A stretch of DNA of 64,000 nucleotides from Mechercharimyces sp. CAU 1602 (GTDB lineage: Bacteria > Bacillota > Bacilli > Thermoactinomycetales > JANTPT01). The stretch spans positions 124,001 to 188,000 of the forward strand of contig NZ_JANTPT010000001.1 in the NCBI RefSeq assembly GCF_024753565.1, read 5' to 3'. Below, in pieces: positions 1 through 64,000 of this stretch; position 1 is the stretch's first letter, and the number at the start of each line of letters is the position of its first letter. The notes beneath the pieces are model-generated. The model ran no database searches. It was given only the letters and a program-made list of their open reading frames with translations, and was not told the origin of the DNA. The translations under genes and the position numbers were made by a program.

Positions 1-1
1 G

Positions 2-1183
2 GCACAACAGCGACTAGACGATGCGATCGCGACGATTCAAAAGCATGATGATCCAGAACGATTTACGCAGTTGGGGATCGACGTGTATCAGGACAAAGCC
101 TCTTTTGTGGGTAAGAACGAAGTGAAGATAGGGATGGGGGAGGTTTTACACGGCAAACGGATTGTAGTAGCCACAGGCTCCAGTCCAGTACTTCCTCCCA
201 TCCCTGGATTAGCAGAAGCCGGTTATATCACTAATGAGACACTTTTTTCACTGGAGCAAAAGCCTTCCTCACTAGCTGTGATCGGTGCAGGCCCGATCGG
301 GCTGGAATTAGCGCAATCACTCGCTCGCTTTGGGACAAAAGTAGTGGTGTTGGAAGCGGATGATCTGTTTTTGCGCAACGAAGATCATGAGGTGGTTCCT
401 TATCTAGAGCGTAAGTTAAAGAAAGAGATGGAACTTCACACGGGAGCAAGTGTGAAGCAGGTTGAACAAACAAAACGGGGGAAGAAGGTAGTAGTCGAAC
501 TGCAGGGTGAGAGGAAAGAGTGGATGGTGGAGGAGATCCTAGTGGCCGCTGGTCGTAAACCCAATACGGAGGCACTGCGGTGTGAAAAGGCTGGGATTCA
601 AGTAAATCAGCGTGGAGCGATTGAAGTGAACGAGCGCTTACAAACGAGTCAGCGTCATATTTATGCGGTAGGAGATGTTAACGGTCGCTATCCGTTCACT
701 CACGCAGCCAGTTTAGAAGGGAAGACGGTGGTTTCTAATGCTGTATTTGGATTGCGGCAGAAAGTAAGTTATGAAGGCTTACCGTGGGTTACTTATACAG
801 ATCCTGAATTGTTTCATCTAGGGAAGACCGAAGAGGAGTTGAAGGATGAGAATCAGGATTATCGTGTCTACAAAGTGGAGTTAGATGATGTAGATCGCTA
901 TGTAGCCGATCGAGATACAGATGGTATGATAAAAATCTTGACCGATCGCCGGGGGCGTATTCTCGGAGCGCACGCTGTGGGAGTTAGTGTGGGTGAGGTG
1001 ATGCAAGAAGTGGTTTTTGCAAAGCAATACGGGCATAAGATCGGAGATTTAGCACAGGTGGTGTATCCATATCCGACACGGGCGGCGGCAGTTGGGCGAG
1101 TAGCAGATATGTATTGGCGAGAAAAATTGTTTGCTGGCTGGATTCCAAAAGTGACTCAGAAGTTTGTCCAATGGTTCCGGTAA
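2..1183 (+). CDS. FAD-dependent pyridine nucleotide-disulfide oxidoreductase, 5'-truncated
   Basis: The reading frame is open to the left edge of the window, so the gene starts outside; an internal TTG at 71 is not a convincing start. The visible part holds the NAD(P)-binding half of the mercuric reductase/dihydrolipoamide dehydrogenase family. An ATGSSP segment is followed by the second Rossmann motif GAGPIGLELAQSLARFG, then by the FAD-contacting YAVGDVNG segment and a C-terminal dimerisation domain ending in the YPYPTRAAAVGR region. The redox CxxxxC pair would lie in the missing N-terminus, so the true substrate (lipoamide, mercury or an unknown disulfide) cannot be told. The last residues (WREKLFAGWIPKVTQKFVQWFR) form a basic, aromatic tail. 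Family assignment is firm, substrate unknown. Confidence 0.85.
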   Translation, partial: AQQRLDDAIATIQKHDDPERFTQLGIDVYQDKASFVGKNEVKIGMGEVLHGKRIVVATGSSPVLPPIPGLAEAGYITNETLFSLEQKPSSLAVIGAGPIGLELAQSLARFGTKVVVLEADDLFLRNEDHEVVPYLERKLKKEMELHTGASVKQVEQTKRGKKVVVELQGERKEWMVEEILVAAGRKPNTEALRCEKAGIQVNQRGAIEVNERLQTSQRHIYAVGDVNGRYPFTHAASLEGKTVVSNAVFGLRQKVSYEGLPWVTYTDPELFHLGKTEEELKDENQDYRVYKVELDDVDRYVADRDTDGMIKILTDRRGRILGAHAVGVSVGEVMQEVVFAKQYGHKIGDLAQVVYPYPTRAAAVGRVADMYWREKLFAGWIPKVTQKFVQWFR

Positions 1184-1200
1184 TTGGGATATAGGATCAC

Positions 1201-1225
1201 AAAAAAAAGCTGGCTCTCACCAGCT
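1201..1225 (-). terminator. Intrinsic terminator of the small Gly/Tyr-rich gene
   Basis: Read on the minus strand, a 6-bp stem AGCTGG/CCAGCT with a 6-nt loop is followed at once by eight T. The stop codon of the small minus-strand gene lies inside the hairpin. The plus strand shows no T tract, so it does not obviously serve the upstream oxidoreductase. Confidence 0.7.
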
Positions 1226-1387
1226 AAATACAAACCAAAAGATTGTAGGGATAACTAATAAGAAAAGAAGTAGCTTTCTCCAGGGGGAGATTGTGGGACG
1301 GTCGTAACCGTAATTGTTATACCCACATCCACCATAGCCATACCCTCCGTAGCTGCAGTAGGTTCCATAGTCGATTGGATAGGACAT
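1217..1387 (-). CDS. Small Gly/Tyr-rich membrane protein (YjcZ-like), 56 aa
   Basis: This 56-residue protein is easily missed. It has an ATG with a canonical AGGAGG six bases upstream and a terminator overlapping its stop. The first 30 residues are rich in Gly, Tyr, Asn and Cys (SYGGYGYGGCGYNNYGY). After a short polar hinge (DRPTISPWRK) comes one hydrophobic segment, about residues 39-54, that can span a membrane. This layout matches the small YjcZ/YhcN-neighbour sporulation peptides of Bacilli, which pair a Gly/Tyr-rich head with a single helix. The similarity is in architecture rather than a sequence match I can prove, so the sporulation role is inference. The tail is longer and more aromatic than in typical YjcZ. 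Confidence 0.7.
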   Translation of the reverse strand: MSYPIDYGTYCSYGGYGYGGCGYNNYGYDRPTISPWRKLLLFLLVIPTIFWFVFSW

Positions 1388-1570
1388 AGTATTCCTCCTG
1401 TTTTTGCTGGTTTCTTCTTATCCTATTCAATATTGGGGAAGGATGACTTTCCAACCTGTTATAAATGCCCAAATTGAATGCAATTGGGCGGAAAAACGGG
1501 TAGATGTCTACGCCGAAGCGGACGTGTTTACATAGTGTGGAAGAAGACCAGGGGAACAGGAGGGGAACCT

Positions 1571-1840
1571 ATGAGTAAAGGACCGTCCATGAAAGATTTG
1601 GCAGATATGATTAATGGCGTGATGGGACATCAGGTACTGACGGAACAGCAGATGGCGCAAATTATGGGGGGAGCCAAAGAGGCGCTTGATCGCGGTGGAA
1701 TGGCAGCTGTTATTGATTATCTCATGCGCGTAACCCAAGCAGATGTGAATAAAAACGATCTGATGAAGTTTGCAGAGTCTGTCGCCTCAAATCCTCAAAT
1801 TGGAAAAGATATCTTATCGGGACGCAGAAAGCCGAGATAA
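1571..1840 (+). CDS. Conserved hypothetical, 89 aa, helical
   Basis: I choose the ATG at 1571 because it has an AGGAGGGG site at proper spacing; a longer in-frame start at 1478 lacks one. The 89-residue product has no signal peptide or membrane segment. It opens MSKGPSMKDLADMINGVMGH and continues as amphipathic helices containing many Met, Gln and Ala. I do not recognise the family. A strong hairpin follows the stop, so it is probably a single-gene transcript facing the minus-strand oxidase gene. Function unknown. Confidence 0.7.
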   Translation: MSKGPSMKDLADMINGVMGHQVLTEQQMAQIMGGAKEALDRGGMAAVIDYLMRVTQADVNKNDLMKFAESVASNPQIGKDILSGRRKPR

Positions 1841-1847
1841 GAAAAGC

Positions 1848-1891
1848 GTGAAGCCGACTTCCTACTGGTGAAGTCGGCTTCACTCGATTTT
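1848..1891. terminator. Bidirectional terminator
   Basis: A 14-bp perfect stem (GTGAAGCCGACTTC with its complement, 8-nt loop) lies between the converging 89-aa gene and the cytochrome oxidase subunit gene. On the plus strand it is followed by TCGATTTT. Confidence 0.75.
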
Positions 1892-2216
1892 AACCCATAA
1901 ATATGGTGGTAGCTAATATAACTGTTGCGGCGACAATAATACCAGTAAAAAGAAAGAGCAAGGGGAAGAAGTGTCCTTTTTGATCGAGATGCATAAAGGT
2001 GAAAAATTGCAACAATACTTGAATGCCGGCAAGTATAAGAATCACGACAATCACAGTTTGGGGCGGAAGAAGGTTTGTAGCGACTAGATAAAAGGAGATT
2101 CCGGTTAAGATTAACATGCTGATGAAGGAGATGATATGTTTTCGGGCGTGATCATCACCGGGTTGTGGGCTAGTTGGTGTTAGAGTGGGCTCGTGTTTAG
2201 GTTCAATTTCCATCAT
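1890..2216 (-). CDS. Cytochrome c/quinol oxidase subunit IV (CtaF/QoxD type), solitary
   Basis: The product of about 108 residues has a short polar N-terminus rich in Pro/Thr/Glu, followed by three hydrophobic helices (roughly residues 31-54, 56-78 and 82-106). The segment FFTFMHLDQKGHFFPLLFLF is typical of the bacterial COX4 family, a small accessory subunit of haem-copper terminal oxidases that sits in the membrane and helps assembly. Two adjacent ATGs follow AAGGAGGTTGG; either 2216 or 2213 could be the start, and longer in-frame starts have no ribosome site. No other oxidase subunit gene is near, which is unusual because the gene is normally last in a cta or qox operon. Which oxidase it serves is unknown. 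Confidence 0.8.
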   Translation of the reverse strand: MMEIEPKHEPTLTPTSPQPGDDHARKHIISFISMLILTGISFYLVATNLLPPQTVIVVILILAGIQVLLQFFTFMHLDQKGHFFPLLFLFTGIIVAATVILATTIFMG

Positions 2217-2338
2217 CCAACCTCCTTGAGCGATTGAAGATAGTTCATCAGTTATATTATATATAAAATATTCTCTTATTTCTACACTTTCGGTTAATGG
2301 TATGATACAATATCGAAAATCCAAAAGCAGGTGAACAT

Positions 2339-2842
2339 GTGACCAAACTATCAATCCGCCCATTGGAAGAAAGGGACCTGATGGGAGTGCAAGCGGTGGC
2401 ACGAGCAACTTGGCCAGTTACATATAAGGATATTTTACCTTTAGATACGATTAATACCTTTTTGAAAAAAGCATATCATCCCGATGCTTTGCGTAAAGCG
2501 TGGGAAAGCGATTGTCAACTTGAACCACGTGGTTTCTTTGTTGCATGCGCAGGTGAACGGGTTATAGGCTATACACAGTTTGTTCCATCGGCCACCGAAA
2601 TCGAGTTGACACGGATCTATGTGTTGTCTTCTTACCAGCAGCGAGGTGTAGGTAAAGCTTTAGTACGTTATGGATTGGCGCAACAGACGAAACAGCTCCC
2701 GTTAATGGTATGGGTAGAAAAAGAGAATGAGGGTGCATGTCGATTTTATGAGACGTGTGGATTCACATTTGTAAAAGAGATAGAAGATCGGTCTTTGGGA
2801 ATTGTGACGTGGTTGAGTCAATATCAATTAACCAGTGCGTAG
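2339..2842 (+). CDS. GNAT family N-acetyltransferase
   Basis: The 167-residue protein has the Gcn5-related acetyltransferase layout. Beta-strand 4 and the pyrophosphate loop are seen in LTRIYVLSSYQQRGVGKAL (about residues 96-114), and the later ENEGACRFYETCGFTFV segment is the usual motif B region. It should transfer an acetyl group from acetyl-CoA to an amine, substrate unknown. The start is GTG at 2339; the ATG two bases earlier is in another frame and meets a stop at once. The ribosome site (AGCAGGTGA) is modest. The intergenic space to the divergent oxidase gene is about 120 bp, enough for divergent promoters. Confidence 0.85.
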   Translation: MTKLSIRPLEERDLMGVQAVARATWPVTYKDILPLDTINTFLKKAYHPDALRKAWESDCQLEPRGFFVACAGERVIGYTQFVPSATEIELTRIYVLSSYQQRGVGKALVRYGLAQQTKQLPLMVWVEKENEGACRFYETCGFTFVKEIEDRSLGIVTWLSQYQLTSA

Positions 2843-2858
2843 GTAAACACAGAAATGA

Positions 2859-2897
2859 AGTGCCCCTTGTCCAGTTGGACAAGGGGCACTCTTATAT
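2859..2897. terminator. Terminator between converging genes
   Basis: A perfect 14-bp stem (AGTGCCCCTTGTCC and complement, AGTT loop) is followed by CTTATATATT on the plus strand. It lies between the GNAT gene and the convergent dehydrogenase gene and can serve both. Confidence 0.75.
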
Positions 2898-2898
2898 A

Positions 2899-3990
2899 TT
2901 AGAAGCTTTGGATGGAGCTCCATACTTCCAATTTGGTTTTAATTTTATCAATTACTTCATCGGTAAATTCGGTAGTGAGGGCATTACCACCTAGATCGGA
3001 AGTAGTTGTTCCTTCACGTACGGTTTCGATTGTAGCTTCATAGATAGCGCGCGAAGCGGCTGATGCTTTCGGATGATCCATGTGGGTTAATAGAGATGCG
3101 GCGGCCAAAATCATCGCCATCGGATTGGCAATATTTTTTCCGAACAGGGATGGTGCGGTTCCGTGTGGAGCTTCAGCCATGATCACATGTGGATTGAATG
3201 ATTCATCAAAGCTCATCAAGATGGACTCAGCCCCTGCGATGGAACCAAAGAGCTGCAATACAAGGTCGCTTAAGCAATCGCCATCACGGTTGAGTGCAGG
3301 AATAACGAGTGGTTCCTCTGCCGCGTTGAGCAGGAGTGCATAAGTAGCATCGATCAGCTGTGGATCGTAGGCTACATCGGGATAACGCTTGCTCGCTTCA
3401 TCCATCTCTTCTTTTAACATACCTTCGTAGATAGGACTAACCGTAAACTTAGGGCCACCAAACACTTTACCTTTGATTTTTTGCGCATGGCGAAAGGAGT
3501 ATTCAGCAACCGCACGGCAAGTTTTACGGTCGATCACTTCGGTGCGGTAAGATACTTCATCCATACCTTCGCCATCACGCCACTCTTTTGCACCGTAAGC
3601 GTCGCCTACCGCCATGCGAATAACGGAGATAGGGGCAAAGGTTCCAGCTACTGGACGGACACCAGGAATACGGCGCCCGGTACGAACGATGACTTTGCCA
3701 TCAATTTCGCGGCGGAGAATCGCGTTGGGACTACCGATGTCCCCTTTTTCTTCTGGTGTGATGGTTGCGGCTTTTAAACCATAACCATGTTTTTTCATCG
3801 CTTCGGCAGCTTCGTACACAACCTTATTATTGGTGGTACGACGGTTTTGTAAGCTAAGATCGAACGTTTCAAACTGAATATCGAAGCCGATCACTTCGGG
3901 GGCTAACAGGCGCAAAGCTTCATCTAATAATTCCTGTCCTGTTTGATCTCCGTTCATGACGACTACTGTTTTTGTTTCTGACAATGTCAT
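2899..3990 (-). CDS. Isocitrate/isopropylmalate dehydrogenase family protein
   Basis: This 363-residue protein belongs to the beta-decarboxylating dehydrogenase family. The cofactor and metal site is seen in APHGTAPSLFGKNIANPMAMILAAASLL near residues 283-311, the same pattern as NAD(P)-isocitrate dehydrogenases (HGTAPDIAGK...ANP). A substrate-side Arg pair is suggested by ILRREIDGKVIVRTGRR. The middle NRDGDCLSDLVLQLFGSIAG replaces the NxxGDILSD motif of LeuB, so I favour a homoisocitrate/isocitrate-type or uncharacterised subgroup over LeuB. It is not in a leucine operon. ATG 3990 follows AAAGGAGAGA closely. The exact substrate is undetermined. Confidence 0.8.
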   Translation of the reverse strand: MTLSETKTVVVMNGDQTGQELLDEALRLLAPEVIGFDIQFETFDLSLQNRRTTNNKVVYEAAEAMKKHGYGLKAATITPEEKGDIGSPNAILRREIDGKVIVRTGRRIPGVRPVAGTFAPISVIRMAVGDAYGAKEWRDGEGMDEVSYRTEVIDRKTCRAVAEYSFRHAQKIKGKVFGGPKFTVSPIYEGMLKEEMDEASKRYPDVAYDPQLIDATYALLLNAAEEPLVIPALNRDGDCLSDLVLQLFGSIAGAESILMSFDESFNPHVIMAEAPHGTAPSLFGKNIANPMAMILAAASLLTHMDHPKASAASRAIYEATIETVREGTTTSDLGGNALTTEFTDEVIDKIKTKLEVWSSIQSF

Positions 3991-4150
3991 TCTCTCCTTT
4001 CAAAATAAAACCCCGTTCGCGTGGGGATGACCGTAATCAGTACAGCTACCTATCCTATTATAACCATAGAAGGTGCTTGCGACTAGGCGCAAAAAATTCA
4101 AACATCATTAATATAGACTGGGTGTAGAAGGGATATGATACGGAAAAATA

Positions 4151-4179
4151 TTGAATTGAATGCGGGAAGCTTGTATGAT
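4151..4179 (+). promoter_or_regulatory. Sigma-A-like promoter upstream of ytxGHJ
   Basis: TTGAAT and TATGAT are separated by exactly 17 bases. It would give a leader of about 100 nt before ytxG. The match is 4 of 6 and 5 of 6 to the vegetative consensus. Confidence 0.5.
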
Positions 4180-4232
4180 AGGAAAGAGCTGGACGTTTTA
4201 AGAAATATTTTTCTTAATTTAAGGTTTGACAG

Positions 4233-4257
4233 GTTTATCACCTTGGAAAAAGGGTAA
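4233..4257 (+). promoter_or_regulatory. Sigma-B-like general stress promoter for ytxGHJ
   Basis: GTTTAT, 13 bases, GGGTAA closely matches the sigma-B pattern GTTTAA-N12-15-GGGTAT. The ytxGHJ operon of B. subtilis is known to be general-stress controlled, which supports the call. It lies 30 bp before the ytxG start and downstream of the vegetative-type promoter, so transcription may be dual. Confidence 0.55.
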
Positions 4258-4287
4258 ATACATTTACATGAAAGGGGACAGGACACT

Positions 4288-4830
4288 ATGGAAGATATAT
4301 CACTAGTCGGAGTGAGTGTTGCGGTTATTGCAGTTGCTTTTAGCATCCTAGTGGCTTTTATCATTCGATCCCTGAATCGACTGAATGAATCATTGGAGTC
4401 CGTGCAATCTGTTCTCACCCAAGCGGAAGAAAAAGTAGAAGATGTGTTGTCTGAGTCTACACTCACTTTACGCGAAACCCGCGTTCTCATCAATGATGTA
4501 CAAGAGAAAAGCAAAAAGTTAGATGCTTTGGTTAATTCACTCTCTCAAGCGGGGAAGACAGTCCAGGAAGCGGCAACCACGGTTGCTGAAGATACAAAAG
4601 AAAAGAGTAAGTTGGTTAACAACCAAGTGGAAATTCTCGTGCGTGCCCTCTCTGATGCTGGAAAAAAGGTGAATGAGCTTTCTACCACTGTGACAGCAGA
4701 TGTGAGAGATCAGAGTAGGCGCTTGGGGAAAGTAGCCGCTTATATGGGTGTAGGTGTCGATTTAATCAATCGCTTTCGTCATCCTGAGCAGACTAAAAAA
4801 ATTAAAAGGAGAGATTATGATGGAAGATAA
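4288..4830 (+). CDS. ytxG: DUF948 family general stress protein YtxG
   Basis: The 180-residue protein has one N-terminal membrane helix (about residues 5-28, VGVSVAVIAVAFSILVAFII) followed by a long Glu/Lys/Ser/Thr-rich helical region with heptad-like spacing, typical of DUF948. It is probably anchored to the membrane with a cytoplasmic coiled coil. Its stop overlaps the ytxH start by 14 bp and ytxJ follows, the conserved ytxG-ytxH-ytxJ order of Bacilli. Two promoters upstream (vegetative and stress-like) fit the known stress regulation of the B. subtilis operon. The molecular function of the family is unknown. Confidence 0.85.
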   Translation: MEDISLVGVSVAVIAVAFSILVAFIIRSLNRLNESLESVQSVLTQAEEKVEDVLSESTLTLRETRVLINDVQEKSKKLDALVNSLSQAGKTVQEAATTVAEDTKEKSKLVNNQVEILVRALSDAGKKVNELSTTVTADVRDQSRRLGKVAAYMGVGVDLINRFRHPEQTKKIKRRDYDGR

Positions 4831-5224
4831 AAACAATTCTATTAATGGAAAAGATTTTATCATAGGTGCTTTGATCGGTGGATTAATCGGTGCTTCAGCA
4901 GCTGTTCTCCTTACGCCCAAGTCAGGGAGAGAAGTTCGCCAAGAGCTTGGATTAGGCTATGAAGAAGCGAAGGGAAAAAGTATTGAAGTAAAAGAGAGTG
5001 TAATCGAGCAAAAAGATGAGCTCGCTAAGAAACTGGGCGAAGCACGGGAGAAATTGCAAGAGGGTTGGGGACAGATCCGCAATACGATGTCCAATAAAAC
5101 ATTGGAAATAGCTTCTGCTGCAGATGAGGAAATCGACCAGGCGAAAGAAGCGTTGGAAGAAGCACAAGATACTCTCGCCGAAGAAAGCTTGAAAAAAGCG
5201 GAGCAAATCAGAGGGAGAACTTGA
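4817..5224 (+). CDS. ytxH: YtxH domain protein
   Basis: The 135-residue product starts with a short polar stretch and then the hallmark YtxH segment: a Gly-rich hydrophobic helix, about residues 12-33 (FIIGALIGGLIGASAAVLLTPKSGREVR). The rest is a charged helix with repeated Glu/Lys/Ala, probably a coiled coil. ATG 4817 has AAAGGAGAGATT before it and overlaps the end of ytxG, so translation is likely coupled. An alternative ATG lies at 4820. The family is small, membrane-associated and stress-linked; its biochemical role is unknown. Confidence 0.85.
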   Translation: MMEDKNNSINGKDFIIGALIGGLIGASAAVLLTPKSGREVRQELGLGYEEAKGKSIEVKESVIEQKDELAKKLGEAREKLQEGWGQIRNTMSNKTLEIASAADEEIDQAKEALEEAQDTLAEESLKKAEQIRGRT

Positions 5225-5256
5225 TTTCTCCGTCTTGAAAGAAGATTTAGATGACG

Positions 5257-5285
5257 AGGGCACCGGAGGGTGCTCTGTTTTTTTG
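5257..5285 (+). terminator. Intercistronic terminator or attenuator between ytxH and ytxJ
   Basis: An 8-bp stem with a GGAG loop (one G-T pair) is followed by GTTTTTTT. It lies inside the operon, only 19 bp before the ytxJ start, so it may lower ytxJ expression relative to ytxGH or be read through. Confidence 0.6.
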
Positions 5286-5303
5286 AAAAGAGGAGGTAGG
5301 AAC

Positions 5304-5666
5304 ATGGTACAATTAAATGAAATAAAAACCATTGACGAGTGGCATCAGTTTTTGCGATTATCTAATGATAAAGATATTTTGATTTTCAAGCATAGTACAG
5401 CATGTCCGATCAGTCATCGTGCTTATACGGCTCTACAGGAAGTATGTCAGAGTGATGAGGCCTCTTCCTTTGCTACAGGAGTGGTTAAGGTGATTGAGGA
5501 TCGTGATATCTCTAATGAAATTGAAGTTTACACAGGCATCCAACATCAATCTCCCCAGATTTTTTTGATACGGGAGAGCGAGGTACTTTGGTCAGCTTCA
5601 CATGGAGCGATTACAGTAGATCGCTTGTGGACGGTATTACAGGAGCAGGAGAGAATGAAAGGGTAG
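5304..5666 (+). CDS. ytxJ: Monothiol bacilliredoxin YtxJ (BrxC type)
   Basis: I use ATG 5304, which has AGGAGG seven bases upstream; an in-frame start at 5235 would run across the terminator hairpin. The 120-residue thioredoxin-fold protein carries the single active-site cysteine in TACPIS (Cys34), the signature of YtxJ/BrxC. This family removes bacillithiol from mixed disulfides on proteins. The later cis-Pro region HQSPQIFLI fits the fold. Its place after ytxH is conserved. It implies that the organism uses bacillithiol, which the window cannot confirm. Confidence 0.85.
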   Translation: MVQLNEIKTIDEWHQFLRLSNDKDILIFKHSTACPISHRAYTALQEVCQSDEASSFATGVVKVIEDRDISNEIEVYTGIQHQSPQIFLIRESEVLWSASHGAITVDRLWTVLQEQERMKG

Positions 5667-5702
5667 CGAGAGAAAAAGAGAACTCGCTTACAGGAGGTTC
5701 TT

Positions 5703-6251
5703 ATGGGGACTAAAGAAACCGGAGCCACACCAGACAAATCGATGGGAACAGATGATTTCTTGGAACGATTGCTTCATCATTACCGTTACCTTTATCATAT
5801 AGCCTATCGGTTAACCGGTAATACTGAGGATGCAAAAGATTTGACACAAGAGACGATGTGGCAGGCACATCGAAAATCAAATAAGTATGTATATGAAAAA
5901 TCGTTAAAAGCATGGCTTCGAACCATGATGACAAACCGTTTTCGTGACCAGAAGCGGAAGAAGAGTTTAAAACTAGTAGCGATGGAGGATGCGTTTGTTT
6001 ATACCGAACCCTCTACCTCAGTAGAAGAATTATCAGTAGAGGAGCAGGTAGAGCAACGACTCTTGTTGGAGCAGGTAAATGAGGAAATAGCTGAGCTACC
6101 CGATATCTATCAACGGGTGATTGATTTACGTCATTTTCATGGGTTATCGTACACTGAAATTAGTGAGGCTTTAGATATACCTGAGGGAACTGTAAAGACT
6201 CAATTATTCCGCGCACGGAAAATGCTGAAAGATCGACTCTCCAAAAAGTAA
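5703..6251 (+). CDS. ECF-type RNA polymerase sigma factor
   Basis: The 182-residue protein has region 2 at about residues 20-95 (core-binding DAKDLTQETMWQAHRKSNKY and -10 recognition around WLRTMMTNRFRDQKRKK) and region 4 at about 125-180 with the helix-turn-helix YTEISEALDIPEGTVKTQLF. There is no sigma region 3, so it is an extracytoplasmic-function sigma factor. AGGAGGTTCTT gives a strong start. A zinc-finger anti-sigma gene follows 12 bp later, the usual pairing. The pair sits between ytxJ and aroA, an arrangement I do not recall from B. subtilis. Target genes are unknown. Confidence 0.9.
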   Translation: MGTKETGATPDKSMGTDDFLERLLHHYRYLYHIAYRLTGNTEDAKDLTQETMWQAHRKSNKYVYEKSLKAWLRTMMTNRFRDQKRKKSLKLVAMEDAFVYTEPSTSVEELSVEEQVEQRLLLEQVNEEIAELPDIYQRVIDLRHFHGLSYTEISEALDIPEGTVKTQLFRARKMLKDRLSKK

Positions 6252-6263
6252 GGAGTTGAGCCA

Positions 6264-7055
6264 ATGATGTCTTGCAGGGAGATCGAACCTTTGATTCAGC
6301 GATATGTGGATCAGGAAATATCAAAGCAAGAGTATAAAAAATTAAAAGCTCATGTAGATGAATGTGCTGAATGCAAACAAGACCTGCAGGAGATGATTGA
6401 GCTCGTACACACTTTGGAAGAGATTCGAATCGATAGACAGCATAAGGAACGTGCATCTTTTAATGGATTTCCCAAATGGGCAGTTGTCTGTGCTTCCATG
6501 ATGATGGTTGTATACTTTTTCCCTCCCTATATGGAATCTAGTATACAGCCATCTGCGGATCAAAATGCGACGTCTGTCACTTTATCAACTGCACAGACAT
6601 CGCAGTCAGGCGTTGTGAAGATGCCAGAAACCGGTCAAGACCAAGTGATGGTGCTCGCTAAACAATCTGAAGAATTGCATATCCCAGCTGTAGATTCTAT
6701 TCGCGTGGTGCAATCGCTCACGTCACGGGATAGTGGACAAATGTCAGAAGTTGCTTGGGTGTACCCTAGTGCTGTTCCTCTAGTTATAGAGGAACAGGCA
6801 GCTTGGCAGAATAATGTGAAGCGGGTGGTGTTTGTTCGTATCCCGGATCGAACGACACTGCTAGCACTTCTTGGTCTTGTCGGGATGGAGATTGATGATG
6901 AAAAAGAAAAGCTGGAGAGGTTAACTTATCCCACTTCCGTCATTGTGACGACAGGTGAACAACCGGAGTGGAAAACTTTTCGCTTTCCTGAAGATAATAA
7001 GGAAGTATTGCATTGGTTTCATAAATTGATGGATGTGAAGCCTGTTCATCCGTAA
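6264..7055 (+). CDS. Zinc-finger anti-sigma factor, single-pass membrane protein
   Basis: Residues 1-45 form an anti-sigma zinc-binding domain with H30-x3-C34-x2-C37 (HVDECAEC) and an upstream Cys4. A hydrophobic segment at about 70-87 places the remaining 175 residues outside the cell. The extracytoplasmic part begins with a Ser/Thr/Gln-rich linker and is otherwise unfamiliar; it probably senses the signal. It should hold the preceding ECF sigma factor inactive at the membrane. Start ATG 6264 (or 6267) follows AAGGAG. No terminator separates it from aroA, so the pair and aroA may be co-transcribed. Confidence 0.85.
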   Translation: MMSCREIEPLIQRYVDQEISKQEYKKLKAHVDECAECKQDLQEMIELVHTLEEIRIDRQHKERASFNGFPKWAVVCASMMMVVYFFPPYMESSIQPSADQNATSVTLSTAQTSQSGVVKMPETGQDQVMVLAKQSEELHIPAVDSIRVVQSLTSRDSGQMSEVAWVYPSAVPLVIEEQAAWQNNVKRVVFVRIPDRTTLLALLGLVGMEIDDEKEKLERLTYPTSVIVTTGEQPEWKTFRFPEDNKEVLHWFHKLMDVKPVHP

Positions 7056-7093
7056 GGTGAGTCATGGTACAACTACAAAGTGGTTAGGGGCGA

Positions 7094-8155
7094 ATGGTCG
7101 TGAGTGAACACCAGTTAAATAGTTTGAGAAAAGAATTGGATCGAATTAATCTAGAACTTTTAGCTTTGATGAACGAACGAGCTAAGATTGTAAAAGAGAT
7201 TGGGGAGATGAAGACACGGCAAGGAGTGATGAAATACGATCCTGTTCGTGAACGCAAGATGCTCGATGATCTCGTCCGCCACAATGAAGGCCCATTTGAA
7301 GATGGAAGTGTTCGTCATTTGTTTAAGGAGATTTTTAAAGCTTCTCTCAATCTTCAAGGGGAAGAGGAAAAGAAAGCGTTGTTGGTAAGCCGTAAGCGCA
7401 AATCTCATGATACGGTTGTCACGGTAGGTAATAATACCATCGGAGAACCTAATAAGCAAGTGATTGCGGGACCGTGTTCAGTTGAATCAAAAGAACAAGT
7501 TCGTCAGGTTGCTGCGAGTCTTGCGCAGCAGGGAGTAAGCTTTTTACGGGGAGGCGCTTTCAAACCTCGTACTTCTCCATATGACTTCCAGGGGTTAGGA
7601 GAAGAAGGTCTGCGAATCTTACGCGAAGTGGCCGATGAGTTTAAATTGAATGTCGTAAGCGAGATTGTAAATCCAGGTGATATTGAGATGGCGACCAAAT
7701 ACGTTGATATGATTCAAATTGGTGCGCGCAATATGCAAAACTTTGATCTGCTTAAGGAAGCGGGAAAAGTAAATACTCCTGTCTTTTTGAAAAGAGGGAT
7801 GGCGGCCACGATTGAGGAGTTACTGTTTGCTGCGGAATATATTGTGTCACGCGGAAATGAACAAGTGATTTTATGTGAACGTGGGATTCGCACATACGAA
7901 AAATGGACACGCAATACCCTGGATATTTCTGCTGTACCCATTTTGAAGCAGGAAAGTCACCTTCCTGTAATTGTTGATATTACGCATTCAACTGGTCGAC
8001 GTGATATATTGCTTCCCGTTGCGAGAGCAGCATTAGCGGCAGGGGCAGATGGTATAATGGTAGAGGTGCACCCTGATCCTTCCGTCGCATTATCTGATGC
8101 AAATCAACAAATCGATATTCCTACCTTTGAACACTTTATATCTGAACTTCTCTAG
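7094..8155 (+). CDS. aroA: Bifunctional chorismate mutase / DAHP synthase
   Basis: Residues 1-85 are an AroQ-type chorismate mutase domain ([27 protein letters not shown]). Residues about 105-353 are the DAHP synthase domain, with [53 protein letters not shown] and [10 protein letters not shown], all diagnostic. It joins erythrose-4-phosphate and phosphoenolpyruvate to open the shikimate pathway, with the mutase domain as feedback sensor for chorismate/prephenate. Length and order match B. subtilis AroA, which likewise lies between ytxGHJ and ccpA. The start could be ATG 7094 or GTG 7100; the ribosome site AGGGGCGA is closer to 7094. Confidence 0.95.
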
Positions 8156-8194
8156 CCCTATGGACAATGGTCAGGGATGGAAGTGAGATTTGCA

Positions 8195-8217
8195 GGGCCG
8201 CACATGCGGTCTTTTTG
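8195..8217 (+). terminator. Terminator after aroA
   Basis: A GC-rich 6-bp stem (GGCCGC/GCGGTC with one G-T pair, ACAT loop) is followed by five T. It lies 40 bp after the aroA stop. Confidence 0.65.
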
Positions 8218-8304
8218 CCTTTGTGTAGATAATGTTACGATTTTGTCGAAGATCAGGATGATTTACCCAATCTAAGTGAGTTAAAATGGGGGGAGAGAGC
8301 GAAA

Positions 8305-9351
8305 GTGAATCTCTTAATGTCATTAGAAAAAGCAAATAATGGGGAATGGACACCACGCGAATTATTTCCACACTTGGCTCAATACATGCCACAAGTATAT
8401 GTAGCTTATCATCGGCCTACAGCATTGGGAACAGAAGTACGGCCTGTAGTGGCACGGGGGAAGGAACCAGGTAGTAAACGTTCCGTTTTATTTTCAGACG
8501 AACATATTGCACAAGACTGGTTACAAGCACAACCACAAGTTTATTTGCAGAGTAAAGACACGTTAGAGTATATGAAAGAGGCATTCCGCAGTGGTTACGA
8601 TGGTTTTGCCCTCAATCCAGGCAAGCCATCACGTCTGATTACAGACCGCTCCTTGATGCACCTGCTCCTCTGTGAATATGCCTTGGTGAGTATGAAGCTG
8701 CAGCAAGGGGCATGGATCCCCTCACAGAGGGAACGCTTACTCTTTATTGATTTGGACAATGGAAAACAGTCTATACCTGTATACTTTAGCAAGTCGGATG
8801 CGCAAGCGGTGTGTGAAAAGTCGGGTGGAGAACCGCAGTTACATAGCTGGGAAGGAATACGGAGTCGTTGCTGGGCCTTGGGAGGAGAAGGTCCTATCCT
8901 TCAATATGGATTTCCTGAACAGATTGGTTTGTTAGCAAAGCATGTAGATGGTTTATGTGGAAATGAAAAAGAAAATGTGTATGCATTGTTAGAGCGATCC
9001 ATTCGGGCTGGACAGGGAACGGCTAATGCATGGGAAATTGGGCAGATGCTCAAGAGGTTAGATTGGATATGGGTTGTTGTCGATCGCAATGGTACTTGTG
9101 TGGATCTCGCTCCTGGAGAGAGTCAGCCGACGTTAGATATATTTACTAATTCTGGTTTGGCGCATGAACGAATTGCCGAGTGGCGACAAGCTGGGGGTCA
9201 ACAGGAGGTCTTCCCTCGCCTCAAGTCATGTAAGTCTCTGTTTGCTGAGCAGTTGGAGCGTAATCCAGTGATTTGTATTAACCGTGGTAGTAAAGAATCG
9301 TGGATCAGTATTACAAACGATACATTAAAAACGCTGATTGCCTCATCCTAA
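8305..9351 (+). CDS. SseB-like repeat protein, function unknown
   Basis: The 348-residue protein starts with GTG after GGGGGGAGAG. It appears to hold repeated copies of a fold resembling the SseB N-terminal domain. One segment has SVLFSDEHIAQDWL followed by GYDGFALNPG, which matches the SseB pattern of a TxxxA/W stretch and a hydrophobic-NPG end. A second starts near LLFIDLDNGKQSIPVYFSKSDAQ and a third near TLDIFTNSGLAHERIAEW. There is no signal peptide or membrane helix. SseB-like domains are widespread in soluble proteins of unknown role. It sits between aroA and ccpA and may form an operon with ccpA (33-bp gap, no terminator). The domain call is tentative. Confidence 0.6.
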   Translation: MNLLMSLEKANNGEWTPRELFPHLAQYMPQVYVAYHRPTALGTEVRPVVARGKEPGSKRSVLFSDEHIAQDWLQAQPQVYLQSKDTLEYMKEAFRSGYDGFALNPGKPSRLITDRSLMHLLLCEYALVSMKLQQGAWIPSQRERLLFIDLDNGKQSIPVYFSKSDAQAVCEKSGGEPQLHSWEGIRSRCWALGGEGPILQYGFPEQIGLLAKHVDGLCGNEKENVYALLERSIRAGQGTANAWEIGQMLKRLDWIWVVVDRNGTCVDLAPGESQPTLDIFTNSGLAHERIAEWRQAGGQQEVFPRLKSCKSLFAEQLERNPVICINRGSKESWISITNDTLKTLIASS

Positions 9352-9384
9352 AGGAAAATCAAGCTTACGGAAAAAGGTGTATGG

Positions 9385-10410
9385 ATGATGACAGGAAGAA
9401 AAAAAGAAACCATTACGATTTATGATGTAGCTCGTGAGGCGAATGTTTCGATGGCGACGGTTTCCCGTGTGGTCAATGGTAATCCCAATGTGAAACCGAC
9501 AACGAGGAAGAAAGTGTTGGAGACGATCCGTACTTTAGGTTATCGTCCCAATGCTGTAGCACGTGGACTCGCAAGTAAGCGTACTACCACAGTTGGAGTA
9601 GTGATTCCCGATATATCGCGCTCTTTTTTCTCGGAAATCACAAGAGGGATTGAAGATATTGCCAATATGTATCATTACAATATCATATTATGTAACTCTG
9701 ACTTAAAGAAAGATAAGGAGTTACAGTTAATTGAGGCGCTACTGGAAAAGCAAGTGGATGGACTTTTGTTTATGGGAAGCGAAGTGACAGACGATCACCG
9801 TGATATCTTTACTGGATCGCAGGTACCAATCGTATTAGCTGCGACACAGGATGAGAAGAATGGATGGCCATCGGTCAATATTGATCATCGTATAGCTGCT
9901 CAAGAGGCAACAGAATTGTTGCTAGCAGAAGGGCATGAGCAGGTCGCAATTATTGGAGGTCCTTTGACGGAATCGACAAGCGGGATGCCACGGTACCAAG
10001 GTTATCGCGAAGCGCTTGCTCAGAGCCAACTTCCTTTTGTGGAATCATTGGTTCGTATAGGGCAGTACGATTATGCCTCTGGCTGGGAAGCGATGAATAG
10101 TTTGCTCGATGCCCACCCCGAGTTATCAGCGGCTTTTGTCGCTAATGATGAGATGGCGGTGGGAGCGATTCACGCTGTGCAGGATCGCGGGGGCAAGGTG
10201 CCAGAGGATGTATCTGTGATTGGTTTTAATAATACCCCTTTATCCTCTCAGGTTCGGCCCAGATTAAGTACGGTAGCAGTTCCTATGTACGATATTGGTG
10301 CGGTAGCGATGAGACTTCTAACTAAATTTATGAATGATGAAGAGGTTATCGAAAAACAAGTGATATTGCCACATCGCTTGGAAATGCGTGAATCAACACT
10401 GACAAAATAG
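9385..10410 (+). CDS. ccpA: Catabolite control protein A
   Basis: The 341-residue LacI/GalR-family regulator has the DNA-binding domain at residues 10-60 ([39 protein letters not shown]), nearly identical to B. subtilis CcpA, including the hinge helix [17 protein letters not shown]. The effector/corepressor domain follows. With HPr-Ser46-P it binds cre sites to repress or activate carbon genes. It has a seven-residue N-terminal extension (MMTGRKKE) beyond the usual start, and two possible ATGs (9385, 9388). The place after aroA is conserved. The nearby acsA gene is a known catabolite-controlled gene in B. subtilis. Confidence 0.95.
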
Positions 10411-10431
10411 AAGAGATGGGGGCCGCCTGAT

Positions 10432-11127
10432 ATGATTGGAATCATTGGTGCAATGGATGAGGAGATCTCTCGCTTCCAAGCAGACATGAAGATGGAAAAG
10501 CAGAGTGAAGTTGCAGGAGTTTGTTTTTATGAGGGAATCTTTGCCGGAAAGTCGATTGTATTGTGTAAAAGCGGAGTAGGAAAAGTAAACGCTGCCATTT
10601 GTACACAGGTGTTAATCGATCGTTATGACGTTCATGCGATTATTTTTACTGGGGTGGCGGGTGCACTCGATCCCAATTTGGAAATTGGTGATTGTGTAAT
10701 CTCAACACAGTGTCAGTATCATGATATGGATGTAACTGCATTGGGATTAGAGCGAGGGCAAATTCCTTTCCAGGAGGTGTCTGTCTTTAAAGCAGATCCT
10801 ATGTGGGTAAGGTTAGCACGTGAGGCAGGGGAGTCGATTGCAGAAGGAAAAACAGTAGAAGGGAAAGTTCTTTCTGGTGATCAGTTCATCTCTAGCACTA
10901 AAACAGTGCTTCAGCTCTGGAGTCAACTAGAAGGGGTATGTGTGGAGATGGAAGGGGCGGCGGTCGCTCATGTTTGTCACGCCAATGGAGTGCCTTTCGT
11001 CGTCATTCGCTCCATTTCGGATAAAGCAGACCACTCGGCGACAGTAAACTTTGAAAAATTTACGGAGTTAGCTTCTCATCGTTCGTGTGTGATGGTACAT
11101 CGGATGTTGGAGAAATGGCAGGGATAA
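10432..11127 (+). CDS. mtnN: 5'-methylthioadenosine/S-adenosylhomocysteine nucleosidase
   Basis: The 231-residue protein has the MtnN motifs: catalytic Glu region IGAMDEEISRF at the start, GVAGALDP in the middle, and CVEMEGAAVAHVCHANGVPFVVIRSISDKAD near the end, which supplies the ribose-binding Glu and the catalytic Asp. It cleaves the glycosidic bond of methylthioadenosine and S-adenosylhomocysteine in methyl recycling. It follows ccpA by 21 bp and ends at a terminator, so ccpA and mtnN are probably co-transcribed. In B. subtilis mtnN lies elsewhere, next to yrrT; a YrrT-like methyltransferase is found at 35.5 kb here. Confidence 0.93.
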   Translation: MIGIIGAMDEEISRFQADMKMEKQSEVAGVCFYEGIFAGKSIVLCKSGVGKVNAAICTQVLIDRYDVHAIIFTGVAGALDPNLEIGDCVISTQCQYHDMDVTALGLERGQIPFQEVSVFKADPMWVRLAREAGESIAEGKTVEGKVLSGDQFISSTKTVLQLWSQLEGVCVEMEGAAVAHVCHANGVPFVVIRSISDKADHSATVNFEKFTELASHRSCVMVHRMLEKWQG

Positions 11128-11134
11128 TGCGGTG

Positions 11135-11156
11135 GCGGGTTTTAGCACCCGCTTTT
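11135..11156 (+). terminator. Terminator after mtnN
   Basis: A 6-bp stem GCGGGT/ACCCGC with a 6-nt loop is followed by four T. It lies 8 bp after the mtnN stop. Confidence 0.65.
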
Positions 11157-11195
11157 GCGGGAAAAAGACTGAATAAATGTGGTTGTCTGAACTTA

Positions 11196-11204
11196 TGTTA
11201 TACT
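11196..11204 (+). promoter_or_regulatory. Extended -10 promoter element for acsA
   Basis: TGTTATACT is an extended -10 (TG-N-TATACT). No good -35 hexamer is seen 16-18 bases upstream, as is usual for extended -10 promoters. It would give a leader of about 30 nt to the acsA start. I found no convincing cre site here. Confidence 0.45.
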
Positions 11205-11238
11205 AACTGTAGGGAAATGGAGAAAGGGGCGGATCAGA

Positions 11239-12960
11239 ATGCATAGTAGCGAACAGATTGAAGTGGTGACGAGAAAGAACCAATTATCCGATTATGAAAA
11301 AACGTATGATTCATTTTCTTGGGATGAGGTTGAACGAGAGTTTTCTTGGTATGAGACAGGTCGGGTAAATGCTGCTTATGAAGCGATTGATCGACACGTC
11401 GATGAAGGGCGGGGGGGACAAATTGCGCTTCGTTATTTAGATGATAAGCGTGATGAAACCTACACATTTTCACAGATGAAGGAGCAGTCGGATCGTGCAG
11501 GTTCTGTATTTCGTCGACATGGTATTAAGAAGGGAGATCGCCTCTTTATCTTTATGCCACGCACTCCCGAGCTTTATTTTAGTTTCTTGGGTGCATTGAA
11601 GCTGGGTGCGATTGTGGGTCCTTTGTTTGAAGCTTTTATGGAGGAAGCAGTTGCAGATCGCTTGCGTGATAGTGAAGCGGTAGCGTTGGTGACAACGCCA
11701 GCTCTTCTCCCACGAGTACCAGTGGATGATCTCCCTAGTTTGCAACATATTTTTGTCGTGACTGAAAGTGGAAGCGATATCAATGAGGGACTGATTGATT
11801 TACTGGAGGAAATGAGAGCGATTTCACCACAGTTAGAGATCGAATGGGTAGGTCGTGAGGATGGCATGCTGCTTCATTACACATCCGGTTCAACAGGGAA
11901 GCCCAAAGGGGTATATCATGTCCATAATGCGATGATACAACATTATCAGACGGGGAAGTGGGTTCTTGATTTTAAGGAAGGTGATGTATACTGGTGTACT
12001 GCTGATCCAGGTTGGGTGACGGGCACATCTTATGGTATCTTCGCTCCTTGGCTAAATGGTGTAACGAATGTGATCCGAGGAGGTCGCTTTAGTCCGGATG
12101 ATTGGTATGAGACGATTGAAAAATTACAGGTGACAGTATGGTATAGTGCACCTACTGCATTTCGGATGTTGATGGGGGCAGGGAAAGAAGCGGCTCACAA
12201 GTATCGCTTATCTTCCTTGCGCCATGTGTTAAGTGTAGGGGAACCGCTTAACCCGGAAGTGATACGGTGGGGATTAAAGGTGTATGGGCGGCGCATTCAT
12301 GATAATTGGTGGATGACAGAAACAGGTGGGATCTTAATTTCAAATTATCCGCAAATGGAGATTAAACCAGGTTCGATGGGGAAACCTTTTCCGGGTATAA
12401 CTGCGGCGATCATTGATGATGAGGGAAATGAATTGCCTACGTATGAGCTCGGTAATCTGGCAATTCGTACTCCATGGCCAGCGATGATGCGTAAGATATG
12501 GGGGAACTCTGCAAAATACGAAGAGTACTTCCGTATTCCAGGCTGGTATATCTCCGGTGACTCTGCCTATTGCGATGATGAAGGATATTTCTGGTTTCAA
12601 GGGCGCTTAGATGATGTGATTAATACGGCGGGTGAGCGTGTAGGTCCGTTTGAAGTGGAAAGTAAGTTAGTGGAGCATCCTTCCGTGATGGAGGCGGGAG
12701 TGATCGGAAAACCCGATCCTGTACGAGGTCAAATCATTAAGGCTTTTATATCGCTTCAAGATGGTGTAGAGGAGTCTGAGGAGTTAAAAGAGGAGATTCG
12801 TACATTCGTAAAGGAGCGGCTTTCCGCTCATGCTGCTCCACGTGAGATTGAAGTAATCGATAAACTGCCAAAGACGCGTAGTGGTAAGATTATGCGACGT
12901 GTGTTGAAGGCATGGGAGCTTGACTTACCTACAGGTGACTTATCGACGATGGAAGATTAA
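11239..12960 (+). CDS. acsA: Acetyl-CoA synthetase
   Basis: The 573-residue adenylate-forming enzyme follows B. subtilis AcsA almost segment by segment. ATP-binding P-loop LLHYTSGSTGKPKGV, acetate-site region YWCTADPGWVTGTSYGIFAPWLNG, adenine-binding DNWWMTETGG, hinge GRLDDVINTAGERVGP and the catalytic Lys in LPKTRSGKIMRRVLKAWE are all present. It converts acetate, ATP and CoA to acetyl-CoA. In many species the last Lys region is acetylated by AcuA; no acuABC genes lie nearby, whereas in B. subtilis they are divergent from acsA. It is a single-gene unit between two hairpins. Confidence 0.95.
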   Translation: MHSSEQIEVVTRKNQLSDYEKTYDSFSWDEVEREFSWYETGRVNAAYEAIDRHVDEGRGGQIALRYLDDKRDETYTFSQMKEQSDRAGSVFRRHGIKKGDRLFIFMPRTPELYFSFLGALKLGAIVGPLFEAFMEEAVADRLRDSEAVALVTTPALLPRVPVDDLPSLQHIFVVTESGSDINEGLIDLLEEMRAISPQLEIEWVGREDGMLLHYTSGSTGKPKGVYHVHNAMIQHYQTGKWVLDFKEGDVYWCTADPGWVTGTSYGIFAPWLNGVTNVIRGGRFSPDDWYETIEKLQVTVWYSAPTAFRMLMGAGKEAAHKYRLSSLRHVLSVGEPLNPEVIRWGLKVYGRRIHDNWWMTETGGILISNYPQMEIKPGSMGKPFPGITAAIIDDEGNELPTYELGNLAIRTPWPAMMRKIWGNSAKYEEYFRIPGWYISGDSAYCDDEGYFWFQGRLDDVINTAGERVGPFEVESKLVEHPSVMEAGVIGKPDPVRGQIIKAFISLQDGVEESEELKEEIRTFVKERLSAHAAPREIEVIDKLPKTRSGKIMRRVLKAWELDLPTGDLSTMED

Positions 12961-12972
12961 GAGGGAAAAGAT

Positions 12973-13005
12973 AAAAGGTGCGTGAGCAGTGTGCACGCAC
13001 CTTTT
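12973..13005. terminator. Bidirectional terminator between acsA and the PBP gene
   Basis: The stem AAAAGGTGCGTG pairs with CACGCACCTTTT across a 9-nt loop. It gives a T run on both strands for the converging genes. Confidence 0.75.
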
Positions 13006-13039
13006 GTGTGAGAAAAACCTACTTCTTTTATATCTACAT

Positions 13040-15469
13040 TTATGTGGAGTGGAATCGAGCAATCGATTCTGTTTCAATAATTTCATCGTCGGATGGGGCA
13101 TCTGTAGTCTGATTGCTTTGGTCTGAAGAGGTTTCTTCTTCATCTGGTGGGGGCTCAGGCGGACGATTACCGCCGCCGCCGTTATCGCCGTCACCGCCGC
13201 CACCGTCACCACCTCCGTCGTTACCGCCGTTACCGCCGCCACCGTCATTACCGCCACCACCACCGTTATTGCCGCCGTCATCACCGCCGCCACCGTCATT
13301 ACCACCACCACCGCCGTTATTGCCACCACCGTTGTTACCGCCACCGTTGTTATCGTCGTCTTTCTCTTCTTTTGGTTTTGGTTTGGATTCGTAATGGACA
13401 TTAGGCATAGGTGGCTGTGGAGTAAAGTTTGCTTTAGTAGAGATGTCAGGGTTGGTCTTCACTACTGTTTTCCATAATTCGTTCCAAATTGCTTTTGAGA
13501 TATAGGATTGACCTGCTTGACTTCGATTTCTTTCGTATCCCATCCATAAGCCGAGTGACACATCGGGGGTGTAACCGATGAACCAAGCATCAACATCATT
13601 GTTGGTGGTTCCCGTTTTTCCTGCTAAGTATGGGTAGCCTTGTTTATTAATTGCAGTAGCAGTTCCTCTATTCACAACGTCTTGAAGCATGTCAGTTGTC
13701 CAATATGCGACTTGACTAGAGAGTACCTCTACATTTTCAGATTCGTGTTTGTATACAATATTTCCATCGTTATCGGTAATTTTAGCGATAAGATGCGGTT
13801 CATTAAATTTCCCTTCGTTAGCGAGCATGGCATAACCAGCTGTCATGCGTTCTACAGTAAAGCCATAAGTAAAGCCACCAATTGCGATAGGTTCAACTTT
13901 ATCAGTAACTTGTGTGCCAGTAACAGGATCAGTGGCTAGGGTGACGTAGGGGAAGTTCATTTTATCGAGATAACTTAGTGCTCTGTTAACTCCTAAGGAC
14001 TTAATTAACTTTACAGCAGGAGTATTGTAGGAATACGTTAAATGGTATCTAGCAGTTTTTGCACCTATGTAACCTCGACCAGCGTTGCTAGGTGCTTTTT
14101 GTCCATTAGAGTAGCGTGTTTCTTCATCGATAATAATGGAATTAGGAGAGATGATTCCTTCTTCCATAGCCGGACCGTAGTCGAGGAGAGGTTTGATAGT
14201 AGAGCCAGGTTGTTTGGGAACATTAAGTGCAAAGTTTTGTTGGCTTTTATTAAAGTCACGCCCACCAACAAAGGAAAGTACAGCCCCCGTGTGGTTATCC
14301 ATGAGTACAGCGCCTACTTGCCTTTCATCGTTCCCATATCCTTTAAACTCTTTGGCTGATTTGTTCATCGCATCATACAATTTTTTATCGATTGTTGTGT
14401 AAATCCGATATCCGCCAGTTTCTAATTTCCGATGGTATTCACTACTCACTTTCTCTCTTTCTTTATCGGAGAGTTCTTCTAATTTGACATCATCTAACTC
14501 CAGTAGCACTTCATATGCTTGTTTATACGCTTCCTCCATTATATGGGGGTATTTTGTATAAGAGTTTCCACTTCTTTTGCTAAATGAACCCTCAATATCG
14601 AAAGCAAGAGCATCTTCGTACTCTTTCTTAGTAATCTTCTTTGTTTCCAGCATATTATAGAGAACTTCTTTCATCCGGTCTTTTCCAAATGAAGTGTTCC
14701 CATTACTGCTGTAGGGGTTGTAGGCATTGGGACGCTGCGCCATGCCTGCTAGGTAGGCAGACTGGGCAAGGTTGAGGTCTTTAATGTTTTTCTTAAAAAG
14801 TCCCTCGGCAGCGGCATGTACACCGTACATTTGCCGGTTATCGTACCCTTTTCCAAAGAAGAGACTGTTTAGATAAGCGGTTAAAATTTCTTCTTTGCTA
14901 AACAGGCGCTCCACACGGAGGGCGAGAAAAAGTTCTTTGGCTTTGCGATCCAGGTCTTTCCCACGATCCTGTAAGACTTGGTTTTTCACTAGTTGCTGCG
15001 TGAGTGTACTGCCACCGCTTGCCCCCTCCTTGTCGAATAAATACTCTTCTGCTTGTGATTTGAGTGCGCGGGTGAATCCACGAGGAGAAATCCCTTCATG
15101 TTCCCAGAAGGTGCGATCTTCAGTCGCTATCAGTGCCTCAATGAGGTCTTTATTTACATCATCGAGATTAACGACTTGACGTAGTTCATTGGACCGCAGT
15201 GCACCTAGTTCCTCGCCCTCTTTTCCACCAAAGTAGACGATGCTATGTTCGGAGAGGTTGGTTAAATTATCGGTTAATTCGTTTTTATCCCGGATGGGTT
15301 CATCTTTGACTAATGCCGCAACAGTTCCGATTGCCGCACCTACAGTAGCTAGTGAGAGTGTGGCGGTAATAACGAAAAAGATAAAAAGTGTTAGGAGTGT
15401 TCCTCGTAAAATCCGCGCTAGAGGGCGCTTCTTTTGGTCAGGAATAGATGGATCAGGTTTTGTCTTCAT
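13040..15469 (-). CDS. Class A penicillin-binding protein (PBP1A family)
   Basis: Numbering here follows the TTG-start reading. A cytoplasmic basic N-terminus is followed by one membrane helix (about 22-47). The glycosyltransferase family 51 domain has catalytic Glu in EDRTFWEHEG (about 118) and GGSTLTQQLVKN. The transpeptidase domain has STIK (Ser about 424), SYN (about 481-483) and KTGTT (about 619-623). All catalytic residues are intact, so it should both polymerise glycan and cross-link peptides. Residues about 707-769 are almost only Gly, Asn and Asp, encoded by GGN-type triplet repeats, then a Pro/Glu/Ser-rich acidic end. ATG 15469 is chosen; TTG 15472 is three bases upstream and better spaced from AGGAGG. 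Confidence 0.92.
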   Translation of the reverse strand: MKTKPDPSIPDQKKRPLARILRGTLLTLFIFFVITATLSLATVGAAIGTVAALVKDEPIRDKNELTDNLTNLSEHSIVYFGGKEGEELGALRSNELRQVVNLDDVNKDLIEALIATEDRTFWEHEGISPRGFTRALKSQAEEYLFDKEGASGGSTLTQQLVKNQVLQDRGKDLDRKAKELFLALRVERLFSKEEILTAYLNSLFFGKGYDNRQMYGVHAAAEGLFKKNIKDLNLAQSAYLAGMAQRPNAYNPYSSNGNTSFGKDRMKEVLYNMLETKKITKKEYEDALAFDIEGSFSKRSGNSYTKYPHIMEEAYKQAYEVLLELDDVKLEELSDKEREKVSSEYHRKLETGGYRIYTTIDKKLYDAMNKSAKEFKGYGNDERQVGAVLMDNHTGAVLSFVGGRDFNKSQQNFALNVPKQPGSTIKPLLDYGPAMEEGIISPNSIIIDEETRYSNGQKAPSNAGRGYIGAKTARYHLTYSYNTPAVKLIKSLGVNRALSYLDKMNFPYVTLATDPVTGTQVTDKVEPIAIGGFTYGFTVERMTAGYAMLANEGKFNEPHLIAKITDNDGNIVYKHESENVEVLSSQVAYWTTDMLQDVVNRGTATAINKQGYPYLAGKTGTTNNDVDAWFIGYTPDVSLGLWMGYERNRSQAGQSYISKAIWNELWKTVVKTNPDISTKANFTPQPPMPNVHYESKPKPKEEKDDDNNGGGNNGGGNNGGGGGNDGGGGDDGGNNGGGGGNDGGGGNGGNDGGGDGGGGDGDNGGGGNRPPEPPPDEEETSSDQSNQTTDAPSDDEIIETESIARFHST

Positions 15470-15806
15470 CAAGCGCTAGCCTCCTTATATATAAAAAATG
15501 GGCAGGACGGAATGAGCGGGTATGCTACCCCCTCGGATGGATCGGTATCTAGGCGTTATGATTCTTACATGGGTTAGTTCAGATCACAATTCGATGACAA
15601 GATGAAATTAAAGTACATAGCATCGATCTCTTTTTTGTTTACAATACATATGCAATATTGGTTTGATATATGGAAACGAATGATGAACATTCTTTCAAGC
15701 TGAAAGGGGTGAGAAGAGTCTGTCTGTGTAAATGTATATGCACAGGCGCCCAATCTTTTCATCAGTGTTGCTAAGTTTCTCTTTTAGCTTGATCTATAAT
15801 GGCTAT

Positions 15807-16114
15807 CTGAGGTAATATTATATCATATATGGGGGGAAACTTGGCGTATGTTTCACCACTAAAAGGAACAAATTTTTGCGAGGAACAGGCGAAGTAGACG
15901 TTATCTTAGTCTTTTTAAGAGAGCTGGTGGGTGGTGCGAACCAGTAAGGCGATAGCGATCGAATTACACCTGGGAGCAATTCATATATTGCACTGGTTGC
16001 ACTGTATGAACGGGAGCCAATCCCGTTATCCGATGAGTGAAAAACAGGATCACCCTGTTTTTAATAAAGGTGGTATCGCGGGTAGCCTCGTCCTTTCTAG
16101 GAGGGGCTATTTTT
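15807..16114 (+). promoter_or_regulatory. Tyrosine T-box riboswitch leader of tyrS
   Basis: The leader shows the T-box parts in order. The Stem I motif AGAGAGCTGGTGG...GCGAACCAG is near 15920-15945. The specifier loop GAATTACACC has the Tyr codon TAC at 15965-15967. A Stem III hairpin (AAAACAGG/CCTGTTTT) lies at 16041-16060. The T-box sequence AAAGGTGGTATCGCG is at 16066-16080, and a terminator stem (TAGCC/GGCTA) with five T ends at 16114. The bulge TGGT can pair with the ACCA end of uncharged tRNA-Tyr, turning tyrS on when tyrosine is short. A TATAAT at 15795-15800 is the probable -10, but its -35 is poor, so the 5' limit is approximate. The stretch 15480-15790 holds nothing else I can support. 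Confidence 0.9.
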
Positions 16115-16140
16115 ATATATTTGAGATGAGGTGGAGCACG

Positions 16141-17394
16141 ATGAGTGAGAAGGTAGTACGTCCAGAGATGGAGCAGGAGATTAATCGTCAATTAAATATT
16201 TTACAGAGGGGTACAGCTGAAATTATCCCTGTGGAGGAGCTGAAAACGAAGATTCAGCGCTCCTTGGAGACAGGCGAACCGCTAAAAGCAAAGTTGGGAC
16301 TGGATCCGACAGCACCCGATCTGCATATTGGGCATACTGTCGTTCTAAATAAACTTCGCCAGTTTCAAGAGCTAGGGCATGTTGTTCAACTTGTCATCGG
16401 TGATTTTACTGGACGTGTTGGGGATCCGACCGGGAAGTCGGAAACACGCAAGCAACTGACAGAAGAAGAAGTTGCTAATAATGCGAAAACGTATACGGAA
16501 CAACTTTTTAAAATCCTTGATAAGAAGAAGACAGAGATTCACTTTAATAGCTCCTGGCTGTCTCCACTTACTTTTAGCGATGTCGTTACCCTATCAGCCA
16601 GCACCACGGTAGCCCGGATGTTGGAGCGTGACGATTTCTCGAAACGGTATAAGTCAGGACAAGCGATCAGTATCCATGAGTTCTTCTATCCATTGATGCA
16701 AGGATATGATTCTGTTGCACTCTGCAGCGATGTTGAGCTTGGAGGGACGGATCAAACTTTCAATCTTTTGATGGGGCGGCAATTGCAGAAAGAGTATGGA
16801 CAAGCGCAACAAGTAATAATGACGTTGCCGTTGCTAGAAGGGCTGGATGGCGAGAAGAAGATGAGTAAAAGCTTAGGTAACTATATCGGAATAGCAGAAG
16901 CACCAGAGGAGATATATGGGAAGGCAATGTCTATTCCGGATGAGCTGATGGTGAAGTATTATGAGCTGACGACCGATTTGCCGTTGACAGAGGTAGATCG
17001 TTTACGTGCTGGGTTAAAAGACGGTTCCGTTCACCCTCGTGATGCTAAGATGGGACTCGCTCGTGCCTTAGTTCGCATGTACCACGGAGCAGAAGCGGCG
17101 CAAGGGGCAGAAAATCGCTTTAAAACTATTTTCCAAAAAGGTGCGTTGCCGGATCAAATTGATGAAGTAGTCGTCACCGCAGGGCAATTGGTTCATGGGA
17201 AGATATGGGTTGTGCAACTCCTTTCCAACTTAGGCTTAGTAGCTTCCAATGGAGATGCGCGTCGCATGATAAAACAAGGAGCAGTAAAGATTCAGCAGGA
17301 GAAAGTAGTAGATGATAATGCCCAAGTTGAAGTGGTGGATCAGATGGTTGTACAAGTAGGAAAGCGGAAGTTTGCGCGTGTGATAATGAAGTAG
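16141..17394 (+). CDS. tyrS: Tyrosyl-tRNA synthetase
   Basis: ATG 16141 is preceded by GAGGTGGAG and lies after the T-box terminator; a longer in-frame start at 15931 would run through the leader and is rejected. The 417-residue class I synthetase has the HIGH motif ([21 protein letters not shown]), [18 protein letters not shown], the tyrosine-binding region with [18 protein letters not shown] ([12 protein letters not shown]), and a C-terminal S4-like RNA-binding domain (about 350-415). The exact HIGH and the flanking sequence resemble the TyrZ-type branch rather than the TyrS type of B. subtilis, although the gene is in the tyrS place next to rpsD. Confidence 0.95.
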
Positions 17395-17419
17395 GTATTC
17401 GCCTGTGTTTATGATCATG

Positions 17420-17464
17420 AAACAGCCCGACCTGTGTAAATTCTAAAGGACGGGCTGTTTTTAT
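17420..17464. terminator. Terminator after tyrS
   Basis: The arms AAACAGCCCG and CGGGCTGTTT are separated by 21 nt, followed by TTTTAT. It lies between the converging tyrS and aldehyde dehydrogenase genes. Confidence 0.75.
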
Positions 17465-17484
17465 AGGTGGAGGGTACGAATAGA

Positions 17485-19023
17485 CTACTCTTGCCGGCGG
17501 AATTGTTTCCATATATTTTTTAGTTCTGTCTTTGATAAACGGAAGCGATCCCCATACATAGAACGGATGAGGGAACGGATGGCGTTTTCGGCTTCTTTGG
17601 TATAGGGATACCAGTGAAGTTCGCGTTTTTTTGTTCCTTTGTTCACCATTACAGAGGTAGTATGACAGAAGGCATACAACCCTTCAGGTCCGTGATAACG
17701 ACCGATACCGCTATGTTTCACCCCACCAAACGGCATGTGTGGATTGGCAAATGGAACGATTACATTATTGATACCAACACTACCACATTCTAATTGATTG
17801 GAGATGCGGTGAGCTTTATTTAAGTCTTTTGTCCATACACTGGCACTAAGTCCATAAGTAGAATGATTGGCAAGTTGAATCGCTTGTTCCTCTGTATGGA
17901 AGGGCATCATAACGATAACGGGACCAAATGTTTCCTCGGTGGCAATTTTCATCGTATCATCTACATCGACGATGACGGTTGGTTCAAAGTAGAGTGAACC
18001 CGGTTCTGTTCGTTTGCCCCCACATAGAATGGTTGCCCCTTTCTCGACAGCATCGCGAATCTGTTCTTCTACAATCTCTACTTGCCGAGGATCGGTCATG
18101 GAGCCGATATCGCCTTCATGTCCATTGTAGAATTGAAGTTCTTCTGCTTGTTCGCGCAAGCGCGTGGCAACTGCACCATAAATTTCGAACTGGACATAAA
18201 GTCGCTCTACACTGATGCACGTTTGACCTGCATTGGTTAGTCCGCCCCAGAGAGCTCCGTTGATCGCACGGTTGAGATCAGCGTCAGCAAAGACAATCAT
18301 GGGATCTTTTCCGCCTAATTCCATGGAGACGGGAATGAGATGTTCGGCGGCATGTGCCATAATTTTTTTGCCGGTGGCGACACTGCCAGTAAAAAAGATT
18401 TTATCTGGAAGCGATTCGATTAAGTGTTGTCCTACGCTTTTTCCACCGTGGATTACTTGCACAACATGTCTTGGCAACCCGCTTGAGGCTAATGCTTCCT
18501 CCATGAGTACGCCGGTTAGTGGAGTAACTTCAGATGGTTTTAACAGTACGGTGTTTCCAGCGAGTAAAGCGGAGACGACTGGGACGAGTGAGAGTTGTAA
18601 GGGATAATTCCATGGAGAGATGACAGCGACTGCCCCCATCGGGCGGTATTGTACTTCTGAACGATGCCCAAAAAGTGCAAGGGGGGTGCGTACCTTCCTT
18701 GTTTTTAAGATAGAGGGCGCTTCTTTCTCATAGTATTTAAGGAATTCTACACTTGCATATACTTCAGTCATCAGCGCCTCTACACGTGTTTTTCCTGTAT
18801 CAGCTACAATTTTATCAGCGATCTCTTCAGCGTGTTGTACCAGATAGATCCGTAGCTGCTTAATGTACTCGATACGCTCGGTAAGAGGTGTTTGTCGCCA
18901 AGCGGGGAAAGCATTGCGTGCGTGACGCATCGCTTCGTGAACTTCAACCTCTGTCTTTTCGTGTAATTGTCCAATTACTTCACCTGTTGCAGGATTACTC
19001 ATTTGAATGGTCCCCATAAGCAT
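17485..19023 (-). CDS. NAD(P)-dependent aldehyde dehydrogenase
   Basis: The 512-residue protein is a full-length ALDH. ISPWNYPLQLSLVPVVSALLAGNTVLLKPSE is the cofactor-binding stretch, FFTGSVATGK the nucleotide loop, MELGGKDPM carries the general-base Glu, and GQTCISVERLYV carries the catalytic Cys. The end (FGGVKHSGIGRYHGPEGLYAFCHTTSV) is that of the aldehyde/succinic-semialdehyde group. A 40-residue C-terminal tail rich in Arg/Tyr extends beyond the core. It oxidises an unknown aldehyde to the acid. Two ATGs (19023 and 19017) follow GAGGAGGTAC; the second has better spacing. It lies downstream of rpsD but a strong terminator separates them. Confidence 0.92.
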   Translation of the reverse strand: MLMGTIQMSNPATGEVIGQLHEKTEVEVHEAMRHARNAFPAWRQTPLTERIEYIKQLRIYLVQHAEEIADKIVADTGKTRVEALMTEVYASVEFLKYYEKEAPSILKTRKVRTPLALFGHRSEVQYRPMGAVAVISPWNYPLQLSLVPVVSALLAGNTVLLKPSEVTPLTGVLMEEALASSGLPRHVVQVIHGGKSVGQHLIESLPDKIFFTGSVATGKKIMAHAAEHLIPVSMELGGKDPMIVFADADLNRAINGALWGGLTNAGQTCISVERLYVQFEIYGAVATRLREQAEELQFYNGHEGDIGSMTDPRQVEIVEEQIRDAVEKGATILCGGKRTEPGSLYFEPTVIVDVDDTMKIATEETFGPVIVMMPFHTEEQAIQLANHSTYGLSASVWTKDLNKAHRISNQLECGSVGINNVIVPFANPHMPFGGVKHSGIGRYHGPEGLYAFCHTTSVMVNKGTKKRELHWYPYTKEAENAIRSLIRSMYGDRFRLSKTELKNIWKQFRRQE

Positions 19024-19140
19024 GTACCTCCTCTATTCCGCTTGTTTTCCCCATTGTATCATAGAGAAAACCTATAAAGTGATGAATGTGCCCTCGCCTA
19101 AAAAATAAATCAGCTAGGAGAAGGAGAGCAATAGGCATAG

Positions 19141-19168
19141 AAAAAACCATCCCTAGGGATGGTTTTTT
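19141..19168 (-). terminator. Terminator after rpsD
   Basis: AAAAAACCATCCC pairs perfectly with GGGATGGTTTTTT around a TA centre. It ends the rpsD transcript before the aldehyde dehydrogenase gene; the symmetry lets it work on either strand. Confidence 0.85.
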
Positions 19169-19172
19169 ATCA

Positions 19173-19772
19173 TTAACGAGAGTAGTATTCTACGATCATA
19201 CGCTCGTTGATTTCAGCAGGTAGTTCAGAACGCTCAGGTAGACGGCTGAAGGTGCCTTCTAGCTTGTTCGCATCGAATTGGAGGTATTCTGGTAGGAATG
19301 AACGCTCCTCAACAGCTTCTTTCGCTACTTGCAGATTTTGGCTTTTTTCACGCAAACCAATCACATCGCCAGGCTTTACTTGGAACGCTGGACGGTCTAC
19401 TTTTTGGCCATTTACGGTGATATGACCATGAACAACGATTTGGCGTGCTTGTGGGCGGGTACGTGCCAAGCCCATGCGGTAGACTAAGTTGTCTAGACGG
19501 GATTCAAGCAGAACCATGAAGTTCTCACCATGAACACCTTTCATCTTACCAGCGCGATCAAATAACTTACGGAATTGCTTTTCGTTCAATCCGTACATGA
19601 AACGCAGCTTTTGTTTTTCTTGTAATTGAAGCCCATATTCGCTCAGCTTACGGCGCTGGTTGGGACCATGCTGTCCCGGTGCGTAAGGGCGCTTCATTTC
19701 TTTACCTGTTCCCGATAGGGAGATTCCGAGGCGTCGGCTGATTTTCCAACGCGGTCCAGTATAACGTGCCAT
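19173..19772 (-). CDS. rpsD: 30S ribosomal protein S4
   Basis: The 199-residue protein begins [21 protein letters not shown] and has the S4 RNA-binding domain at about residues 90-155 ([33 protein letters not shown]), ending in a typical [10 protein letters not shown]. It binds 16S rRNA early in 30S assembly. This is the zinc-free type, without an N-terminal Cys cluster. As in B. subtilis it stands alone near tyrS instead of in the alpha operon, and has a long leader for autoregulation. Confidence 0.97.
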
Positions 19773-19970
19773 ATTTTCTTGCTCCTCTCATCATTTGCAG
19801 TTTGCACAAATGACAGGATCCGGTCAGTGCTAGCGCGCGAAAATTACAGGGCGTACTCCGGATAGCGGCGAAATACGTTGTACCTGCTCTTAAAAAGAGC
19901 GAGGGCGGGCTAGTGAGGGTGATTCCATCACCTATCGTTTGTTGCTATCCTCAATTAGTTGAGCCTACAA
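19773..19970 (-). promoter_or_regulatory. rpsD leader, probable S4 autoregulatory RNA
   Basis: About 200 nt separate the promoter from the start codon, and the region is full of inverted repeats (for example GCTCTTAAAAAGAGC near 19888-19902, and the TAGGCTCAACTAATTGAGG region). In B. subtilis rpsD is repressed by S4 binding to a structured leader, and the position and length here match. I infer the same control; pseudoknot pairing was not verified. Confidence 0.65.
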
Positions 19971-19976
19971 ACAATA

Positions 19977-20005
19977 ATTATGTCGCAAAAAGGGCGCGAT
20001 GTCAA
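19977..20005 (-). promoter_or_regulatory. Strong sigma-A promoter of rpsD
   Basis: On the minus strand a perfect TTGACA (20005-20000) and CATAAT (19982-19977) are separated by exactly 17 bases. The -35 hexamer contains the TGA stop codon of trmB (20004-20002), so the two genes abut with a shared element. Confidence 0.85.
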
Positions 20006-20676
20006 GGTGATGTAAGAGATTCTGTGTGAGAGGGGGGTGCGGCAATCACACGGTAGATTGGCATTCCCTGTGAGGAGAACTTCTCCTCATACTCGGTAGT
20101 TATATTGTCGTTTGCAGCACTACTGTGATGTAGATCTTCATACTTTTCAACGATATGGTAGCCGCTCACCTCCAGTTCTTCTAAGGTGAAGAAGTAAAGA
20201 TCGCGGTTATCTGTCTTTAATGAAAGTCGACCCGTCGGATGGAGGAGTCGGGCGTACACCTCAAGGAAATGACGGTGGGATAAGCGACGTCGCGCATGTC
20301 TAGATTTTGGCCAGGGATCGCTAAAATGGAGATAAAATTGTGCTACTTCCTGTTCTGCAAACACATCGTTTAAATGATTGATGTCCATCCAAATAAAGTG
20401 GAGATTAGTCGGAGTTTCTTCCCCTTCAGTCGCTTTTTTAATGGCTTGTACGAGCGGTTCTTCGATCCGTTCGATTCCGAGCCAGTTGATATGCGGATGA
20501 GTTTGACTAGCTTGAGCAAGAAACTGCCCTTTTCCCGTGCCCAGTTCTACATGGAGAGGCGCATTTTGCGGGAAGAGAGAAGAAGACCACTTGCCTTTAT
20601 ATATTTGTGGTTCATTTATTACGAGTGGGTGTTCGTTTAGGATTTCCTTTGCTTTCGGATTTCTTCGTAGACGCAT
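20002..20676 (-). CDS. trmB: tRNA (guanine-N7-)-methyltransferase
   Basis: The 224-residue protein has the SAM-binding motif VELGTGKGQFLAQAS, the WLGIERIEEPLVQAIKKA acidic loop, and the family signature FSDPWPKSRHARRRLSHRHFL. It methylates G46 in the variable loop of tRNAs. Length matches the family. Its end lies directly on the rpsD promoter. In B. subtilis the homologue (formerly ytmQ) is in the same wider region. Confidence 0.93.
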   Translation of the reverse strand: MRLRRNPKAKEILNEHPLVINEPQIYKGKWSSSLFPQNAPLHVELGTGKGQFLAQASQTHPHINWLGIERIEEPLVQAIKKATEGEETPTNLHFIWMDINHLNDVFAEQEVAQFYLHFSDPWPKSRHARRRLSHRHFLEVYARLLHPTGRLSLKTDNRDLYFFTLEELEVSGYHIVEKYEDLHHSSAANDNITTEYEEKFSSQGMPIYRVIAAPPSHTESLTSP

Positions 20677-20739
20677 GGTGCTCCCCTTTTTTGTCCTATT
20701 GTATCATTAAAGCGAAGAAGATACATGTAGACTTCTGTG

Positions 20740-21351
20740 CTACATTAAGGGAGGAAGAGATAGAGTAGCAGCGGGATCAGTGTTATCCTGTTTAGGAAGA
20801 CGTTCGAGTTCGTCCCATCGGGTGTAGGTTAATCCGTAGATGAGTAAATCGTGAAAACGGCCGTTCATATAGATCGCTTCACACAGTCGACCTTCGTAAC
20901 AGAACCCGACCTTTTGTGGAATGCGCTGACTCCGTTGATTGGCTGGAGTACAGCGAATCTCTAAGCGGTTAAGCTTCAGATCTTGAAACAGATAAGCGAT
21001 GAGCCGTCGTACAGCTAGTTCCATATAGCCTTTACCGGACATCTCTTTAGCAACCCAATATCCGATCTCGGCGACGCGGTGGATGGCGTGAAGTCGTTCT
21101 ATTGTGACGGAACCGATCAATTGCTGATCCAACCAAATACCAAAATGAAACTCCTGTTTGCTCGCTGCAATAAGTGAACGTTGAATATATGATTGGATAT
21201 CATGAAGTGAATTTGTGTTTTTTATCCAGGGCAACCATGGAGAAAGGTGGGTGCGATTGGTCTCAATCAGTCTGAATAAGTCTGAAGCATGATCAGGAGT
21301 CCATTGAATTAACTGCATATGAGTGTTGATGGGAACGGTATGAATTGTCAT
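20740..21351 (-). CDS. RimJ/RimL-type GNAT acetyltransferase
   Basis: The 203-residue protein shows the RimL-like GNAT layout: IGSVTIERLHAIHRVAEIGYWVAKEMSGKGYMELAVRRLIAYLFQDLKLNRLEIRC, with the acetyl-CoA loop at EMSGKGYME, and later NQRSQRIPQKVGFCYEGRLCEAIYMNGRFHDLLIYGL. This order is typical of ribosomal-protein and related N-acetyltransferases (YdaF/YjcK group). A basic, Pro-rich tail follows the domain. Substrate unknown. It is upstream of trmB by 63 bp on the same strand. Confidence 0.85.
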   Translation of the reverse strand: MTIHTVPINTHMQLIQWTPDHASDLFRLIETNRTHLSPWLPWIKNTNSLHDIQSYIQRSLIAASKQEFHFGIWLDQQLIGSVTIERLHAIHRVAEIGYWVAKEMSGKGYMELAVRRLIAYLFQDLKLNRLEIRCTPANQRSQRIPQKVGFCYEGRLCEAIYMNGRFHDLLIYGLTYTRWDELERLPKQDNTDPAATLSLPPLM

Positions 21352-21536
21352 CTACTCCTTATTCGTGCGATAACGAATGAAGTGGTGTAAATATCTTTTT
21401 GTATTGTTTGATGAATCCGCTCTCTTTAGTCGAAAATAGCAGAAACCAACTCGGTATAAAATGTGGGAGAACCAGGTAGATATAAAACAATGATTTCGTT
21501 AAAATGGAAGAAAGAGACGGTTATGAGGTGACCAGA

Positions 21537-22718
21537 TTGCGCCTATGGAAGAGCCTCGTGTTAGGAGTATGCTTTGTCTTAACACTAATGGGGTGCCAAG
21601 CACTAGCGAAAGATGATCCATCTAAAGAGGTAAAAAAAGCGAGTGAAGAAGAGAGCGAGAAGGTTAAAGTATTTTCTCCTTACCAGGAACAGACGGTTCC
21701 ACAACTCGTCGAGTTGGTCAGTCGTGAAGGGTTTCTTGCCTATGCGGACAAGAAGCCGTATCTACTAGGTTATAGCTACGATGGAGTATATTTGGCTTCC
21801 ATCGTACATGCAAAAGAAGAAGAAGCTTATCGGTTGGATATCCATCATACAGGATTGAATAAAGTTATTGCTTCCATATATATTCCTTCTTATACTTCAC
21901 TTCAGTATGAAGAGGGGCATCAGGAGCAGATTGAAGCGGCGCAGCAGATGATCGATATGGGATTTCGAATTAAAGTTCCAGTACAACCCCAGTGGATCAA
22001 AATGAATCAATCTATTCCCCTTGTGACGGCTCCAGGTGGGGGAGAAGAGTTGACAGTGGAGAGGGACGAGAGATATTTTGCTCTCTGGATGGATGAAGTG
22101 AGCAGTGACGAGCGGCGCAAATTACATGAATGGTCAGTTGGAGGAGAAGCCGTAGTTGGTGAAGAAGCACTGCTCACATCCTATACGGCACAGAAGGAAA
22201 AATGGACAATATTGGTGCCTTTGTGGAGTGAGACGGGTGGTATTAAGCTTCATACCTATACATTCGATTTAAAAACCGTGCGTACAGTGCACTCGGAAAA
22301 AAAGTTGCAGGAGCAGATAGACTTACAGATGCAAAGGAAGGGAAAGGTGATTTACCGCGGCCCCTTACGAGCTGAAAGTAAGCATTATTCCTCTCTTATT
22401 GCAGTGGCGGAGGAATTGGAACAAGGACAGGAGACGAAAATGATCGCATATCAGGGTGAAGTCAGAGAAGTGATTCTACTCGGTGCTGAAGGGAAAGTGT
22501 TGTTTAAAGGGAAACGGAATAGGATTGGTAGTGAGGAGAACGAAGTAGAGCCTACTTATGACTGGGAGACCTCTTATTACGTTTCGTTAATACGCACAGA
22601 AGATTCAGGTCCGGTAGAGCAACTGGTGATTGATCGCCTGAATGGTAAGGGTGATGTTGTGAAGACATATGAATGGTATTGGGATACGGATAAGATGGAA
22701 TTTAAGCAAAAGAATTGA
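21537..22718 (+). CDS. Putative lipoprotein, unknown
   Basis: I choose TTG 21537 because GAGGTGA stands five bases upstream and the product then begins with a short basic n-region, a hydrophobic stretch and the lipobox LMGC (MRLWKSLVLGVCFVLTLMGC). Longer in-frame starts (ATG 21504, GTG 21528) lack good sites. The mature part, about 375 residues, begins Ser/Lys/Glu-rich and continues as a beta-rich domain I do not recognise. It is expected to be a lipid-anchored protein on the outer face of the membrane. A clear terminator follows. Function unknown. Confidence 0.7.
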   Translation: MRLWKSLVLGVCFVLTLMGCQALAKDDPSKEVKKASEEESEKVKVFSPYQEQTVPQLVELVSREGFLAYADKKPYLLGYSYDGVYLASIVHAKEEEAYRLDIHHTGLNKVIASIYIPSYTSLQYEEGHQEQIEAAQQMIDMGFRIKVPVQPQWIKMNQSIPLVTAPGGGEELTVERDERYFALWMDEVSSDERRKLHEWSVGGEAVVGEEALLTSYTAQKEKWTILVPLWSETGGIKLHTYTFDLKTVRTVHSEKKLQEQIDLQMQRKGKVIYRGPLRAESKHYSSLIAVAEELEQGQETKMIAYQGEVREVILLGAEGKVLFKGKRNRIGSEENEVEPTYDWETSYYVSLIRTEDSGPVEQLVIDRLNGKGDVVKTYEWYWDTDKMEFKQKN

Positions 22719-22730
22719 ACAGACTAGGCA

Positions 22731-22762
22731 AAACTGGTGCTATGTAGCTACCAGTTTTTTTG
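22731..22762 (+). terminator. Terminator after the lipoprotein gene
   Basis: AAACTGGT pairs with ACCAGTTT, with GCTA/TAGC extending the stem inward, and a T tract follows. Confidence 0.75.
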
Positions 22763-22915
22763 TGTAAACTAGTAAACTATGATAAAAAAGCGAGTTTATC
22801 AGCTTGTTTTTCTTTCTTTGATGAAAGCGCATATACAGGATATTCTTCATATTCATAAGATAATTATTGCATGAAACCATTTTATGCAATATTTAAAATA
22901 GAAGGGAGTGGCAAG

Positions 22916-23089
22916 ATGAACCGCAATTATAGACACAATGTAAGGGATTTACTCTCATGTAGATTTCGTGGCCAGGTGATGTGGCTTCAAGTTCAAGTGC
23001 AGCGTGGTGGTAAAGTTCGAACGATCAATGTTCCATTTCGACGTTCGAATGCGAAACAGGTCCTTGCCAGACTCGGGGTTCCGGTTTAA
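22916..23089 (+). CDS. Small basic protein, 57 aa, unknown
   Basis: ATG 22916 follows GAAGGGAGTGG; an in-frame ATG at 22871 has no ribosome site. The 57-residue product is rich in Arg, Asn, Val and Gln (MNRNYRHNVRDLLSCRFRGQ... ending VLARLGVPV), positively charged, and lacks a membrane segment. I do not know the family. It lies 50 bp before the DUF4912 gene and may be transcribed with it. Confidence 0.55.
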   Translation: MNRNYRHNVRDLLSCRFRGQVMWLQVQVQRGGKVRTINVPFRRSNAKQVLARLGVPV

Positions 23090-23138
23090 TGACGTTAGCT
23101 ATATAATTACAAAAATTCAGATGAATGGAGGTTAAGGT

Positions 23139-23843
23139 ATGCCTACAGAGCCCAATAAAGTATATCTTACAGTAACAGATGATCAAACTGTACGTGCACA
23201 TTGGCATGTTTCACAATCGAAGCAAAAGATGGTCGATTCATATTTTGGGGAAGCGGTGTCAAAAGCACTTAGAGGTGTACGATTATTCCGCCTGTATGAA
23301 AGTGAAGAAGTGAAAGTGGCAGATTATCGAGATGCGTTTGTTAAGGGGGAGGTGGATTCTTGCACGATTCGCAATGTAGCTCCCGGGCAGTATAAAGCAC
23401 AATTTGGCCTCTTTCAAAACGGGCACTTTTTTCCACTAGCACATTCGGAGCGGGTAACCGTGTCAAAAAGAGAGGACAGAGTAGAACGTGAAGAGCAAGT
23501 GAGAGCAGCTCATGTTCCTCCTATTCCTACTTTTTATAATAGACTCAGTAGAGGTCCTTTACCGGGATTTGCAGGTCCTGAACCGTTTCCGACTGTTTAT
23601 GAAAGATTTGGTGCAGGTCCTGGTCCAGTTCCAACATCCTATAGTGTTTCTCCGTATTCCGCATCCAGTTATTTCGTTGTATCTAATTATGCTCTTCCGT
23701 TTGCACCATCTGCGTATCCGGTTAGCATAGTCACTTATAGCTTCCCAACTAACCTAGTGTGTGAGTCCTATGCGCCGCTAACTGTTTCAGGTTACAGTGC
23801 TTCAGGTAATCTTGTTTTTGGAGTTACTTCGTACGGTCGTTAG
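23139..23843 (+). CDS. DUF4912-like protein with Pro/Ser/Tyr-rich tail
   Basis: The first 115 residues resemble DUF4912: KVYLTVTDDQTVRAHWHVS at the start, an RLF strand, and a second strand region SCTIRNVAPGQYKAQFGLFQNGHFFPLAHSERVTV, with the aromatic W/Y pattern of that beta-sandwich family. Residues about 130-234 are low complexity: Pro, Ser, Tyr, Gly and Phe, with little charge. No signal peptide is seen. DUF4912 genes often precede glycosyltransferase genes, and here a GT4 gene and a sugar nucleotidyltransferase follow, so a role in glycan assembly is inferred. The domain match is by eye. Confidence 0.6.
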   Translation: MPTEPNKVYLTVTDDQTVRAHWHVSQSKQKMVDSYFGEAVSKALRGVRLFRLYESEEVKVADYRDAFVKGEVDSCTIRNVAPGQYKAQFGLFQNGHFFPLAHSERVTVSKREDRVEREEQVRAAHVPPIPTFYNRLSRGPLPGFAGPEPFPTVYERFGAGPGPVPTSYSVSPYSASSYFVVSNYALPFAPSAYPVSIVTYSFPTNLVCESYAPLTVSGYSASGNLVFGVTSYGR

Positions 23844-23855
23844 TTAAATTTAGTT

Positions 23856-23883
23856 TTTCGTACTCGCATATGCGAGTACGAAA
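23856..23883. repeat. 28-bp perfect palindrome
   Basis: TTTCGTACTCGC-ATAT-GCGAGTACGAAA is a perfect dyad just after the DUF4912 gene and 45 bp before the GT4 gene. It lacks a T tract on the plus strand (next bases are CATTTATTA), so it could be a terminator-like hairpin, an mRNA processing site, or a protein-binding operator. Confidence 0.7.
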
Positions 23884-23928
23884 CATTTATTAAGTGGGGA
23901 ATTCAGTGAAGAAGGGTGTGAGGCAAGA

Positions 23929-25206
23929 GTGGAAGAGAGACAATCGGATCAAGCGGATGACACGCAACAGACAGAGCTACTCTCACAGAAACAACCGCTC
24001 CGTTTACTTATACTTAGTTGGGAATATCCACCGCGGGTTGTGGGGGGATTGGCGACAGCTGTTTGTGGCTTAGCAGAGGGATTGGTGCATCATCAGGTTG
24101 AGGTGCATGTGGTGACAAGTATGGCAGAAAATGCGCCCTCGTACGAGTTAAGAAATGGTGTTCATGTGCACCGACTCTCCAGCTTATTTGCAAACCATGC
24201 AGGTAATATGTACGATTGGATTTTTCATTTAAATTTGGACATGGTGGAGGAAGTAGATAGGCTGGTGGAAGAGGGTCTTCGCTTTGATGTCATGCACACT
24301 CATGATTGGTTGGTTAATTATGCGGGGGAAAGCTTACGTGAACGCTACTCCTTTCCGATGGTGACCACCTTCCATCAGGTTCAAGCATTACGAAACCGTG
24401 CGGCAGGAGTTCCAGAACATGATGCAGGACATCAGAGTGAGTTGAAGATGGTGCAAATTGGTGACCACTTTATTGCGGTTAGTCAAGCAATTTCGCATGA
24501 ATTAAATGAAATATTGCACATTTCCCCCGATAAAAAGGTAACGGTCATCCCTAACGGAGTCCCTTTACCCGAGGAAGGACACGTAACAGCAGAAGAATTG
24601 AAACAATTACGCGCGTCATATTCCAAACCGGAAGAGAAACTTATTTTCTTTGTAGGTAGATTAGTGATTGAGAAAGGAATTCATTTACTATTGCAAGCTC
24701 TACCCGCCGTAATCGAGCAAGAGCCCAATGTGAAATTGCTGATTGCAGGGGAGGGTTATTACGACAAAGAACTACACGCTTTGCGTGATCGCCTGGGTTT
24801 ACAGGAAAAAGTAGAATTTCTCGGCTTTATTAAAGATGAACTTCGCGATCAAATTTACCGTATCGCTGACCTCTGTGTCTTCCCTAGCAAGTTCGAGCCG
24901 TTTGGCATTGTAGCGTTAGAAGCGCTCGCACACCAAACACCTGTGATTGTCTCCGATTCAGGAGGGTTAAAAGAAGTGATTACTGATCGACAAAATGGAG
25001 TGTTGGTTCCGTACAATCGTATTGATCTATTGCAGGAAAGTATCATTTGGGCACTGCGCCACCCGCGTGAGATGAAACAAATGGCGTTAAACGGGTATCA
25101 AGAGCTGTCACACCGCTATAATTGGGTACAGATTGCAAAAGAGACCTTGGCAGTATATGAACAAGTGATTTCAGAAAAAAAGGGGGGCGGTAGCCTAGTG
25201 CGATAG
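23929..25206 (+). CDS. GT4 family glycosyltransferase (GlgA-like)
   Basis: The 425-residue protein has the GT-B fold. The N-terminal domain starts at LRLLILSWEYPPRVVGGLATAVCGLAEGL (residues about 24-52), whose GGLA loop resembles glycogen-synthase-like GT4 enzymes. HTHDW is at about 125. The C-terminal domain has VGRLVIEKGIHLLLQAL and the E-x7-E motif in KFEPFGIVALEALAHQTPVIVSDSGG. Both Glu residues of E-x7-E are present, so it should be active. There is no signal peptide. GTG 23929 is the likely start; the ribosome site is weak. It works with the two flanking genes on a polysaccharide or glycolipid of unknown structure. Confidence 0.85.
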   Translation: MEERQSDQADDTQQTELLSQKQPLRLLILSWEYPPRVVGGLATAVCGLAEGLVHHQVEVHVVTSMAENAPSYELRNGVHVHRLSSLFANHAGNMYDWIFHLNLDMVEEVDRLVEEGLRFDVMHTHDWLVNYAGESLRERYSFPMVTTFHQVQALRNRAAGVPEHDAGHQSELKMVQIGDHFIAVSQAISHELNEILHISPDKKVTVIPNGVPLPEEGHVTAEELKQLRASYSKPEEKLIFFVGRLVIEKGIHLLLQALPAVIEQEPNVKLLIAGEGYYDKELHALRDRLGLQEKVEFLGFIKDELRDQIYRIADLCVFPSKFEPFGIVALEALAHQTPVIVSDSGGLKEVITDRQNGVLVPYNRIDLLQESIIWALRHPREMKQMALNGYQELSHRYNWVQIAKETLAVYEQVISEKKGGGSLVR

Positions 25207-25477
25207 GGGATAAGGAGAAGAGAGTGTTGGATGACGTCTCATGGTAATGGAATTAGAGAAAGTATTCCTGCTCGCTGGATCACTCTCTTTTGTACGGTCC
25301 TTCATGTAGGGGTCAGGAGAGCAGGGAGTTGGCTTCTATTTACGCAAGCTAGGAGTCTCTCTATGGTTGTACCAGTACTAGGAGAAGGGGCATGATTTCC
25401 TTAGCATATGTACATTTTTCTTCCTTACTGAGGATAGTAGGGTCATGGAAATCGGTGGAACAAAGGAGGGAGTATAG
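25207..25477 (+). other. Intergenic leader with long hairpin and a possible 54-aa ORF
   Basis: AAGAGAGTG at about 25217 pairs with CACTCTCTT at about 25281, followed by TTGT, which could be a large terminator for the GT4 gene or a leader structure for the next one. Inside and beyond it an ATG at 25231 opens 54 codons (MTSHGNGIRESIPARWITLF...) to a TGA at 25393-25395; the ribosome site is poorly spaced, so I do not call it a gene. No riboswitch was recognised. Confidence 0.3.
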
Positions 25478-27838
25478 TTGAAAGCGGTTATTTTAGCAGG
25501 GGGGCGGGGCATGCGGTTACGACCACTAACCTCTCATCTCCCTAAGCCGATGGTGCCGTTACTTAATCGTCCCTGTATGGAGTACATTTTAGTGCTACTC
25601 AAACAGCACGGTATTACCGATATTGTGGTAGCGGTATCTTATCTGGCAGAACAGATTAAAAAATATTTTCAAGATGGTTCTAAGTGGGGAGTCTCTCTTA
25701 CGTATGTAGAGGAAGAGCATCCGCTAGGTACAGCAGGAGGAGTAAAGAATTGTTGCACATGTTTGGATGAAACGGTGCTTGTGATCAGTGGTGATGCGTT
25801 AACGGATATCAACCTGACTGAGGCGATCGCATTTCATGAGGAGAAGCAATCAAGAGCAACGATTTTACTTAGTTGTGTTAAAAATCCATTGCCTTTTGGT
25901 GTTGTAATGTGTGATCACGAAGGGCGAGTTGAGCGTTTTATTGAAAAGCCAGGTTGGTCGCAAGTATTAAGTAATAGGGTGAATACCGGGATATATATTA
26001 TTGAAGCACGCCTTCTGCAGCAGTTATTAGAGGATGGAGAAGCATACTTTGAAAAAGATATTTTTCCGGTTATGTTAGAGCGTCGCTTACCGCTTTATGG
26101 ATTTCTAACGACAGGGTATTGGTGCGATGTCGGCTCCTTCCAAGCATATCATCAAGCTCAAGTAGATATGATGGAGCGACAAGTGCGGTTAAAACTTGAC
26201 GGTGATGAATCTGTGTCAGTACCAGGGATATTTATCGAGCAAGGTGCAAAAATTGATCCGTCTGCAACCCTTATTCCTCCAGTCTATATAGGAGCAAATA
26301 GTGTGATCGCAGCAGGCGCAACAGTAGGTGCAGGCACAGTGCTTGGTTCTGAAGTCCATCTTGCGCCTAATACAAAGATTAAAGAAAGTATTTTATGGGG
26401 CCATACTCATGTGGAAAAAGAGTCTCGTATAGAAAAGGCTATGCTGGGTCGTCAGGTATATGTGGGTCAGGAGTGTACCATTGAACAAGGTTGCGTTATA
26501 GGAGACCGTGTTCGCATAGGCTCTCGGGTTTGTATGGGTAACGGAAAGAGAATCATAGCCAATGCAAACTTGACCCTACAGGGGCAAATAGAAAATCAGG
26601 ATGAGGCTTGGGGAAGGCATACTCTCTTCTATAAAAATAAAGTACGAATCCCTCTCCCTAATACTACACCCGCGCTCATGTTTCGATTAGCTCGGGCGTT
26701 TACTTCTGTCGTATCCAAAGCAGGCGAAGTGGTGATTTCTTCATGTACACATCCGTTAGCACAACTACTAAAGCAAACCTTGACCGTAGGTTTATGTAGT
26801 GAGGGTGTAAATGTAGTAGATTGCGGTGAGCTCACTTTTCCATTAGCGCGTTTTGCTGTCCAAAATGTGAGGGGTAGTGGAGGAGTTCATCTGGTTATCG
26901 GTGCCGGAGAGATGGTGCTACAATTTATAGACAATCAAGGATTGCCTCTCGCGCAAGAGAGAGAGAGGAAGATGGAGTGGGCATACCAATTAGGGGAAGA
27001 CGAATGGTCCCCCAGCCAAGTAGGTAGAGTACGTTTTCACTCTAAAGTGGTGGAAAACTATCGACAACAATTTATTATAGAAAGTAACTTTGCGCCTTTA
27101 AGACGGGAGGGACGGCTGGCACAAGATTTTTTCACCTCTCTTTGCTGTAGGTGGGTTGCTATAGTACGGCAAGCGGCAAATACGCCCCAGCGGGTACAGA
27201 TAGGAGATAAAGGGGAAGAATCTCTTCTTTTTTCCACTGATGAGGGAGGAGAGTGTTTAACCTTATACGATGGGCACGGGCACCCATTGACGCAAGAGCA
27301 ATTATTTTTTCTTTATGTAGCAGCACTCTCCACTAAACAAAAAGCGACTAGCTTACCGTGGAGTGCACCGACAGCATTAGAAGAGGTCGCTCGTGTGCAT
27401 GCACTTCCTTTGGAATGGACTTCGCTTATGCCACGTGCCGTGTTAGAGGCGAGTCAGTACTCGTTTCATCCTGTTTATGATGCATTAAGCGCACTCGTGA
27501 TCGTAGCCGATTATGTAGGACGTTTAGGAATGAGGTGGAAAGAAATTGTGAGTAGTCTTCCCTCTTACCATATGGTAAGGGGAGCACACCCTGTTCCCCG
27601 TCCATTGTTGGCGCACGGGATGACGGAGCTGATCGCTCAAGCGAAGGGGAAAAAGAAGCAGCTGCGTGATGGGATGAAAGTGTATGAAGAGGGAGGCTGG
27701 GTGCTCATATATCCCGATGGGTACCATCATCAGATGTGTCTTATCGTCCATGGCAAGAGCGAGTCTGATGCCCAGCACTTGTATGCCACTTATATAGAAC
27801 AGGTGAAGCGATGCATGAAAAAGGAAACGCTTGATTAG
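25478..27838 (+). CDS. Sugar nucleotidyltransferase fused to a degenerate phosphomannomutase-like domain
   Basis: The 786-residue protein starts with TTG eight bases after AGGAGG. Residues 1-235 are a nucleotidyltransferase with MKAVILAGGRGMRLRPLTSHLPKPMVPLLNRP, SGDALTDINL and FIEKP, so it activates a sugar-1-phosphate. Residues about 245-370 are hexapeptide repeats of the left-handed beta-helix type. From about 385 the sequence follows phosphohexomutases, but where those have the phosphoserine loop TASHNP this protein reads SGGVHLVIGAGEMVLQFIDNQG, without the serine. The mutase half is therefore probably structural or regulatory. Similar fusions are annotated as mannose-1-phosphate guanylyltransferases in Firmicutes; the nucleotide used is not proven. 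Confidence 0.85.
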   Translation: MKAVILAGGRGMRLRPLTSHLPKPMVPLLNRPCMEYILVLLKQHGITDIVVAVSYLAEQIKKYFQDGSKWGVSLTYVEEEHPLGTAGGVKNCCTCLDETVLVISGDALTDINLTEAIAFHEEKQSRATILLSCVKNPLPFGVVMCDHEGRVERFIEKPGWSQVLSNRVNTGIYIIEARLLQQLLEDGEAYFEKDIFPVMLERRLPLYGFLTTGYWCDVGSFQAYHQAQVDMMERQVRLKLDGDESVSVPGIFIEQGAKIDPSATLIPPVYIGANSVIAAGATVGAGTVLGSEVHLAPNTKIKESILWGHTHVEKESRIEKAMLGRQVYVGQECTIEQGCVIGDRVRIGSRVCMGNGKRIIANANLTLQGQIENQDEAWGRHTLFYKNKVRIPLPNTTPALMFRLARAFTSVVSKAGEVVISSCTHPLAQLLKQTLTVGLCSEGVNVVDCGELTFPLARFAVQNVRGSGGVHLVIGAGEMVLQFIDNQGLPLAQERERKMEWAYQLGEDEWSPSQVGRVRFHSKVVENYRQQFIIESNFAPLRREGRLAQDFFTSLCCRWVAIVRQAANTPQRVQIGDKGEESLLFSTDEGGECLTLYDGHGHPLTQEQLFFLYVAALSTKQKATSLPWSAPTALEEVARVHALPLEWTSLMPRAVLEASQYSFHPVYDALSALVIVADYVGRLGMRWKEIVSSLPSYHMVRGAHPVPRPLLAHGMTELIAQAKGKKKQLRDGMKVYEEGGWVLIYPDGYHHQMCLIVHGKSESDAQHLYATYIEQVKRCMKKETLD

Positions 27839-27854
27839 CGCTTCCTTTTCTTTT
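27819..27854. terminator. Bidirectional terminator
   Basis: AAAAGGAAACGCT and AGCGCTTCCTTTT form a 13-bp stem with one mismatch and a 5-nt loop, flanked by A and T runs. It overlaps the end of the nucleotidyltransferase gene and the stop of the converging MFS gene. Confidence 0.7.
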
Positions 27855-27855
27855 G

Positions 27856-29367
27856 TTACTCTTTAACAGCAAAAGATTGCGCACTCCCTTTGGGGACGAG
27901 CCAGAAGGCAACGATAAGAGCGAGTAGCGTAAAAAAGCTGGCTGTAAGAAAGGTTGTATCGAGTGCTTGTGCCAAAAAGGAAGGAGCAAGATCAGCCACT
28001 GTTTGTGGAAGAGCCGCCAGCCCTTCAGGGGTCGTTATTCCCTCCGCCTGCCTTAATTGTCCGATCGTTTCTTGGCTTAATTCATTTTGATGTGAGTAAA
28101 TATATTGTTCGATCTCTTCTTTCATACGGAACGTCATTACAGCTCCCAGGATGGAAACCCCAATCGTTCCCCCCATCGAGCGCGAAAACATTTGTGAAGA
28201 GGTGGCAGCGCCTCGTTCATTTGTTTGAACGGCATTTTGAACCGCAATAATATATGCTGTCATCGACAAACCAAGTCCAAAGCCGAGGATCAGCATAGCG
28301 ACCAGTACCCAAGGATAAGCAGTGTGTGCATTCATCTGTAAGATCAGCACAGCAGCACCCGTTACCATTAGTACACCGAGGATAATAGGGGGACGATACC
28401 CTGACCGTAGTACCCAGCGACCACAAATGACGGAGGCAACACTCCACCCAACAACTTGTGGGGTGATTGCAAGACCTGCTAGCGTGGGAGATTTCCCAAG
28501 CACACCTTGAACAAAAAGAGGAACGAATGAAATAGCACCGAACATTCCCATCCCGGTTAAAAAAGCACTTAAGTTGCTAGAAGCGATCATCCGGTTCTTA
28601 AAGAGAGTGATGGGCAGGAATGGATGCTCTACTCTTCGCTCCCACAAGATAAACATTACTAGTAAGATGAGAGCCAATATTAGTAAGCCCCATGCGGGTA
28701 AATAGAAGAATCCCTTTTCTCCCAGTACGAGGGTGGTAAAAAGAAAGGTAATGGCGGTGAAGGATAATAGCGTCGCTCCAGTATAATCGATTCGCTCAAA
28801 AGAACGCTCTTCTTTTCGAGGCAGATACAGAGCGATAATCGCAATAATGATTAAGCCAAGAGGGAGGTTAAACCAAAAGAGCCAGCGCCATGAAAAGTGC
28901 TGGACTGTCCATCCTCCAAGGAAAGGTCCCATAATCGCTGCTAAGCCCCACACAGAGGAGAACCATCCCTGGATCTTCGCTCTTACTTCAAAGGGAAAAA
29001 TATCACCAATAATCGTAATGGCAATGGGTAGCACTCCTCCTGCCCCTAACCCTTGTAAAGCACGAAAGAAGACCAGTTGTGACATGGACTGTGCCAACCC
29101 ACACAAAGCGGAACCAGTAATAAATAGGAGAATGGCAATAATAAACACAGGCTTACGCCCATATAGGTCAGCCAACTTTCCATAGATAGGAACAGTCGTT
29201 GTATTGGCAAGCATATAAGCAGAAAAGACCCAACTATAAAGAGAAATTCCCCCTAATTGCCCCACAACTGTCGGCATCGCCGCATTTACAATCGTCACTT
29301 CAATCGCTGAGATAAACATCGCCAACATCAAGGCAGTGGTAATGATTGTTCTTCTCTTCTGCTCCAT
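27856..29367 (-). CDS. MFS drug/H+ antiporter, DHA2 (14-TM, EmrB/QacA) family
   Basis: ATG 29367 follows GAAGGAGA, giving 503 residues; the longer in-frame start at 29409 has no site. About fourteen hydrophobic segments are seen. Signatures of the DHA2 group are the helix-1 stretch SAIEVTIVNAAMPTVVGQLGG, motif A GKLADLYGRKPVFI, and RALQGLGAGGVLPIAITIIGDIFP (motif C region). A large extracellular loop near residues 430-480 precedes the last helix, as in EmrB-like pumps. It probably exports drugs or lipophilic compounds by proton antiport. No regulator gene is adjacent. Confidence 0.9.
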   Translation of the reverse strand: MEQKRRTIITTALMLAMFISAIEVTIVNAAMPTVVGQLGGISLYSWVFSAYMLANTTTVPIYGKLADLYGRKPVFIIAILLFITGSALCGLAQSMSQLVFFRALQGLGAGGVLPIAITIIGDIFPFEVRAKIQGWFSSVWGLAAIMGPFLGGWTVQHFSWRWLFWFNLPLGLIIIAIIALYLPRKEERSFERIDYTGATLLSFTAITFLFTTLVLGEKGFFYLPAWGLLILALILLVMFILWERRVEHPFLPITLFKNRMIASSNLSAFLTGMGMFGAISFVPLFVQGVLGKSPTLAGLAITPQVVGWSVASVICGRWVLRSGYRPPIILGVLMVTGAAVLILQMNAHTAYPWVLVAMLILGFGLGLSMTAYIIAVQNAVQTNERGAATSSQMFSRSMGGTIGVSILGAVMTFRMKEEIEQYIYSHQNELSQETIGQLRQAEGITTPEGLAALPQTVADLAPSFLAQALDTTFLTASFFTLLALIVAFWLVPKGSAQSFAVKE

Positions 29368-29506
29368 CTCCCATTCTCCTTCTCTACATCTAAAACGTAA
29401 TATTTCCATCCTACCCTATCTCTTACGATTTGCGAAGGGGGGAGGGCAATATTACTATAGGAAGGGCAGCTTAGTTAAAGTGATGATGGATTGTCAACAG
29501 TAAACT

Positions 29507-29985
29507 AGACAGATTTTTTAAGAAGATCGGTTTGCACTCTACTGGTGTTAAATAATAGAAAGTACTGTGGATTCGAATATTATTAACCAATTTAATTGGG
29601 CAGTTGTAAATTCTGTCTTGATCAGCTTGATTATTGCTTCCGTTATTGCAATTGCCATAAGGGACTCGCCGAATCTTAAAGGCTTCAAGAGTTTCGTCGC
29701 CGCTTATCTCTAAGCTCATTCCTTCGGTCAGTATAAAATATTTCAATTTTCGATAGGTCTTACTGAATGGAAGTGTATTAGCTGAGTATTCTTCTTAGAT
29801 CCTGTAGTATACCCATTGATCTCAGGATTGAAGAGATCGACAAAAACAAAAATATGCTGCCGCTTTTGCTGATCACGCACATAAGTTAAATCGCTTATAA
29901 CTACTTTTAACTCTCTTGATAGTGATGGCTCACTTTTCTCATAGTGAGACGAACCTGGTATTTTGTAGGAGGTTGCATATTGCTA
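29507..29985 (-). pseudogene. IS3 OrfB transposase, C-terminal remnant
   Basis: In shifted frames the minus strand reads KVVISDLTYVRDQQKRQHIF, then FVDLFNPEINGYTTGSKKNT, which is the start of the retroviral-type integrase core with the first catalytic Asp. The C-terminal end reads VNNIRIHSTFYYLTPVECKP, the usual end of IS3 OrfB. Frameshifts and stops break it, and the middle Asp and the Glu are not recognisable. Not functional. Confidence 0.75.
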
Positions 29986-30049
29986 ATACCGGGGATTTGA
30001 GATGGTTAATTCGGGTCAACTTTACCTGTGTCCCATGGTCAGCGTGGCT

Positions 30050-31276
30050 TGATATGATCCCCTTATAGTGGATAGAGAAAAGAAACCATTTTAATCTGTT
30101 AACTATGGAGGGGACCTTTCTATGGGGAGAAAAAATAGGACGTACGAAGTAAGCTATAAAAGGGACTCAGTTGAGATGTATTTTAAGAGAAAAATGGGCT
30201 ATTGAACAAGCGCTGAAAGGTAAGGAATCGATACAAAAACCTTTCGATTATTGGTAAAGCCATTTAAGGAAGAAGGGATAGTAGGATTAGAAGAACTGCG
30301 GGGCAAAACAAAAGGAAATGGCAAATGAAGACCAAGAAAATGATCCGAAGATCCAGAGACAGAAATTCAACGACTGCGGGCGGAGAACGAAATGCTAAAA
30401 AAGCCCTTAAAAAGTGACAGAAAGAAGTCCCCTATTATCGCACAAAATATTTCGTCATAAAAGAAATGTCGAAGACCTATAAACTGAGGTTGTGGTGGGA
30501 CATTGCGGAAAGATTCCCGAGTGGTTATTATCAGTGGTGAATAAGAAAGGTTTCACTTTCAAATAAGCAGTTAGAGGATGAACAATTAAAGGTGAGGATG
30601 AAGGAATGTCACACGAAAATCCAATGGGATATATGGATACAGGAGAGTCAAGGCTTGGTTACAACGGACGTATCTACACAAGCTCAATCATAAATGGGTG
30701 CAACGCTTGATGAGAGAGGTGGGCATGGAAGCAGTTATTTGCAAGAAATGACCCTGTTATGGAAAAAGAGAAGCCTATTTCATCTCTAAAAATCATTTAG
30801 ATCGTGAGATTTTGGCTTCAAAGCCAAATGAGAAATTGTGTAACCGCTTCAACTATCTAATATTCAATGGACAAAAGCTTTATTTATCTACCGTTAGGAT
30901 TCATACAACAACGAGATTTTTTCTTATCAATACCATTAATAGCAAGAGAGAAACGAGAGATTAGTGACGTTCTATTACATAGCGATCAAGAATTTCAATA
31001 TACCTCTCGTCAATACAACTATTTTCTAGAAAAAGTACAATATTCGAGCTAGTATGTCGAGAGAAGGTTGAATTGAGAGTTTTTTAGTCACTTTAAATCT
31101 GAATGCTTTCACCTTCATCGTTTTCGTACTGCTGACGAAGTGAGGCATGCTGTTCACCAATACATTCACTTTTATAACCAGGAACGTTTTCAAAAGAAAT
31201 TAAACAACTTACTGATAAGGATCAGAGTGTTGCGTAAGGATTTTTAATTCCTGTCTACTTGACAGAGATTACTTCA
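30050..31276 (+). mobile_element. Decayed IS3-type element (inner), plus strand
   Basis: This copy is about 1.23 kb, the usual size for the IS3 family, with imperfect terminal repeats: TGATATGATCCCCTTATAGT at the left and, on the opposite strand at the right, TGAAGTAATCTCTGTCAAGT. Inside, broken frames give an OrfA start (MGRKNRTYEVSYKRDSVEMYF, ATG about 30122), a coiled-coil stretch with LRAENEMLKK, the OrfB helix-turn-helix (YGYRRVKAW...NHKWVQRLMREVGMEA), and integrase-core pieces (LLHSDQEFQYTSRQYNYFLEK near 30970-31040). Many stops and shifts make it inactive. It inserted into the orfA part of the outer element. No target duplication can be seen. Confidence 0.75.
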
Positions 31277-31490
31277 ATTAGACGTTGATTTTTTTCTTAG
31301 CAGGATCTCAGTAGTTCGGCTATCCTTTTCTTTGATTGAATCACTACTCTGATTTTGTCTTGCTCCACTTGTCATAGACGGATGCTGTCAGCTCATATCG
31401 ATGTAATTTTTCACGCCTTTCTATATCTGTGCAGTTGCAACATTTGCTATCTGAAATTATGAGTAACGTACGTCGCTTTCTTTTCGTCAT
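31277..31490 (-). pseudogene. IS3 OrfA transposase, N-terminal remnant
   Basis: From ATG 31490 the minus strand reads MTKRKRRT, then after a frameshift LHRYELTASVYDKWSK and SDSIKEKDSRTTEILLRKK. This is the helix-turn-helix and linker of IS3 OrfA (compare REYDLTASVLDRWIKQ in intact copies). It stops where the inner element begins. Not functional. Confidence 0.7.
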
Positions 31491-31545
31491 GACCGGTTCG
31501 CCATTCTTCAGTGATTGAACTTAGTTTATCTTAGTTGGTTTTTAT

Positions 31546-31715
31546 GTCCAATATACTGTATTACATTCTATTTTATAATAGAATAATTCTATATATCTAT
31601 TGTTATATATAAATATTAATGATAGTATATATAATTGCGACTACATTTTATTGATCATTTTTTCTTCTAGATCCTTTTTTTTGATCCATATCATTTTATT
31701 AGGGGAGTTTTAATT
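31546..31715 (+). other. AT-rich intergenic stretch before the WapA-like gene
   Basis: This 170-bp stretch is extremely AT-rich, with overlapping TATAAT-like and TATATA words and a short dyad TTCTATTTTATAATAGAA near 31567. It probably contains the promoter of the following gene, but the hexamers cannot be chosen reliably. Confidence 0.4.
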
Positions 31716-33464
31716 ATGAAGAAATGGAAAATATTATTATTTTTTATACTCATGTTTGCTCTGATTTTCACACCTATTATCACTCAATCGATTGGAGAAT
31801 CATATGCTGAAAATGTAAATAGAGTTGAAGTGAGCAACCATGTGGATAGAGAGAAAGACTACAAGGAGGTAAAAGAGTTACGATCAGCAAATTCTAAGAC
31901 TTTCCTTAAACCTGATGGTAAGTCATACGTATTAGAACAATATATTGAGCCAGTACATTTCAAGAAGAATGGTAAATGGATAGAGATAGACAATAACTTA
32001 AAAAGAGTAAAGACTAAATCAAACAATAAATTGAATAAATCATTTAAAAACAAAAATTCTGACTCAATCAAGACGGCTTTCAAGAACAAGGCTAATCAGT
32101 TTCAGGTGAATTTCGCGGAAAGTACTGATGTGCAAAGTATTGTTAGTTTCGGATATAAAGACGTAGAGATTGATTTTCAACTCGTAGATGGAAAGAAAGT
32201 TTTTGCTGAACTAGATAGAAATAAGGTTACCTACCCAAATATATATCCAAATACTGATTTGGTGTACCATGTTAGTAATACAGGTTTAAAAGAAGAATGG
32301 GTTTTACATGAATATAATGGAAAGAATATATATTCTATGAAATTAGATCTTCAAAGTGCCACACCTTTAGAGGGGGAAGATGGATCGATCAAAATTAAGG
32401 ATAAACACAGTAAAGATATAATTGTTCTTCCAAAACCACTAATGGTGGATTCAAATGACTCTGCTTCTTATGATATAAATATGGAGCTCCGCACTGATGG
32501 TGGGAATACTTATTTAGATCTTGTTGCAGATGCAAAATGGTTAAGTGACCCCGAAAGAAAATTTCCTATAAGAATAGACCCTACAGTAGAACTACAAGAT
32601 ATATCAACTACTTACGATACTTTTATCGGAAACAAGAATAAAGATACTAACTACCAACCATTTTCCTACTTAATTACTGGTAACATTGATGATTATGGAG
32701 TGACTCGTACTTTTATTGAGTTTGAACTACCGAAGTTCCCAGATGGAACAATTGTAAATAGAGCTCGACTCAGTTTAAATCAATATAAAACTGAAGAGAT
32801 GGAGCAAGTTGATTTGTTCCCTGTTACGTCTAGTTGGTATAGTGGTACGTTAACGTGGAATAATCAGCCTTCTGTAGGTAATAGAACAGCTTCCTCGTAT
32901 GTAAGTGGTCCTGGTGAATACTCTTGGGACATGACAGATATAGTAAAAAATTGGATAAAAGGCGATGTAGAAAATAACGGAATAAGCCTACGTCATCATA
33001 ATGAAAGTAATAATCGTAAATCTTATCGCTCGAGTGATTATGTTATTGATGAAACCAAAAGACCTAAACTTGAGATCGAATATAAAGTGATACCTGAAGA
33101 AGAAAAACTCAGTGGAACTGATCCATTGAATAAAGGTTGCACTAAAGATGCGATTATTGCTAATAGATCAAATATATACAACGATGATACAAATAAAAAG
33201 ATGGGTGAGCTTCAATTACGTTATAGCCCTAAATGTAAAACTGCTTGGGGGAGAGTAGTTCCAGTTAACAATACTGATGCGGGTACATTGATAGTTAAGG
33301 TAGTTAGAAATGATGGTGAATACCTTGAAGCAATGGCAAATCCTACTTTCTCTACGTTATGGACTTTCCAGATAAACGATCAAGATTATACATCCTACGC
33401 GGAAGCAGCTTTCTATGATTACGATGGAAAAAAGATTGGTTCAGCAAAGACTAGTTCATACTAA
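31716..33464 (+). CDS. Secreted protein with WapA-like N-terminal region and DUF2690-like C-terminus
   Basis: The 582-residue protein has a clear signal peptide (MKKWKILLFFILMFALIFTPIITQSIGESYA). Residues about 60-290 follow the N-terminal region of B. subtilis WapA: SKTFLKPDGKSYVLEQYIEPVHFKKNGKWIEIDN, then VTYPNIYPNTDLVYHV, and KWLSDPERKFPIRIDPTV. Residues about 300-470 match the DNRLRE beta-sandwich, with LTWNNQPSVG and WIKGDVENNGISLR. No YD repeats or toxin domain follow; instead residues about 480-580 have GCTKDAIIANRS...ELQLRYSPKCKTAWGRVVP, the DUF2690 pattern. The gene is AT-rich compared with its surroundings and lies beside IS remnants, suggesting transfer. Probably secreted or wall-associated; role unknown. 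Confidence 0.75.
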   Translation: MKKWKILLFFILMFALIFTPIITQSIGESYAENVNRVEVSNHVDREKDYKEVKELRSANSKTFLKPDGKSYVLEQYIEPVHFKKNGKWIEIDNNLKRVKTKSNNKLNKSFKNKNSDSIKTAFKNKANQFQVNFAESTDVQSIVSFGYKDVEIDFQLVDGKKVFAELDRNKVTYPNIYPNTDLVYHVSNTGLKEEWVLHEYNGKNIYSMKLDLQSATPLEGEDGSIKIKDKHSKDIIVLPKPLMVDSNDSASYDINMELRTDGGNTYLDLVADAKWLSDPERKFPIRIDPTVELQDISTTYDTFIGNKNKDTNYQPFSYLITGNIDDYGVTRTFIEFELPKFPDGTIVNRARLSLNQYKTEEMEQVDLFPVTSSWYSGTLTWNNQPSVGNRTASSYVSGPGEYSWDMTDIVKNWIKGDVENNGISLRHHNESNNRKSYRSSDYVIDETKRPKLEIEYKVIPEEEKLSGTDPLNKGCTKDAIIANRSNIYNDDTNKKMGELQLRYSPKCKTAWGRVVPVNNTDAGTLIVKVVRNDGEYLEAMANPTFSTLWTFQINDQDYTSYAEAAFYDYDGKKIGSAKTSSY

Positions 33465-33480
33465 AAGGGAGTGAATATAT

Positions 33481-34332
33481 TTGCTAAAGAAATTGGGATT
33501 ACTCTCGATTGTTACTATTATTATTTTCTCGACAATATTATCTGGTGGTAGTATGGCTACACCCGGAAAATCTAGAATTGGTGACCCTAATGCTAGTGAG
33601 TACACAGAATCAAAGTTAGATTCAATATTGATAGAAAAACTTAATTTCCCGGAAGACGAATTATTTTTGATGCCTAAATCCATAAAAGTTAGAACCGTTG
33701 AGCAAGGTGGGATATATGTAGCATCTGAGTCAAAGAGTTTATATCGCAATAACAAAGGTGAATTAGTAAGTGGAATTGATGGAAGCAATTTACCTATTTC
33801 GATTTTAGGAACAATACCAGAAAAAGAGATGCAAATGTGGGGGACAGTAGTAAAATTGGAATCTAAGAATGGGTACGCTAGATATGAATTACACGGTGTT
33901 ACTAAATGGTTGAAAACAACCTTCTTTAATTGGACTGATAAACAGGCACTGGCTTTTGATGGTCAATTCCAGTTGGATGTAGAAACAAATGGTTTTATGG
34001 ATTGCAGTCACCACATAGATAAGAATTTCGTTTTGGATAGTTGGTCTGAAGTTGATAAATGTGGTGGTAGACCTGGCAATATTGATTCAACTAAAGGAGC
34101 CGTTTGGAATGTGGATGTGTTATCTGGGATGGCAAATGCAACATATACGGTATTGATAATGCAAACTAAGAAAAAGCAAACCAAAGAGACGCCGAGTCAA
34201 GCAACGGTAGGATATGTCCACGATAAATCTGGGTTTGGCGTTGAAGCTAATCTAGGGGTTGGATCAATTTCATTTAGTGGTTTTAGTAATGATACAGCTT
34301 CGTTCCCTATTTTATTCAATGTAACCCCTTAA
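33481..34332 (+). CDS. Secreted protein, unknown
   Basis: The TTG start at 33481 follows AGGGAGTGA at good spacing and lies 16 bp after the WapA-like gene, so the two are probably one operon. The 283-residue product begins with a basic n-region and hydrophobic core (MLKKLGLLSIVTIIIFSTILSGGSMA), a likely signal peptide. The mature part has an early acidic helical region and a beta-rich middle with two Cys (DCSHHIDKNF and VDKCGGRPGN) that could form a disulfide outside the cell. It ends in alternating Gly/Ser/Phe strands (GVGSISFSGFSNDTASFPI). I do not recognise the family. Confidence 0.7.
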   Translation: MLKKLGLLSIVTIIIFSTILSGGSMATPGKSRIGDPNASEYTESKLDSILIEKLNFPEDELFLMPKSIKVRTVEQGGIYVASESKSLYRNNKGELVSGIDGSNLPISILGTIPEKEMQMWGTVVKLESKNGYARYELHGVTKWLKTTFFNWTDKQALAFDGQFQLDVETNGFMDCSHHIDKNFVLDSWSEVDKCGGRPGNIDSTKGAVWNVDVLSGMANATYTVLIMQTKKKQTKETPSQATVGYVHDKSGFGVEANLGVGSISFSGFSNDTASFPILFNVTP

Positions 34333-34381
34333 TTCTTTTAATTATAAATGGGTAAGATTTATATGATATCCTAAAGGGGAG

Positions 34382-34407
34382 ATCCTAGTCTTCCCTCTAG
34401 GATTTAA
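34382..34407 (+). terminator. Weak hairpin after the secreted-protein gene
   Basis: ATCCTAG pairs with CTAGGAT across an 8-nt loop, followed only by TTTAAGG. It may be a weak terminator before the next gene. Confidence 0.4.
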
Positions 34408-34419
34408 GGGTGATAGAGA

Positions 34420-34965
34420 TTGCGTATTAAAATATTTGTTGTTTCTCTCTTAGTTTTTCTGGGGTGTTGCTCATATCCATATTCGTCATTGCACGATGCT
34501 ATACAAAGTGAATGGGATTATCCGATTAAGATAATGAAAGTGGATGAAGTGAAGAATATTGTGGTTTTTTTGAATGGAGAAAATTTGTATGTATTTAACA
34601 AGTTCGTGGAAGAAAATAAGCTATATAAGTATTCAAATGAAGGGGAAAATGGATTTAGACTTCAAAATATCGGATCTGACTCTGTTTTCTTGAGAATATT
34701 TAATGATGATAAAGTAGGGAATGTGGTATGGGGAGTTTCGAGAGATAGAGAAGCTGATAGAGTGGTGGTGATATTTGAAAATAAGTTAAATCCCAGTAAA
34801 GTGTATGAGATTGATGACATTCTAGAGAACAATGTGTTTGTAGGGTATCCCGAAAAAGATTTTTTTGAAAATCAAGTAGAAGTGCATGATGAGTGGAATG
34901 TTATTATTAAAGTATACGATGATGATGATAATATTATAACTGAAGTTAATAATGTATGGTTTTAG
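34420..34965 (+). CDS. Putative exported or lipid-anchored protein, unknown
   Basis: The TTG start at 34420 follows AAGGGTGATAGAGA. The 181-residue product starts MRIKIFVVSLLVFLGCCSYPYSS, a signal-like stretch ending in a double Cys. The lipobox is imperfect (FLGC), so lipidation is uncertain. The mature part is rich in Asn, Asp, Glu, Val and Phe, acidic, and ends NNVWF; it is probably beta-rich. The gene shares the AT-rich composition of the two preceding genes and the same strand. No family recognised. An accessory or immunity-type role in the island is possible but not shown. Confidence 0.6.
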   Translation: MRIKIFVVSLLVFLGCCSYPYSSLHDAIQSEWDYPIKIMKVDEVKNIVVFLNGENLYVFNKFVEENKLYKYSNEGENGFRLQNIGSDSVFLRIFNDDKVGNVVWGVSRDREADRVVVIFENKLNPSKVYEIDDILENNVFVGYPEKDFFENQVEVHDEWNVIIKVYDDDDNIITEVNNVWF

Positions 34966-34973
34966 TTTAAAAA

Positions 34974-35027
34974 CCGATAGATTGTAAAGCCGATAGATTG
35001 TAAACAGTAAACCAAACAATTTTTAAG
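34974..35027 (+). repeat. Tandem 16-bp repeat and IS-end-like sequence at island edge
   Basis: CCGATAGATTGTAAA occurs twice with a 16-bp period (34974 and 34990). The second copy runs into GATAGATTGTAAACAGTAAA and then CCAAACAATTTTTAAG, which matches 29484-29522 (GATGGATTGTCAACAGTAAA, then CTAGACAGATTTTTTAAG) in the same orientation at most positions. It looks like the end of another copy of the outer IS, marking the right border of the accessory island. Confidence 0.6.
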
Positions 35028-35486
35028 GTGTCTCTGTGTACACAATCGTTTGTTATAACTGAATTCGAATTCATAGTTGACTGGATTATCTCAGTTCTCA
35101 ACAGTTTGAGCATCAAGATCCCTGGTGTAGCGAGTGTGGATGATGAACCGGCGTCTGTTGCTGATCTTTATACAGAGGAGAGGATAGGTACCTTGGCCGT
35201 AGCGGCTACTCTACCTCAATACAGGGGCTGGGGGTGTCACCTTGCTCTGACGGAAAAACGTATGCTAGATGCTCTGCATGCAGGATGTGATCTCATAGAG
35301 GGACAAGCTGTCTTTGGAAGAACGAGTCAGAAAAATATGCAAAAATGTGGATTAGAGGTTGCTTATACAAAATCCATCTGGGGTGGGCATAAAGTGAGTT
35401 TGCTTCCACCCTTATTCATTCTAACTTGGGCAACGTACCTATTCCCTCCTTCGTATGGATATGATAAACTAATGAAATACCGATAG
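35028..35486 (+). pseudogene. GNAT acetyltransferase, 5'-truncated remnant
   Basis: From about 35110 the frame encodes the C-terminal half of a GNAT enzyme. ASVADLYTEERIGTLAVAATLPQYRGWGCHLALTEKRMLDA contains the acetyl-CoA loop (usual form QYRGRGCHLAL; Trp replaces Arg), then QAVFGRTSQKNMQKCGLEVAYTKSIW. The first 25 or so codons are unrelated sequence running out of the IS-end-like repeat. The N-terminal domain of about 100 residues or more expected for this group is absent. I conclude the gene was cut by the island. Codon use resembles the core genes. Confidence 0.65.
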
Positions 35487-35518
35487 GTATTGTCGGATTT
35501 TTGGAGCGGAGGATGGTT

Positions 35519-36175
35519 ATGATGTCGGGGCAACCTCGATTTAATGATATTTTTGAAGACTGGGCGGAAAAATATGATCAGGAGATCAGTGGAGGTAATC
35601 CACAGTATGAAGAAGTATTCGCTGGGTATGCCACGATCTTAGAGACGGTAGTCGATTCGCTTGAGGCTCCTCGAGGCGGAACGGTGATGGAGATTGGCGT
35701 AGGAACAGGCAATCTGTCACAAGTGATCCTTAATAAAGGTTTTCAAGTTATAGGGGTAGAGCCATCTACTCAGATGCAAAAGCTAGCGGCACAAAAAGTG
35801 CCTGCGATGGATTTGCGCGCGGGTCATTTCTTAGATCTGCCGGATACCACTCCATTGGACGGAATTGTAAGTACGTATGCTTTTCATCATTTGACGGATG
35901 AAGAAAAAGATGACTCTATCCGTCAGATGGCTGAGCGTTTAAAACCGAATGCAAAAATTGTATTTGCAGATACAGCTTTTCGTGATGAAGCGCACTACCT
36001 GGAGATGGTGGCAGAGGCGCGTGCAAACGGCTTTAATGACCTGGCAGACGATCTAGAGCGCGAATATTATCCTGTGCTGCCACGTCTAGAGCAGTCGTTT
36101 GAGCGCGCCGGGCTACGCGTTCAGTTTAAGGCATTAAATCGCTATGTCTGGTTGATGATTGCCAGTAAAAATTAA
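35519..36175 (+). CDS. SAM-dependent methyltransferase (YrrT-like)
   Basis: Start ATG 35519 (or 35522) follows GGAGCGGAGG; the longer TTG frame at 35501 would include the ribosome site. The product of about 218 residues is a class I methyltransferase with motif I VMEIGVGTGNLSQVI, motif II GVEPSTQMQK, and IVSTYAFHHLTDEEK. The end, with the VLPRLEQSFERAGLRVQFKALN pattern, and the length match YrrT, which in B. subtilis lies in the mtnN-mccAB operon for S-adenosylhomocysteine and cysteine metabolism. Here mtnN is 24 kb away. Substrate unknown. Confidence 0.8.
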   Translation: MMSGQPRFNDIFEDWAEKYDQEISGGNPQYEEVFAGYATILETVVDSLEAPRGGTVMEIGVGTGNLSQVILNKGFQVIGVEPSTQMQKLAAQKVPAMDLRAGHFLDLPDTTPLDGIVSTYAFHHLTDEEKDDSIRQMAERLKPNAKIVFADTAFRDEAHYLEMVAEARANGFNDLADDLEREYYPVLPRLEQSFERAGLRVQFKALNRYVWLMIASKN

Positions 36176-36191
36176 GAGGAATCAAAGAGGA

Positions 36192-36219
36192 GGGGGCGCA
36201 TGGATGACGCCCCCTTTTT
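36192..36219 (+). terminator. Terminator after the methyltransferase gene
   Basis: GGGGGCG and CGCCCCC pair across a 9-nt loop and five T follow. Confidence 0.85.
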
Positions 36220-36256
36220 GTGCTACCGACAAGGTGGGTCGCAAAGAGTGAAAAAG

Positions 36257-36285
36257 TTGCGCTTCCTTCTCCAGTTCGCTATGAT
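36257..36285 (+). promoter_or_regulatory. Sigma-A-like promoter for the thioesterase/Nudix pair
   Basis: TTGCGC and TATGAT are separated by 17 bases, just after a terminator. Transcription would begin near 36292, which excludes the in-frame start at 36220 for the next gene. Confidence 0.55.
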
Positions 36286-36333
36286 AACCATGTAGAAGAA
36301 GCATGGATTAAGAAAAGATGGGACGAAAATGTC

Positions 36334-36810
36334 ATGACCTTAGAAGATTTACGTAGCGAATTACAAGATTTAACTGCAGAAGAAACAGAGACGATACACA
36401 AACTGGTGCAAGCAATGAAGCGAACACGGGAAAGTCCGTTGGCATACATTGAAGAGGTGATGCATTTTCGCTCTCTTGACTTCGATGAAACGAAGCAAGC
36501 GTATGTTCACCAGATGCAAGTGACGGATGAATTAAAGAATCGCTATCACATCCTGCACGGCGGGATTACAAGCACATTTATCGATACTGCCATGGGTTCG
36601 ACCGTCTTTCAAGAGATCGGGATTGATCGACGCCTGGTAACACTGGATTTAAATATTCGTTTTTTGAGTCCAGGAATTGACGGACTTATCACGGCTTATA
36701 CCAACATTATCAAAAAAGGAAATACGATTATTGTAGTGGAGACGAAAGTGGTCGATGAGCGAGATCGCCTCATCGCTTCTGCTTCAGGCACCTTTTACCG
36801 AATGGGTTGA
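36334..36810 (+). CDS. PaaI-family hotdog thioesterase
   Basis: ATG 36334 is the first ATG in frame after the predicted promoter; its ribosome site is weak (GGGACGAA). The 158-residue protein has the hotdog fold of the PaaI/DUF4442 group, with the active-site helix HILHGGITSTFIDTAMGSTVF and a late strand FLSPGIDGLITAYTNIIKKGNTIIVVETKVVDE. HGG in the helix start and the Asp two turns later are typical. It should hydrolyse an acyl-CoA; substrate unknown. A second protein of this kind is encoded at 40659. The Nudix gene follows by 7 bp, so the two are co-transcribed. Confidence 0.8.
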   Translation: MTLEDLRSELQDLTAEETETIHKLVQAMKRTRESPLAYIEEVMHFRSLDFDETKQAYVHQMQVTDELKNRYHILHGGITSTFIDTAMGSTVFQEIGIDRRLVTLDLNIRFLSPGIDGLITAYTNIIKKGNTIIVVETKVVDERDRLIASASGTFYRMG

Positions 36811-36817
36811 TAATGCT

Positions 36818-37243
36818 ATGCATAAGGATTATAAAATTGCAGCCAAGGCGATAATATTTGAGCAGGAGAAAGTATTAGTACTGACGCGCTCGTTAGCTGA
36901 GCGTAGGTCGAGTGAGCACCATGGATGGGACTTTCCTGGTGGAGGACTGGAACCTTCGGAGCTTCTGATGGATGGGTTAGCACGTGAAGTGAAAGAGGAG
37001 ACAGGGCTTACTGTCCGTGTAGCAGGGCCGGCTTATATTTATGATGAAGTAAAAGAAGATAAACACCTGGTAGTTATCAAATTTTCTTGCTATGAGCCGA
37101 AGGGCGATGTTCGTCTTAGTGAGGAGCATGACCGGTTTGAGTGGATTGAGATGAGTAAGTTGGATCAATCTGGTTTGCCAGAATGGATGAAAGATGAAGT
37201 GAAGCGAGCGTATGCACTTTACCGGGAAGCAGCCCTTACATAG
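36818..37243 (+). CDS. Nudix hydrolase
   Basis: The product from ATG 36818 has 141 residues and starts just after the thioesterase stop; an in-frame start at 36755 inside that gene is less likely. The complete Nudix box is GGGLEPSELLMDGLAREVKEETGL (G-x5-E-x7-R-E-x2-E-E-x-G), preceded by HHGWDFPGG. It hydrolyses a nucleoside diphosphate linked to another moiety, substrate unknown. The first residues (MHKDYKIAAKAIIFEQEKVLVLTRS) form the usual first strands. Confidence 0.85.
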   Translation: MHKDYKIAAKAIIFEQEKVLVLTRSLAERRSSEHHGWDFPGGGLEPSELLMDGLAREVKEETGLTVRVAGPAYIYDEVKEDKHLVVIKFSCYEPKGDVRLSEEHDRFEWIEMSKLDQSGLPEWMKDEVKRAYALYREAALT

Positions 37244-37268
37244 TACGAATGAAAAAAGCATGCATCGT

Positions 37269-37304
37269 AAAAGACGGATTCCCGCTAAGGATTCCGTCTT
37301 TTAT
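37269..37304. terminator. Bidirectional terminator
   Basis: AAAAGACGGA pairs with TCCGTCTTTT across 14 nt, between the converging Nudix and GAF genes. Confidence 0.75.
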
Positions 37305-37312
37305 TTGCTTAG

Positions 37313-37801
37313 TTATTTCCACTCGATGTGATCAATGATAAGCTTTGCAAATTGTTCTAAGTATCGCTGGTCAAGCTCATCAAATCTGTTTTGAAGAGGG
37401 CTGTCGATATCTAGAACTCCAAGCAGTGTTCCATCTTTGATAAGTGGAATCACGATCTCTGCTTTCGTGTCGGCATCGCAGGCGATGTGGTCGGAGAATG
37501 TGGAGACATCTTGTACAACCTGGGTTTGCTGTGTACGGGCAGCGGCACCACACACCCCTTTGGTAAGGGGGATGCGAATACAAGCGGGCTTGCCCATGAA
37601 TGGGCCTAACACTAACTCTTCGTCCTTATAAAGATAAAAACCAGCCCAGTTAATTTCTTCTAGGGAAAAGTAGAGGAGGGAAGCGGCATTGGCAAAGGTA
37701 GCAAGCCAATCGCGTTCGCCTGTGAACAGGGCTTCTGCTTGTTGTAATAAGTGCTCATACCGCTCCGCACGGGATCTGTCTATGGAAGTTAAGGTGTGCA
37801 T
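37313..37801 (-). CDS. GAF-domain free methionine-R-sulfoxide reductase (YtsP-like)
   Basis: ATG 37801 follows AAAGGACGG; an in-frame start at 37933 is not supported. The 162-residue single GAF domain has the fRMsr features: EEINWAGFYLYKDEELVLGPFMGKPACIRIPLTKGVCGAAA and DHIACDADTKAEIVIPL, with the three Cys (in PACIRI, GVCG and HIACD) used in the catalytic cycle, and DIDSP. It reduces free methionine-R-sulfoxide in the cytoplasm. B. subtilis YtsP, of the same family, lies near rpsD/tyrS, so this may be part of the same ancestral neighbourhood. Confidence 0.85.
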   Translation of the reverse strand: MHTLTSIDRSRAERYEHLLQQAEALFTGERDWLATFANAASLLYFSLEEINWAGFYLYKDEELVLGPFMGKPACIRIPLTKGVCGAAARTQQTQVVQDVSTFSDHIACDADTKAEIVIPLIKDGTLLGVLDIDSPLQNRFDELDQRYLEQFAKLIIDHIEWK

Positions 37802-37933
37802 GGCAATCCGTCCTTTTATATGAAAGAATTTGTTGAAACTACGAGTAGGAAGGAGGTTTACATGACTCTTTCTGTTCATGATACAATAAAGTAGATGCTT
37901 TGCAACCTGTAGAGTAAAAAAAGGAGGATACAT

Positions 37934-39052
37934 ATGCGTGATCCACGAGTAACTAAACTAGCACAAACCTTGGTTCAACATTCTGTTGAAGTAAAAAAAG
38001 GAGATAAAGTGCTGATTGATGCACAAGGGCCTTCTCAAGATTTAGCGCGGGCGCTGATTGCTGAAGTGTATGCCGCAGGTGGGTACCCTTTTTATCAGAC
38101 ATTTGACCATGAATTGCTACGTGCTCAACTGCTTGGCACAACGGAAGAGCACATAAAAATGCGGGCGGAAATCGAACTGCACCAGATGAAGCAAATGGAC
38201 TGCTATATCGGAATTCGTGGAAACAATAATATTAATGAGTTATCTGATGTGCCAGAAGAGAAAATCCGGCTCTTTCTGGAATACTTTAACAAGCCTCTTC
38301 ATTCTCAAGAAAGGGTGAACAATACTCGTTGGGTAGTACTACGTTATCCGAACTACTCGATGGCGCAACTGGCCAATATGAGTACAGAGGCATTTGAGGA
38401 CTTTTATTACAAGGTATGTACGGTTGACTACAAGCGGATGGATAAGATGATGAACCCGCTTAAAGAAAGGCTAGAAAAGACGGATGAAGTGCGGATTGTC
38501 GGACCGGGAACAGATCTAACATTCTCCCTCAAAGGAATGCCAGCTATTAAATGCGCAGGAGAGAAAAATATTCCTGATGGTGAAGTTTACTCCGCTCCGG
38601 TACGCGACTCGGTCAATGGTGTCGTCACCTATAATACTCCAAGTGTATACCAAGGTACCCTGTTTGAAAATATACGCCTTGAGTTCCGCAATGGTAAAAT
38701 CGTGGACGCAACGGCGAATGATACAGAACGGATCAACCAGATTCTGGATACTGATGAAGGTGCCCGTTATATTGGGGAGTTTAGCTTGGGCGTAAACCCT
38801 GATATTCATCATCCGATGAAAGACACCTTGTTTGATGAAAAGATTAACGGCAGTTTTCACTTTACCCCCGGATCAGCGTATGAAGATTGTGATAATGGCA
38901 ATCGTTCTGCGGTGCATTGGGATATTGTCTGCATCCAGCGCCCCGACTATGGCGGTGGTGAAATTTACTTTGATGGTGAGTTGGTTCGCAAGGATGGACG
39001 ATTTGTGGTGGCAGATCTTGAACCGCTCAATCCAGAAAATCTACGTGGCTAA
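37934..39052 (+). CDS. M29 family aminopeptidase (AmpS/AmpT type)
   Basis: The 372-residue protein is a thermophilic-type M29 metallo-aminopeptidase. Metal and active-site regions are CAGEKNIPDGEVYSAP, RYIGEFSLGVNP, GSAYEDCDNGNRSAVHWDIV and the end YFDGELVRKDGRFV. These hold the Glu, His, Tyr and Asp ligands of the two-metal site. It removes N-terminal residues from peptides in the cytoplasm. ATG 37934 follows AAAGGAGGATACAT. It is slightly shorter than the 408-413 residues of Thermus AmpT but typical for the Bacilli form. It is divergent from the fRMsr gene. Confidence 0.9.
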   Translation: MRDPRVTKLAQTLVQHSVEVKKGDKVLIDAQGPSQDLARALIAEVYAAGGYPFYQTFDHELLRAQLLGTTEEHIKMRAEIELHQMKQMDCYIGIRGNNNINELSDVPEEKIRLFLEYFNKPLHSQERVNNTRWVVLRYPNYSMAQLANMSTEAFEDFYYKVCTVDYKRMDKMMNPLKERLEKTDEVRIVGPGTDLTFSLKGMPAIKCAGEKNIPDGEVYSAPVRDSVNGVVTYNTPSVYQGTLFENIRLEFRNGKIVDATANDTERINQILDTDEGARYIGEFSLGVNPDIHHPMKDTLFDEKINGSFHFTPGSAYEDCDNGNRSAVHWDIVCIQRPDYGGGEIYFDGELVRKDGRFVVADLEPLNPENLRG

Positions 39053-39053
39053 A

Positions 39054-39098
39054 GACACAAAAAGCACAGGTTGTGATTCAACCTGTGCTTTTTGTGTC
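39054..39098 (+). terminator. Very stable terminator after the M29 peptidase gene
   Basis: GACACAAAAAGCACAGGTTG and its perfect complement form a 20-bp stem with a TGATT loop; the T run TTTTT lies within the 3' arm. Confidence 0.8.
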
Positions 39099-39181
39099 AC
39101 AAATAAAGGAAATGATCCCCTCTATGCCGAAAGAATGTAAGAGCTGAGGTTGTTATCAACACTGAGAGGAGGCCAAGTAGG

Positions 39182-39445
39182 ATGAAAGCAACAGGTATTG
39201 TGAGAAAAGTAGATGAATTAGGGCGTATAGTGTTGCCAGTTGAGCTTCGACGTACCATGGATATTGATGTCCGCGATCCAATTGAGATTTATGTAGATGG
39301 CTCCAACATTGTACTAAAAAAGTACAGTCCCTCTTGTCTATTTTGTGGGGAAGTGGAACATGTACAGCTGTACAAGGGGAAAAATGTTTGTCGTTCTTGT
39401 TTAAGCGATTTATCTTCTTCATCTTCAGGTCGATCGTGGGCGTAA
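39182..39445 (+). CDS. AbrB-family transition-state regulator with C-terminal CxxC pair
   Basis: Residues 1-50 are nearly the AbrB DNA-binding domain of B. subtilis (MKATGIVRKVDELGRIVLPVELRRTMDI). The second part differs: CLFCGEVEHVQLYKGKNVCRSCLSDL holds two CxxC motifs that could bind zinc, and a Ser-rich end follows. Such Cys pairs are common in AbrB proteins of clostridia and some Bacilli. ATG 39182 follows GAGGAGG at 10 bases. It probably controls stationary-phase genes as a tetramer. Whether it equals AbrB, Abh or a third paralogue cannot be decided. Confidence 0.88.
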   Translation: MKATGIVRKVDELGRIVLPVELRRTMDIDVRDPIEIYVDGSNIVLKKYSPSCLFCGEVEHVQLYKGKNVCRSCLSDLSSSSSGRSWA

Positions 39446-39597
39446 ACCATACTCTTGCTGGTTGAGGAAGAGCCACCTTCTTTAATGAGATCAAAGGATC
39501 AGCGGAAGCTATAGCATCTATGGCTTCTTTTCTTTGTGTAGACAGAAGTTGTATTGGTATAATGAGGAGGTGATGTAAAACAAGGAGGGAGACAACG

Positions 39598-40650
39598 ATG
39601 AAGAGAAGTTTACAGGAGAAAGTGATAACAACTCTGCAAGAGTTAATAGAAACCCCTAGTCCTACCGGAATGACGGCGGGAGTGATCGCTTATATCAAGA
39701 AGCGATTACAGCCGTATGCTTTGAAGATGGAGCAAACCAATAAAGGGGGATTGCTCGTCACGATTCCGGGTGAAGACCAGGAGCAGTGGCGGTTTGTTAC
39801 TGCTCACGTAGATACGTTAGGTGCGATGGTGAAGGAAGTAAAAACGAATGGACGGCTGGCACTTTCCAATATTGGCGGCTATTCCTGGCACTCCGTTGAT
39901 GGAACCTACTGTACCGTGCATACAGATAGAGGTAAAGCGGTAAGCGGAACAATATTGGCTTCAAAAACATCGGTTCATGCATACGGAGAAGAGGCACGGA
40001 CACAAAAAAGAATAGCTGAAAATATGGAGCTGCGTCTTGATGCGAAAGTAAAAAAAGCGGAAGATGTAGAAGAACTAGGGATACAAGTGGGGGATTTTGT
40101 CTCGTTCTCTCCACTGTTTGAGGCTTGTGAAACTGGTTTCATCAAGGGTCGACATATGGATGATAAAGCGAGTGCAGCCCTGTTGCTAGAATGGATCATT
40201 CAGCATACAGAAGAAGGAAAGAAACTTCCCCATACGACCCAAGTGTTTTTTAGTACGTTTGAGGAAGTAGGATTTGGAGCAAACTCAAATATTTCAGCCC
40301 GTGTTAAGGAATATCTAGCGATCGACATGGGAGTAATTGGTGATGGGCAGACAACAGATGAGTTTTGTGTTTCCATCTGCGCTAAGGATTCAAGTGGACC
40401 TTATCACGCTGAATTGCGTCAGCATCTAGTACGGTTAGCGCAACAAGAAGACTTATATTATAAGGTGGACCTGTACCCCTTTTATGGTTCAGATGCGAGT
40501 GCGGCGGTTGCTGCAGGCTATGACATCAAGCATGCACTTATTGGCCCAGGTGTGGATGCTTCCCATGCTTATGAACGCACACACAGGGAGGCACTAGTAA
40601 ATACTTATCAGTTGTTAATGGCATATGTACAATCTCCAATATTATCGTAG
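39598..40650 (+). CDS. M42 family metallo-aminopeptidase (YtoP/FrvX-like)
   Basis: The 350-residue enzyme has the M42 cocatalytic zinc ligands: TAHVDTLGAMV (His, Asp), GRHMDDKASAALLLEW (Asp), STFEEVGFGAN (catalytic Glu and metal Glu), IDMGVIG (Asp) and the C-terminal GPGVDASHAYERTH (His). It should cleave N-terminal residues from peptides and assemble as a large tetrahedral complex, as known for the family. ATG 39598 follows AAGGAGGGAGACAACG. It is followed by a thioesterase gene 8 bp later and a rhomboid gene, suggesting an operon. B. subtilis ytoP is a family member from the same chromosome region. Confidence 0.9.
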   Translation: MKRSLQEKVITTLQELIETPSPTGMTAGVIAYIKKRLQPYALKMEQTNKGGLLVTIPGEDQEQWRFVTAHVDTLGAMVKEVKTNGRLALSNIGGYSWHSVDGTYCTVHTDRGKAVSGTILASKTSVHAYGEEARTQKRIAENMELRLDAKVKKAEDVEELGIQVGDFVSFSPLFEACETGFIKGRHMDDKASAALLLEWIIQHTEEGKKLPHTTQVFFSTFEEVGFGANSNISARVKEYLAIDMGVIGDGQTTDEFCVSICAKDSSGPYHAELRQHLVRLAQQEDLYYKVDLYPFYGSDASAAVAAGYDIKHALIGPGVDASHAYERTHREALVNTYQLLMAYVQSPILS

Positions 40651-40658
40651 GGGGGATC

Positions 40659-41135
40659 TTGTTGACGCTTCTTGAGCAGTTGGCTGAAGTGATTGAGGCT
40701 GGGAATGAAGAGGAGAAAGAGGTTCTTCAGCTGGCTTTACAAGCGATAATGCAAAAGCGTGAACGCAATAGTGCATATATCTCTGGCTTTATGGGATTAG
40801 AAGGAGAGTTTGTAGAAGAGGGTGTTTACCAATTTCGTTTGCCTATTACCCCATTTATGGTTAATCGTGCAGGGATGGTCCATGGTGGTATTAGTGCTAC
40901 GCTAGTAGATTCCACCATGGGATCACTGGTAAATAAGAGTTTACCGGAGAATAAAGGGGCGGTAACAGTAGAGATGAAGGTTAATTTTCTCAAGCCGGGA
41001 TGGGGAGAAGAATTAATCTGTCGTGCTTGGATTAAAAACAAGGGTAAAAAGTTAATTTCCGCTACAGCGGAAATTCGCGATGATCAAGCTCGTCTCATTG
41101 TGACGGCGATGGGTACATTTTATGTCTTAGACTGA
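40659..41135 (+). CDS. PaaI-family hotdog thioesterase (second copy)
   Basis: The start is TTG 40659 or TTG 40662 after GGGGGGAT, no ATG being available. The 158-residue product has the same layout as the protein at 36334: an N-terminal helix, FRLPITPFMVNRAGMVHGGISATLVDSTMGSLV with the HGG helix, and KVNFLKPGWGEELICRAWIKNKGKKLISATAEI. It is likely an acyl-CoA thioesterase; the two share family motifs but are clearly diverged. Located between the M42 peptidase and the rhomboid gene on one transcript. Confidence 0.8.
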   Translation: MLTLLEQLAEVIEAGNEEEKEVLQLALQAIMQKRERNSAYISGFMGLEGEFVEEGVYQFRLPITPFMVNRAGMVHGGISATLVDSTMGSLVNKSLPENKGAVTVEMKVNFLKPGWGEELICRAWIKNKGKKLISATAEIRDDQARLIVTAMGTFYVLD

Positions 41136-41149
41136 AGGGGAACGTGGGT

Positions 41150-42697
41150 ATGAACCGTGATGTGGGACAAGAGTCCTGGCAGATCGTGAACCATTTGATT
41201 CGAAAACATCACTTTACTATATTGCAGATGAAAGACGCACGAGCGATTCATCTTATTCGTGAGTTTTCCCATGAAGTTGTATATGCTCGTCTAATCCCTG
41301 TAACAAAGGGAGATGATGGCTGGAAGAAAGATTTGAAAATATGTAACCGTTGGTTTAAGCGTGCATCTAAACAAGTGGCTGACAAAAAGATGATAGGGTT
41401 AAATATTTATTTTTTTCAAGAAGCCCCAGATCGGAATTTGTGGGAACAAGAAGTAGAAGCGTGTAAGAATGATTTTGTATGTAAATTGATACAGTTGGAT
41501 CGTGAGGCTACTTGTTTCAGTGTACAATTAGCACAACTTTTTCCCTGTCACCTCCAAGTAAATGATTTGTCAGAGGTGTTATCTGCACCGTGTGAGGATG
41601 CGCTTGAAATCAAAGAGCGCATTATGCGTCAGAAAGAAAAACAAGTGAAGGCGAGAAAGGTGCCATTGCCGTATCGACATCCGATAGCGACGTTAACCAT
41701 CTTTTTTATTAATTTACTTGTTTTCTTGCTCATCTGGTTTACGGGTACGAAGGGAGAGGGGGAGACGCTAATCCAGTGGGGAGCAAAATATAACCCACTG
41801 GTGATAGATGGTCAGTGGTGGCGAATAATAAGTATGAACTTTTTGCACCTGGATTGGCTTCATATTATCACCAACTCGATTGCCCTCCTCTTTTTGGGTA
41901 TATTGACAGAACGTCTCCTCGGTACGAAACGATTTGCACTCATATATCTTTTTGCAGGTATCGGTGGAGGAATAGCTAGTTTTGCATTTACCCCAACATT
42001 ATCAGCTGGGTCATCAGGAGCGATATTTGGTCTGTTTGGTGCACTATTATTTCTTGTTCGCCATCAACATCGCCGTTATCGGCGGGTACTCGGCCTAAGT
42101 GTCGTGGTTGTTTTTAGTTTGTTCCTGGTGGCGGGCTTTTTTGAGCGAGGGGTGGACAATGCAGGTCATATTGGAGGACTCCTTAGTGGCTATGTGTGCG
42201 CCTTTCTCCTTGGCAAGCCTTCCTATAGGAATCAGTTTCAGTGGAAGACAGCCGGTGCCCTCGTCCTGCTAGCAGGGATGATGGTTGTTGCTTTCATTGG
42301 TTATGGTGAAGGAAAAGAAAGTGAAACGTATCTTATTTACCAAGGAGAGCAATTTTTAGATGAAGGGGAGTACGGTGAGGCAGAGGTTCTCTTTCGAAAC
42401 TTGATTGCCCGGGGAACGGAACAATCACTACCCTATTACTATTTAGGTACAATTCATCTGCAAAAAAATAATGAAAGCCAAGCCAAGTTTTTATTTATGC
42501 GAGCGGTGCAATTAGATCCCCCTCTTCCAGAAGCTTATTTTCACTTAGCGCAAATCTATATCGACGAAGGGGATCAGGAACAAGCGGTCGCGATGCTTCA
42601 ACAAGCCATCCAGTTGGCACCCCAAGATAAAAAGCTCCAAGAGATGCTTAACATGATGGAGCGGCGTAAGGTATGGCAGGTTGGACTGTTGTCATAA
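41150..42697 (+). CDS. gluP: Rhomboid intramembrane serine protease with C-terminal TPRs (GluP-like)
   Basis: The product of about 515 residues has a soluble N-terminal domain (1-170), a six- to seven-helix rhomboid core and C-terminal tetratricopeptide repeats. The catalytic Ser is in AGSSGAIFGLFGALL and the His in DNAGHIGGLLSGY; the first helix is followed by the WWRIISMNFLHLDWLHIITNSIAL loop typical of rhomboids. TPR units begin near FLDEGEYGEAEVLFRNLIARG and continue through YYLGTIHLQKNNESQAKFLFMRAVQLDP and YFHLAQIYIDEGDQEQAVAMLQQAIQLAP. This layout and length match B. subtilis GluP (YqgP), which cleaves membrane proteins. Starts GTG 41144 and ATG 41150 are both possible. Confidence 0.88.
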   Translation: MNRDVGQESWQIVNHLIRKHHFTILQMKDARAIHLIREFSHEVVYARLIPVTKGDDGWKKDLKICNRWFKRASKQVADKKMIGLNIYFFQEAPDRNLWEQEVEACKNDFVCKLIQLDREATCFSVQLAQLFPCHLQVNDLSEVLSAPCEDALEIKERIMRQKEKQVKARKVPLPYRHPIATLTIFFINLLVFLLIWFTGTKGEGETLIQWGAKYNPLVIDGQWWRIISMNFLHLDWLHIITNSIALLFLGILTERLLGTKRFALIYLFAGIGGGIASFAFTPTLSAGSSGAIFGLFGALLFLVRHQHRRYRRVLGLSVVVVFSLFLVAGFFERGVDNAGHIGGLLSGYVCAFLLGKPSYRNQFQWKTAGALVLLAGMMVVAFIGYGEGKESETYLIYQGEQFLDEGEYGEAEVLFRNLIARGTEQSLPYYYLGTIHLQKNNESQAKFLFMRAVQLDPPLPEAYFHLAQIYIDEGDQEQAVAMLQQAIQLAPQDKKLQEMLNMMERRKVWQVGLLS

Positions 42698-42709
42698 AGG
42701 CTAAGAAAA

Positions 42710-42744
42710 ACGCTCTTTCCAGTGTGGGAAGGGCGTCTTTTTTT
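42710..42744. terminator. Terminator after the rhomboid gene
   Basis: ACGCTCTTTCC and GGGAAGGGCGT pair with small wobbles across AGTG/T and are followed by C and seven T. Confidence 0.75.
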
Positions 42745-42771
42745 GATGTATAGGTGATGAAAAAGTGGCCC

Positions 42772-44142
42772 TTACTTTCGTCCTCGCTTGCGCCTTTGTT
42801 TCTTTTTCCAGCTCTCCTTTCTTTTTGTTGATTCTTTTCGTATATTTACAAAGATATCTTGACTATTTTCTGGAATGGACATCCATGTGGCGATGCTACC
42901 TTGGTTAAAGTCAATATCGATGTAGTCACCGATGAATTCACTAGGATTGCCAAAGAAGGTATCGGCATTAGGATCAAAGGATTGAAGACTTACCCTTTCG
43001 TTGCGGAAGGTGAGGCCTCCATCTTTGGAGATGGCTTTGAAGACATCGATTAACTGGGTTGATATGCGGTTGGTGTAGTAGACGATCTTCACGTTGCCCG
43101 TACTGGGGGAGGTGACAACGGCGGGGAAAAAATTTTGTGTGTCATTGTTACTATTATCTACTCTACTCGGCTCGGACCACGTTGCCCCGTTATCATCTGA
43201 GAAGGATAACAGGATATGAGCATTTCCTTCCACTCTGCTATCCATCCAAACCGCGTATATGCGCCCTCTATTGTTCTGTTGGGATTGATCGACTGCAAGG
43301 TATGAAAATGTGGTGGCACGAAAACCCCAGGTGGTGACAGGTAAGGGGCTCGGTACAGGTGTAATCGTGGAGACGATTCGCGGCTGGCCAAACGTTTGTC
43401 CCCCATCAGCAGAGACCGCTAACTGAAAGGATGGCTCCCCTGAATATTGAGTCCAACCTACATATACTTCTCCTCTGAGTCCGATAGCGATACTGGATCC
43501 GGTTAAGATTCCAGCTTGTTCTAATACAATTGGGTCAGACCATGTCTTTCCATCATCGGAATGTTGTAGCAGGATTGATGTATTATTTTCCTGATTATTT
43601 ATTTCGGTATAGCTAATGTAGGCACGTCCGATGAAGGGACTCGTAGGGACGCGATCGATAGTAAGGTAAGGCTTATCGAATGCGTTTAAAAAAACGCCCC
43701 GATTGATGATATTAACAGGCGAGAAGGTGCGCCCTTTGTCTGTAGAAAGATAAGTGATGACAGAAGCTTGCGCGCCAATGGGTGTGAAAGCGATTCCACT
43801 GACGATTACTTTGTTGTTATCATAGTCGACATATCCATCTCCACTTGCAATCAGATCACTTGGAGGAATTAATAAACGATTGCTCCATGTGTTCCCTCCA
43901 TCAGTGGAACGATATAATCCAATTACAGAGAACCCGAGTCCAGTGCGATAATCATTTGCAGTGGCTAAGACGATATTTTTGCTCAGCTTTGCGATCGAGG
44001 GTTCATTTTGGGGAAAGCGCGAAGGGGTAACTTGAATACTCTTATATTTGGCTTGATTCTTTTTTTCTCGTACTGCGTGTCGCTTATAAGGGCGACGTGT
44101 GCGAGGGGGTAAGAGCTTTTTCACCCTGTGGGATGCTTTCAT
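42772..44142 (-). CDS. BNR/Asp-box sialidase-fold protein, no signal peptide
   Basis: ATG 44142 follows AAAGGATGATATGT. The 456-residue product is a beta-propeller with six Asp-box motifs (S-x-D-x-G-x-T-F/W): STDGGNTW, STDKGRTF, SDDGKTWS, SADGGQTF, SDDNGATW and SKDGGLTF. The N-terminal 40 residues and the last 20 are strongly basic (KKLLPPRTRRPYKRHAVREKK; KRKESWKKKQRRKRGRK) and there is no signal peptide. The Arg triad and Tyr/Glu pair of true sialidases cannot be assigned, so I call only the fold. In sporeformers, unexported propellers with basic tails might be spore-associated; that is speculation. Confidence 0.75.
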   Translation of the reverse strand: MKASHRVKKLLPPRTRRPYKRHAVREKKNQAKYKSIQVTPSRFPQNEPSIAKLSKNIVLATANDYRTGLGFSVIGLYRSTDGGNTWSNRLLIPPSDLIASGDGYVDYDNNKVIVSGIAFTPIGAQASVITYLSTDKGRTFSPVNIINRGVFLNAFDKPYLTIDRVPTSPFIGRAYISYTEINNQENNTSILLQHSDDGKTWSDPIVLEQAGILTGSSIAIGLRGEVYVGWTQYSGEPSFQLAVSADGGQTFGQPRIVSTITPVPSPLPVTTWGFRATTFSYLAVDQSQQNNRGRIYAVWMDSRVEGNAHILLSFSDDNGATWSEPSRVDNSNNDTQNFFPAVVTSPSTGNVKIVYYTNRISTQLIDVFKAISKDGGLTFRNERVSLQSFDPNADTFFGNPSEFIGDYIDIDFNQGSIATWMSIPENSQDIFVNIRKESTKRKESWKKKQRRKRGRK

Positions 44143-44237
44143 ACATATCATCCTTTCTCTTTTACATGTATGAAAGTGAACATAGAATGGTTTGTACTTT
44201 TGCTGGAATGGGTTATAAGATGATAGAGGGGGAAAAT

Positions 44238-44272
44238 AAAAAAGCGAATCCTAAAAAAGGACTCGCTTTTTT
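44238..44272. terminator. Terminator
   Basis: AAAAAAGCGAATCC pairs with GGACTCGCTTTTTT with an internal mismatch. T and A runs on both strands suggest it serves the minus-strand gene ending at 44285 and blocks reading from the plus side. Confidence 0.65.
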
Positions 44273-44284
44273 ATTTTGTACCTG

Positions 44285-44650
44285 TTAGATAAATTGCATC
44301 TTTGTAACGGCGTCGATAGGTTGTGCTGCATATGTTCCTGACATTAGATACAAGATTGCAGGTCCATGAGGGCGAATCGGTTTCCCGTCTCGAGTAAAGC
44401 AGAGGACCGCACCGTACATTTCATCTAACGTCACAGTGATGGGCTCTCCACTTTCACGATGGCATACTACTTGAGAGCAATCGGGGGAGGGCTCCGCATG
44501 GGCAAGGAAGGGTTGCAAAGCCATTCCTTCCCCTTTTTCGTCAGGGATCCAATCGCTCAATGGTCGTTTGCGTTCATCAAAAATCCACACACTTGGATCA
44601 AGTGTGAGGGGGTATGTTACTTTTCCACAGAGTAAGATTACATCATGCAT
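44285..44650 (-). CDS. Conserved hypothetical, 121 aa
   Basis: The 121-residue product has no signal peptide or membrane helix. It starts MHDVILLCGKVTYPLTLDPSVWIFDERKRPL, has two central Cys (DCSQVVCH) and ends in a compact beta-rich part (YGAVLCFTRDGKPIRPHGPAILYLMSGTYAAQPIDAVTKMQFI). I do not recognise a family name. It is a separate transcript on the minus strand, with a terminator after it. The ATG is at 44650, but the sequence upstream holds no strong ribosome site (weak AGGAGT eight bases away). Confidence 0.65.
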   Translation of the reverse strand: MHDVILLCGKVTYPLTLDPSVWIFDERKRPLSDWIPDEKGEGMALQPFLAHAEPSPDCSQVVCHRESGEPITVTLDEMYGAVLCFTRDGKPIRPHGPAILYLMSGTYAAQPIDAVTKMQFI

Positions 44651-44788
44651 AGCGAAAAACTCCTATTAAGTAGAATAGATGCGATAGAAGAGCCCTAGCG
44701 GCGCGTAATGACATCTTCCCTCATTATACATGAATCCACTTTGGCGCAAAATAAAGAAGCTTTATTGTAGGAGAAGGAGGAATAGAAC

Positions 44789-45718
44789 ATGGAAGAGATG
44801 GAGCGATATTTACACCGATTGATCACACGACATCGATCAGCGACGAAAGAGGGAAAACCAGCTCAATATATTCCGGAACTAGCAAGGCAAAATCCGGATG
44901 CTTTAGCAATAACAGCTGTTACTACCGAGGGAAGGACGTATGGAGCAGGTGAATGCCCAGGTTATTTTACCTTGCAAAGTATTGCCAAGGTGATTACCTT
45001 GATCGTCGCTTTGATGGATCGCGGTGAAGAAGCGATTTTTCATCAAGTGGGGATGGAGCCTACAGGGGATCCATTTGATTCGCTCTATAAGATGGAATTG
45101 ACGGCAGGAGAAAAGTTGCGTAAGCCTTTAAATCCGATGATTAATGCGGGCGCAATGGTGGTTTGTTCATTAGTGCGAGGAAATACTTTGGATGAGCGAA
45201 TTCAGCGTATTATTCATGTGATAAAGGAAATGTCGGGAAACCCCGAGGTTCATATTGACTGGTCCGTGTACGAGTCCGAACGGGAAACAGCGGATCGCAA
45301 CCGTGCATTAGCATATATTCTGAAGGAATATCATATGATTCAACGTGTGGAAGAGACGCTGGAATTGTATTTTCAACAAAGCTCTATCTCTGTTCGATGT
45401 GAGGATTTGGCTCGCATTGGATTGTGCCTCGCACAAAATGGACGTAATGTGGACGGTAAGCAAGTAATTCCGGAATCAGTAGCGCGGATTGTAAAGACGT
45501 TTATGGTTACTTGTGGGATGTATGACCAGTCAGGTGAATTTGCTATTCGTGTGGGTATCCCTGCAAAAAGTGGGGTATCGGGCTCAATTGTGGCGGCCAT
45601 TCCTTTTCGGATGGGGATAGGCATTATTGGTCCAGCGCTTAATGAACGGGGTAACAGTGTGGCTGGATTGCGGATCTTACGCGACCTCTCAATGGAATGG
45701 AATCTAAGTATCTTTTAA
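44789..45718 (+). CDS. glsA: Glutaminase
   Basis: The 309-residue enzyme is a serine-dependent glutaminase of the beta-lactamase-like fold. The catalytic SxxK is in FTLQSIAKVITLIVAL, and NAGAMVVCSL, the Glu/Asn site (YESERETADRNRALAY) and the Tyr in the CGMYDQSGEFAIRVGIPAKSGVSGSIVAA region are all present. It hydrolyses glutamine to glutamate and ammonia. ATG 44789 follows GGAGAAGGAGGAATAGAAC. It stands alone, with no glutamine transporter gene such as glnT next to it, unlike B. subtilis glsA-glnT. Confidence 0.93.
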   Translation: MEEMERYLHRLITRHRSATKEGKPAQYIPELARQNPDALAITAVTTEGRTYGAGECPGYFTLQSIAKVITLIVALMDRGEEAIFHQVGMEPTGDPFDSLYKMELTAGEKLRKPLNPMINAGAMVVCSLVRGNTLDERIQRIIHVIKEMSGNPEVHIDWSVYESERETADRNRALAYILKEYHMIQRVEETLELYFQQSSISVRCEDLARIGLCLAQNGRNVDGKQVIPESVARIVKTFMVTCGMYDQSGEFAIRVGIPAKSGVSGSIVAAIPFRMGIGIIGPALNERGNSVAGLRILRDLSMEWNLSIF

Positions 45719-45850
45719 CCAGTCCACGCTCCTCTTTTGCAAATAGGGGGTAATCGTGTTAAACTTAAAAGCAAATGCTCGTACATAGGGCAAAAAAGCT
45801 AACAGTAGGTTTTTGACCAACAGAGAGAGCTGTTGGATGGGGGGATTTGA

Positions 45851-46156
45851 ATGTCAACTCCTATACAAGCGGATGCTAATGCGAATGCCTTGCATTTGCT
45901 TTATGAAGATGCACAAAAGATTGAACAATTGATCGCAGTTCAATTGGACAATTTAACATTACCAAAATGTCCTTTGTATGAGGAAGTATTGGATACACAA
46001 ATGTTTGGATTATCTCGGGAGATTGACTTCGCTGTTCGGGCGGGGTTAATTACGAGGGAACAAGGACGAGAGATTATGAATGATCTCGAAAAGAAGCTGG
46101 CTCAGCTCTTTTCTTTGATGTTTCCGAAAGACCAAGAAGCTAATATAAATGGTTAG
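45851..46156 (+). CDS. ylaN: YlaN family iron-homeostasis protein (DUF1507)
   Basis: The 101-residue protein matches B. subtilis YlaN through its core: [36 protein letters not shown]. It is a small helical cytoplasmic protein. Members of this family bind iron and interact with Fur in staphylococci, and are needed under iron limitation. ATG 45851 is preceded by GGGGGGATTTGA. It is a single-gene unit with a terminator after it; no other iron genes lie nearby. Confidence 0.92.
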
Positions 46157-46161
46157 ATACA

Positions 46162-46191
46162 GACTCCGACTCCCGCTTTGGAGTCTTTTTT
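46162..46191 (+). terminator. Terminator after ylaN
   Basis: GACTCC pairs with GGAGTC across a 12-nt loop and is followed by six T. Confidence 0.75.
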
Positions 46192-46255
46192 GTCGTTGGA
46201 TGGCCCTGAAAAAGATGAACAGATATAAGTTTTGAAATGGGGTTGTTTTGGTGTA

Positions 46256-46298
46256 GCCTTCTGCATGGTAGGAGAATATCCTATTAAGAGCAGAAGGC
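46256..46298 (+). other. Two-tier hairpin upstream of the first sulfotransferase-like gene
   Basis: The outer arms GCCTTCTGC and GCAGAAGGC (9 bp) enclose a second stem TAGGA/TCCTA. It lies between the ylaN terminator and the sulfotransferase-like gene and lacks a T tract. It may be a leader element or a small structured RNA. The rest of 46192-46431 is AT-rich and holds no gene. Confidence 0.45.
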
Positions 46299-46431
46299 AA
46301 TTTCATGCCAGCAACTTTTTAATGAATTTTTTAATTATTCGAGCTTATATTAACTAATTAAATTCAGCTATATGTAGGATAAAAACGGCATTTCATTATG
46401 TGGGATCATCGTTTTACGAGGAGGGTGAGGT

Positions 46432-47211
46432 ATGGGTGTCATACATGGAAATCGATCACTACCAAAAATCGTCGTGTTATCAGTTCCGAAAAGTGGGACG
46501 AACTTACTTACACAGATTATAAGAGGCATTCCTCAGATGCGCTATCGCAATGAACCAGTCGATAGTGTAGCTGATCTACGGTTATTGTCAGCAGGGGAGA
46601 TAGGTTGGAGCCATGCTGCATATAGTCGTTCATACCATCGAGCGTTACGAAGACACAAGATTAAAACGGTGTTTATCAGTCGGGATCCGCGTGATGTAGC
46701 CGTCTCATTTACCTACTTTATATTAAATAAGCATCATGAACATCGCCTTTATCCTTACCTACGGCAATTGCCGTCATTTAATCATCAATTACTTGCCGTT
46801 ATTAAGGGAGTGAACTTCACCTCCATTGGCCAACAAAAACGGTTTGGAATTAGATCACACCCAAATATCATTGCTCAAATCACAAATCGATATCGGTGGC
46901 GATTATGTCCGTATGTTTGTAACATAACGTATGAAGACTTGATGCGAAATAAACGAACAAGATCACAAGCGTTACATCGGATTACAAATTATCTATGGCC
47001 AGATATACAAAATCTTGGTATTCAATCGATGGATGACATGGTTTTGAGAATGGCCGATCATATCGATCCAAACACCTCTTACACTTTTCGTTCAGGGAGA
47101 ATCGGTGAATGGAGGCAAAAATTTAATCGTAAACACAGACAAGCGTTTAAACAAATCGACAAACAAAACCTGCTTATAAAGTTAGGGTACGAACAAGATC
47201 ATCGTTGGTGA
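46432..47211 (+). CDS. Sulfotransferase-like protein (copy 1)
   Basis: The 259-residue protein has the features of the sulfotransferase domain family: a 5'-phosphosulfate loop VVLSVPKSGTNLL (residues about 14-26), a 3'-phosphate site FISRDPRDVAVSF (81-93) and a C-terminal TFRSGRIGEWRQKF, comparable to the RKGxxGDWKxxF motif that closes on PAPS. It should transfer sulfate from PAPS to a hydroxyl or amine. No signal peptide or membrane helix is seen, so it acts in the cytoplasm. Many His, Arg and Tyr make it basic. Two related genes lie at 54.2 and 55.1 kb. ATG 46432 follows GAGGAGGGTGAGGT. The acceptor is unknown. Confidence 0.85.
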   Translation: MGVIHGNRSLPKIVVLSVPKSGTNLLTQIIRGIPQMRYRNEPVDSVADLRLLSAGEIGWSHAAYSRSYHRALRRHKIKTVFISRDPRDVAVSFTYFILNKHHEHRLYPYLRQLPSFNHQLLAVIKGVNFTSIGQQKRFGIRSHPNIIAQITNRYRWRLCPYVCNITYEDLMRNKRTRSQALHRITNYLWPDIQNLGIQSMDDMVLRMADHIDPNTSYTFRSGRIGEWRQKFNRKHRQAFKQIDKQNLLIKLGYEQDHRW

Positions 47212-47220
47212 TGACGTATC

Positions 47221-48288
47221 TTAGAGTACGAAAAATGCTGTGCCGATAATCATGTACACAATGAGCAATAAGACGCCTTCGAACCAGTTGGTGGAGCCGT
47301 CACGTGAGATTGACTTGGCGATAAATGCAGCGACAGCAATGGCGATCACCTCATATTGTGTAAATACTAAGTTCATCGGTTCACCCATGAAGAGACTGAC
47401 AAAAACGAGTACGGGCGCAACAAAGAGTGCTACTTGTAAACTACTTCCGATGGCGATCTCTACGGCAGCCCCCATGCGATTTTTCATCGCTAGGAAAATA
47501 GCAGCGCTATGCTCAGCGGCATTACCGATAATAGCAATTAAAAAAGCACCGATAAAGAGCTCAGACCATCCGAGTGCTTCTGCAACGCCCTCTATACTTC
47601 CGACTAACCACTCACTTTGGAGAGCAACAAAGACAGTAGAGAGTACGAGTAAAAAGATGGAGAAGCGCTTTGACCATGGTATGGTTTCCGTCTGTTCTGG
47701 ATTAGCGACTCCGTCGATGGCATCACCTAATTCTTCGCGATGTGTCACCATGGAAAAGAGGAGCCATAAGAAATAACAGAGGATCAGTAACCCAGAAATA
47801 ATAAAGCTGAGGAATTGTATCTCTTCATGGGCTAGACCAGATAGGAACGCCGCTGGGATGAAGAGAGCTATGACAGACATCAGCATTAAAGATGCATTAT
47901 GTCCTGCTAGCATGGGATTAAAGCGTTGAATTTTAAACTTGAGCCCACCAAAGAAGATGCTAAGTCCCAGTACGAGGAGCAGATTACCAATAATTGAGCC
48001 AGTGATACTTGCTTTCACCATATCGAACAGCCCTTCTTTTACCAAGAAGATGGCAATAATTAGCTCGGCAGCATTGCCAAAGGTGGCATTGAGGAAGCCA
48101 CCTAATCGTTCACCAGAGTGGTGAGCGACGGATTCAGTTGCCTTTCCCATTAAGGCTGCCCACCCGAGAAGAGCGAGGCTAGACATGATAAATTGAAGAG
48201 ATTCTGCAACTGCAAAGAAATGAAAAGCGGCACTAACCGCTGTAAGTATAATCAAAATAGGATAAAACAACTTTTTCATCAAAATCAT
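47221..48288 (-). CDS. cax: Calcium/proton exchanger (Cax family)
   Basis: The 355-residue membrane protein has about eleven hydrophobic helices in two homologous halves. The conserved c-1 and c-2 repeats are [19 protein letters not shown] and [21 protein letters not shown], with the paired Glu/Asn residues of the cation site. An acidic loop ([17 protein letters not shown]) divides the halves. It exchanges cytoplasmic Ca2+ for H+, like B. subtilis YfkE. Starts at ATG 48288 or ATG 48279 both lie after AAGGAGTGA. It ends 10 bp from the convergent sulfotransferase-like gene without a recognisable terminator between them. Confidence 0.9.
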
Positions 48289-48471
48289 TCACTCCTTACC
48301 ACTTATTATACTTCCGTTTCTGGCAATAATATTAGACAACGGATTAATAACAGATGTCAACGGCAAAAGGGGGCGCGAAGGCAGTGAAAAAGAGGATTCT
48401 CACCTATTGTTGTAGAATGGAAGATACACTGACATTTCAGACACAAATTTAAAAACAAGGAGGATAGAAGA

Positions 48472-49287
48472 ATGGAATCTTATAAGCATATCGCGGTGTT
48501 TATCGATTTAGAGAATATATATTATGGTCTCAAGAAATATCATATGGATCCCGATCACCCTGAAAATCAACATAATTTGTTCTTACGATTGCAGGATTAT
48601 TATGGTAAAGAATCAGTCCGTATGATTGAGGCTTACGCAGACTTTGAGCAATTAGACATATCGATGATGAGTTTGCAACGCAAGCGTGTTCATGTTCATC
48701 AAGTGTACGGTAATGGTCGTGGGGGAGAAGAACGAAAGAATGCCTCCGATATACAACTTTGCCTAGATGCGATGGAGGTTTTATTTAAAATTCCAGAGGT
48801 GTCTACCTTCGTTATTGTAAGTGCGGATCAAGACATGGTTCCTTTACTGGATCGATTGTGGTCTGCAGGAAAGAGAGTAGAGCTATTTTGTCTCTATGAT
48901 GAGAGTTTATCCAAGTCAGCTCAACTACCTGAATTCTGTGATGAAGCACATAACCTGTTCGAATTCTTAAATATTCCTCAATTCCAGAACCTCTCACAAC
49001 TGGATCGCCTAGTACAAAATGCGGTGATTCAGATTTATGAATGGTACCAGGATCCTAACAATTCGGGGAAAAGCTATGGGAGTACATGGATCAAAAAAGA
49101 TTTTATGCGTAAATTTCATCTATCAGAGACGGAAGCAAACCAGTTATTTGCTAAACTGCTACGAGGTAGGTATTTAGAACCGTATGAAATCGAAGTAGAT
49201 CAAAATATTTATTATGGCTATAAAGTCAACTTGGATCACCCTCAAGTTAGATTAGTTGTTAAAATCGCTGGATATAAGGTAGGATGA
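48472..49287 (+). CDS. NYN-domain (PIN-like) nuclease-family protein
   Basis: Residues 1-165 form a NYN/LabA-type PIN-like domain, with the acidic metal-binding positions in IAVFIDLENIYYGL, NASDIQLCLDAMEVLF and IVSADQDMVPLLDRL. Residues about 175-271 form a separate C-terminal region with winged-helix-like content (IKKDFMRKFHLSETEANQLFAKLLRGRYL). The metal-site Asp residues are present, so RNase activity is plausible but unproven. ATG 48472 follows AAGGAGGATAGAAG. It is a soluble cytoplasmic protein; target unknown. Confidence 0.85.
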   Translation: MESYKHIAVFIDLENIYYGLKKYHMDPDHPENQHNLFLRLQDYYGKESVRMIEAYADFEQLDISMMSLQRKRVHVHQVYGNGRGGEERKNASDIQLCLDAMEVLFKIPEVSTFVIVSADQDMVPLLDRLWSAGKRVELFCLYDESLSKSAQLPEFCDEAHNLFEFLNIPQFQNLSQLDRLVQNAVIQIYEWYQDPNNSGKSYGSTWIKKDFMRKFHLSETEANQLFAKLLRGRYLEPYEIEVDQNIYYGYKVNLDHPQVRLVVKIAGYKVG

Positions 49288-49431
49288 GACACGTAATTTT
49301 GTCTAGGAAGAGATCTTTGTTAGAGGGTGTAGTTGTACTTCATTTTGATGTAGAATAGAGACAAGAAAGCATGATTAGGATACTAAAGAACCCATATATA
49401 TGAGATGGATGCTTGAGGAGGTTCGAGGAGG

Positions 49432-49803
49432 ATGGCAGAACAGCATGGGGCAATCCGCATTGCAGATGACGTGGTCGCTGTAATTGCAAGCTTAGCCGCC
49501 GAACAAACCAAGGGCGTTTCCAATATGTCCGGAGGATTGACAGAAGGATGGACGAAGCGTGTGAGCGGAAAAAACGTGACACGCGGTGTAACAGTGGAAG
49601 TCGGTGAAGTGGAAGCGGCCATTGACTTGCGAGTGATTGTTGATTATGGAGTTAAGATTCATGAGGTAGCTCGTCTTTTACAAGCCAATGTGCAAGAAGC
49701 GGTGGAGACGATGACGGGGCTACATGTCGTGGAGATTAACGTAAAAGTAGAAGGTATTGGCTTTAGTGAAGAGAAGGTAGAAGATATTGAACGGGTGAAG
49801 TAA
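49432..49803 (+). CDS. Asp23/Gls24 family envelope stress protein
   Basis: The 123-residue protein has the Asp23 fold: IRIADDVVAVIASLAAEQTKGVSNMSGG at the start, GVTVEVGEVEAAIDLRVIVDYGVKIHEVARLLQANVQEAVETMTGLHVVEINVKVEGI in the middle. Family members associate with the membrane face and take part in cell-envelope homeostasis or fatty acid kinase function. Strong double AGGAGG precedes ATG 49432. It stands alone, without amaP or accB neighbours, so it is one of the dispersed Asp23 paralogues. Confidence 0.9.
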   Translation: MAEQHGAIRIADDVVAVIASLAAEQTKGVSNMSGGLTEGWTKRVSGKNVTRGVTVEVGEVEAAIDLRVIVDYGVKIHEVARLLQANVQEAVETMTGLHVVEINVKVEGIGFSEEKVEDIERVK

Positions 49804-49809
49804 TAACAG

Positions 49810-49847
49810 ATGCAGGCGCCAGATGGAGGAGGCCGCCTGCATTTGTT
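49810..49847 (+). terminator. Terminator after the Asp23 gene
   Basis: ATGCAGGCG and CGCCTGCAT pair over a 15-nt loop and are followed by TTGTTATA. Confidence 0.6.
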
Positions 49848-49860
49848 ATACCTTGAGGTG

Positions 49861-50205
49861 TTAAGCTAATACTTCTTTCACTTTGCTAACGGCTTCTTCT
49901 ACGGTTTGTTGCATTTTCTCGGGGATTTCAGCCTCAGGATCCATCCCATGAGGGAAGAAATGGCGCACAAAGAGTGGATTGTGAAGCTTAACCGTGCTGT
50001 TCTTCTTTTCTAGGACACCGTCTACAACATCAGCACGGATCCGAAGGTAGTAGTCTACTTTTGTTTCATCATCAGGAAGCTTGAGGTCATAGTATGCTTT
50101 GCTGTAGTCCCAGGACCAGCGTGCAAACCCTAAGCTTTTCATGGAGTGTTCTAGTTCTCCAAAGGATTTTTTTATGCCTTTAATACCTGCATCGTCGATG
50201 ATCAT
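49861..50205 (-). CDS. YugN-like family protein
   Basis: ATG 50205 lies eight bases after AGGAGG; the longer frame from 50223 would itself include that site. The 114-residue protein resembles YugN of B. subtilis: a helical start, the central WSWDYSKAYYDLKLPDDETKVDYYLRIRADVVDG, and the diagnostic VKLHNPLFVRHFFPHGMDPEAEIPE. It is a small soluble protein of unknown function, conserved in Bacilli. It is a single gene facing the Asp23 gene. Confidence 0.8.
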   Translation of the reverse strand: MIIDDAGIKGIKKSFGELEHSMKSLGFARWSWDYSKAYYDLKLPDDETKVDYYLRIRADVVDGVLEKKNSTVKLHNPLFVRHFFPHGMDPEAEIPEKMQQTVEEAVSKVKEVLA

Positions 50206-50399
50206 AATGGGTTCCTCCTTCAATGACGCTTCTGTTCCATCCTATTTATCATAGTATGTTCTGGAGCTTCGTGCAATAATGCATGCAGCAAGGTTTAACA
50301 AATGGACACGAAAAAGAGATCAGTTATAGTTTAAACTAAATAATTCTGATCATTTTAAATAGAATTATACAAATTATAAGGGAGAGAGGGCGATTAGAG

Positions 50400-51602
50400 A
50401 TGAGCACGATTCAAGAGCGAGTAGCCCATTATTATCCGCAGATGGTTGCTTGGCGGAGGGAGTTTCATCAATTTCCGGAGCGTTCCTTTTATGAGATACG
50501 GACTGCGCAAAGAGTAGCTGAAGAGTTAAGTGCATTGGGGTTGCAAGTGCGAACCCAGGTAGGAGGAAGAGGGGTTATTGCTAGTGTGCAAGGGAAAGAA
50601 GATGGTCCTACGATTGCACTACGAGCCGATATGGATGCCCTCCCTATTCGAGAAGGGACGGAGGTATCGTATCGCTCGCAGGTGGATGGTTTGATGCACG
50701 CTTGTGGGCATGATGGACATATGGCAATCATGTTAGCAACCGCTTCTATCCTTACAGAGATGAAAGAGGAGTTGAGTGGTCGTGTCATCTTCCTCTTTCA
50801 ACATGCAGAAGAGTTGATTCCTGGCGGAGCCAAGCAAATGATTGAAGATGGTGCTTTGGAAGGAGTAGATGAGGTATATGGTCTACACTTGTGGACTCCT
50901 CTACCTACAGGACGAATAGGTTACCGAACGGGGGCGATGATGGCAGCTGCAGACTCATTTCAAATTGATATTAAGGGGAAGGGTGGACACGGAGGTTTAC
51001 CGCATGAATGTGTGGATGCGATTGCGATCGCTTCCCATCTGGTTGTTAATTTACAATCCATAATATCAAGGCAAGTGGATCCTCTTCAATCTGGAGTCAT
51101 ATCAGTGGGACAGATTGCGGGGGGAGGTGCCTTTAATGTGATAGCGGAATCATGTCGTCTATCGGGTACGGTGCGCACATTTGATGAGAAGTTACGGCGT
51201 TGGATCCATCAACGTATCGAACAAGTGGTAAAAAAGACTTGTCAGATGTATGGGGCTGAAGGGAAGCTGGAATATGAATGGGGCTACCCTGCAGTCATCA
51301 ATCACGACGAAGCTGTCGTACGTATGGCTCGTGTAGGAACACAATTATTTGGTGAAGAAGCGGTTGAACAAATGATGCCTGTAATGGCAGCAGAAGATTT
51401 TTCTTATTACCTGCAAGAACGAAAAGGAGCATTCGTTCTTGTCGGTGCGGGTAACAAAGAGATAGCGTGTCATTATCCTCATCATCACCCTTGTTTTAAC
51501 TTTGATGAAGAGGCGATGAAAGTGGGAGCAGCATTATTGGTACAGACCGCTCTTTCAGCTATGCAGGAATCCCCAATGAAGAAGGCAGTGCGAGAAGGGT
51601 AA
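50400..51602 (+). CDS. M20 family amidohydrolase (hippurate hydrolase/IAA-amino acid hydrolase type)
   Basis: The 400-residue enzyme has the M20D layout. ALRADMDALPI holds a metal-binding Asp, HACGHDGHMA a metal His, FQHAEELIPGGAKQMIEDG the catalytic Glu region, GLHLWTPLPTG a further His, and HHHPCFNFDEEAMKVG the last ligand. The lid domain spans about residues 185-300. It cleaves an N-acyl amino acid amide bond; acetyl-diaminopimelate deacetylase activity is possible but dapL/dapD-like neighbours are absent. ATG 50400 is weakly supported by AGGGAGAGAGGGCGATTAGAG. Confidence 0.9.
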   Translation: MSTIQERVAHYYPQMVAWRREFHQFPERSFYEIRTAQRVAEELSALGLQVRTQVGGRGVIASVQGKEDGPTIALRADMDALPIREGTEVSYRSQVDGLMHACGHDGHMAIMLATASILTEMKEELSGRVIFLFQHAEELIPGGAKQMIEDGALEGVDEVYGLHLWTPLPTGRIGYRTGAMMAAADSFQIDIKGKGGHGGLPHECVDAIAIASHLVVNLQSIISRQVDPLQSGVISVGQIAGGGAFNVIAESCRLSGTVRTFDEKLRRWIHQRIEQVVKKTCQMYGAEGKLEYEWGYPAVINHDEAVVRMARVGTQLFGEEAVEQMMPVMAAEDFSYYLQERKGAFVLVGAGNKEIACHYPHHHPCFNFDEEAMKVGAALLVQTALSAMQESPMKKAVREG

Positions 51603-51610
51603 CAGGTGCG

Positions 51611-51964
51611 CTATCCTTTGGAACGAAAGAGGAGAGCGGCAATAAAACCAAAAATGATAGCGGAAGAGATGCCGCCACTTGTAATTTGGAAGATCCCAGT
51701 TACCACGCCGATCAATCCAGATTGGGCGGCTTCAGTCATCGCCCCATGAACGAGAGCGTTACCAAAGCTGGTAATAGGTACGGTGGCACCTGCACCAGCA
51801 AAGTTAATTAAGGGTTCGTATAAGCCTAATCCATCTAAAATGGCCCCGATAACAACTAAGGTACTAACCGTATGGGCAGGAGTTAGGCGAAGACCGTCCA
51901 TCATCAGTTGACCGATGACACAAATGAGTCCGCCTACAATAAATGCCCATAAGTAAATCATCAT
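51611..51964 (-). CDS. spoVAE: Stage V sporulation protein AE (SpoVAEb type)
   Basis: The 117-residue protein has three to four hydrophobic helices and the SpoVAC/SpoVAE family pattern: FIVGGLICVIGQLMMDGLRLTPAHTVSTLVVIGAILDGLGLYEPLINFAGAGATVPITSFGNALVHGAM. It is part of the SpoVA channel in the inner spore membrane that moves dipicolinic acid with Ca2+ into the forming spore and out at germination. Its start overlaps spoVAD by 4 bp, so the genes are translationally coupled. It is last of the three-gene operon. Confidence 0.95.
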   Translation of the reverse strand: MMIYLWAFIVGGLICVIGQLMMDGLRLTPAHTVSTLVVIGAILDGLGLYEPLINFAGAGATVPITSFGNALVHGAMTEAAQSGLIGVVTGIFQITSGGISSAIIFGFIAALLFRSKG

Positions 51965-52977
51965 GATGTCTTGCCTCCTCTTTTTTCAATACTGACAGCA
52001 TGCGCTACGCACGGAATGCTCTCTTTTTGTTGGTAACTGATGGGAGAAAGAAGTGCTCCGGTTGCAATGATAAGCACTTTGTGAAGTGCACCTTTTCGTA
52101 ACTGTCGTAAGATATGGCCGTATGTAACACAGGCTGAACTAGCACAGCCGCTTGCTCCAGAGAATACGGGTTGATCTTTGCTGTATATCATCAGCCCACA
52201 ATCTCCAAACCGTCCTTTGGGAAAGACAAGCCCTTTTTTTTCTAATAGATCGGTAGCTGTTCGATGACCTACTTTGCCTAAATCTCCGGTTAGAACGAGG
52301 TCATAAGCATCAGGTGTTAGTGATAAATCGTGGAAGTGTGCTTCGATTGTGTCCACTGCAGCAGGGGCCATCGCAGCACCCATATTAAAGGGATCCTGGA
52401 TTCCCATATCGATGATTTTACCAATAGTGGCAGTGGTTACACATATATCATGCTTCTTATCTGTCACGATGACTGCTCCAGAACCGGTCACTGTCCATTG
52501 GGCAGTGGGCGGTTTTTGCGATCCGTATTCGGTGGGGTAACGATATTGTTTTTCTGCGGTGGCATTATGACTGGAGGTGGCTGCCATCACAGTGTTAGCA
52601 AAGCCAGCATCCACAATGAGTGAGGCCAACGCTAGACCTTCCATGGAAGTGGAACATGCACCGAAAATCCCGAGATAAGGGGTGGCAAGTGTACGTGCGG
52701 CAAAGCTACTGCTAATGATTTGATTCATCAAATCACCAGCGAGAAAGAACTGGACTTCTTCTTTTGATAGCTCTGCTTTTGCTAAAGCGCGGTCACATGC
52801 TTGTTCTACCATCTTCTTCTCTGCTTTTTCATAGCTATCCTCACCTAACCATAGATCATCGTTCAAAATATCGAAATCATCAGCGAGGGGGCCTTGCGCT
52901 TCAAAAGGGCCTCCTACGACTGCTGAAGAAGCTATCGAGGGTTTATTGTTAAAGATCCATGTTCTCCCAGTTATCAT
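51961..52977 (-). CDS. spoVAD: Stage V sporulation protein AD
   Basis: The 338-residue protein is the thiolase-like SpoVAD, which binds dipicolinic acid. Segments such as FNNKPSIASSAVVGGPFEAQGPLADDFDI, GIFGACSTSMEGLALASLIVDAGFANTVMAATSSHNATAEKQYRYPTEYG and GHRTATDLLEKKG are typical. It is peripheral to the spore inner membrane and works with SpoVAC and SpoVAE. It overlaps spoVAC and spoVAE by 4 bp on each side. Confidence 0.95.
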   Translation of the reverse strand: MITGRTWIFNNKPSIASSAVVGGPFEAQGPLADDFDILNDDLWLGEDSYEKAEKKMVEQACDRALAKAELSKEEVQFFLAGDLMNQIISSSFAARTLATPYLGIFGACSTSMEGLALASLIVDAGFANTVMAATSSHNATAEKQYRYPTEYGSQKPPTAQWTVTGSGAVIVTDKKHDICVTTATIGKIIDMGIQDPFNMGAAMAPAAVDTIEAHFHDLSLTPDAYDLVLTGDLGKVGHRTATDLLEKKGLVFPKGRFGDCGLMIYSKDQPVFSGASGCASSACVTYGHILRQLRKGALHKVLIIATGALLSPISYQQKESIPCVAHAVSIEKRGGKTS

Positions 52978-53456
52978 GCCATTCCCCCCAAACCTTGTAA
53001 TAATATCTTTATAATAGCGATAATAAAGGCCGCAAAGACACCAAACACTATGACAGAACCGGCCAACTTAAACATATTGCCTCCTACTCCTAAGACGAGT
53101 CCTTCTGAGCGGTGTTCGATCGCTGCTGAAGCGACAGAGTTTGCAAAACCCGTTACAGGAATGGCACTGCCTGCACCTGCCCATTGTCCTAGATGATCGT
53201 ATACTCCCAACCCAGTAAAGAGAGCAGATAAGAATATAAGTGTGGCGACAGTTGGATCTCCCACAGTAGCTTCATTGAAATCAAAAAAGGCCATGTAGAA
53301 TGCGGATATACCTTGTCCAATCAGACAGATAGTTCCACCTACAAAAAAGGCTTTTAGACAATTGATAAAGATGGGGCGTTTAGGTTCTCGTTGACTGACA
53401 AATTCTTTATACTTTTGTTGTTCAGGGGTAAGTTTGCTCTTCTTTTTATTAGACAA
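52974..53456 (-). CDS. spoVAC: Stage V sporulation protein AC
   Basis: The product of about 160 residues has a basic N-terminus (SNKKKSKLTPEQQKYKEFV) and four or five hydrophobic helices with VGGTICLIGQGISAFYM and WAGAGSAIPVTGFANSVASAAIEHRSEG, the SpoVAC signature. SpoVAC has channel activity for dipicolinic acid in spores. I prefer TTG 53456, which has AGAGGTG six bases upstream, over GTG 53465, which lies on top of that site. Only spoVAC, AD and AE are present, with no spoVAA, AB or AF. Confidence 0.93.
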   Translation of the reverse strand: MSNKKKSKLTPEQQKYKEFVSQREPKRPIFINCLKAFFVGGTICLIGQGISAFYMAFFDFNEATVGDPTVATLIFLSALFTGLGVYDHLGQWAGAGSAIPVTGFANSVASAAIEHRSEGLVLGVGGNMFKLAGSVIVFGVFAAFIIAIIKILLQGLGGMA

Positions 53457-53530
53457 CTTTTTCACCTCTTGGGGTTGTACGGATAACAGATATGATCGTC
53501 ACTTCTCTCTATAGATTTTGTTTTGTCACC

Positions 53531-53560
53531 GCATTTTTATACCTAGGGACGAACATCATA
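53531..53560 (+). promoter_or_regulatory. Possible sigma-G/F-type forespore promoter of the lipoprotein gene
   Basis: CATCATA at 53554-53560 fits the forespore -10 pattern CATNNTA, with GCATT 18 bases upstream resembling the -35 GHATR. It would drive the YhcN-like lipoprotein gene at 53583. A comparable element on the minus strand for spoVAC was looked for; only CATATCT was seen, without a good -35. Confidence 0.4.
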
Positions 53561-53582
53561 TGGGGAAAGGGGGGATTACAAG

Positions 53583-54023
53583 ATGAGGTGGTTGATGTTA
53601 TGTAGTGTCGTTGGTTTCTTTTTATTAGGGGGGTGTGGGAAGGAAGCGTCACCGTCAGAGAATCTTAATCATGCTCAACCTATATCGTATCAACAACAAC
53701 AGGAGTATCAAGCGGGGATAGAGGCGAAGCGCATCGCGGAGAAGCATCGACGGGTACAAAAAGCAGTCTCGATCGCACTAAAGGACCAGTTGACCGTAGG
53801 GATAAAGGTGACCAATTTTGACCGACTCTACCTGAGTCAAACTCGTGCCGAGGTGATAGGGTCACTTCAGAAAAAATTTCCTGATAAAAAAGTAAAAGTA
53901 ACGACGGATAGTAAATTGTTTGGAGTGCTTGAAAACCTAGAGAAAATGCGTGCTAAAGGAGCAATTCGCGCTGAAGATGTGGAGAAGCGGCTGGAAAAGG
54001 TAAATCTGGATATGAAAAGATAG
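53583..54023 (+). CDS. YhcN/YlaJ-type sporulation lipoprotein
   Basis: The 146-residue protein has a signal peptide with lipobox LLGGC (MRWLMLCSVVGFFLLGGCGKEAS), so it should be lipid-anchored. Residues about 55-145 fit the YhcN/YlaJ domain: VQKAVSIALKDQLTVGIKVTNFDRLYLSQTRAEVIGSLQKKFPDKKVKVTTDSKLFGVLENL. Such lipoproteins are made in the forespore in B. subtilis. It is divergent from the spoVA operon and a sigma-G-like element precedes it, which agrees with expression in the spore. Function not defined. Confidence 0.8.
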   Translation: MRWLMLCSVVGFFLLGGCGKEASPSENLNHAQPISYQQQQEYQAGIEAKRIAEKHRRVQKAVSIALKDQLTVGIKVTNFDRLYLSQTRAEVIGSLQKKFPDKKVKVTTDSKLFGVLENLEKMRAKGAIRAEDVEKRLEKVNLDMKR

Positions 54024-54224
54024 GAGACGAGAGGGAAGCTCGGAGGAAAAGCTCTGGGCTTTACTTTTTAGCATGGGCTTAGACTCTACCTTTAAAAAGT
54101 GAGCGGTTAGCTGTTTTAAACCAGTGGAGTCTGAAGCAATTTGATTTGTGTGTTTGTTGTCTTTTGTTTTGAAACACAAACAATTTCATACCGTATTTAA
54201 TAAAATATAGAGAGAGGGTGATAA

Positions 54225-54995
54225 ATGGAGATGAGAAATACTCAGTTACCAAAAGTGTTAGTGCTATCACTTCCGAAAAGTGGAACCAATTTATTGATAC
54301 AGTTACTGCGTGGAATTCCCAGTCTAACGTATCGTGGTGGAAGAGATGTCTTTACATTGCAACAGTTAGAATTGATCAAACCAGGAGATATATGTTGGGC
54401 GCATAATCGTTATAGTGTGGCTTTTCATCGTAAGTTATTAGATTCTAATATTAAGGTTGTCTATATTAGTCGCGACCTTCGTGACGTAGCGGTTTCTTTT
54501 ACTCATTTCCTAGAAAAAGTCCATACCAAGCCAGCATTTGCTCAATATTTAAGTTTGATTCCTACTCACGAAGAACGATTACTCACCGTGATTAAGGGAG
54601 TGCGTCCTGCCAAAGTTCTCGCAGAGAAGACGGGCTTAACAAAACAACCTAATTTGATCGACCAGTCGATACCTTCGTATCGTTGGAGAGAACAGAAGGG
54701 AATATGTGCGGTTACATTTGAAGAATTAATGAAGAGTGAGAGGAAAAGAAACCGTACAGTCAAGAAAATTGCCTCGTATCTCTTTCCTGAGCTGATAATG
54801 AATCCCGTAAGGCGGAAAAATCGAGTACATCAAATGATTAGAAATATTGATCCTCAGAAATCACAAACTTTTCGTTCAGGTAATATTGGTGACTGGAAGA
54901 AGGAGTTTCATGCTGTTCATAAGGATACTTTTAAGAAATTAGGAGGAGGAGCTTTACTTGTTCAACATGGGTATGAGAAGGATAATAGATGGTAG
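54225..54995 (+). CDS. Sulfotransferase-like protein (copy 2)
   Basis: The 256-residue protein aligns without large gaps to copies 1 and 3. PAPS motifs are LSLPKSGTNLL (about residues 14-24) and ISRDLRDVAVSF (81-92), and the C-terminal motif is TFRSGNIGDWKKEF. In the 3'-phosphate-binding motif Leu85 replaces the Pro of RDPRD found in the other two copies; whether activity remains is uncertain. The start is ATG 54225 after GAGAGAGGGTGAT, or ATG 54231 as in copy 3. It lies between the YhcN-like lipoprotein gene and copy 3, upstream of the glycan cluster. Confidence 0.83.
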   Translation: MEMRNTQLPKVLVLSLPKSGTNLLIQLLRGIPSLTYRGGRDVFTLQQLELIKPGDICWAHNRYSVAFHRKLLDSNIKVVYISRDLRDVAVSFTHFLEKVHTKPAFAQYLSLIPTHEERLLTVIKGVRPAKVLAEKTGLTKQPNLIDQSIPSYRWREQKGICAVTFEELMKSERKRNRTVKKIASYLFPELIMNPVRRKNRVHQMIRNIDPQKSQTFRSGNIGDWKKEFHAVHKDTFKKLGGGALLVQHGYEKDNRW

Positions 54996-55041
54996 TAGTG
55001 AAGGATACTTTCTATATATTTTTAAAAATATGTTATAGCAT

Positions 55042-55067
55042 ACTCCGGAGCAGGCTCCGGTTTTTTT
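55042..55067 (+). terminator. Terminator after sulfotransferase copy 2
   Basis: CCGGAG pairs with CTCCGG across CAGG, followed by seven T. Copies 2 and 3 are therefore probably separate transcripts. Confidence 0.85.
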
Positions 55068-55140
55068 ATGCTCTATTTCTATGTAACAAAAATATGATAA
55101 TTTCATATAATATTAATAGGATGAAAAGGAGGTGTGAGTT

Positions 55141-55905
55141 GTGAGAAATATCCAGTTACCGAAAGTATTGATACTATCGTTACCGAAAAGTGGAACCAAT
55201 CTATTGATGCAAGTGATTCAAGGCATTCCTACACTTACTTATCGCAATGGGAATGATTCTTTAACTTTAAATCAATTATATTCTATGAAACCAGGAGATA
55301 TTTGGTCTGGGCATAATGATTATACAAAGGCTTTTCATCGTAAGTTAATAGAATGTAATGTGAAAGTGATCTACATTAGCCGCGATCCGCGGGATGTAGC
55401 CGTTTCGTATACACATTTCCTTGAAAAAATACACACGACTCCTCCGCTAGCAAAATATTTAAGGTTATTACCTACGCATCAAGAGCGATTACTCACTGTT
55501 ATTAGAGGGGTACGTCCAGCTCCAGAGATGGTTAAAGAGTCAGGTTTAACTCTAAGGAGAAATATTATTGAAGTATCTAAGCCATCATACCTGTGGATAG
55601 AGCAACCAGGGATATGTGCAGTTACATTTGAAGAGATGATGGAAAGTAAAGAGAGGCAGTATAAAACGGTAGAGAGGATTGCCGTGCATCTCTTTCCTGA
55701 ACTGAGAGATAATCATTTACTTCGGAAAAATTTAGTGAGGCAAATGATTAACAATATAAATCCTAAGAAATCATGGAGCTTTCGCTCAGGCAGAATAGGT
55801 GATTGGAAAAGTGAATTTAAACCCGTTCATAAGAGTGCTTTTAAACAGATAGGTGGTGGTAATCTTCTAATGAAATTAGGCTATGAGAAGGACTTGTACT
55901 GGTGA
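55141..55905 (+). CDS. Sulfotransferase-like protein (copy 3)
   Basis: The 254-residue protein starts with GTG after AAAGGAGGTGTGAGTT. It is very similar to copy 2 along its whole length (for example LPKVLILSLPKSGTNLLMQ, SYTHFLEKIHT and LPTHQERLLTVIRGVRP). PAPS motifs are intact: LPKSGTNLL, ISRDPRDVAVSY and SFRSGRIGDWKSEF. It should be an active cytosolic sulfotransferase of unknown acceptor. The adjacency and similarity of copies 2 and 3 point to tandem duplication. A large structured region follows. Confidence 0.85.
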   Translation: MRNIQLPKVLILSLPKSGTNLLMQVIQGIPTLTYRNGNDSLTLNQLYSMKPGDIWSGHNDYTKAFHRKLIECNVKVIYISRDPRDVAVSYTHFLEKIHTTPPLAKYLRLLPTHQERLLTVIRGVRPAPEMVKESGLTLRRNIIEVSKPSYLWIEQPGICAVTFEEMMESKERQYKTVERIAVHLFPELRDNHLLRKNLVRQMINNINPKKSWSFRSGRIGDWKSEFKPVHKSAFKQIGGGNLLMKLGYEKDLYW

Positions 55906-56035
55906 TCAACCTACAGGAGACGAGGAGTATCTACGGTCAACTATTTCTCCCCTAAAATTGGTTTCCCGTAGTGGCTTTATGAAACGGTAATGGGCATGGG
56001 TAAAAACCTCTATTAGTGTACAAATAGTCTCTAGA

Positions 56036-56170
56036 AAGATGGGTCGCCGCTCGGTTGTATAATATTAGAAAATACCTTATCTGAACGGAAAGGCTTGCAA
56101 GGTATTTTCTAATATTATTTATAGGAACTTCTCTGCTGGGGGTTCCGAGCAGCGGTGGCTAACCGATCTT
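56036..56170. repeat. Large nested inverted repeat / structured RNA candidate
   Basis: A perfect 20-bp inverted repeat (ATAATATTAGAAAATACCTT at 56059-56078 and its complement at 56099-56118) encloses a 20-nt loop. Outside it, AAGAT-GGGTCGCCGCTCGG (from 56036) pairs imperfectly with CCGAGCAGCGGTGGC...ACCGATCTT (to 56170). The whole could fold as a long two-tier hairpin between convergent genes. It may be a bidirectional terminator, a small RNA or a miniature mobile element. The gap 55906-56035 holds nothing else I can support. Confidence 0.6.
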
Positions 56171-56225
56171 ACTTACGTTTCTTTGTATAATGGACAGATG
56201 AACTATAACTCCTCTGAAAGATCAT

Positions 56226-57245
56226 TTAGGTATCTTTTCTGTTATATATGGATTCCAGCATGCCTACCATGTTGTTTTCGAATATAGGCTGGGTGAGGGT
56301 ATTAGCAGTTTGTAATCCTTCTGTGATGAATGTACGCATAAGAGCAGGACGTTCCAGCATAAATTTTATTCCCATAGCAATTGCACGTGGGTTTTTACCT
56401 TCAGCAACATAAGCATTCTTCAGATGATGACAGAAGTCTAGTATTCCTCCTGAATTTGTTGTGATAACAGGAGTACCACACGACATTGCTTCCAAAGGAG
56501 GAATAGAAAAACCTTCAAACCATGATGTTGAGACAAAAAGGTCTGCATTTCTATATAGACGCACCATTCCCGCTACCCCTTTAGGTTTGAAAGTCTGATA
56601 TGAAATACCTTTTGGGAGAGAGAGGAGACCTTCTGTACATATCATGTTTACATGGAACGGGTGAGGATAAATCTTTTTTAGTATTTTTAGTGCCTTTACG
56701 AAGTCATCGAAACCCTTTAATGCATAGCCTGCTTTGGGATCACGTGCAATGTAGAGAATTGTGCGTGATCCAATCTTGCGGGTTTTTTTATATGGATGAG
56801 CAGGGTAAAATTGCTTTCGATCTACACCTAGATTGACGGTGTATACTGGATCTTTACTTATGTTTTTGATTTTTCTGGCTAGCCAATGAGAAATGCTGAT
56901 GATAGGAATACCTTGTTGATAAGTCCACCTCGCAAGTTCTTTATTCGATACCCATAGTGGTTCGAACCCAAGACTCCAGCGCACACATTGCTGTGGCCAT
57001 GCTGCGTATGCTGGAATGAAAGTGGTATAAAAGTTGGGCAGGACAATATCACCAAACGGAATATATTCCTTATCCAAGGCAGGCACTTTATACAGTTCGC
57101 AATGAATGGGGTAATCAATGGGGGCTTTTTTAGGTATGACAATAATCGTTTCATGCCCCTTAGATTGGAGTGCATTGGCTAATTCAACGAGAACCTTACA
57201 ACCACCTCCAGTGTGCAAGGCTGCGACAGGGATGACAACTCTCAC
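56226..57245 (-). CDS. GT4-type glycosyltransferase
   Basis: The 339-residue protein has a GT-B layout. The N-terminus begins MRVVIPVAALHTGGGCKVLVELANALQSKGHETIIV, the C-terminal domain has YIARDPKAGYALKGFDDFVKALKIL, and the sugar-nucleotide site is the E-x7-E motif in SWFEGFSIPPLEAMSCGTPVITTNSGG. It should transfer a sugar from an NDP donor in the cytoplasm. It is on the opposite strand to the glycan operon and diverges from it, so it may have its own control. Sugar and acceptor unknown. Confidence 0.88.
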   Translation of the reverse strand: MRVVIPVAALHTGGGCKVLVELANALQSKGHETIIVIPKKAPIDYPIHCELYKVPALDKEYIPFGDIVLPNFYTTFIPAYAAWPQQCVRWSLGFEPLWVSNKELARWTYQQGIPIISISHWLARKIKNISKDPVYTVNLGVDRKQFYPAHPYKKTRKIGSRTILYIARDPKAGYALKGFDDFVKALKILKKIYPHPFHVNMICTEGLLSLPKGISYQTFKPKGVAGMVRLYRNADLFVSTSWFEGFSIPPLEAMSCGTPVITTNSGGILDFCHHLKNAYVAEGKNPRAIAMGIKFMLERPALMRTFITEGLQTANTLTQPIFENNMVGMLESIYNRKDT

Positions 57246-57361
57246 GGCTAACTCCCCCTTTTCATGTTTTAAAATATTCTTTACATGGGGTAGTGTTGCT
57301 GACTTTTACCTAGGATGAAGAAGATTAGTCGTACTCCTATTTTGTTGGCACGATAGGTGAT

Positions 57362-58417
57362 TTGCCGATTCCAAAGGATAGACAGGGGAATATGCTGTTA
57401 CCAATCTCGAGAAGTGTGGTGAAAAAGGTGGATCTGAAGAACAAAAATGTGCTAGTAACAGGAGCGGGCGGTTTTGTGGGGAGCCATTTGGTAGAGAGTC
57501 TGTTAGCCGAAAAAGCAAATGTTCGAGCTTTTGTACGTTACAATTCAGCTAATTCCCACGGATTTCTCGATACTATTGTGAAAGAGGAAGAGAAGAGGTT
57601 ACAAATTTATAGTGGTGATCTCAAGGACGCTCTGGCAGTACGGCGAGCAATGGAGGGGATAGAGCTGGTGTTTCATTTAGGAGCACTTATTGCGATTCCC
57701 TATTCATATAAAAATCCACAAGATGTGATGGAAACGAATATAATCGGTACACTTAATGTGGCAAATGCCGCATTGGATGGTGAAGTAAAACGATTGGTGC
57801 ATACCTCAACCAGCGAAACGTATGGTACAGCACGCTATGTTCCAATGGATGAAACACACCCTTTGCAAGGACAGTCCCCTTATTCGGCAAGTAAAATTTC
57901 CGCCGATAAAATTATTGAAAGCTATAATTGCTCCTATGATTTACCTGCTGTGACGATTCGTCCTTTTAACGCATATGGACCGCGACAATCCATGCGAGCA
58001 GTGATTCCTACTATTATTCAACAAGCATTGCGGTCAAAGGAGATTGTGTTGGGAAATTTACATGCTACTCGAGATTTTACATTTGTAGAGGATACAGCAC
58101 GAGCGTTTATCTGTGCAGCAAAAGCAGATAGAGGTATAGGAGAAGTGATAAATGCGGGGTCCGGATTTGAGGTTTCAATTGGGGAGATTGCTGAAAAAGT
58201 ATTAAAAGTAATAGGGAAAAAGATACCCATTCGAGTAGCTGAAGATCGTATTCGTCCAGAAAAGAGCGAAGTGGATCGTTTATTCTCCGATAGTCAGAAG
58301 GCAGAACGGTTAATTGGTTGGAAGGCAGAGGTTTCCTTTGAAGAGGGATTACGAAAAACGATTACCTGGATGGAAGCAAATCAGCACCTTTATCGTCCTG
58401 ACGAATACGTGCTTTAG
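57362..58417 (+). CDS. LegB-like NAD-dependent 4,6-dehydratase (SDR)
   Basis: The protein (up to 351 residues) closely follows LegB-type dehydratases: NVLVTGAGGFVGSHLVESLL (NAD site), RAFVRYNSANSHGFLD, VFHLGALIAIPYSYKNPQDVMETNIIGTLNV, the catalytic TSTSETYG and YSASKISADK (Y-x3-K), RPFNAYGPRQSMRAVIPTIIQQAL and RPEKSEVDRLFSD. Such enzymes act on GDP- or UDP-linked N-acetylglucosamine in legionaminic/bacillosamine-like pathways. Start choice is unclear: TTG 57362, ATG 57392 after AGGGGAAT, or GTG 57416/57419/57428, the last matching usual LegB starts. It is first gene of the plus-strand cluster. Confidence 0.85.
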   Translation: MPIPKDRQGNMLLPISRSVVKKVDLKNKNVLVTGAGGFVGSHLVESLLAEKANVRAFVRYNSANSHGFLDTIVKEEEKRLQIYSGDLKDALAVRRAMEGIELVFHLGALIAIPYSYKNPQDVMETNIIGTLNVANAALDGEVKRLVHTSTSETYGTARYVPMDETHPLQGQSPYSASKISADKIIESYNCSYDLPAVTIRPFNAYGPRQSMRAVIPTIIQQALRSKEIVLGNLHATRDFTFVEDTARAFICAAKADRGIGEVINAGSGFEVSIGEIAEKVLKVIGKKIPIRVAEDRIRPEKSEVDRLFSDSQKAERLIGWKAEVSFEEGLRKTITWMEANQHLYRPDEYVL

Positions 58418-58431
58418 GAGGTGAAGAAATT

Positions 58432-59226
58432 GTGGATGCTGTGATTATGACTGGAGGAAAAGGAACACGTTTGGCACCTTATACAAAAGTGCTACCAAAA
58501 GGATTATTACCTATTGGTGATTATCCCATCCTGGAGATATTAATTCGGCAATTGCGCATGTATGGATTCACAAGAATAACCATGTGCTGTGGATATCTCG
58601 CATCTCTGGTGCAAACCTATTTTCAAGATGGAGAGCATTGGGGAGTATCTATTCGTTATCATACAGAACAACGACCGCTCGGGACAGCTGGGCCGTTAAA
58701 AGAGCTTATGCATTTAACTTCTCCATTTCTTTTGCTCAATTGTGATGTACTTACCAACCTAGATTTTCGAGCATTTAGAAATCACCACGTGGAACAAGGA
58801 AACATATTCACAGTTGCATCACAGGAACAACAAGTTCCTATTCACTTAGGTGTATTGGAAACGAAGGGGAATTTAGTAACAGGATTCAAAGAAAAGCCAA
58901 ATCAATCTGCACGTGTAAGTATGGGCATTTATATGATGAATCCGGAATTGCTAAGCTATATCCCTGATTGTACCTTTTATGATATTCCCGATTTGATTCA
59001 AGATGTGCTGAAAAAGGAAAAACCAGTTCATCAATATCCTTCACAAGCTTTTTGGTTAGATATTGGTAGACCTGAGGATCTTTATGCTGCTAATCGACTT
59101 TACCCGAAAATAGAAGATGACCTCTTTTCTAATAAAGAGAAGAAGAGCATGCGTGATGTTAAAGTAGCAGATGTGAAACGGGGGTGTTGCGATGAGGGTG
59201 ATGACGATTTTAGGAACAAGACCTGA
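58432..59226 (+). CDS. Nucleotidyltransferase family protein (sugar-1-phosphate activation)
   Basis: The GTG start at 58432 follows GGAGGTGAAGAAATT, 14 bp after the LegB-like gene. The 264-residue product has the pyrophosphorylase motifs AVIMTGGKGTRLAPYTKVLPKGLLPIGDYPILE, LLLNCDVLTNLDF (metal Asp), GFKEKP and FWLDIGRPEDLYAAN. It lacks the hexapeptide domain seen in the 25.5-kb fusion. With LegB it could be the PtmE/GlmU-like activating step, but the base is unknown. The last 30 residues form a charged Lys/Asp-rich tail, and the 3' end overlaps the next gene by 35 bp, longer than usual. Confidence 0.85.
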   Translation: MDAVIMTGGKGTRLAPYTKVLPKGLLPIGDYPILEILIRQLRMYGFTRITMCCGYLASLVQTYFQDGEHWGVSIRYHTEQRPLGTAGPLKELMHLTSPFLLLNCDVLTNLDFRAFRNHHVEQGNIFTVASQEQQVPIHLGVLETKGNLVTGFKEKPNQSARVSMGIYMMNPELLSYIPDCTFYDIPDLIQDVLKKEKPVHQYPSQAFWLDIGRPEDLYAANRLYPKIEDDLFSNKEKKSMRDVKVADVKRGCCDEGDDDFRNKT

Positions 59227-60292
59227 GATTATTCGTTTGAGTCGTATCATTGAGAAGTTGGATCAATTAGCGGATAAGCATATCTTAGTACACACCGGAC
59301 AAAATTATGATCATCGTTTAAGTGATATATTTTTTAAGGAATTAAACCTTCGTAATCCAGATCATCATATTCAGCTGACATCCCATTCTTTTGGTAATCA
59401 AGTGGGACAGATGTTTCAAAAAGTGGAGGCATTATTGGAGCAGGAAAAGCCTGATCGTGTTTTATTGCTCGGGGATACCAATAGTGCTCTATGTACAATT
59501 CTTGCTGAACGTATGGGCATTCCCGTCTATCATATGGAAGCAGGAAATCGTTGTTTTGATCCCCTAGTACCGGAAGAATTAAATCGCAAATGTATCGATG
59601 CTGCAGCAACATTTAACTTACCCTATACGGAATACAGTAGACAAAATCTGTTGCGTGAAGGATGCCCTTCACAACGGATTTGGGTAACGGGCAACCCTAT
59701 TTATGAAGTTTTACAATACTATTCACCAGAAATAGAAAAGAGTAAAGTTGCTTGTAAATGGAATTTGCAAATGAGTAAATACATTTTGACTACGGTTCAT
59801 CGTGCTGAAAACGTAGATACGATGAATCGCCTTCGCAATATTATGCAATCATTAAGTGTGATAGCTAAGCGGCATGATATGCCGATCTTAGTAAGTGTTC
59901 ATCCTCATACACGTAAGCGACTAGAGCAATACGGATTAAAGATAGATCACCCTAAAATCCATCTATTGGATCCTCTAGGTTTTTTTGATTTTGTTTACCT
60001 ACAGAAGGGAGCTAGTTGTGTTATTACTGACAGTGGAACGGTACAAGAAGAAAGTTGTATTTTCGGTGTCCCAGCGGTTACGGTTCGCCGAACGACGGAA
60101 AGACCAGAGACTGTCATGTGTGGTAGCAATGTGGTTTCTGGGGTAGATGATATAAATCGCATTGTTGACTGCGTTGAACTAATGCTCTCGTCTGATTTGG
60201 AGTGGAAATGCCCCGAAGGGTATGAAGATTGTAATGTATCAAATAAAGTGGTGAATATGGTCTTAGGAGGATTTGGTGATGTTCAAAGATAA
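59192..60292 (+). CDS. UDP-N-acetylglucosamine 2-epimerase family, L-sugar branch (FnlC/CapG/WbvD-like)
   Basis: The 366-residue protein is a non-hydrolysing 2-epimerase: TILGTRPEIIRLSRII, HTGQNYDHRLSDIFF, LLGDTNSALC, HMEAGNRCFDPLVPEELNRK, TTVHRAENVD and ITDSGTVQEESCIFGVPAVTVRRTTERPE. The opening GTRPEIIRLS, in place of GTRPEAIKMAPL of WecB, is the form I know from enzymes acting on UDP-6-deoxy-L-sugars. Together with the two following genes it fits C2 epimerisation in UDP-L-FucNAc or UDP-L-QuiNAc synthesis. Start ATG 59192 follows GGGGGTGTTGCG inside the previous gene. Its 3' end overlaps the next gene by 14 bp. Confidence 0.85.
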   Translation: MRVMTILGTRPEIIRLSRIIEKLDQLADKHILVHTGQNYDHRLSDIFFKELNLRNPDHHIQLTSHSFGNQVGQMFQKVEALLEQEKPDRVLLLGDTNSALCTILAERMGIPVYHMEAGNRCFDPLVPEELNRKCIDAAATFNLPYTEYSRQNLLREGCPSQRIWVTGNPIYEVLQYYSPEIEKSKVACKWNLQMSKYILTTVHRAENVDTMNRLRNIMQSLSVIAKRHDMPILVSVHPHTRKRLEQYGLKIDHPKIHLLDPLGFFDFVYLQKGASCVITDSGTVQEESCIFGVPAVTVRRTTERPETVMCGSNVVSGVDDINRIVDCVELMLSSDLEWKCPEGYEDCNVSNKVVNMVLGGFGDVQR

Positions 60293-61274
60293 AGTGATAT
60301 TGGTCACTGGAGGAACGGGTTCGTGGGGACAGGAGTTAACCCGTCATTTACTCAGAGAAAATCCAAGGGAGATTCGTATTTTTTCACGTAATGAGAGTGC
60401 TCAAGTAATGATGAAGCGTACGTTTGATCATTCAAGAATCCAGTTTCGTGTTGGAGACGTTCGCGATTTAGAAGCCGTGATGGAGGCATGCCGTGGTGTA
60501 GATGTTGTATTTCATTTAGCGGCTCTGAAGCATGTTCCAGTTTGTGAAATGCAACCCGATGAGGCTTTAAAAACAAATGTGACGGGGACAGAAAATATTA
60601 TAAAGGCAAGTATATATCATGAAGTAGAGAAGGTTGTAGATGTATCCACGGATAAGGCGGTTGATCCTATTAACTTCTACGGAATGTCTAAAGCATTTGG
60701 AGAAAAACTATTGATTCGAGGAAACGACCTGGGCAGTAAAACCCGCTTTGTTTGTATTCGAGGGGGTAATGTGCTGGGTACGAGCGGAAGCGTTGTTCCA
60801 TTATTTAAACAGTGTATTTTAAGCGGCAAGGATTTACCTATTACTTCGAAGGAAATGACTCGTTTTTTTCTTACCATCCAAGAAGCTATTTCTCTTTTAT
60901 TGCGCGCCGCTTCAGTATCGGTAGGCGGAGAAACATTTGTGATGAAAATGAAAACCTGCCGCATCATTGATCTTGCACATGTACTGATGAAGAAGCTAGG
61001 AGCAAGGTCAGCTACAGCAATTAAGGAAATCGGCATTCGTCCGGGAGAAAAATTGCATGAAGTGTTGGTTTCCAGTAATGAAGCTCCTCGTACGTATCGT
61101 TATAGCAAACAATATTTTGTGATACTTCCCTATACTTATTCTTCGCAATTATTAGAGCGTTACTCTTCCCTACCCAAAATCGACTTCAAGCAGTATGATT
61201 CCAATGCCAACTTTATGTCACATGAGGAAATTGGAGAATTACTTGTAAAGAGTGGATTGCTGCAGGGAGAGTGA
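60279..61274 (+). CDS. UDP-N-acetylglucosamine 4,6-dehydratase/5-epimerase (CapE/FnlA-like)
   Basis: ATG 60279 lies eight bases after AGGAGG; a TTG two codons earlier is less likely. The 331-residue soluble SDR has ILVTGGTGSWGQELTRHLL (NAD site), RIQFRVGDVRDLEAVM, FHLAALKHVPVCEMQPDEALKTNV, VSTDKAVDPINFYGMSKAFGEKL (catalytic region with Y-x3-K), and RFFLTIQEAISLLL. This is the short, membrane-free type (CapE, FnlA, WbvB, PseB). The C-terminal EKLHEVLVSSNEAPRT stretch is like CapE/FnlA. It dehydrates UDP-GlcNAc and inverts C5, opening the L-sugar route. Confidence 0.87.
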   Translation: MFKDKVILVTGGTGSWGQELTRHLLRENPREIRIFSRNESAQVMMKRTFDHSRIQFRVGDVRDLEAVMEACRGVDVVFHLAALKHVPVCEMQPDEALKTNVTGTENIIKASIYHEVEKVVDVSTDKAVDPINFYGMSKAFGEKLLIRGNDLGSKTRFVCIRGGNVLGTSGSVVPLFKQCILSGKDLPITSKEMTRFFLTIQEAISLLLRAASVSVGGETFVMKMKTCRIIDLAHVLMKKLGARSATAIKEIGIRPGEKLHEVLVSSNEAPRTYRYSKQYFVILPYTYSSQLLERYSSLPKIDFKQYDSNANFMSHEEIGELLVKSGLLQGE

Positions 61275-61315
61275 TGACAGGTTATGGATGTGATAAAGAG
61301 AGGAGATGAAGGCTG

Positions 61316-62170
61316 ATGAGGGTAATGGTGATCGGTGGAACAGGGATGGCTGGTCATATGATTATCGACTACCTGCGAAGCGTTGAGAAGTATGAAGTGT
61401 TAGAAGCTACTCGTACTCCAACTGATCGAGATGGCTGTATATATATGGAGATAGGGGACTCGACTCATATTCGGCAGGTGCTACAAGAATATAAGCCTGG
61501 CGTAGTGGTTAACGCGACAGGTATTTTAAATCAACGTGCTGCAGATAATCTCACGGAGGCGATACGCGTAAATAGTGTTTTTCCACATCAACTCGCGTTG
61601 TGGGGAGAAGAATTTGCTTTTCGACTTGTTCACTTAAGTACAGATTGCGTATTCTCTGGGATGCGGGGACGATATGCAGAGAGAGATCTACCTGATGGAA
61701 AGAGTATATATTCCTTGACGAAACAAGTGGGTGAGGTGACTGCTACCCCACATGTGACCATTCGCACTTCTATTATTGGTCCTGAACTAAAAGAAGATGG
61801 GATCGGTCTCTTTCACTGGTTGATGAAGCAATCAGGAGACATTAGTGGTTATCAAAAGGTATATTGGAGTGGGGTTACTACATTAGAACTGGCGCGTGCC
61901 ATTGAATGGATTTTAGAAAGCACGTTATCTGGATTGGTTCATCTCACACAAGAAAAAATAAGTAAACATGACTTGATCACATTGATAAAAGAAACTTTTA
62001 ATGTGAACCATGTACACATACATCCTACTCAAAGCCCATGTTTGGATCGCAGTCTGATCAATACAAGATCTGATTTTTCTTTCTCGCCTTTACCCTATTC
62101 ACAAATGATTGCTCACTTGAAAGATTGGATGGATCATTCCTTAAGGAGGTATCCATATGAAACGAAGTGA
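61316..62170 (+). CDS. RmlD-like SDR reductase
   Basis: The 284-residue protein resembles dTDP-4-dehydrorhamnose reductase: MRVMVIGGTGMAGHMII, DSTHIRQVLQEYKPGVVVNATGI, HLSTDCVFSGMRGRYAERDLPDGKSIYSLTKQVGE (Y-x3-K) and TIRTSIIGPEL. It has no C-terminal cupin domain, unlike CapF of the FucNAc route, and is closer in layout to the RmlD-type reductase of the UDP-L-rhamnosamine/quinovosamine route. It is expected to reduce the 4-keto group made by the CapE-like enzyme. GGAGATGAAGGCTG precedes ATG 61316. It overlaps the following GT2 gene by 14 bp. Confidence 0.83.
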   Translation: MRVMVIGGTGMAGHMIIDYLRSVEKYEVLEATRTPTDRDGCIYMEIGDSTHIRQVLQEYKPGVVVNATGILNQRAADNLTEAIRVNSVFPHQLALWGEEFAFRLVHLSTDCVFSGMRGRYAERDLPDGKSIYSLTKQVGEVTATPHVTIRTSIIGPELKEDGIGLFHWLMKQSGDISGYQKVYWSGVTTLELARAIEWILESTLSGLVHLTQEKISKHDLITLIKETFNVNHVHIHPTQSPCLDRSLINTRSDFSFSPLPYSQMIAHLKDWMDHSLRRYPYETK

Positions 62171-63359
62171 TGTGGGAATAGTGATGCCAGTATATAATCA
62201 GGTACCTAAGTATTTACGAATGGCGATAAAGTCCATATTGAAGCAGCAGAGTTATACAAACTTTCGATTGGTTATAGTTTTAGATGGTGCAGATGAACAA
62301 ACTAAAAATATTGTTTATAATAGAACGAGAGCCGATAAACGTGTTCATATCATTGACAATAAGGTTAATCAAGGGGTTGCTCATAGCTTAAATGTAGGTT
62401 TTGATTATTTGTGCCAACTACCTAATATCCAATATTTAACATGGGTATCGAGTGACAATATCTATTACCCGCGGTTCGTGGAACGCCTACGCCAAGGATT
62501 GATAAATTCTTCTGTTGATATCGGGCTTGTCTATAGTTATTTTTACTTCATGGATGAAAACGATAAAATCTTACATGACTGTAGCAACGATTCTAAGATG
62601 GTTCAATCTTTAGGAAAACATCGACCACTGGATAAAGAGGAGGTATTAGATTTAATTCCTGTGGGTCCTTCCTTTATGTATAGAAAGAGAGATGCTATGC
62701 TGGTGGGGAAATATCGCAGAAGGATGTTAGAAGATTATGATTATTGGTTGCGTATGTCAGAAGTTACTGGTATTCGATGTATTCCCATCCCATTGATGGC
62801 TTATCGCAGGAACACAGAACACAGTGTATCAAGAAGTATTTCATCTCTGCATGGTCATCGTAGATGGAGAAATGTAAAGCAGTATGTGATAAGAGAAGCA
62901 CGTGAACGTAGAAATATTTCAACTGAGCTAACCATTATCTATGTAGCAGAGGGGAGACGAAATGTGCTCTCTGAAGTAGAGAATTTATTGGAGGGTATTT
63001 ATACTAATTTCACTATTTGGATTGTTTCTGATAGACAAGGTGAAGTGAAAGAAAAGCTGAAATTGATTCCGGATCCGCGTATCAAAATACTCCCTTATCG
63101 GGGGCCGCATGTCGAACGAGTGTATCAAGAGTTATTGAAAGAAGTAAATACTCCCTTTACCTTAATTTACTCCCAGGGCCTTAAGGTACATGGCTTCGAT
63201 ATCTACTTCTTGATGAAACGTCTAAAAGGAGAGAAAGTTCCACTCATACGATCGATCAAACGAACACAACGCCTAAAAAAACTATTAGATCAAAACCTAA
63301 CTTTGATTAACTCCTTAAACCATACAAGTAAATTGAGAGAGGACATGTTGAAAAGTTAA
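62157..63359 (+). CDS. GT2 family glycosyltransferase with degenerate second domain
   Basis: The 400-residue protein begins with a GT-A domain: VGIVMPVYNQVPKYLRMAIKSILKQQ, RLVIVLDGADEQT, the DxD-like WVSSDNIYY, and MLEDYDYWLRMS (catalytic Asp region). After about residue 255 a second stretch, TELTIIYVAEGRRNVLSEVENLLEGIYTNFTIWIVSD, resembles the start of another GT-A fold but lacks a DxD, so it may be degenerate. AGGAGGTATCCAT lies inside the previous gene, which suggests coupled translation. Probably adds a sugar of this cluster; specificity unknown. Confidence 0.85.
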   Translation: MKRSDVGIVMPVYNQVPKYLRMAIKSILKQQSYTNFRLVIVLDGADEQTKNIVYNRTRADKRVHIIDNKVNQGVAHSLNVGFDYLCQLPNIQYLTWVSSDNIYYPRFVERLRQGLINSSVDIGLVYSYFYFMDENDKILHDCSNDSKMVQSLGKHRPLDKEEVLDLIPVGPSFMYRKRDAMLVGKYRRRMLEDYDYWLRMSEVTGIRCIPIPLMAYRRNTEHSVSRSISSLHGHRRWRNVKQYVIREARERRNISTELTIIYVAEGRRNVLSEVENLLEGIYTNFTIWIVSDRQGEVKEKLKLIPDPRIKILPYRGPHVERVYQELLKEVNTPFTLIYSQGLKVHGFDIYFLMKRLKGEKVPLIRSIKRTQRLKKLLDQNLTLINSLNHTSKLREDMLKS

Positions 63360-63471
63360 TGGAGCTTAAAGGATTTTATTATCCGATTAGAAGAGGGACT
63401 TTCAAACATGTATTCTGCTCCTATATTATAGGAAATAAATAGTTGTAGAAAGGAGTTGTTAGACAATTAGT

Positions 63472-64000
63472 ATGAATAAGGGGAAGGTGTGGATCACGGG
63501 TGTGAGTGGGTTCGTTGGTAGATACTTGATTGAAGAATTAGCATCTGCAGGTTTTGAAGTGATAGGAACGGGGAGAAGCACCTTAATCAACACTTCTACA
63601 TCCTATCAATATAAAGCGGTACCCTTAAAAGATAGATCAGCTATCTCTAATTTTCTACAAGTAGAAAAGCCGGATTACGTGATTCACCTCGCAGGGCAGA
63701 AATATATTCCTTATTCTTGGGAGCATCCTATTGAGGTGATTGAGAGTAATGTGATTTCAACATTAAACATTTTAGAAGCTATCCGATTGCTAGACGAAAG
63801 GGCGAAAGTAAAAGTTTTACTTATTGGTTCGGGAAGTGAGTATTTTTCTCCGCCTGGAAAGAGCCATGTCTTTAGTGAGAAAGACGAGACTCATCCTCCA
63901 AATCCATATAGTTGGAGCAAGTGGATGCAGTCAGAAGTCGGGAAAATGTATACGATGATGTACGGTTTATCAGTGGTGACAGCTCGAACTTTTAACTTGT
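63472..64000 (+). CDS. NAD-dependent epimerase/reductase SDR (Rmd-like), 3'-truncated
   Basis: The gene runs off the right edge; 176 residues are visible from ATG 63472. It has VWITGVSGFVGRYLIEEL (NAD site), DYVIHLAGQKYIPYSWEHPIEVIESNVISTLNILEAI, a Ser in LLIGSGSEYF, and PYSWSKWMQSEVG with the Y-x3-K pair. The pattern is that of GDP-4-keto-6-deoxymannose reductases (Rmd) and related SDRs. AGGAGTTG is 17 bases upstream, further than usual. If it is Rmd, the cluster would also make a GDP-6-deoxy sugar; with the missing end this remains open. Confidence 0.75.
   Translation, partial: MNKGKVWITGVSGFVGRYLIEELASAGFEVIGTGRSTLINTSTSYQYKAVPLKDRSAISNFLQVEKPDYVIHLAGQKYIPYSWEHPIEVIESNVISTLNILEAIRLLDERAKVKVLLIGSGSEYFSPPGKSHVFSEKDETHPPNPYSWSKWMQSEVGKMYTMMYGLSVVTARTFNL

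Follow-up and report, generated by a model that had tools for sequence, protein, structure and literature searches.

A perfect palindrome in a decayed IS3-family transposase gene of Mechercharimyces sp. CAU 1602, probably written by a single template switch

Why does a perfect 20-bp stem, nested within a second and imperfect one, lie between two facing genes of Mechercharimyces sp. CAU 1602, and how did its two arms come to match so exactly? The element occupies positions 56036-56170 of the 64,000-nucleotide stretch analysed here (contig NZ_JANTPT010000001.1, positions 124,001 to 188,000 of the forward strand), which we call the window, and an initial annotation had read it as a structured or small RNA, a MITE-like insertion or an elaborate bidirectional terminator. 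Here, we argue from comparison with homologous sequences that the element is the decayed coding sequence of an IS3-family orfB, in which a late template switch probably copied the right arm over the left in one event, and that the outer stem was inherited with the gene and is marginal.

The hairpin sits in a 320-bp gap that separates a sulfotransferase gene from a convergent glycosyltransferase gene. The features of the locus, in order, are:
55141 to 55905, + strand: sulfotransferase gene upstream of the hairpin, third paralog (open reading frame; PF00685, E 3.2e-15)
55913 to 55956, + strand: short stretch with similarity to the 3' portion of IS3 orfA (blastn to the own-genome copy L054, 75.6% over 45 columns, E 0.001)
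55992 to 56218, + strand: decayed middle of an IS3-family orfB, own-genome orfB residues ~74-148 (tblastn, blastn, NCBIfam)
56045 to 56054, + strand: 5' half of the outer stem, in orfB-derived sequence, complementary at 9 of 10 positions to 56145-56154
56059 to 56078, + strand: left arm of the perfect stem, apparently rewritten as the exact reverse complement of 56099-56118
56079 to 56098, + strand: loop of the hairpin, 20 nt, recognisable orfB coding sequence (LNGK...), identical to L054 at 14 of 20 positions
56099 to 56118, + strand: right arm of the perfect stem, coding sequence (KVFSNI) inherited from orfB
56145 to 56154, + strand: 3' half of the outer stem, in orfB-derived sequence
56226 to 57245, - strand: glycosyltransferase gene, facing the sulfotransferase gene (open reading frame; PF00534, E 6e-21)

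All three sulfotransferase paralogs of the window are on the + strand (46432-47211, 54225-54995 and 55141-55905), and the third shares 64% identity with the second and 42% with the first. Sulfotransferase relatives at 35-41% identity occur in five other genomes among the 42 of the order that were searched, and a sulfotransferase scan of genome contigs returned no relative. In 10 stretches downstream of glycosyltransferase and sulfotransferase homologs, folded and inspected by eye, no comparable element was seen. The window also carries a T-box leader at 15872-16098 on the + strand (Rfam RF00230, E 4.5e-25).

The inner stem, 20 bp without mismatch around a 20-nt loop (arms 56059-56078 and 56099-56118), is present just as first described, and it lies far beyond chance expectation for the local composition: in first-order Markov simulations a perfect stem of at least 16 bp never appeared, either for the whole window (200 runs) or for the local gap (5000 runs). 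The folding energy of 56020-56190 is -56.4 kcal/mol on the + strand (z -4.4; matched by 1 of 200 shuffles) and -50 kcal/mol on the - strand (z -6.3; matched by 0 of 200). The outer tier is weak. Its halves do pair at 90% of positions (56045-56054 with 56145-56154), as the nested description had it, but when only the flanks were randomised around a constant core, 7 of 500 sequences on the + strand and 14 of 500 on the - strand folded equally well across 56036-56171, as did 34 and 26 of 500, respectively, across 56012-56195, and the outer pairing thus barely exceeds chance. In the predicted fold of the + strand the outer pairing is shifted and a small extra hairpin forms at 56124-56146. In GC-corrected folding energy across 2554 sliding windows the element ranks third among the separate peaks on the + strand and fifth on the - strand, and its strength is not unique, as 39054-39098 forms another perfect 20-bp stem. 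That stem has a 5-nt loop, starts just after an open reading frame that ends at 39052 and looks like an ordinary terminator hairpin.

Where does the sequence come from? A covariance model for which the element was the sole input returned four rows from its own genome, with matches listed up to E 10: the element, its own reverse-strand overlap and two full-length relatives scoring 35.9 and 35.1 bits. Both relatives fall on the coding strand of an IS3-family orfB, and the second copy is frame-broken. The own-genome copy L052/L054 is matched as an IS3 family transposase (NCBIfam NF033516) at E 5.8e-77. Queried with the protein that the first own-genome orfB encodes, tblastn aligned 56012-56218 of the window to residues 80-148 (51% identity, E 3.3e-16), a match that contains one TAG and one TAA, and the blastn match extends to 55992-56214 (152 of 225 identical, E 1e-27). 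A codon alignment of residues 80-148 keeps one frame across 69 codons with no change of length, hairpin included. The 46-residue stop-free part, 56081-56218, matches the NCBIfam model transpos_IS3 at E 1e-5 with 25 bits against a curated cut-off of 160, a shortfall expected of a fragment; against PHROGs the same piece reaches a transposase family at E 0.00098, ranked after two families of unknown function, and in Pfam it gives no transposase match and a single weak, irrelevant one.

The orfA-like piece at 55913-55956 is assigned with moderate confidence by its sequence similarity: none of 500 shuffles scored as high, though by a narrow margin (best shuffle 17, observed 19). By blastn coordinates, approximately 300 nt of the IS3 element between the orfA-like and orfB pieces are replaced here by 35 nt. 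Because these two matches fill most of the 320-bp gap, the alignments show it to be mostly a decayed IS3-family remnant, with the element as orfB coding sequence that keeps the frame of the gene. The remnant thus shares with IS3-family insertion sequences the coding sequence, the frame and the residue pattern of orfB ~74-148, and it differs from them in that only an internal fragment was matched, which is interrupted by two stops and contains a palindrome absent from the 11 copies compared. Against plasmid records the orfB protein gave at least 5000 matches, and among the matches listed all are below 60% identity. Close orfB relatives are scarce. Counting the own genome, they occur in 2 of the 42 genomes searched in the order (E 1e-40) and, at E 1e-60, in 2 of 398 genomes of the class and in 3 of 398 when the phylum was searched; viral contigs scanned with orfB returned no relative. 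The window contains another weak IS3 orfB-like match at 30605-30889 on the + strand (27% identity, one internal TGA, E 1.1e-5).

The two arms of the hairpin relate very differently to their homologs. The arm comparison covers 11 homologs, with L058 and L059 (31-33% identity) used in the codon comparison only; L056 aligns just to residue 124 and L057 falls outside the hairpin region. Several homologs are themselves broken, with internal stops in L057, L072 and L076. The left arm of the window is identical to its homologs at 5-11 of 20 positions and the right arm at 11-16 of 20, with the right arm higher in all 11; two more distant copies give 7 (left) versus 8 (right) and 6 versus 9. The right arm is therefore the nearer one in 13 of 13 homologs, which are related to each other, so that these counts are not independent. 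The homologous columns of the two arms can pair at only 3-9 of 20 positions in each of the 11 homologs, versus 20 of 20 in the window, and the pairing is thus not conserved in relatives. Both in-frame stops fall within the left arm (TAA at 56060-56062, TAG at 56066-56068). Taken together, the comparison suggests that the left arm was turned into the exact reverse complement of the right, with its length unchanged.

How many changes this took is unremarkable. The left arm differs from L054 at 9 of 20 sites, compared with 64 of 187 outside the left arm, and the log10 P of its change count is -9.9 versus about -8.6 for typical ordinary decay. The left-arm changes are about as many as ordinary decay predicts, which speaks against a template switch; only the agreement of the changes with the right arm, not their number, is exceptional. 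In neutral simulations started from L054 at the observed divergence (64/187), none of 20,000 runs gave a stem of at least 16 bp, the maximum being 15. That the left arm rather than the right was overwritten is favoured by 1.8-3.7 log10 units across four homologs.

We propose that a replication template switch during decay of the pseudogene wrote the reverse complement of the right arm over the left arm. The nascent strand, for example, might have been running from right to left when it folded back, used its own sequence as template for about 20 nt and then resumed on the original one. One such switch would yield the perfect 20-bp hairpin together with the two stop codons in frame, and the outer stem would be inherited coding sequence rather than a product of the switch. 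The right arm differs from the homologs at 4-9 of 20 sites and the arms nevertheless match perfectly, which suggests that the switch came late. Among the 11 present-day homologs a quasi-palindrome at the site reaches p<0.05 in one (L071, 0.0235); with no clear quasi-palindrome in the homologs, correction of an earlier imperfect palindrome is unsupported and a switch at short microhomology must be assumed. Our searches turned up this remnant in no other genome, so that the event has no branch to be assigned to, and because none was found with the remnant in unaltered form, the template switch is a step that we infer.

Template-switch mutations at quasipalindromes are an established class in Escherichia coli (PMC7202029). 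As in the mutations described there, one arm seems to have been made the exact complement of the other in a single event; unlike them, the present case has no clear prior quasi-palindrome in present-day homologs and is inferred from comparison. Template switching has also been proposed as a source of new RNA stems and hairpins, with microRNA and rRNA loci among the instances (PMC8794818). Our hairpin resembles those in that a perfect stem would have arisen de novo by reverse-complement copying, and differs in that it lies in a dead bacterial transposase gene with no RNA known. Among titles and opening lines of abstracts from the open-licence literature we saw no such case.

What might the hairpin do now? 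Canonical intrinsic terminators have a GC-rich stem, a short loop and a T run after the stem, and bidirectional intrinsic terminators occur between convergent genes. The hairpin of the window has the position of the latter, and its stem core is common to two other hairpins, at 1057-1099 of an Enterococcus stretch (L051) and at 1504-1545 of L012 (G018, a genome of the same order), both of which share GAAAATACCTT/AAGGTATTTTC and lie between convergent ORFs. In its build it departs from intrinsic terminators: its loop is 20 nt long and only 3 of the 20 stem pairs are G-C. Since the loop is long, the stem AT-rich and the T-rich run mostly inside the stem, it would make a poor canonical terminator. 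A terminator scan, restricted to loops of 3-8, gave no site anywhere in 55800-56400, the hairpin included. Because the flanking genes are convergent, that scan gave no other site there and two look-alikes lie between convergent ORFs, it is plausible that the hairpin now serves as a bidirectional terminator for the facing genes. The look-alikes were found by their shared stem, so that only their position is informative, with n=2; they hint at a recurrent type of bidirectional terminator.

Selection may instead have built or perfected the hairpin as such a terminator, by stepwise compensatory substitutions in dead transposase sequence. The convergent genes, the empty scan and the two look-alikes would all fit such a history, which we nonetheless regard as unlikely. 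It would require the exact complement at all 9 sites, of 20, where the window departs from L054, for which a single copying event is the simpler account; the AT-rich stem, the long loop and the T-rich run mostly within the stem are those of a poor canonical terminator; and the look-alikes, picked for the shared stem, were compared without control hairpins. Somewhat less doubtful, though still tentative, is the idea that a single template switch in the dying transposase gene created a working bidirectional terminator in one step, from insertion-sequence debris.

A sequencing or assembly artefact, in which a fold-back chimera overlies a genuine IS3 remnant, would also explain the palindrome, as reverse-complement copying could take place during library preparation and the sequence is represented by one assembly. 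Length and frame are kept on either side over 69 codons, however, which a fold-back chimera would not normally be expected to do, and we consider this explanation very unlikely.

A conserved structured or small RNA, as initially suggested, has even less to recommend it. The strong folding z-scores on both strands are what such an RNA would show, but no Rfam family matched at its gathering score (five sub-threshold matches, E 0.059-7.7), and across the 42 genomes of the order the covariance model matched only two at E <=0.1 under stricter filters, the own genome and G018, where the match is partial and coincides with the L012 hairpin. All full-length relatives that the searches found are transposase coding DNA that lacks the perfect stem, and no conserved pairing is therefore seen. 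In four orfB genes, the 136 nt that correspond to the element were at p 0.05 no more stable than their shuffles (18, 110, 62 and 34 of 200 as low).

Searches for copies beyond the own genome gave little. By blastn the element matched one genome besides its own in a set of 101 that includes it, two in the 42 of the order and three in the 398 of the class, all in short stretches of approximately 25-49 nt; those in G072 (L010), G024 (L011) and G018 (L012) were inspected and judged unrelated in origin. Phage and plasmid DNA searches with 55900-56230 and a search of viral contigs for the 18-nt stem pattern returned no match, and the 13-nt stem core matched one Enterococcus stretch in genome contigs. 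A MITE-like miniature element is the least credible reading, for all that its nested inverted repeats and the mobile-element origin of the sequence accord with one, since the piece of mobile element is decayed internal coding sequence, its full-length relatives likewise come from within IS3 coding sequence, blastn finds it once where a MITE would be repeated, and neither blastn nor the covariance model turned up additional copies in the own genome that share ends and have target duplications. An outermost TACAAA/TTTGTA pair, considered as a mobile-element end with TA duplication, was dropped as too short. Thus, the structured RNA family and MITE readings are not supported by the evidence.

In conclusion, the locus is an ordinary IS3 remnant that carries an instructive palindrome, one that we attribute to a probable template switch. 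If the terminator reading is true, the palindrome would offer a natural instance, from a bacterium, of a regulatory hairpin that arose in a single step, comparable to what is proposed for RNA stems (PMC8794818). More generally, a hairpin between genes can score highly in folding and yet be mutational debris of a pseudogene and not an RNA gene, and perfect pairing may come from one event.
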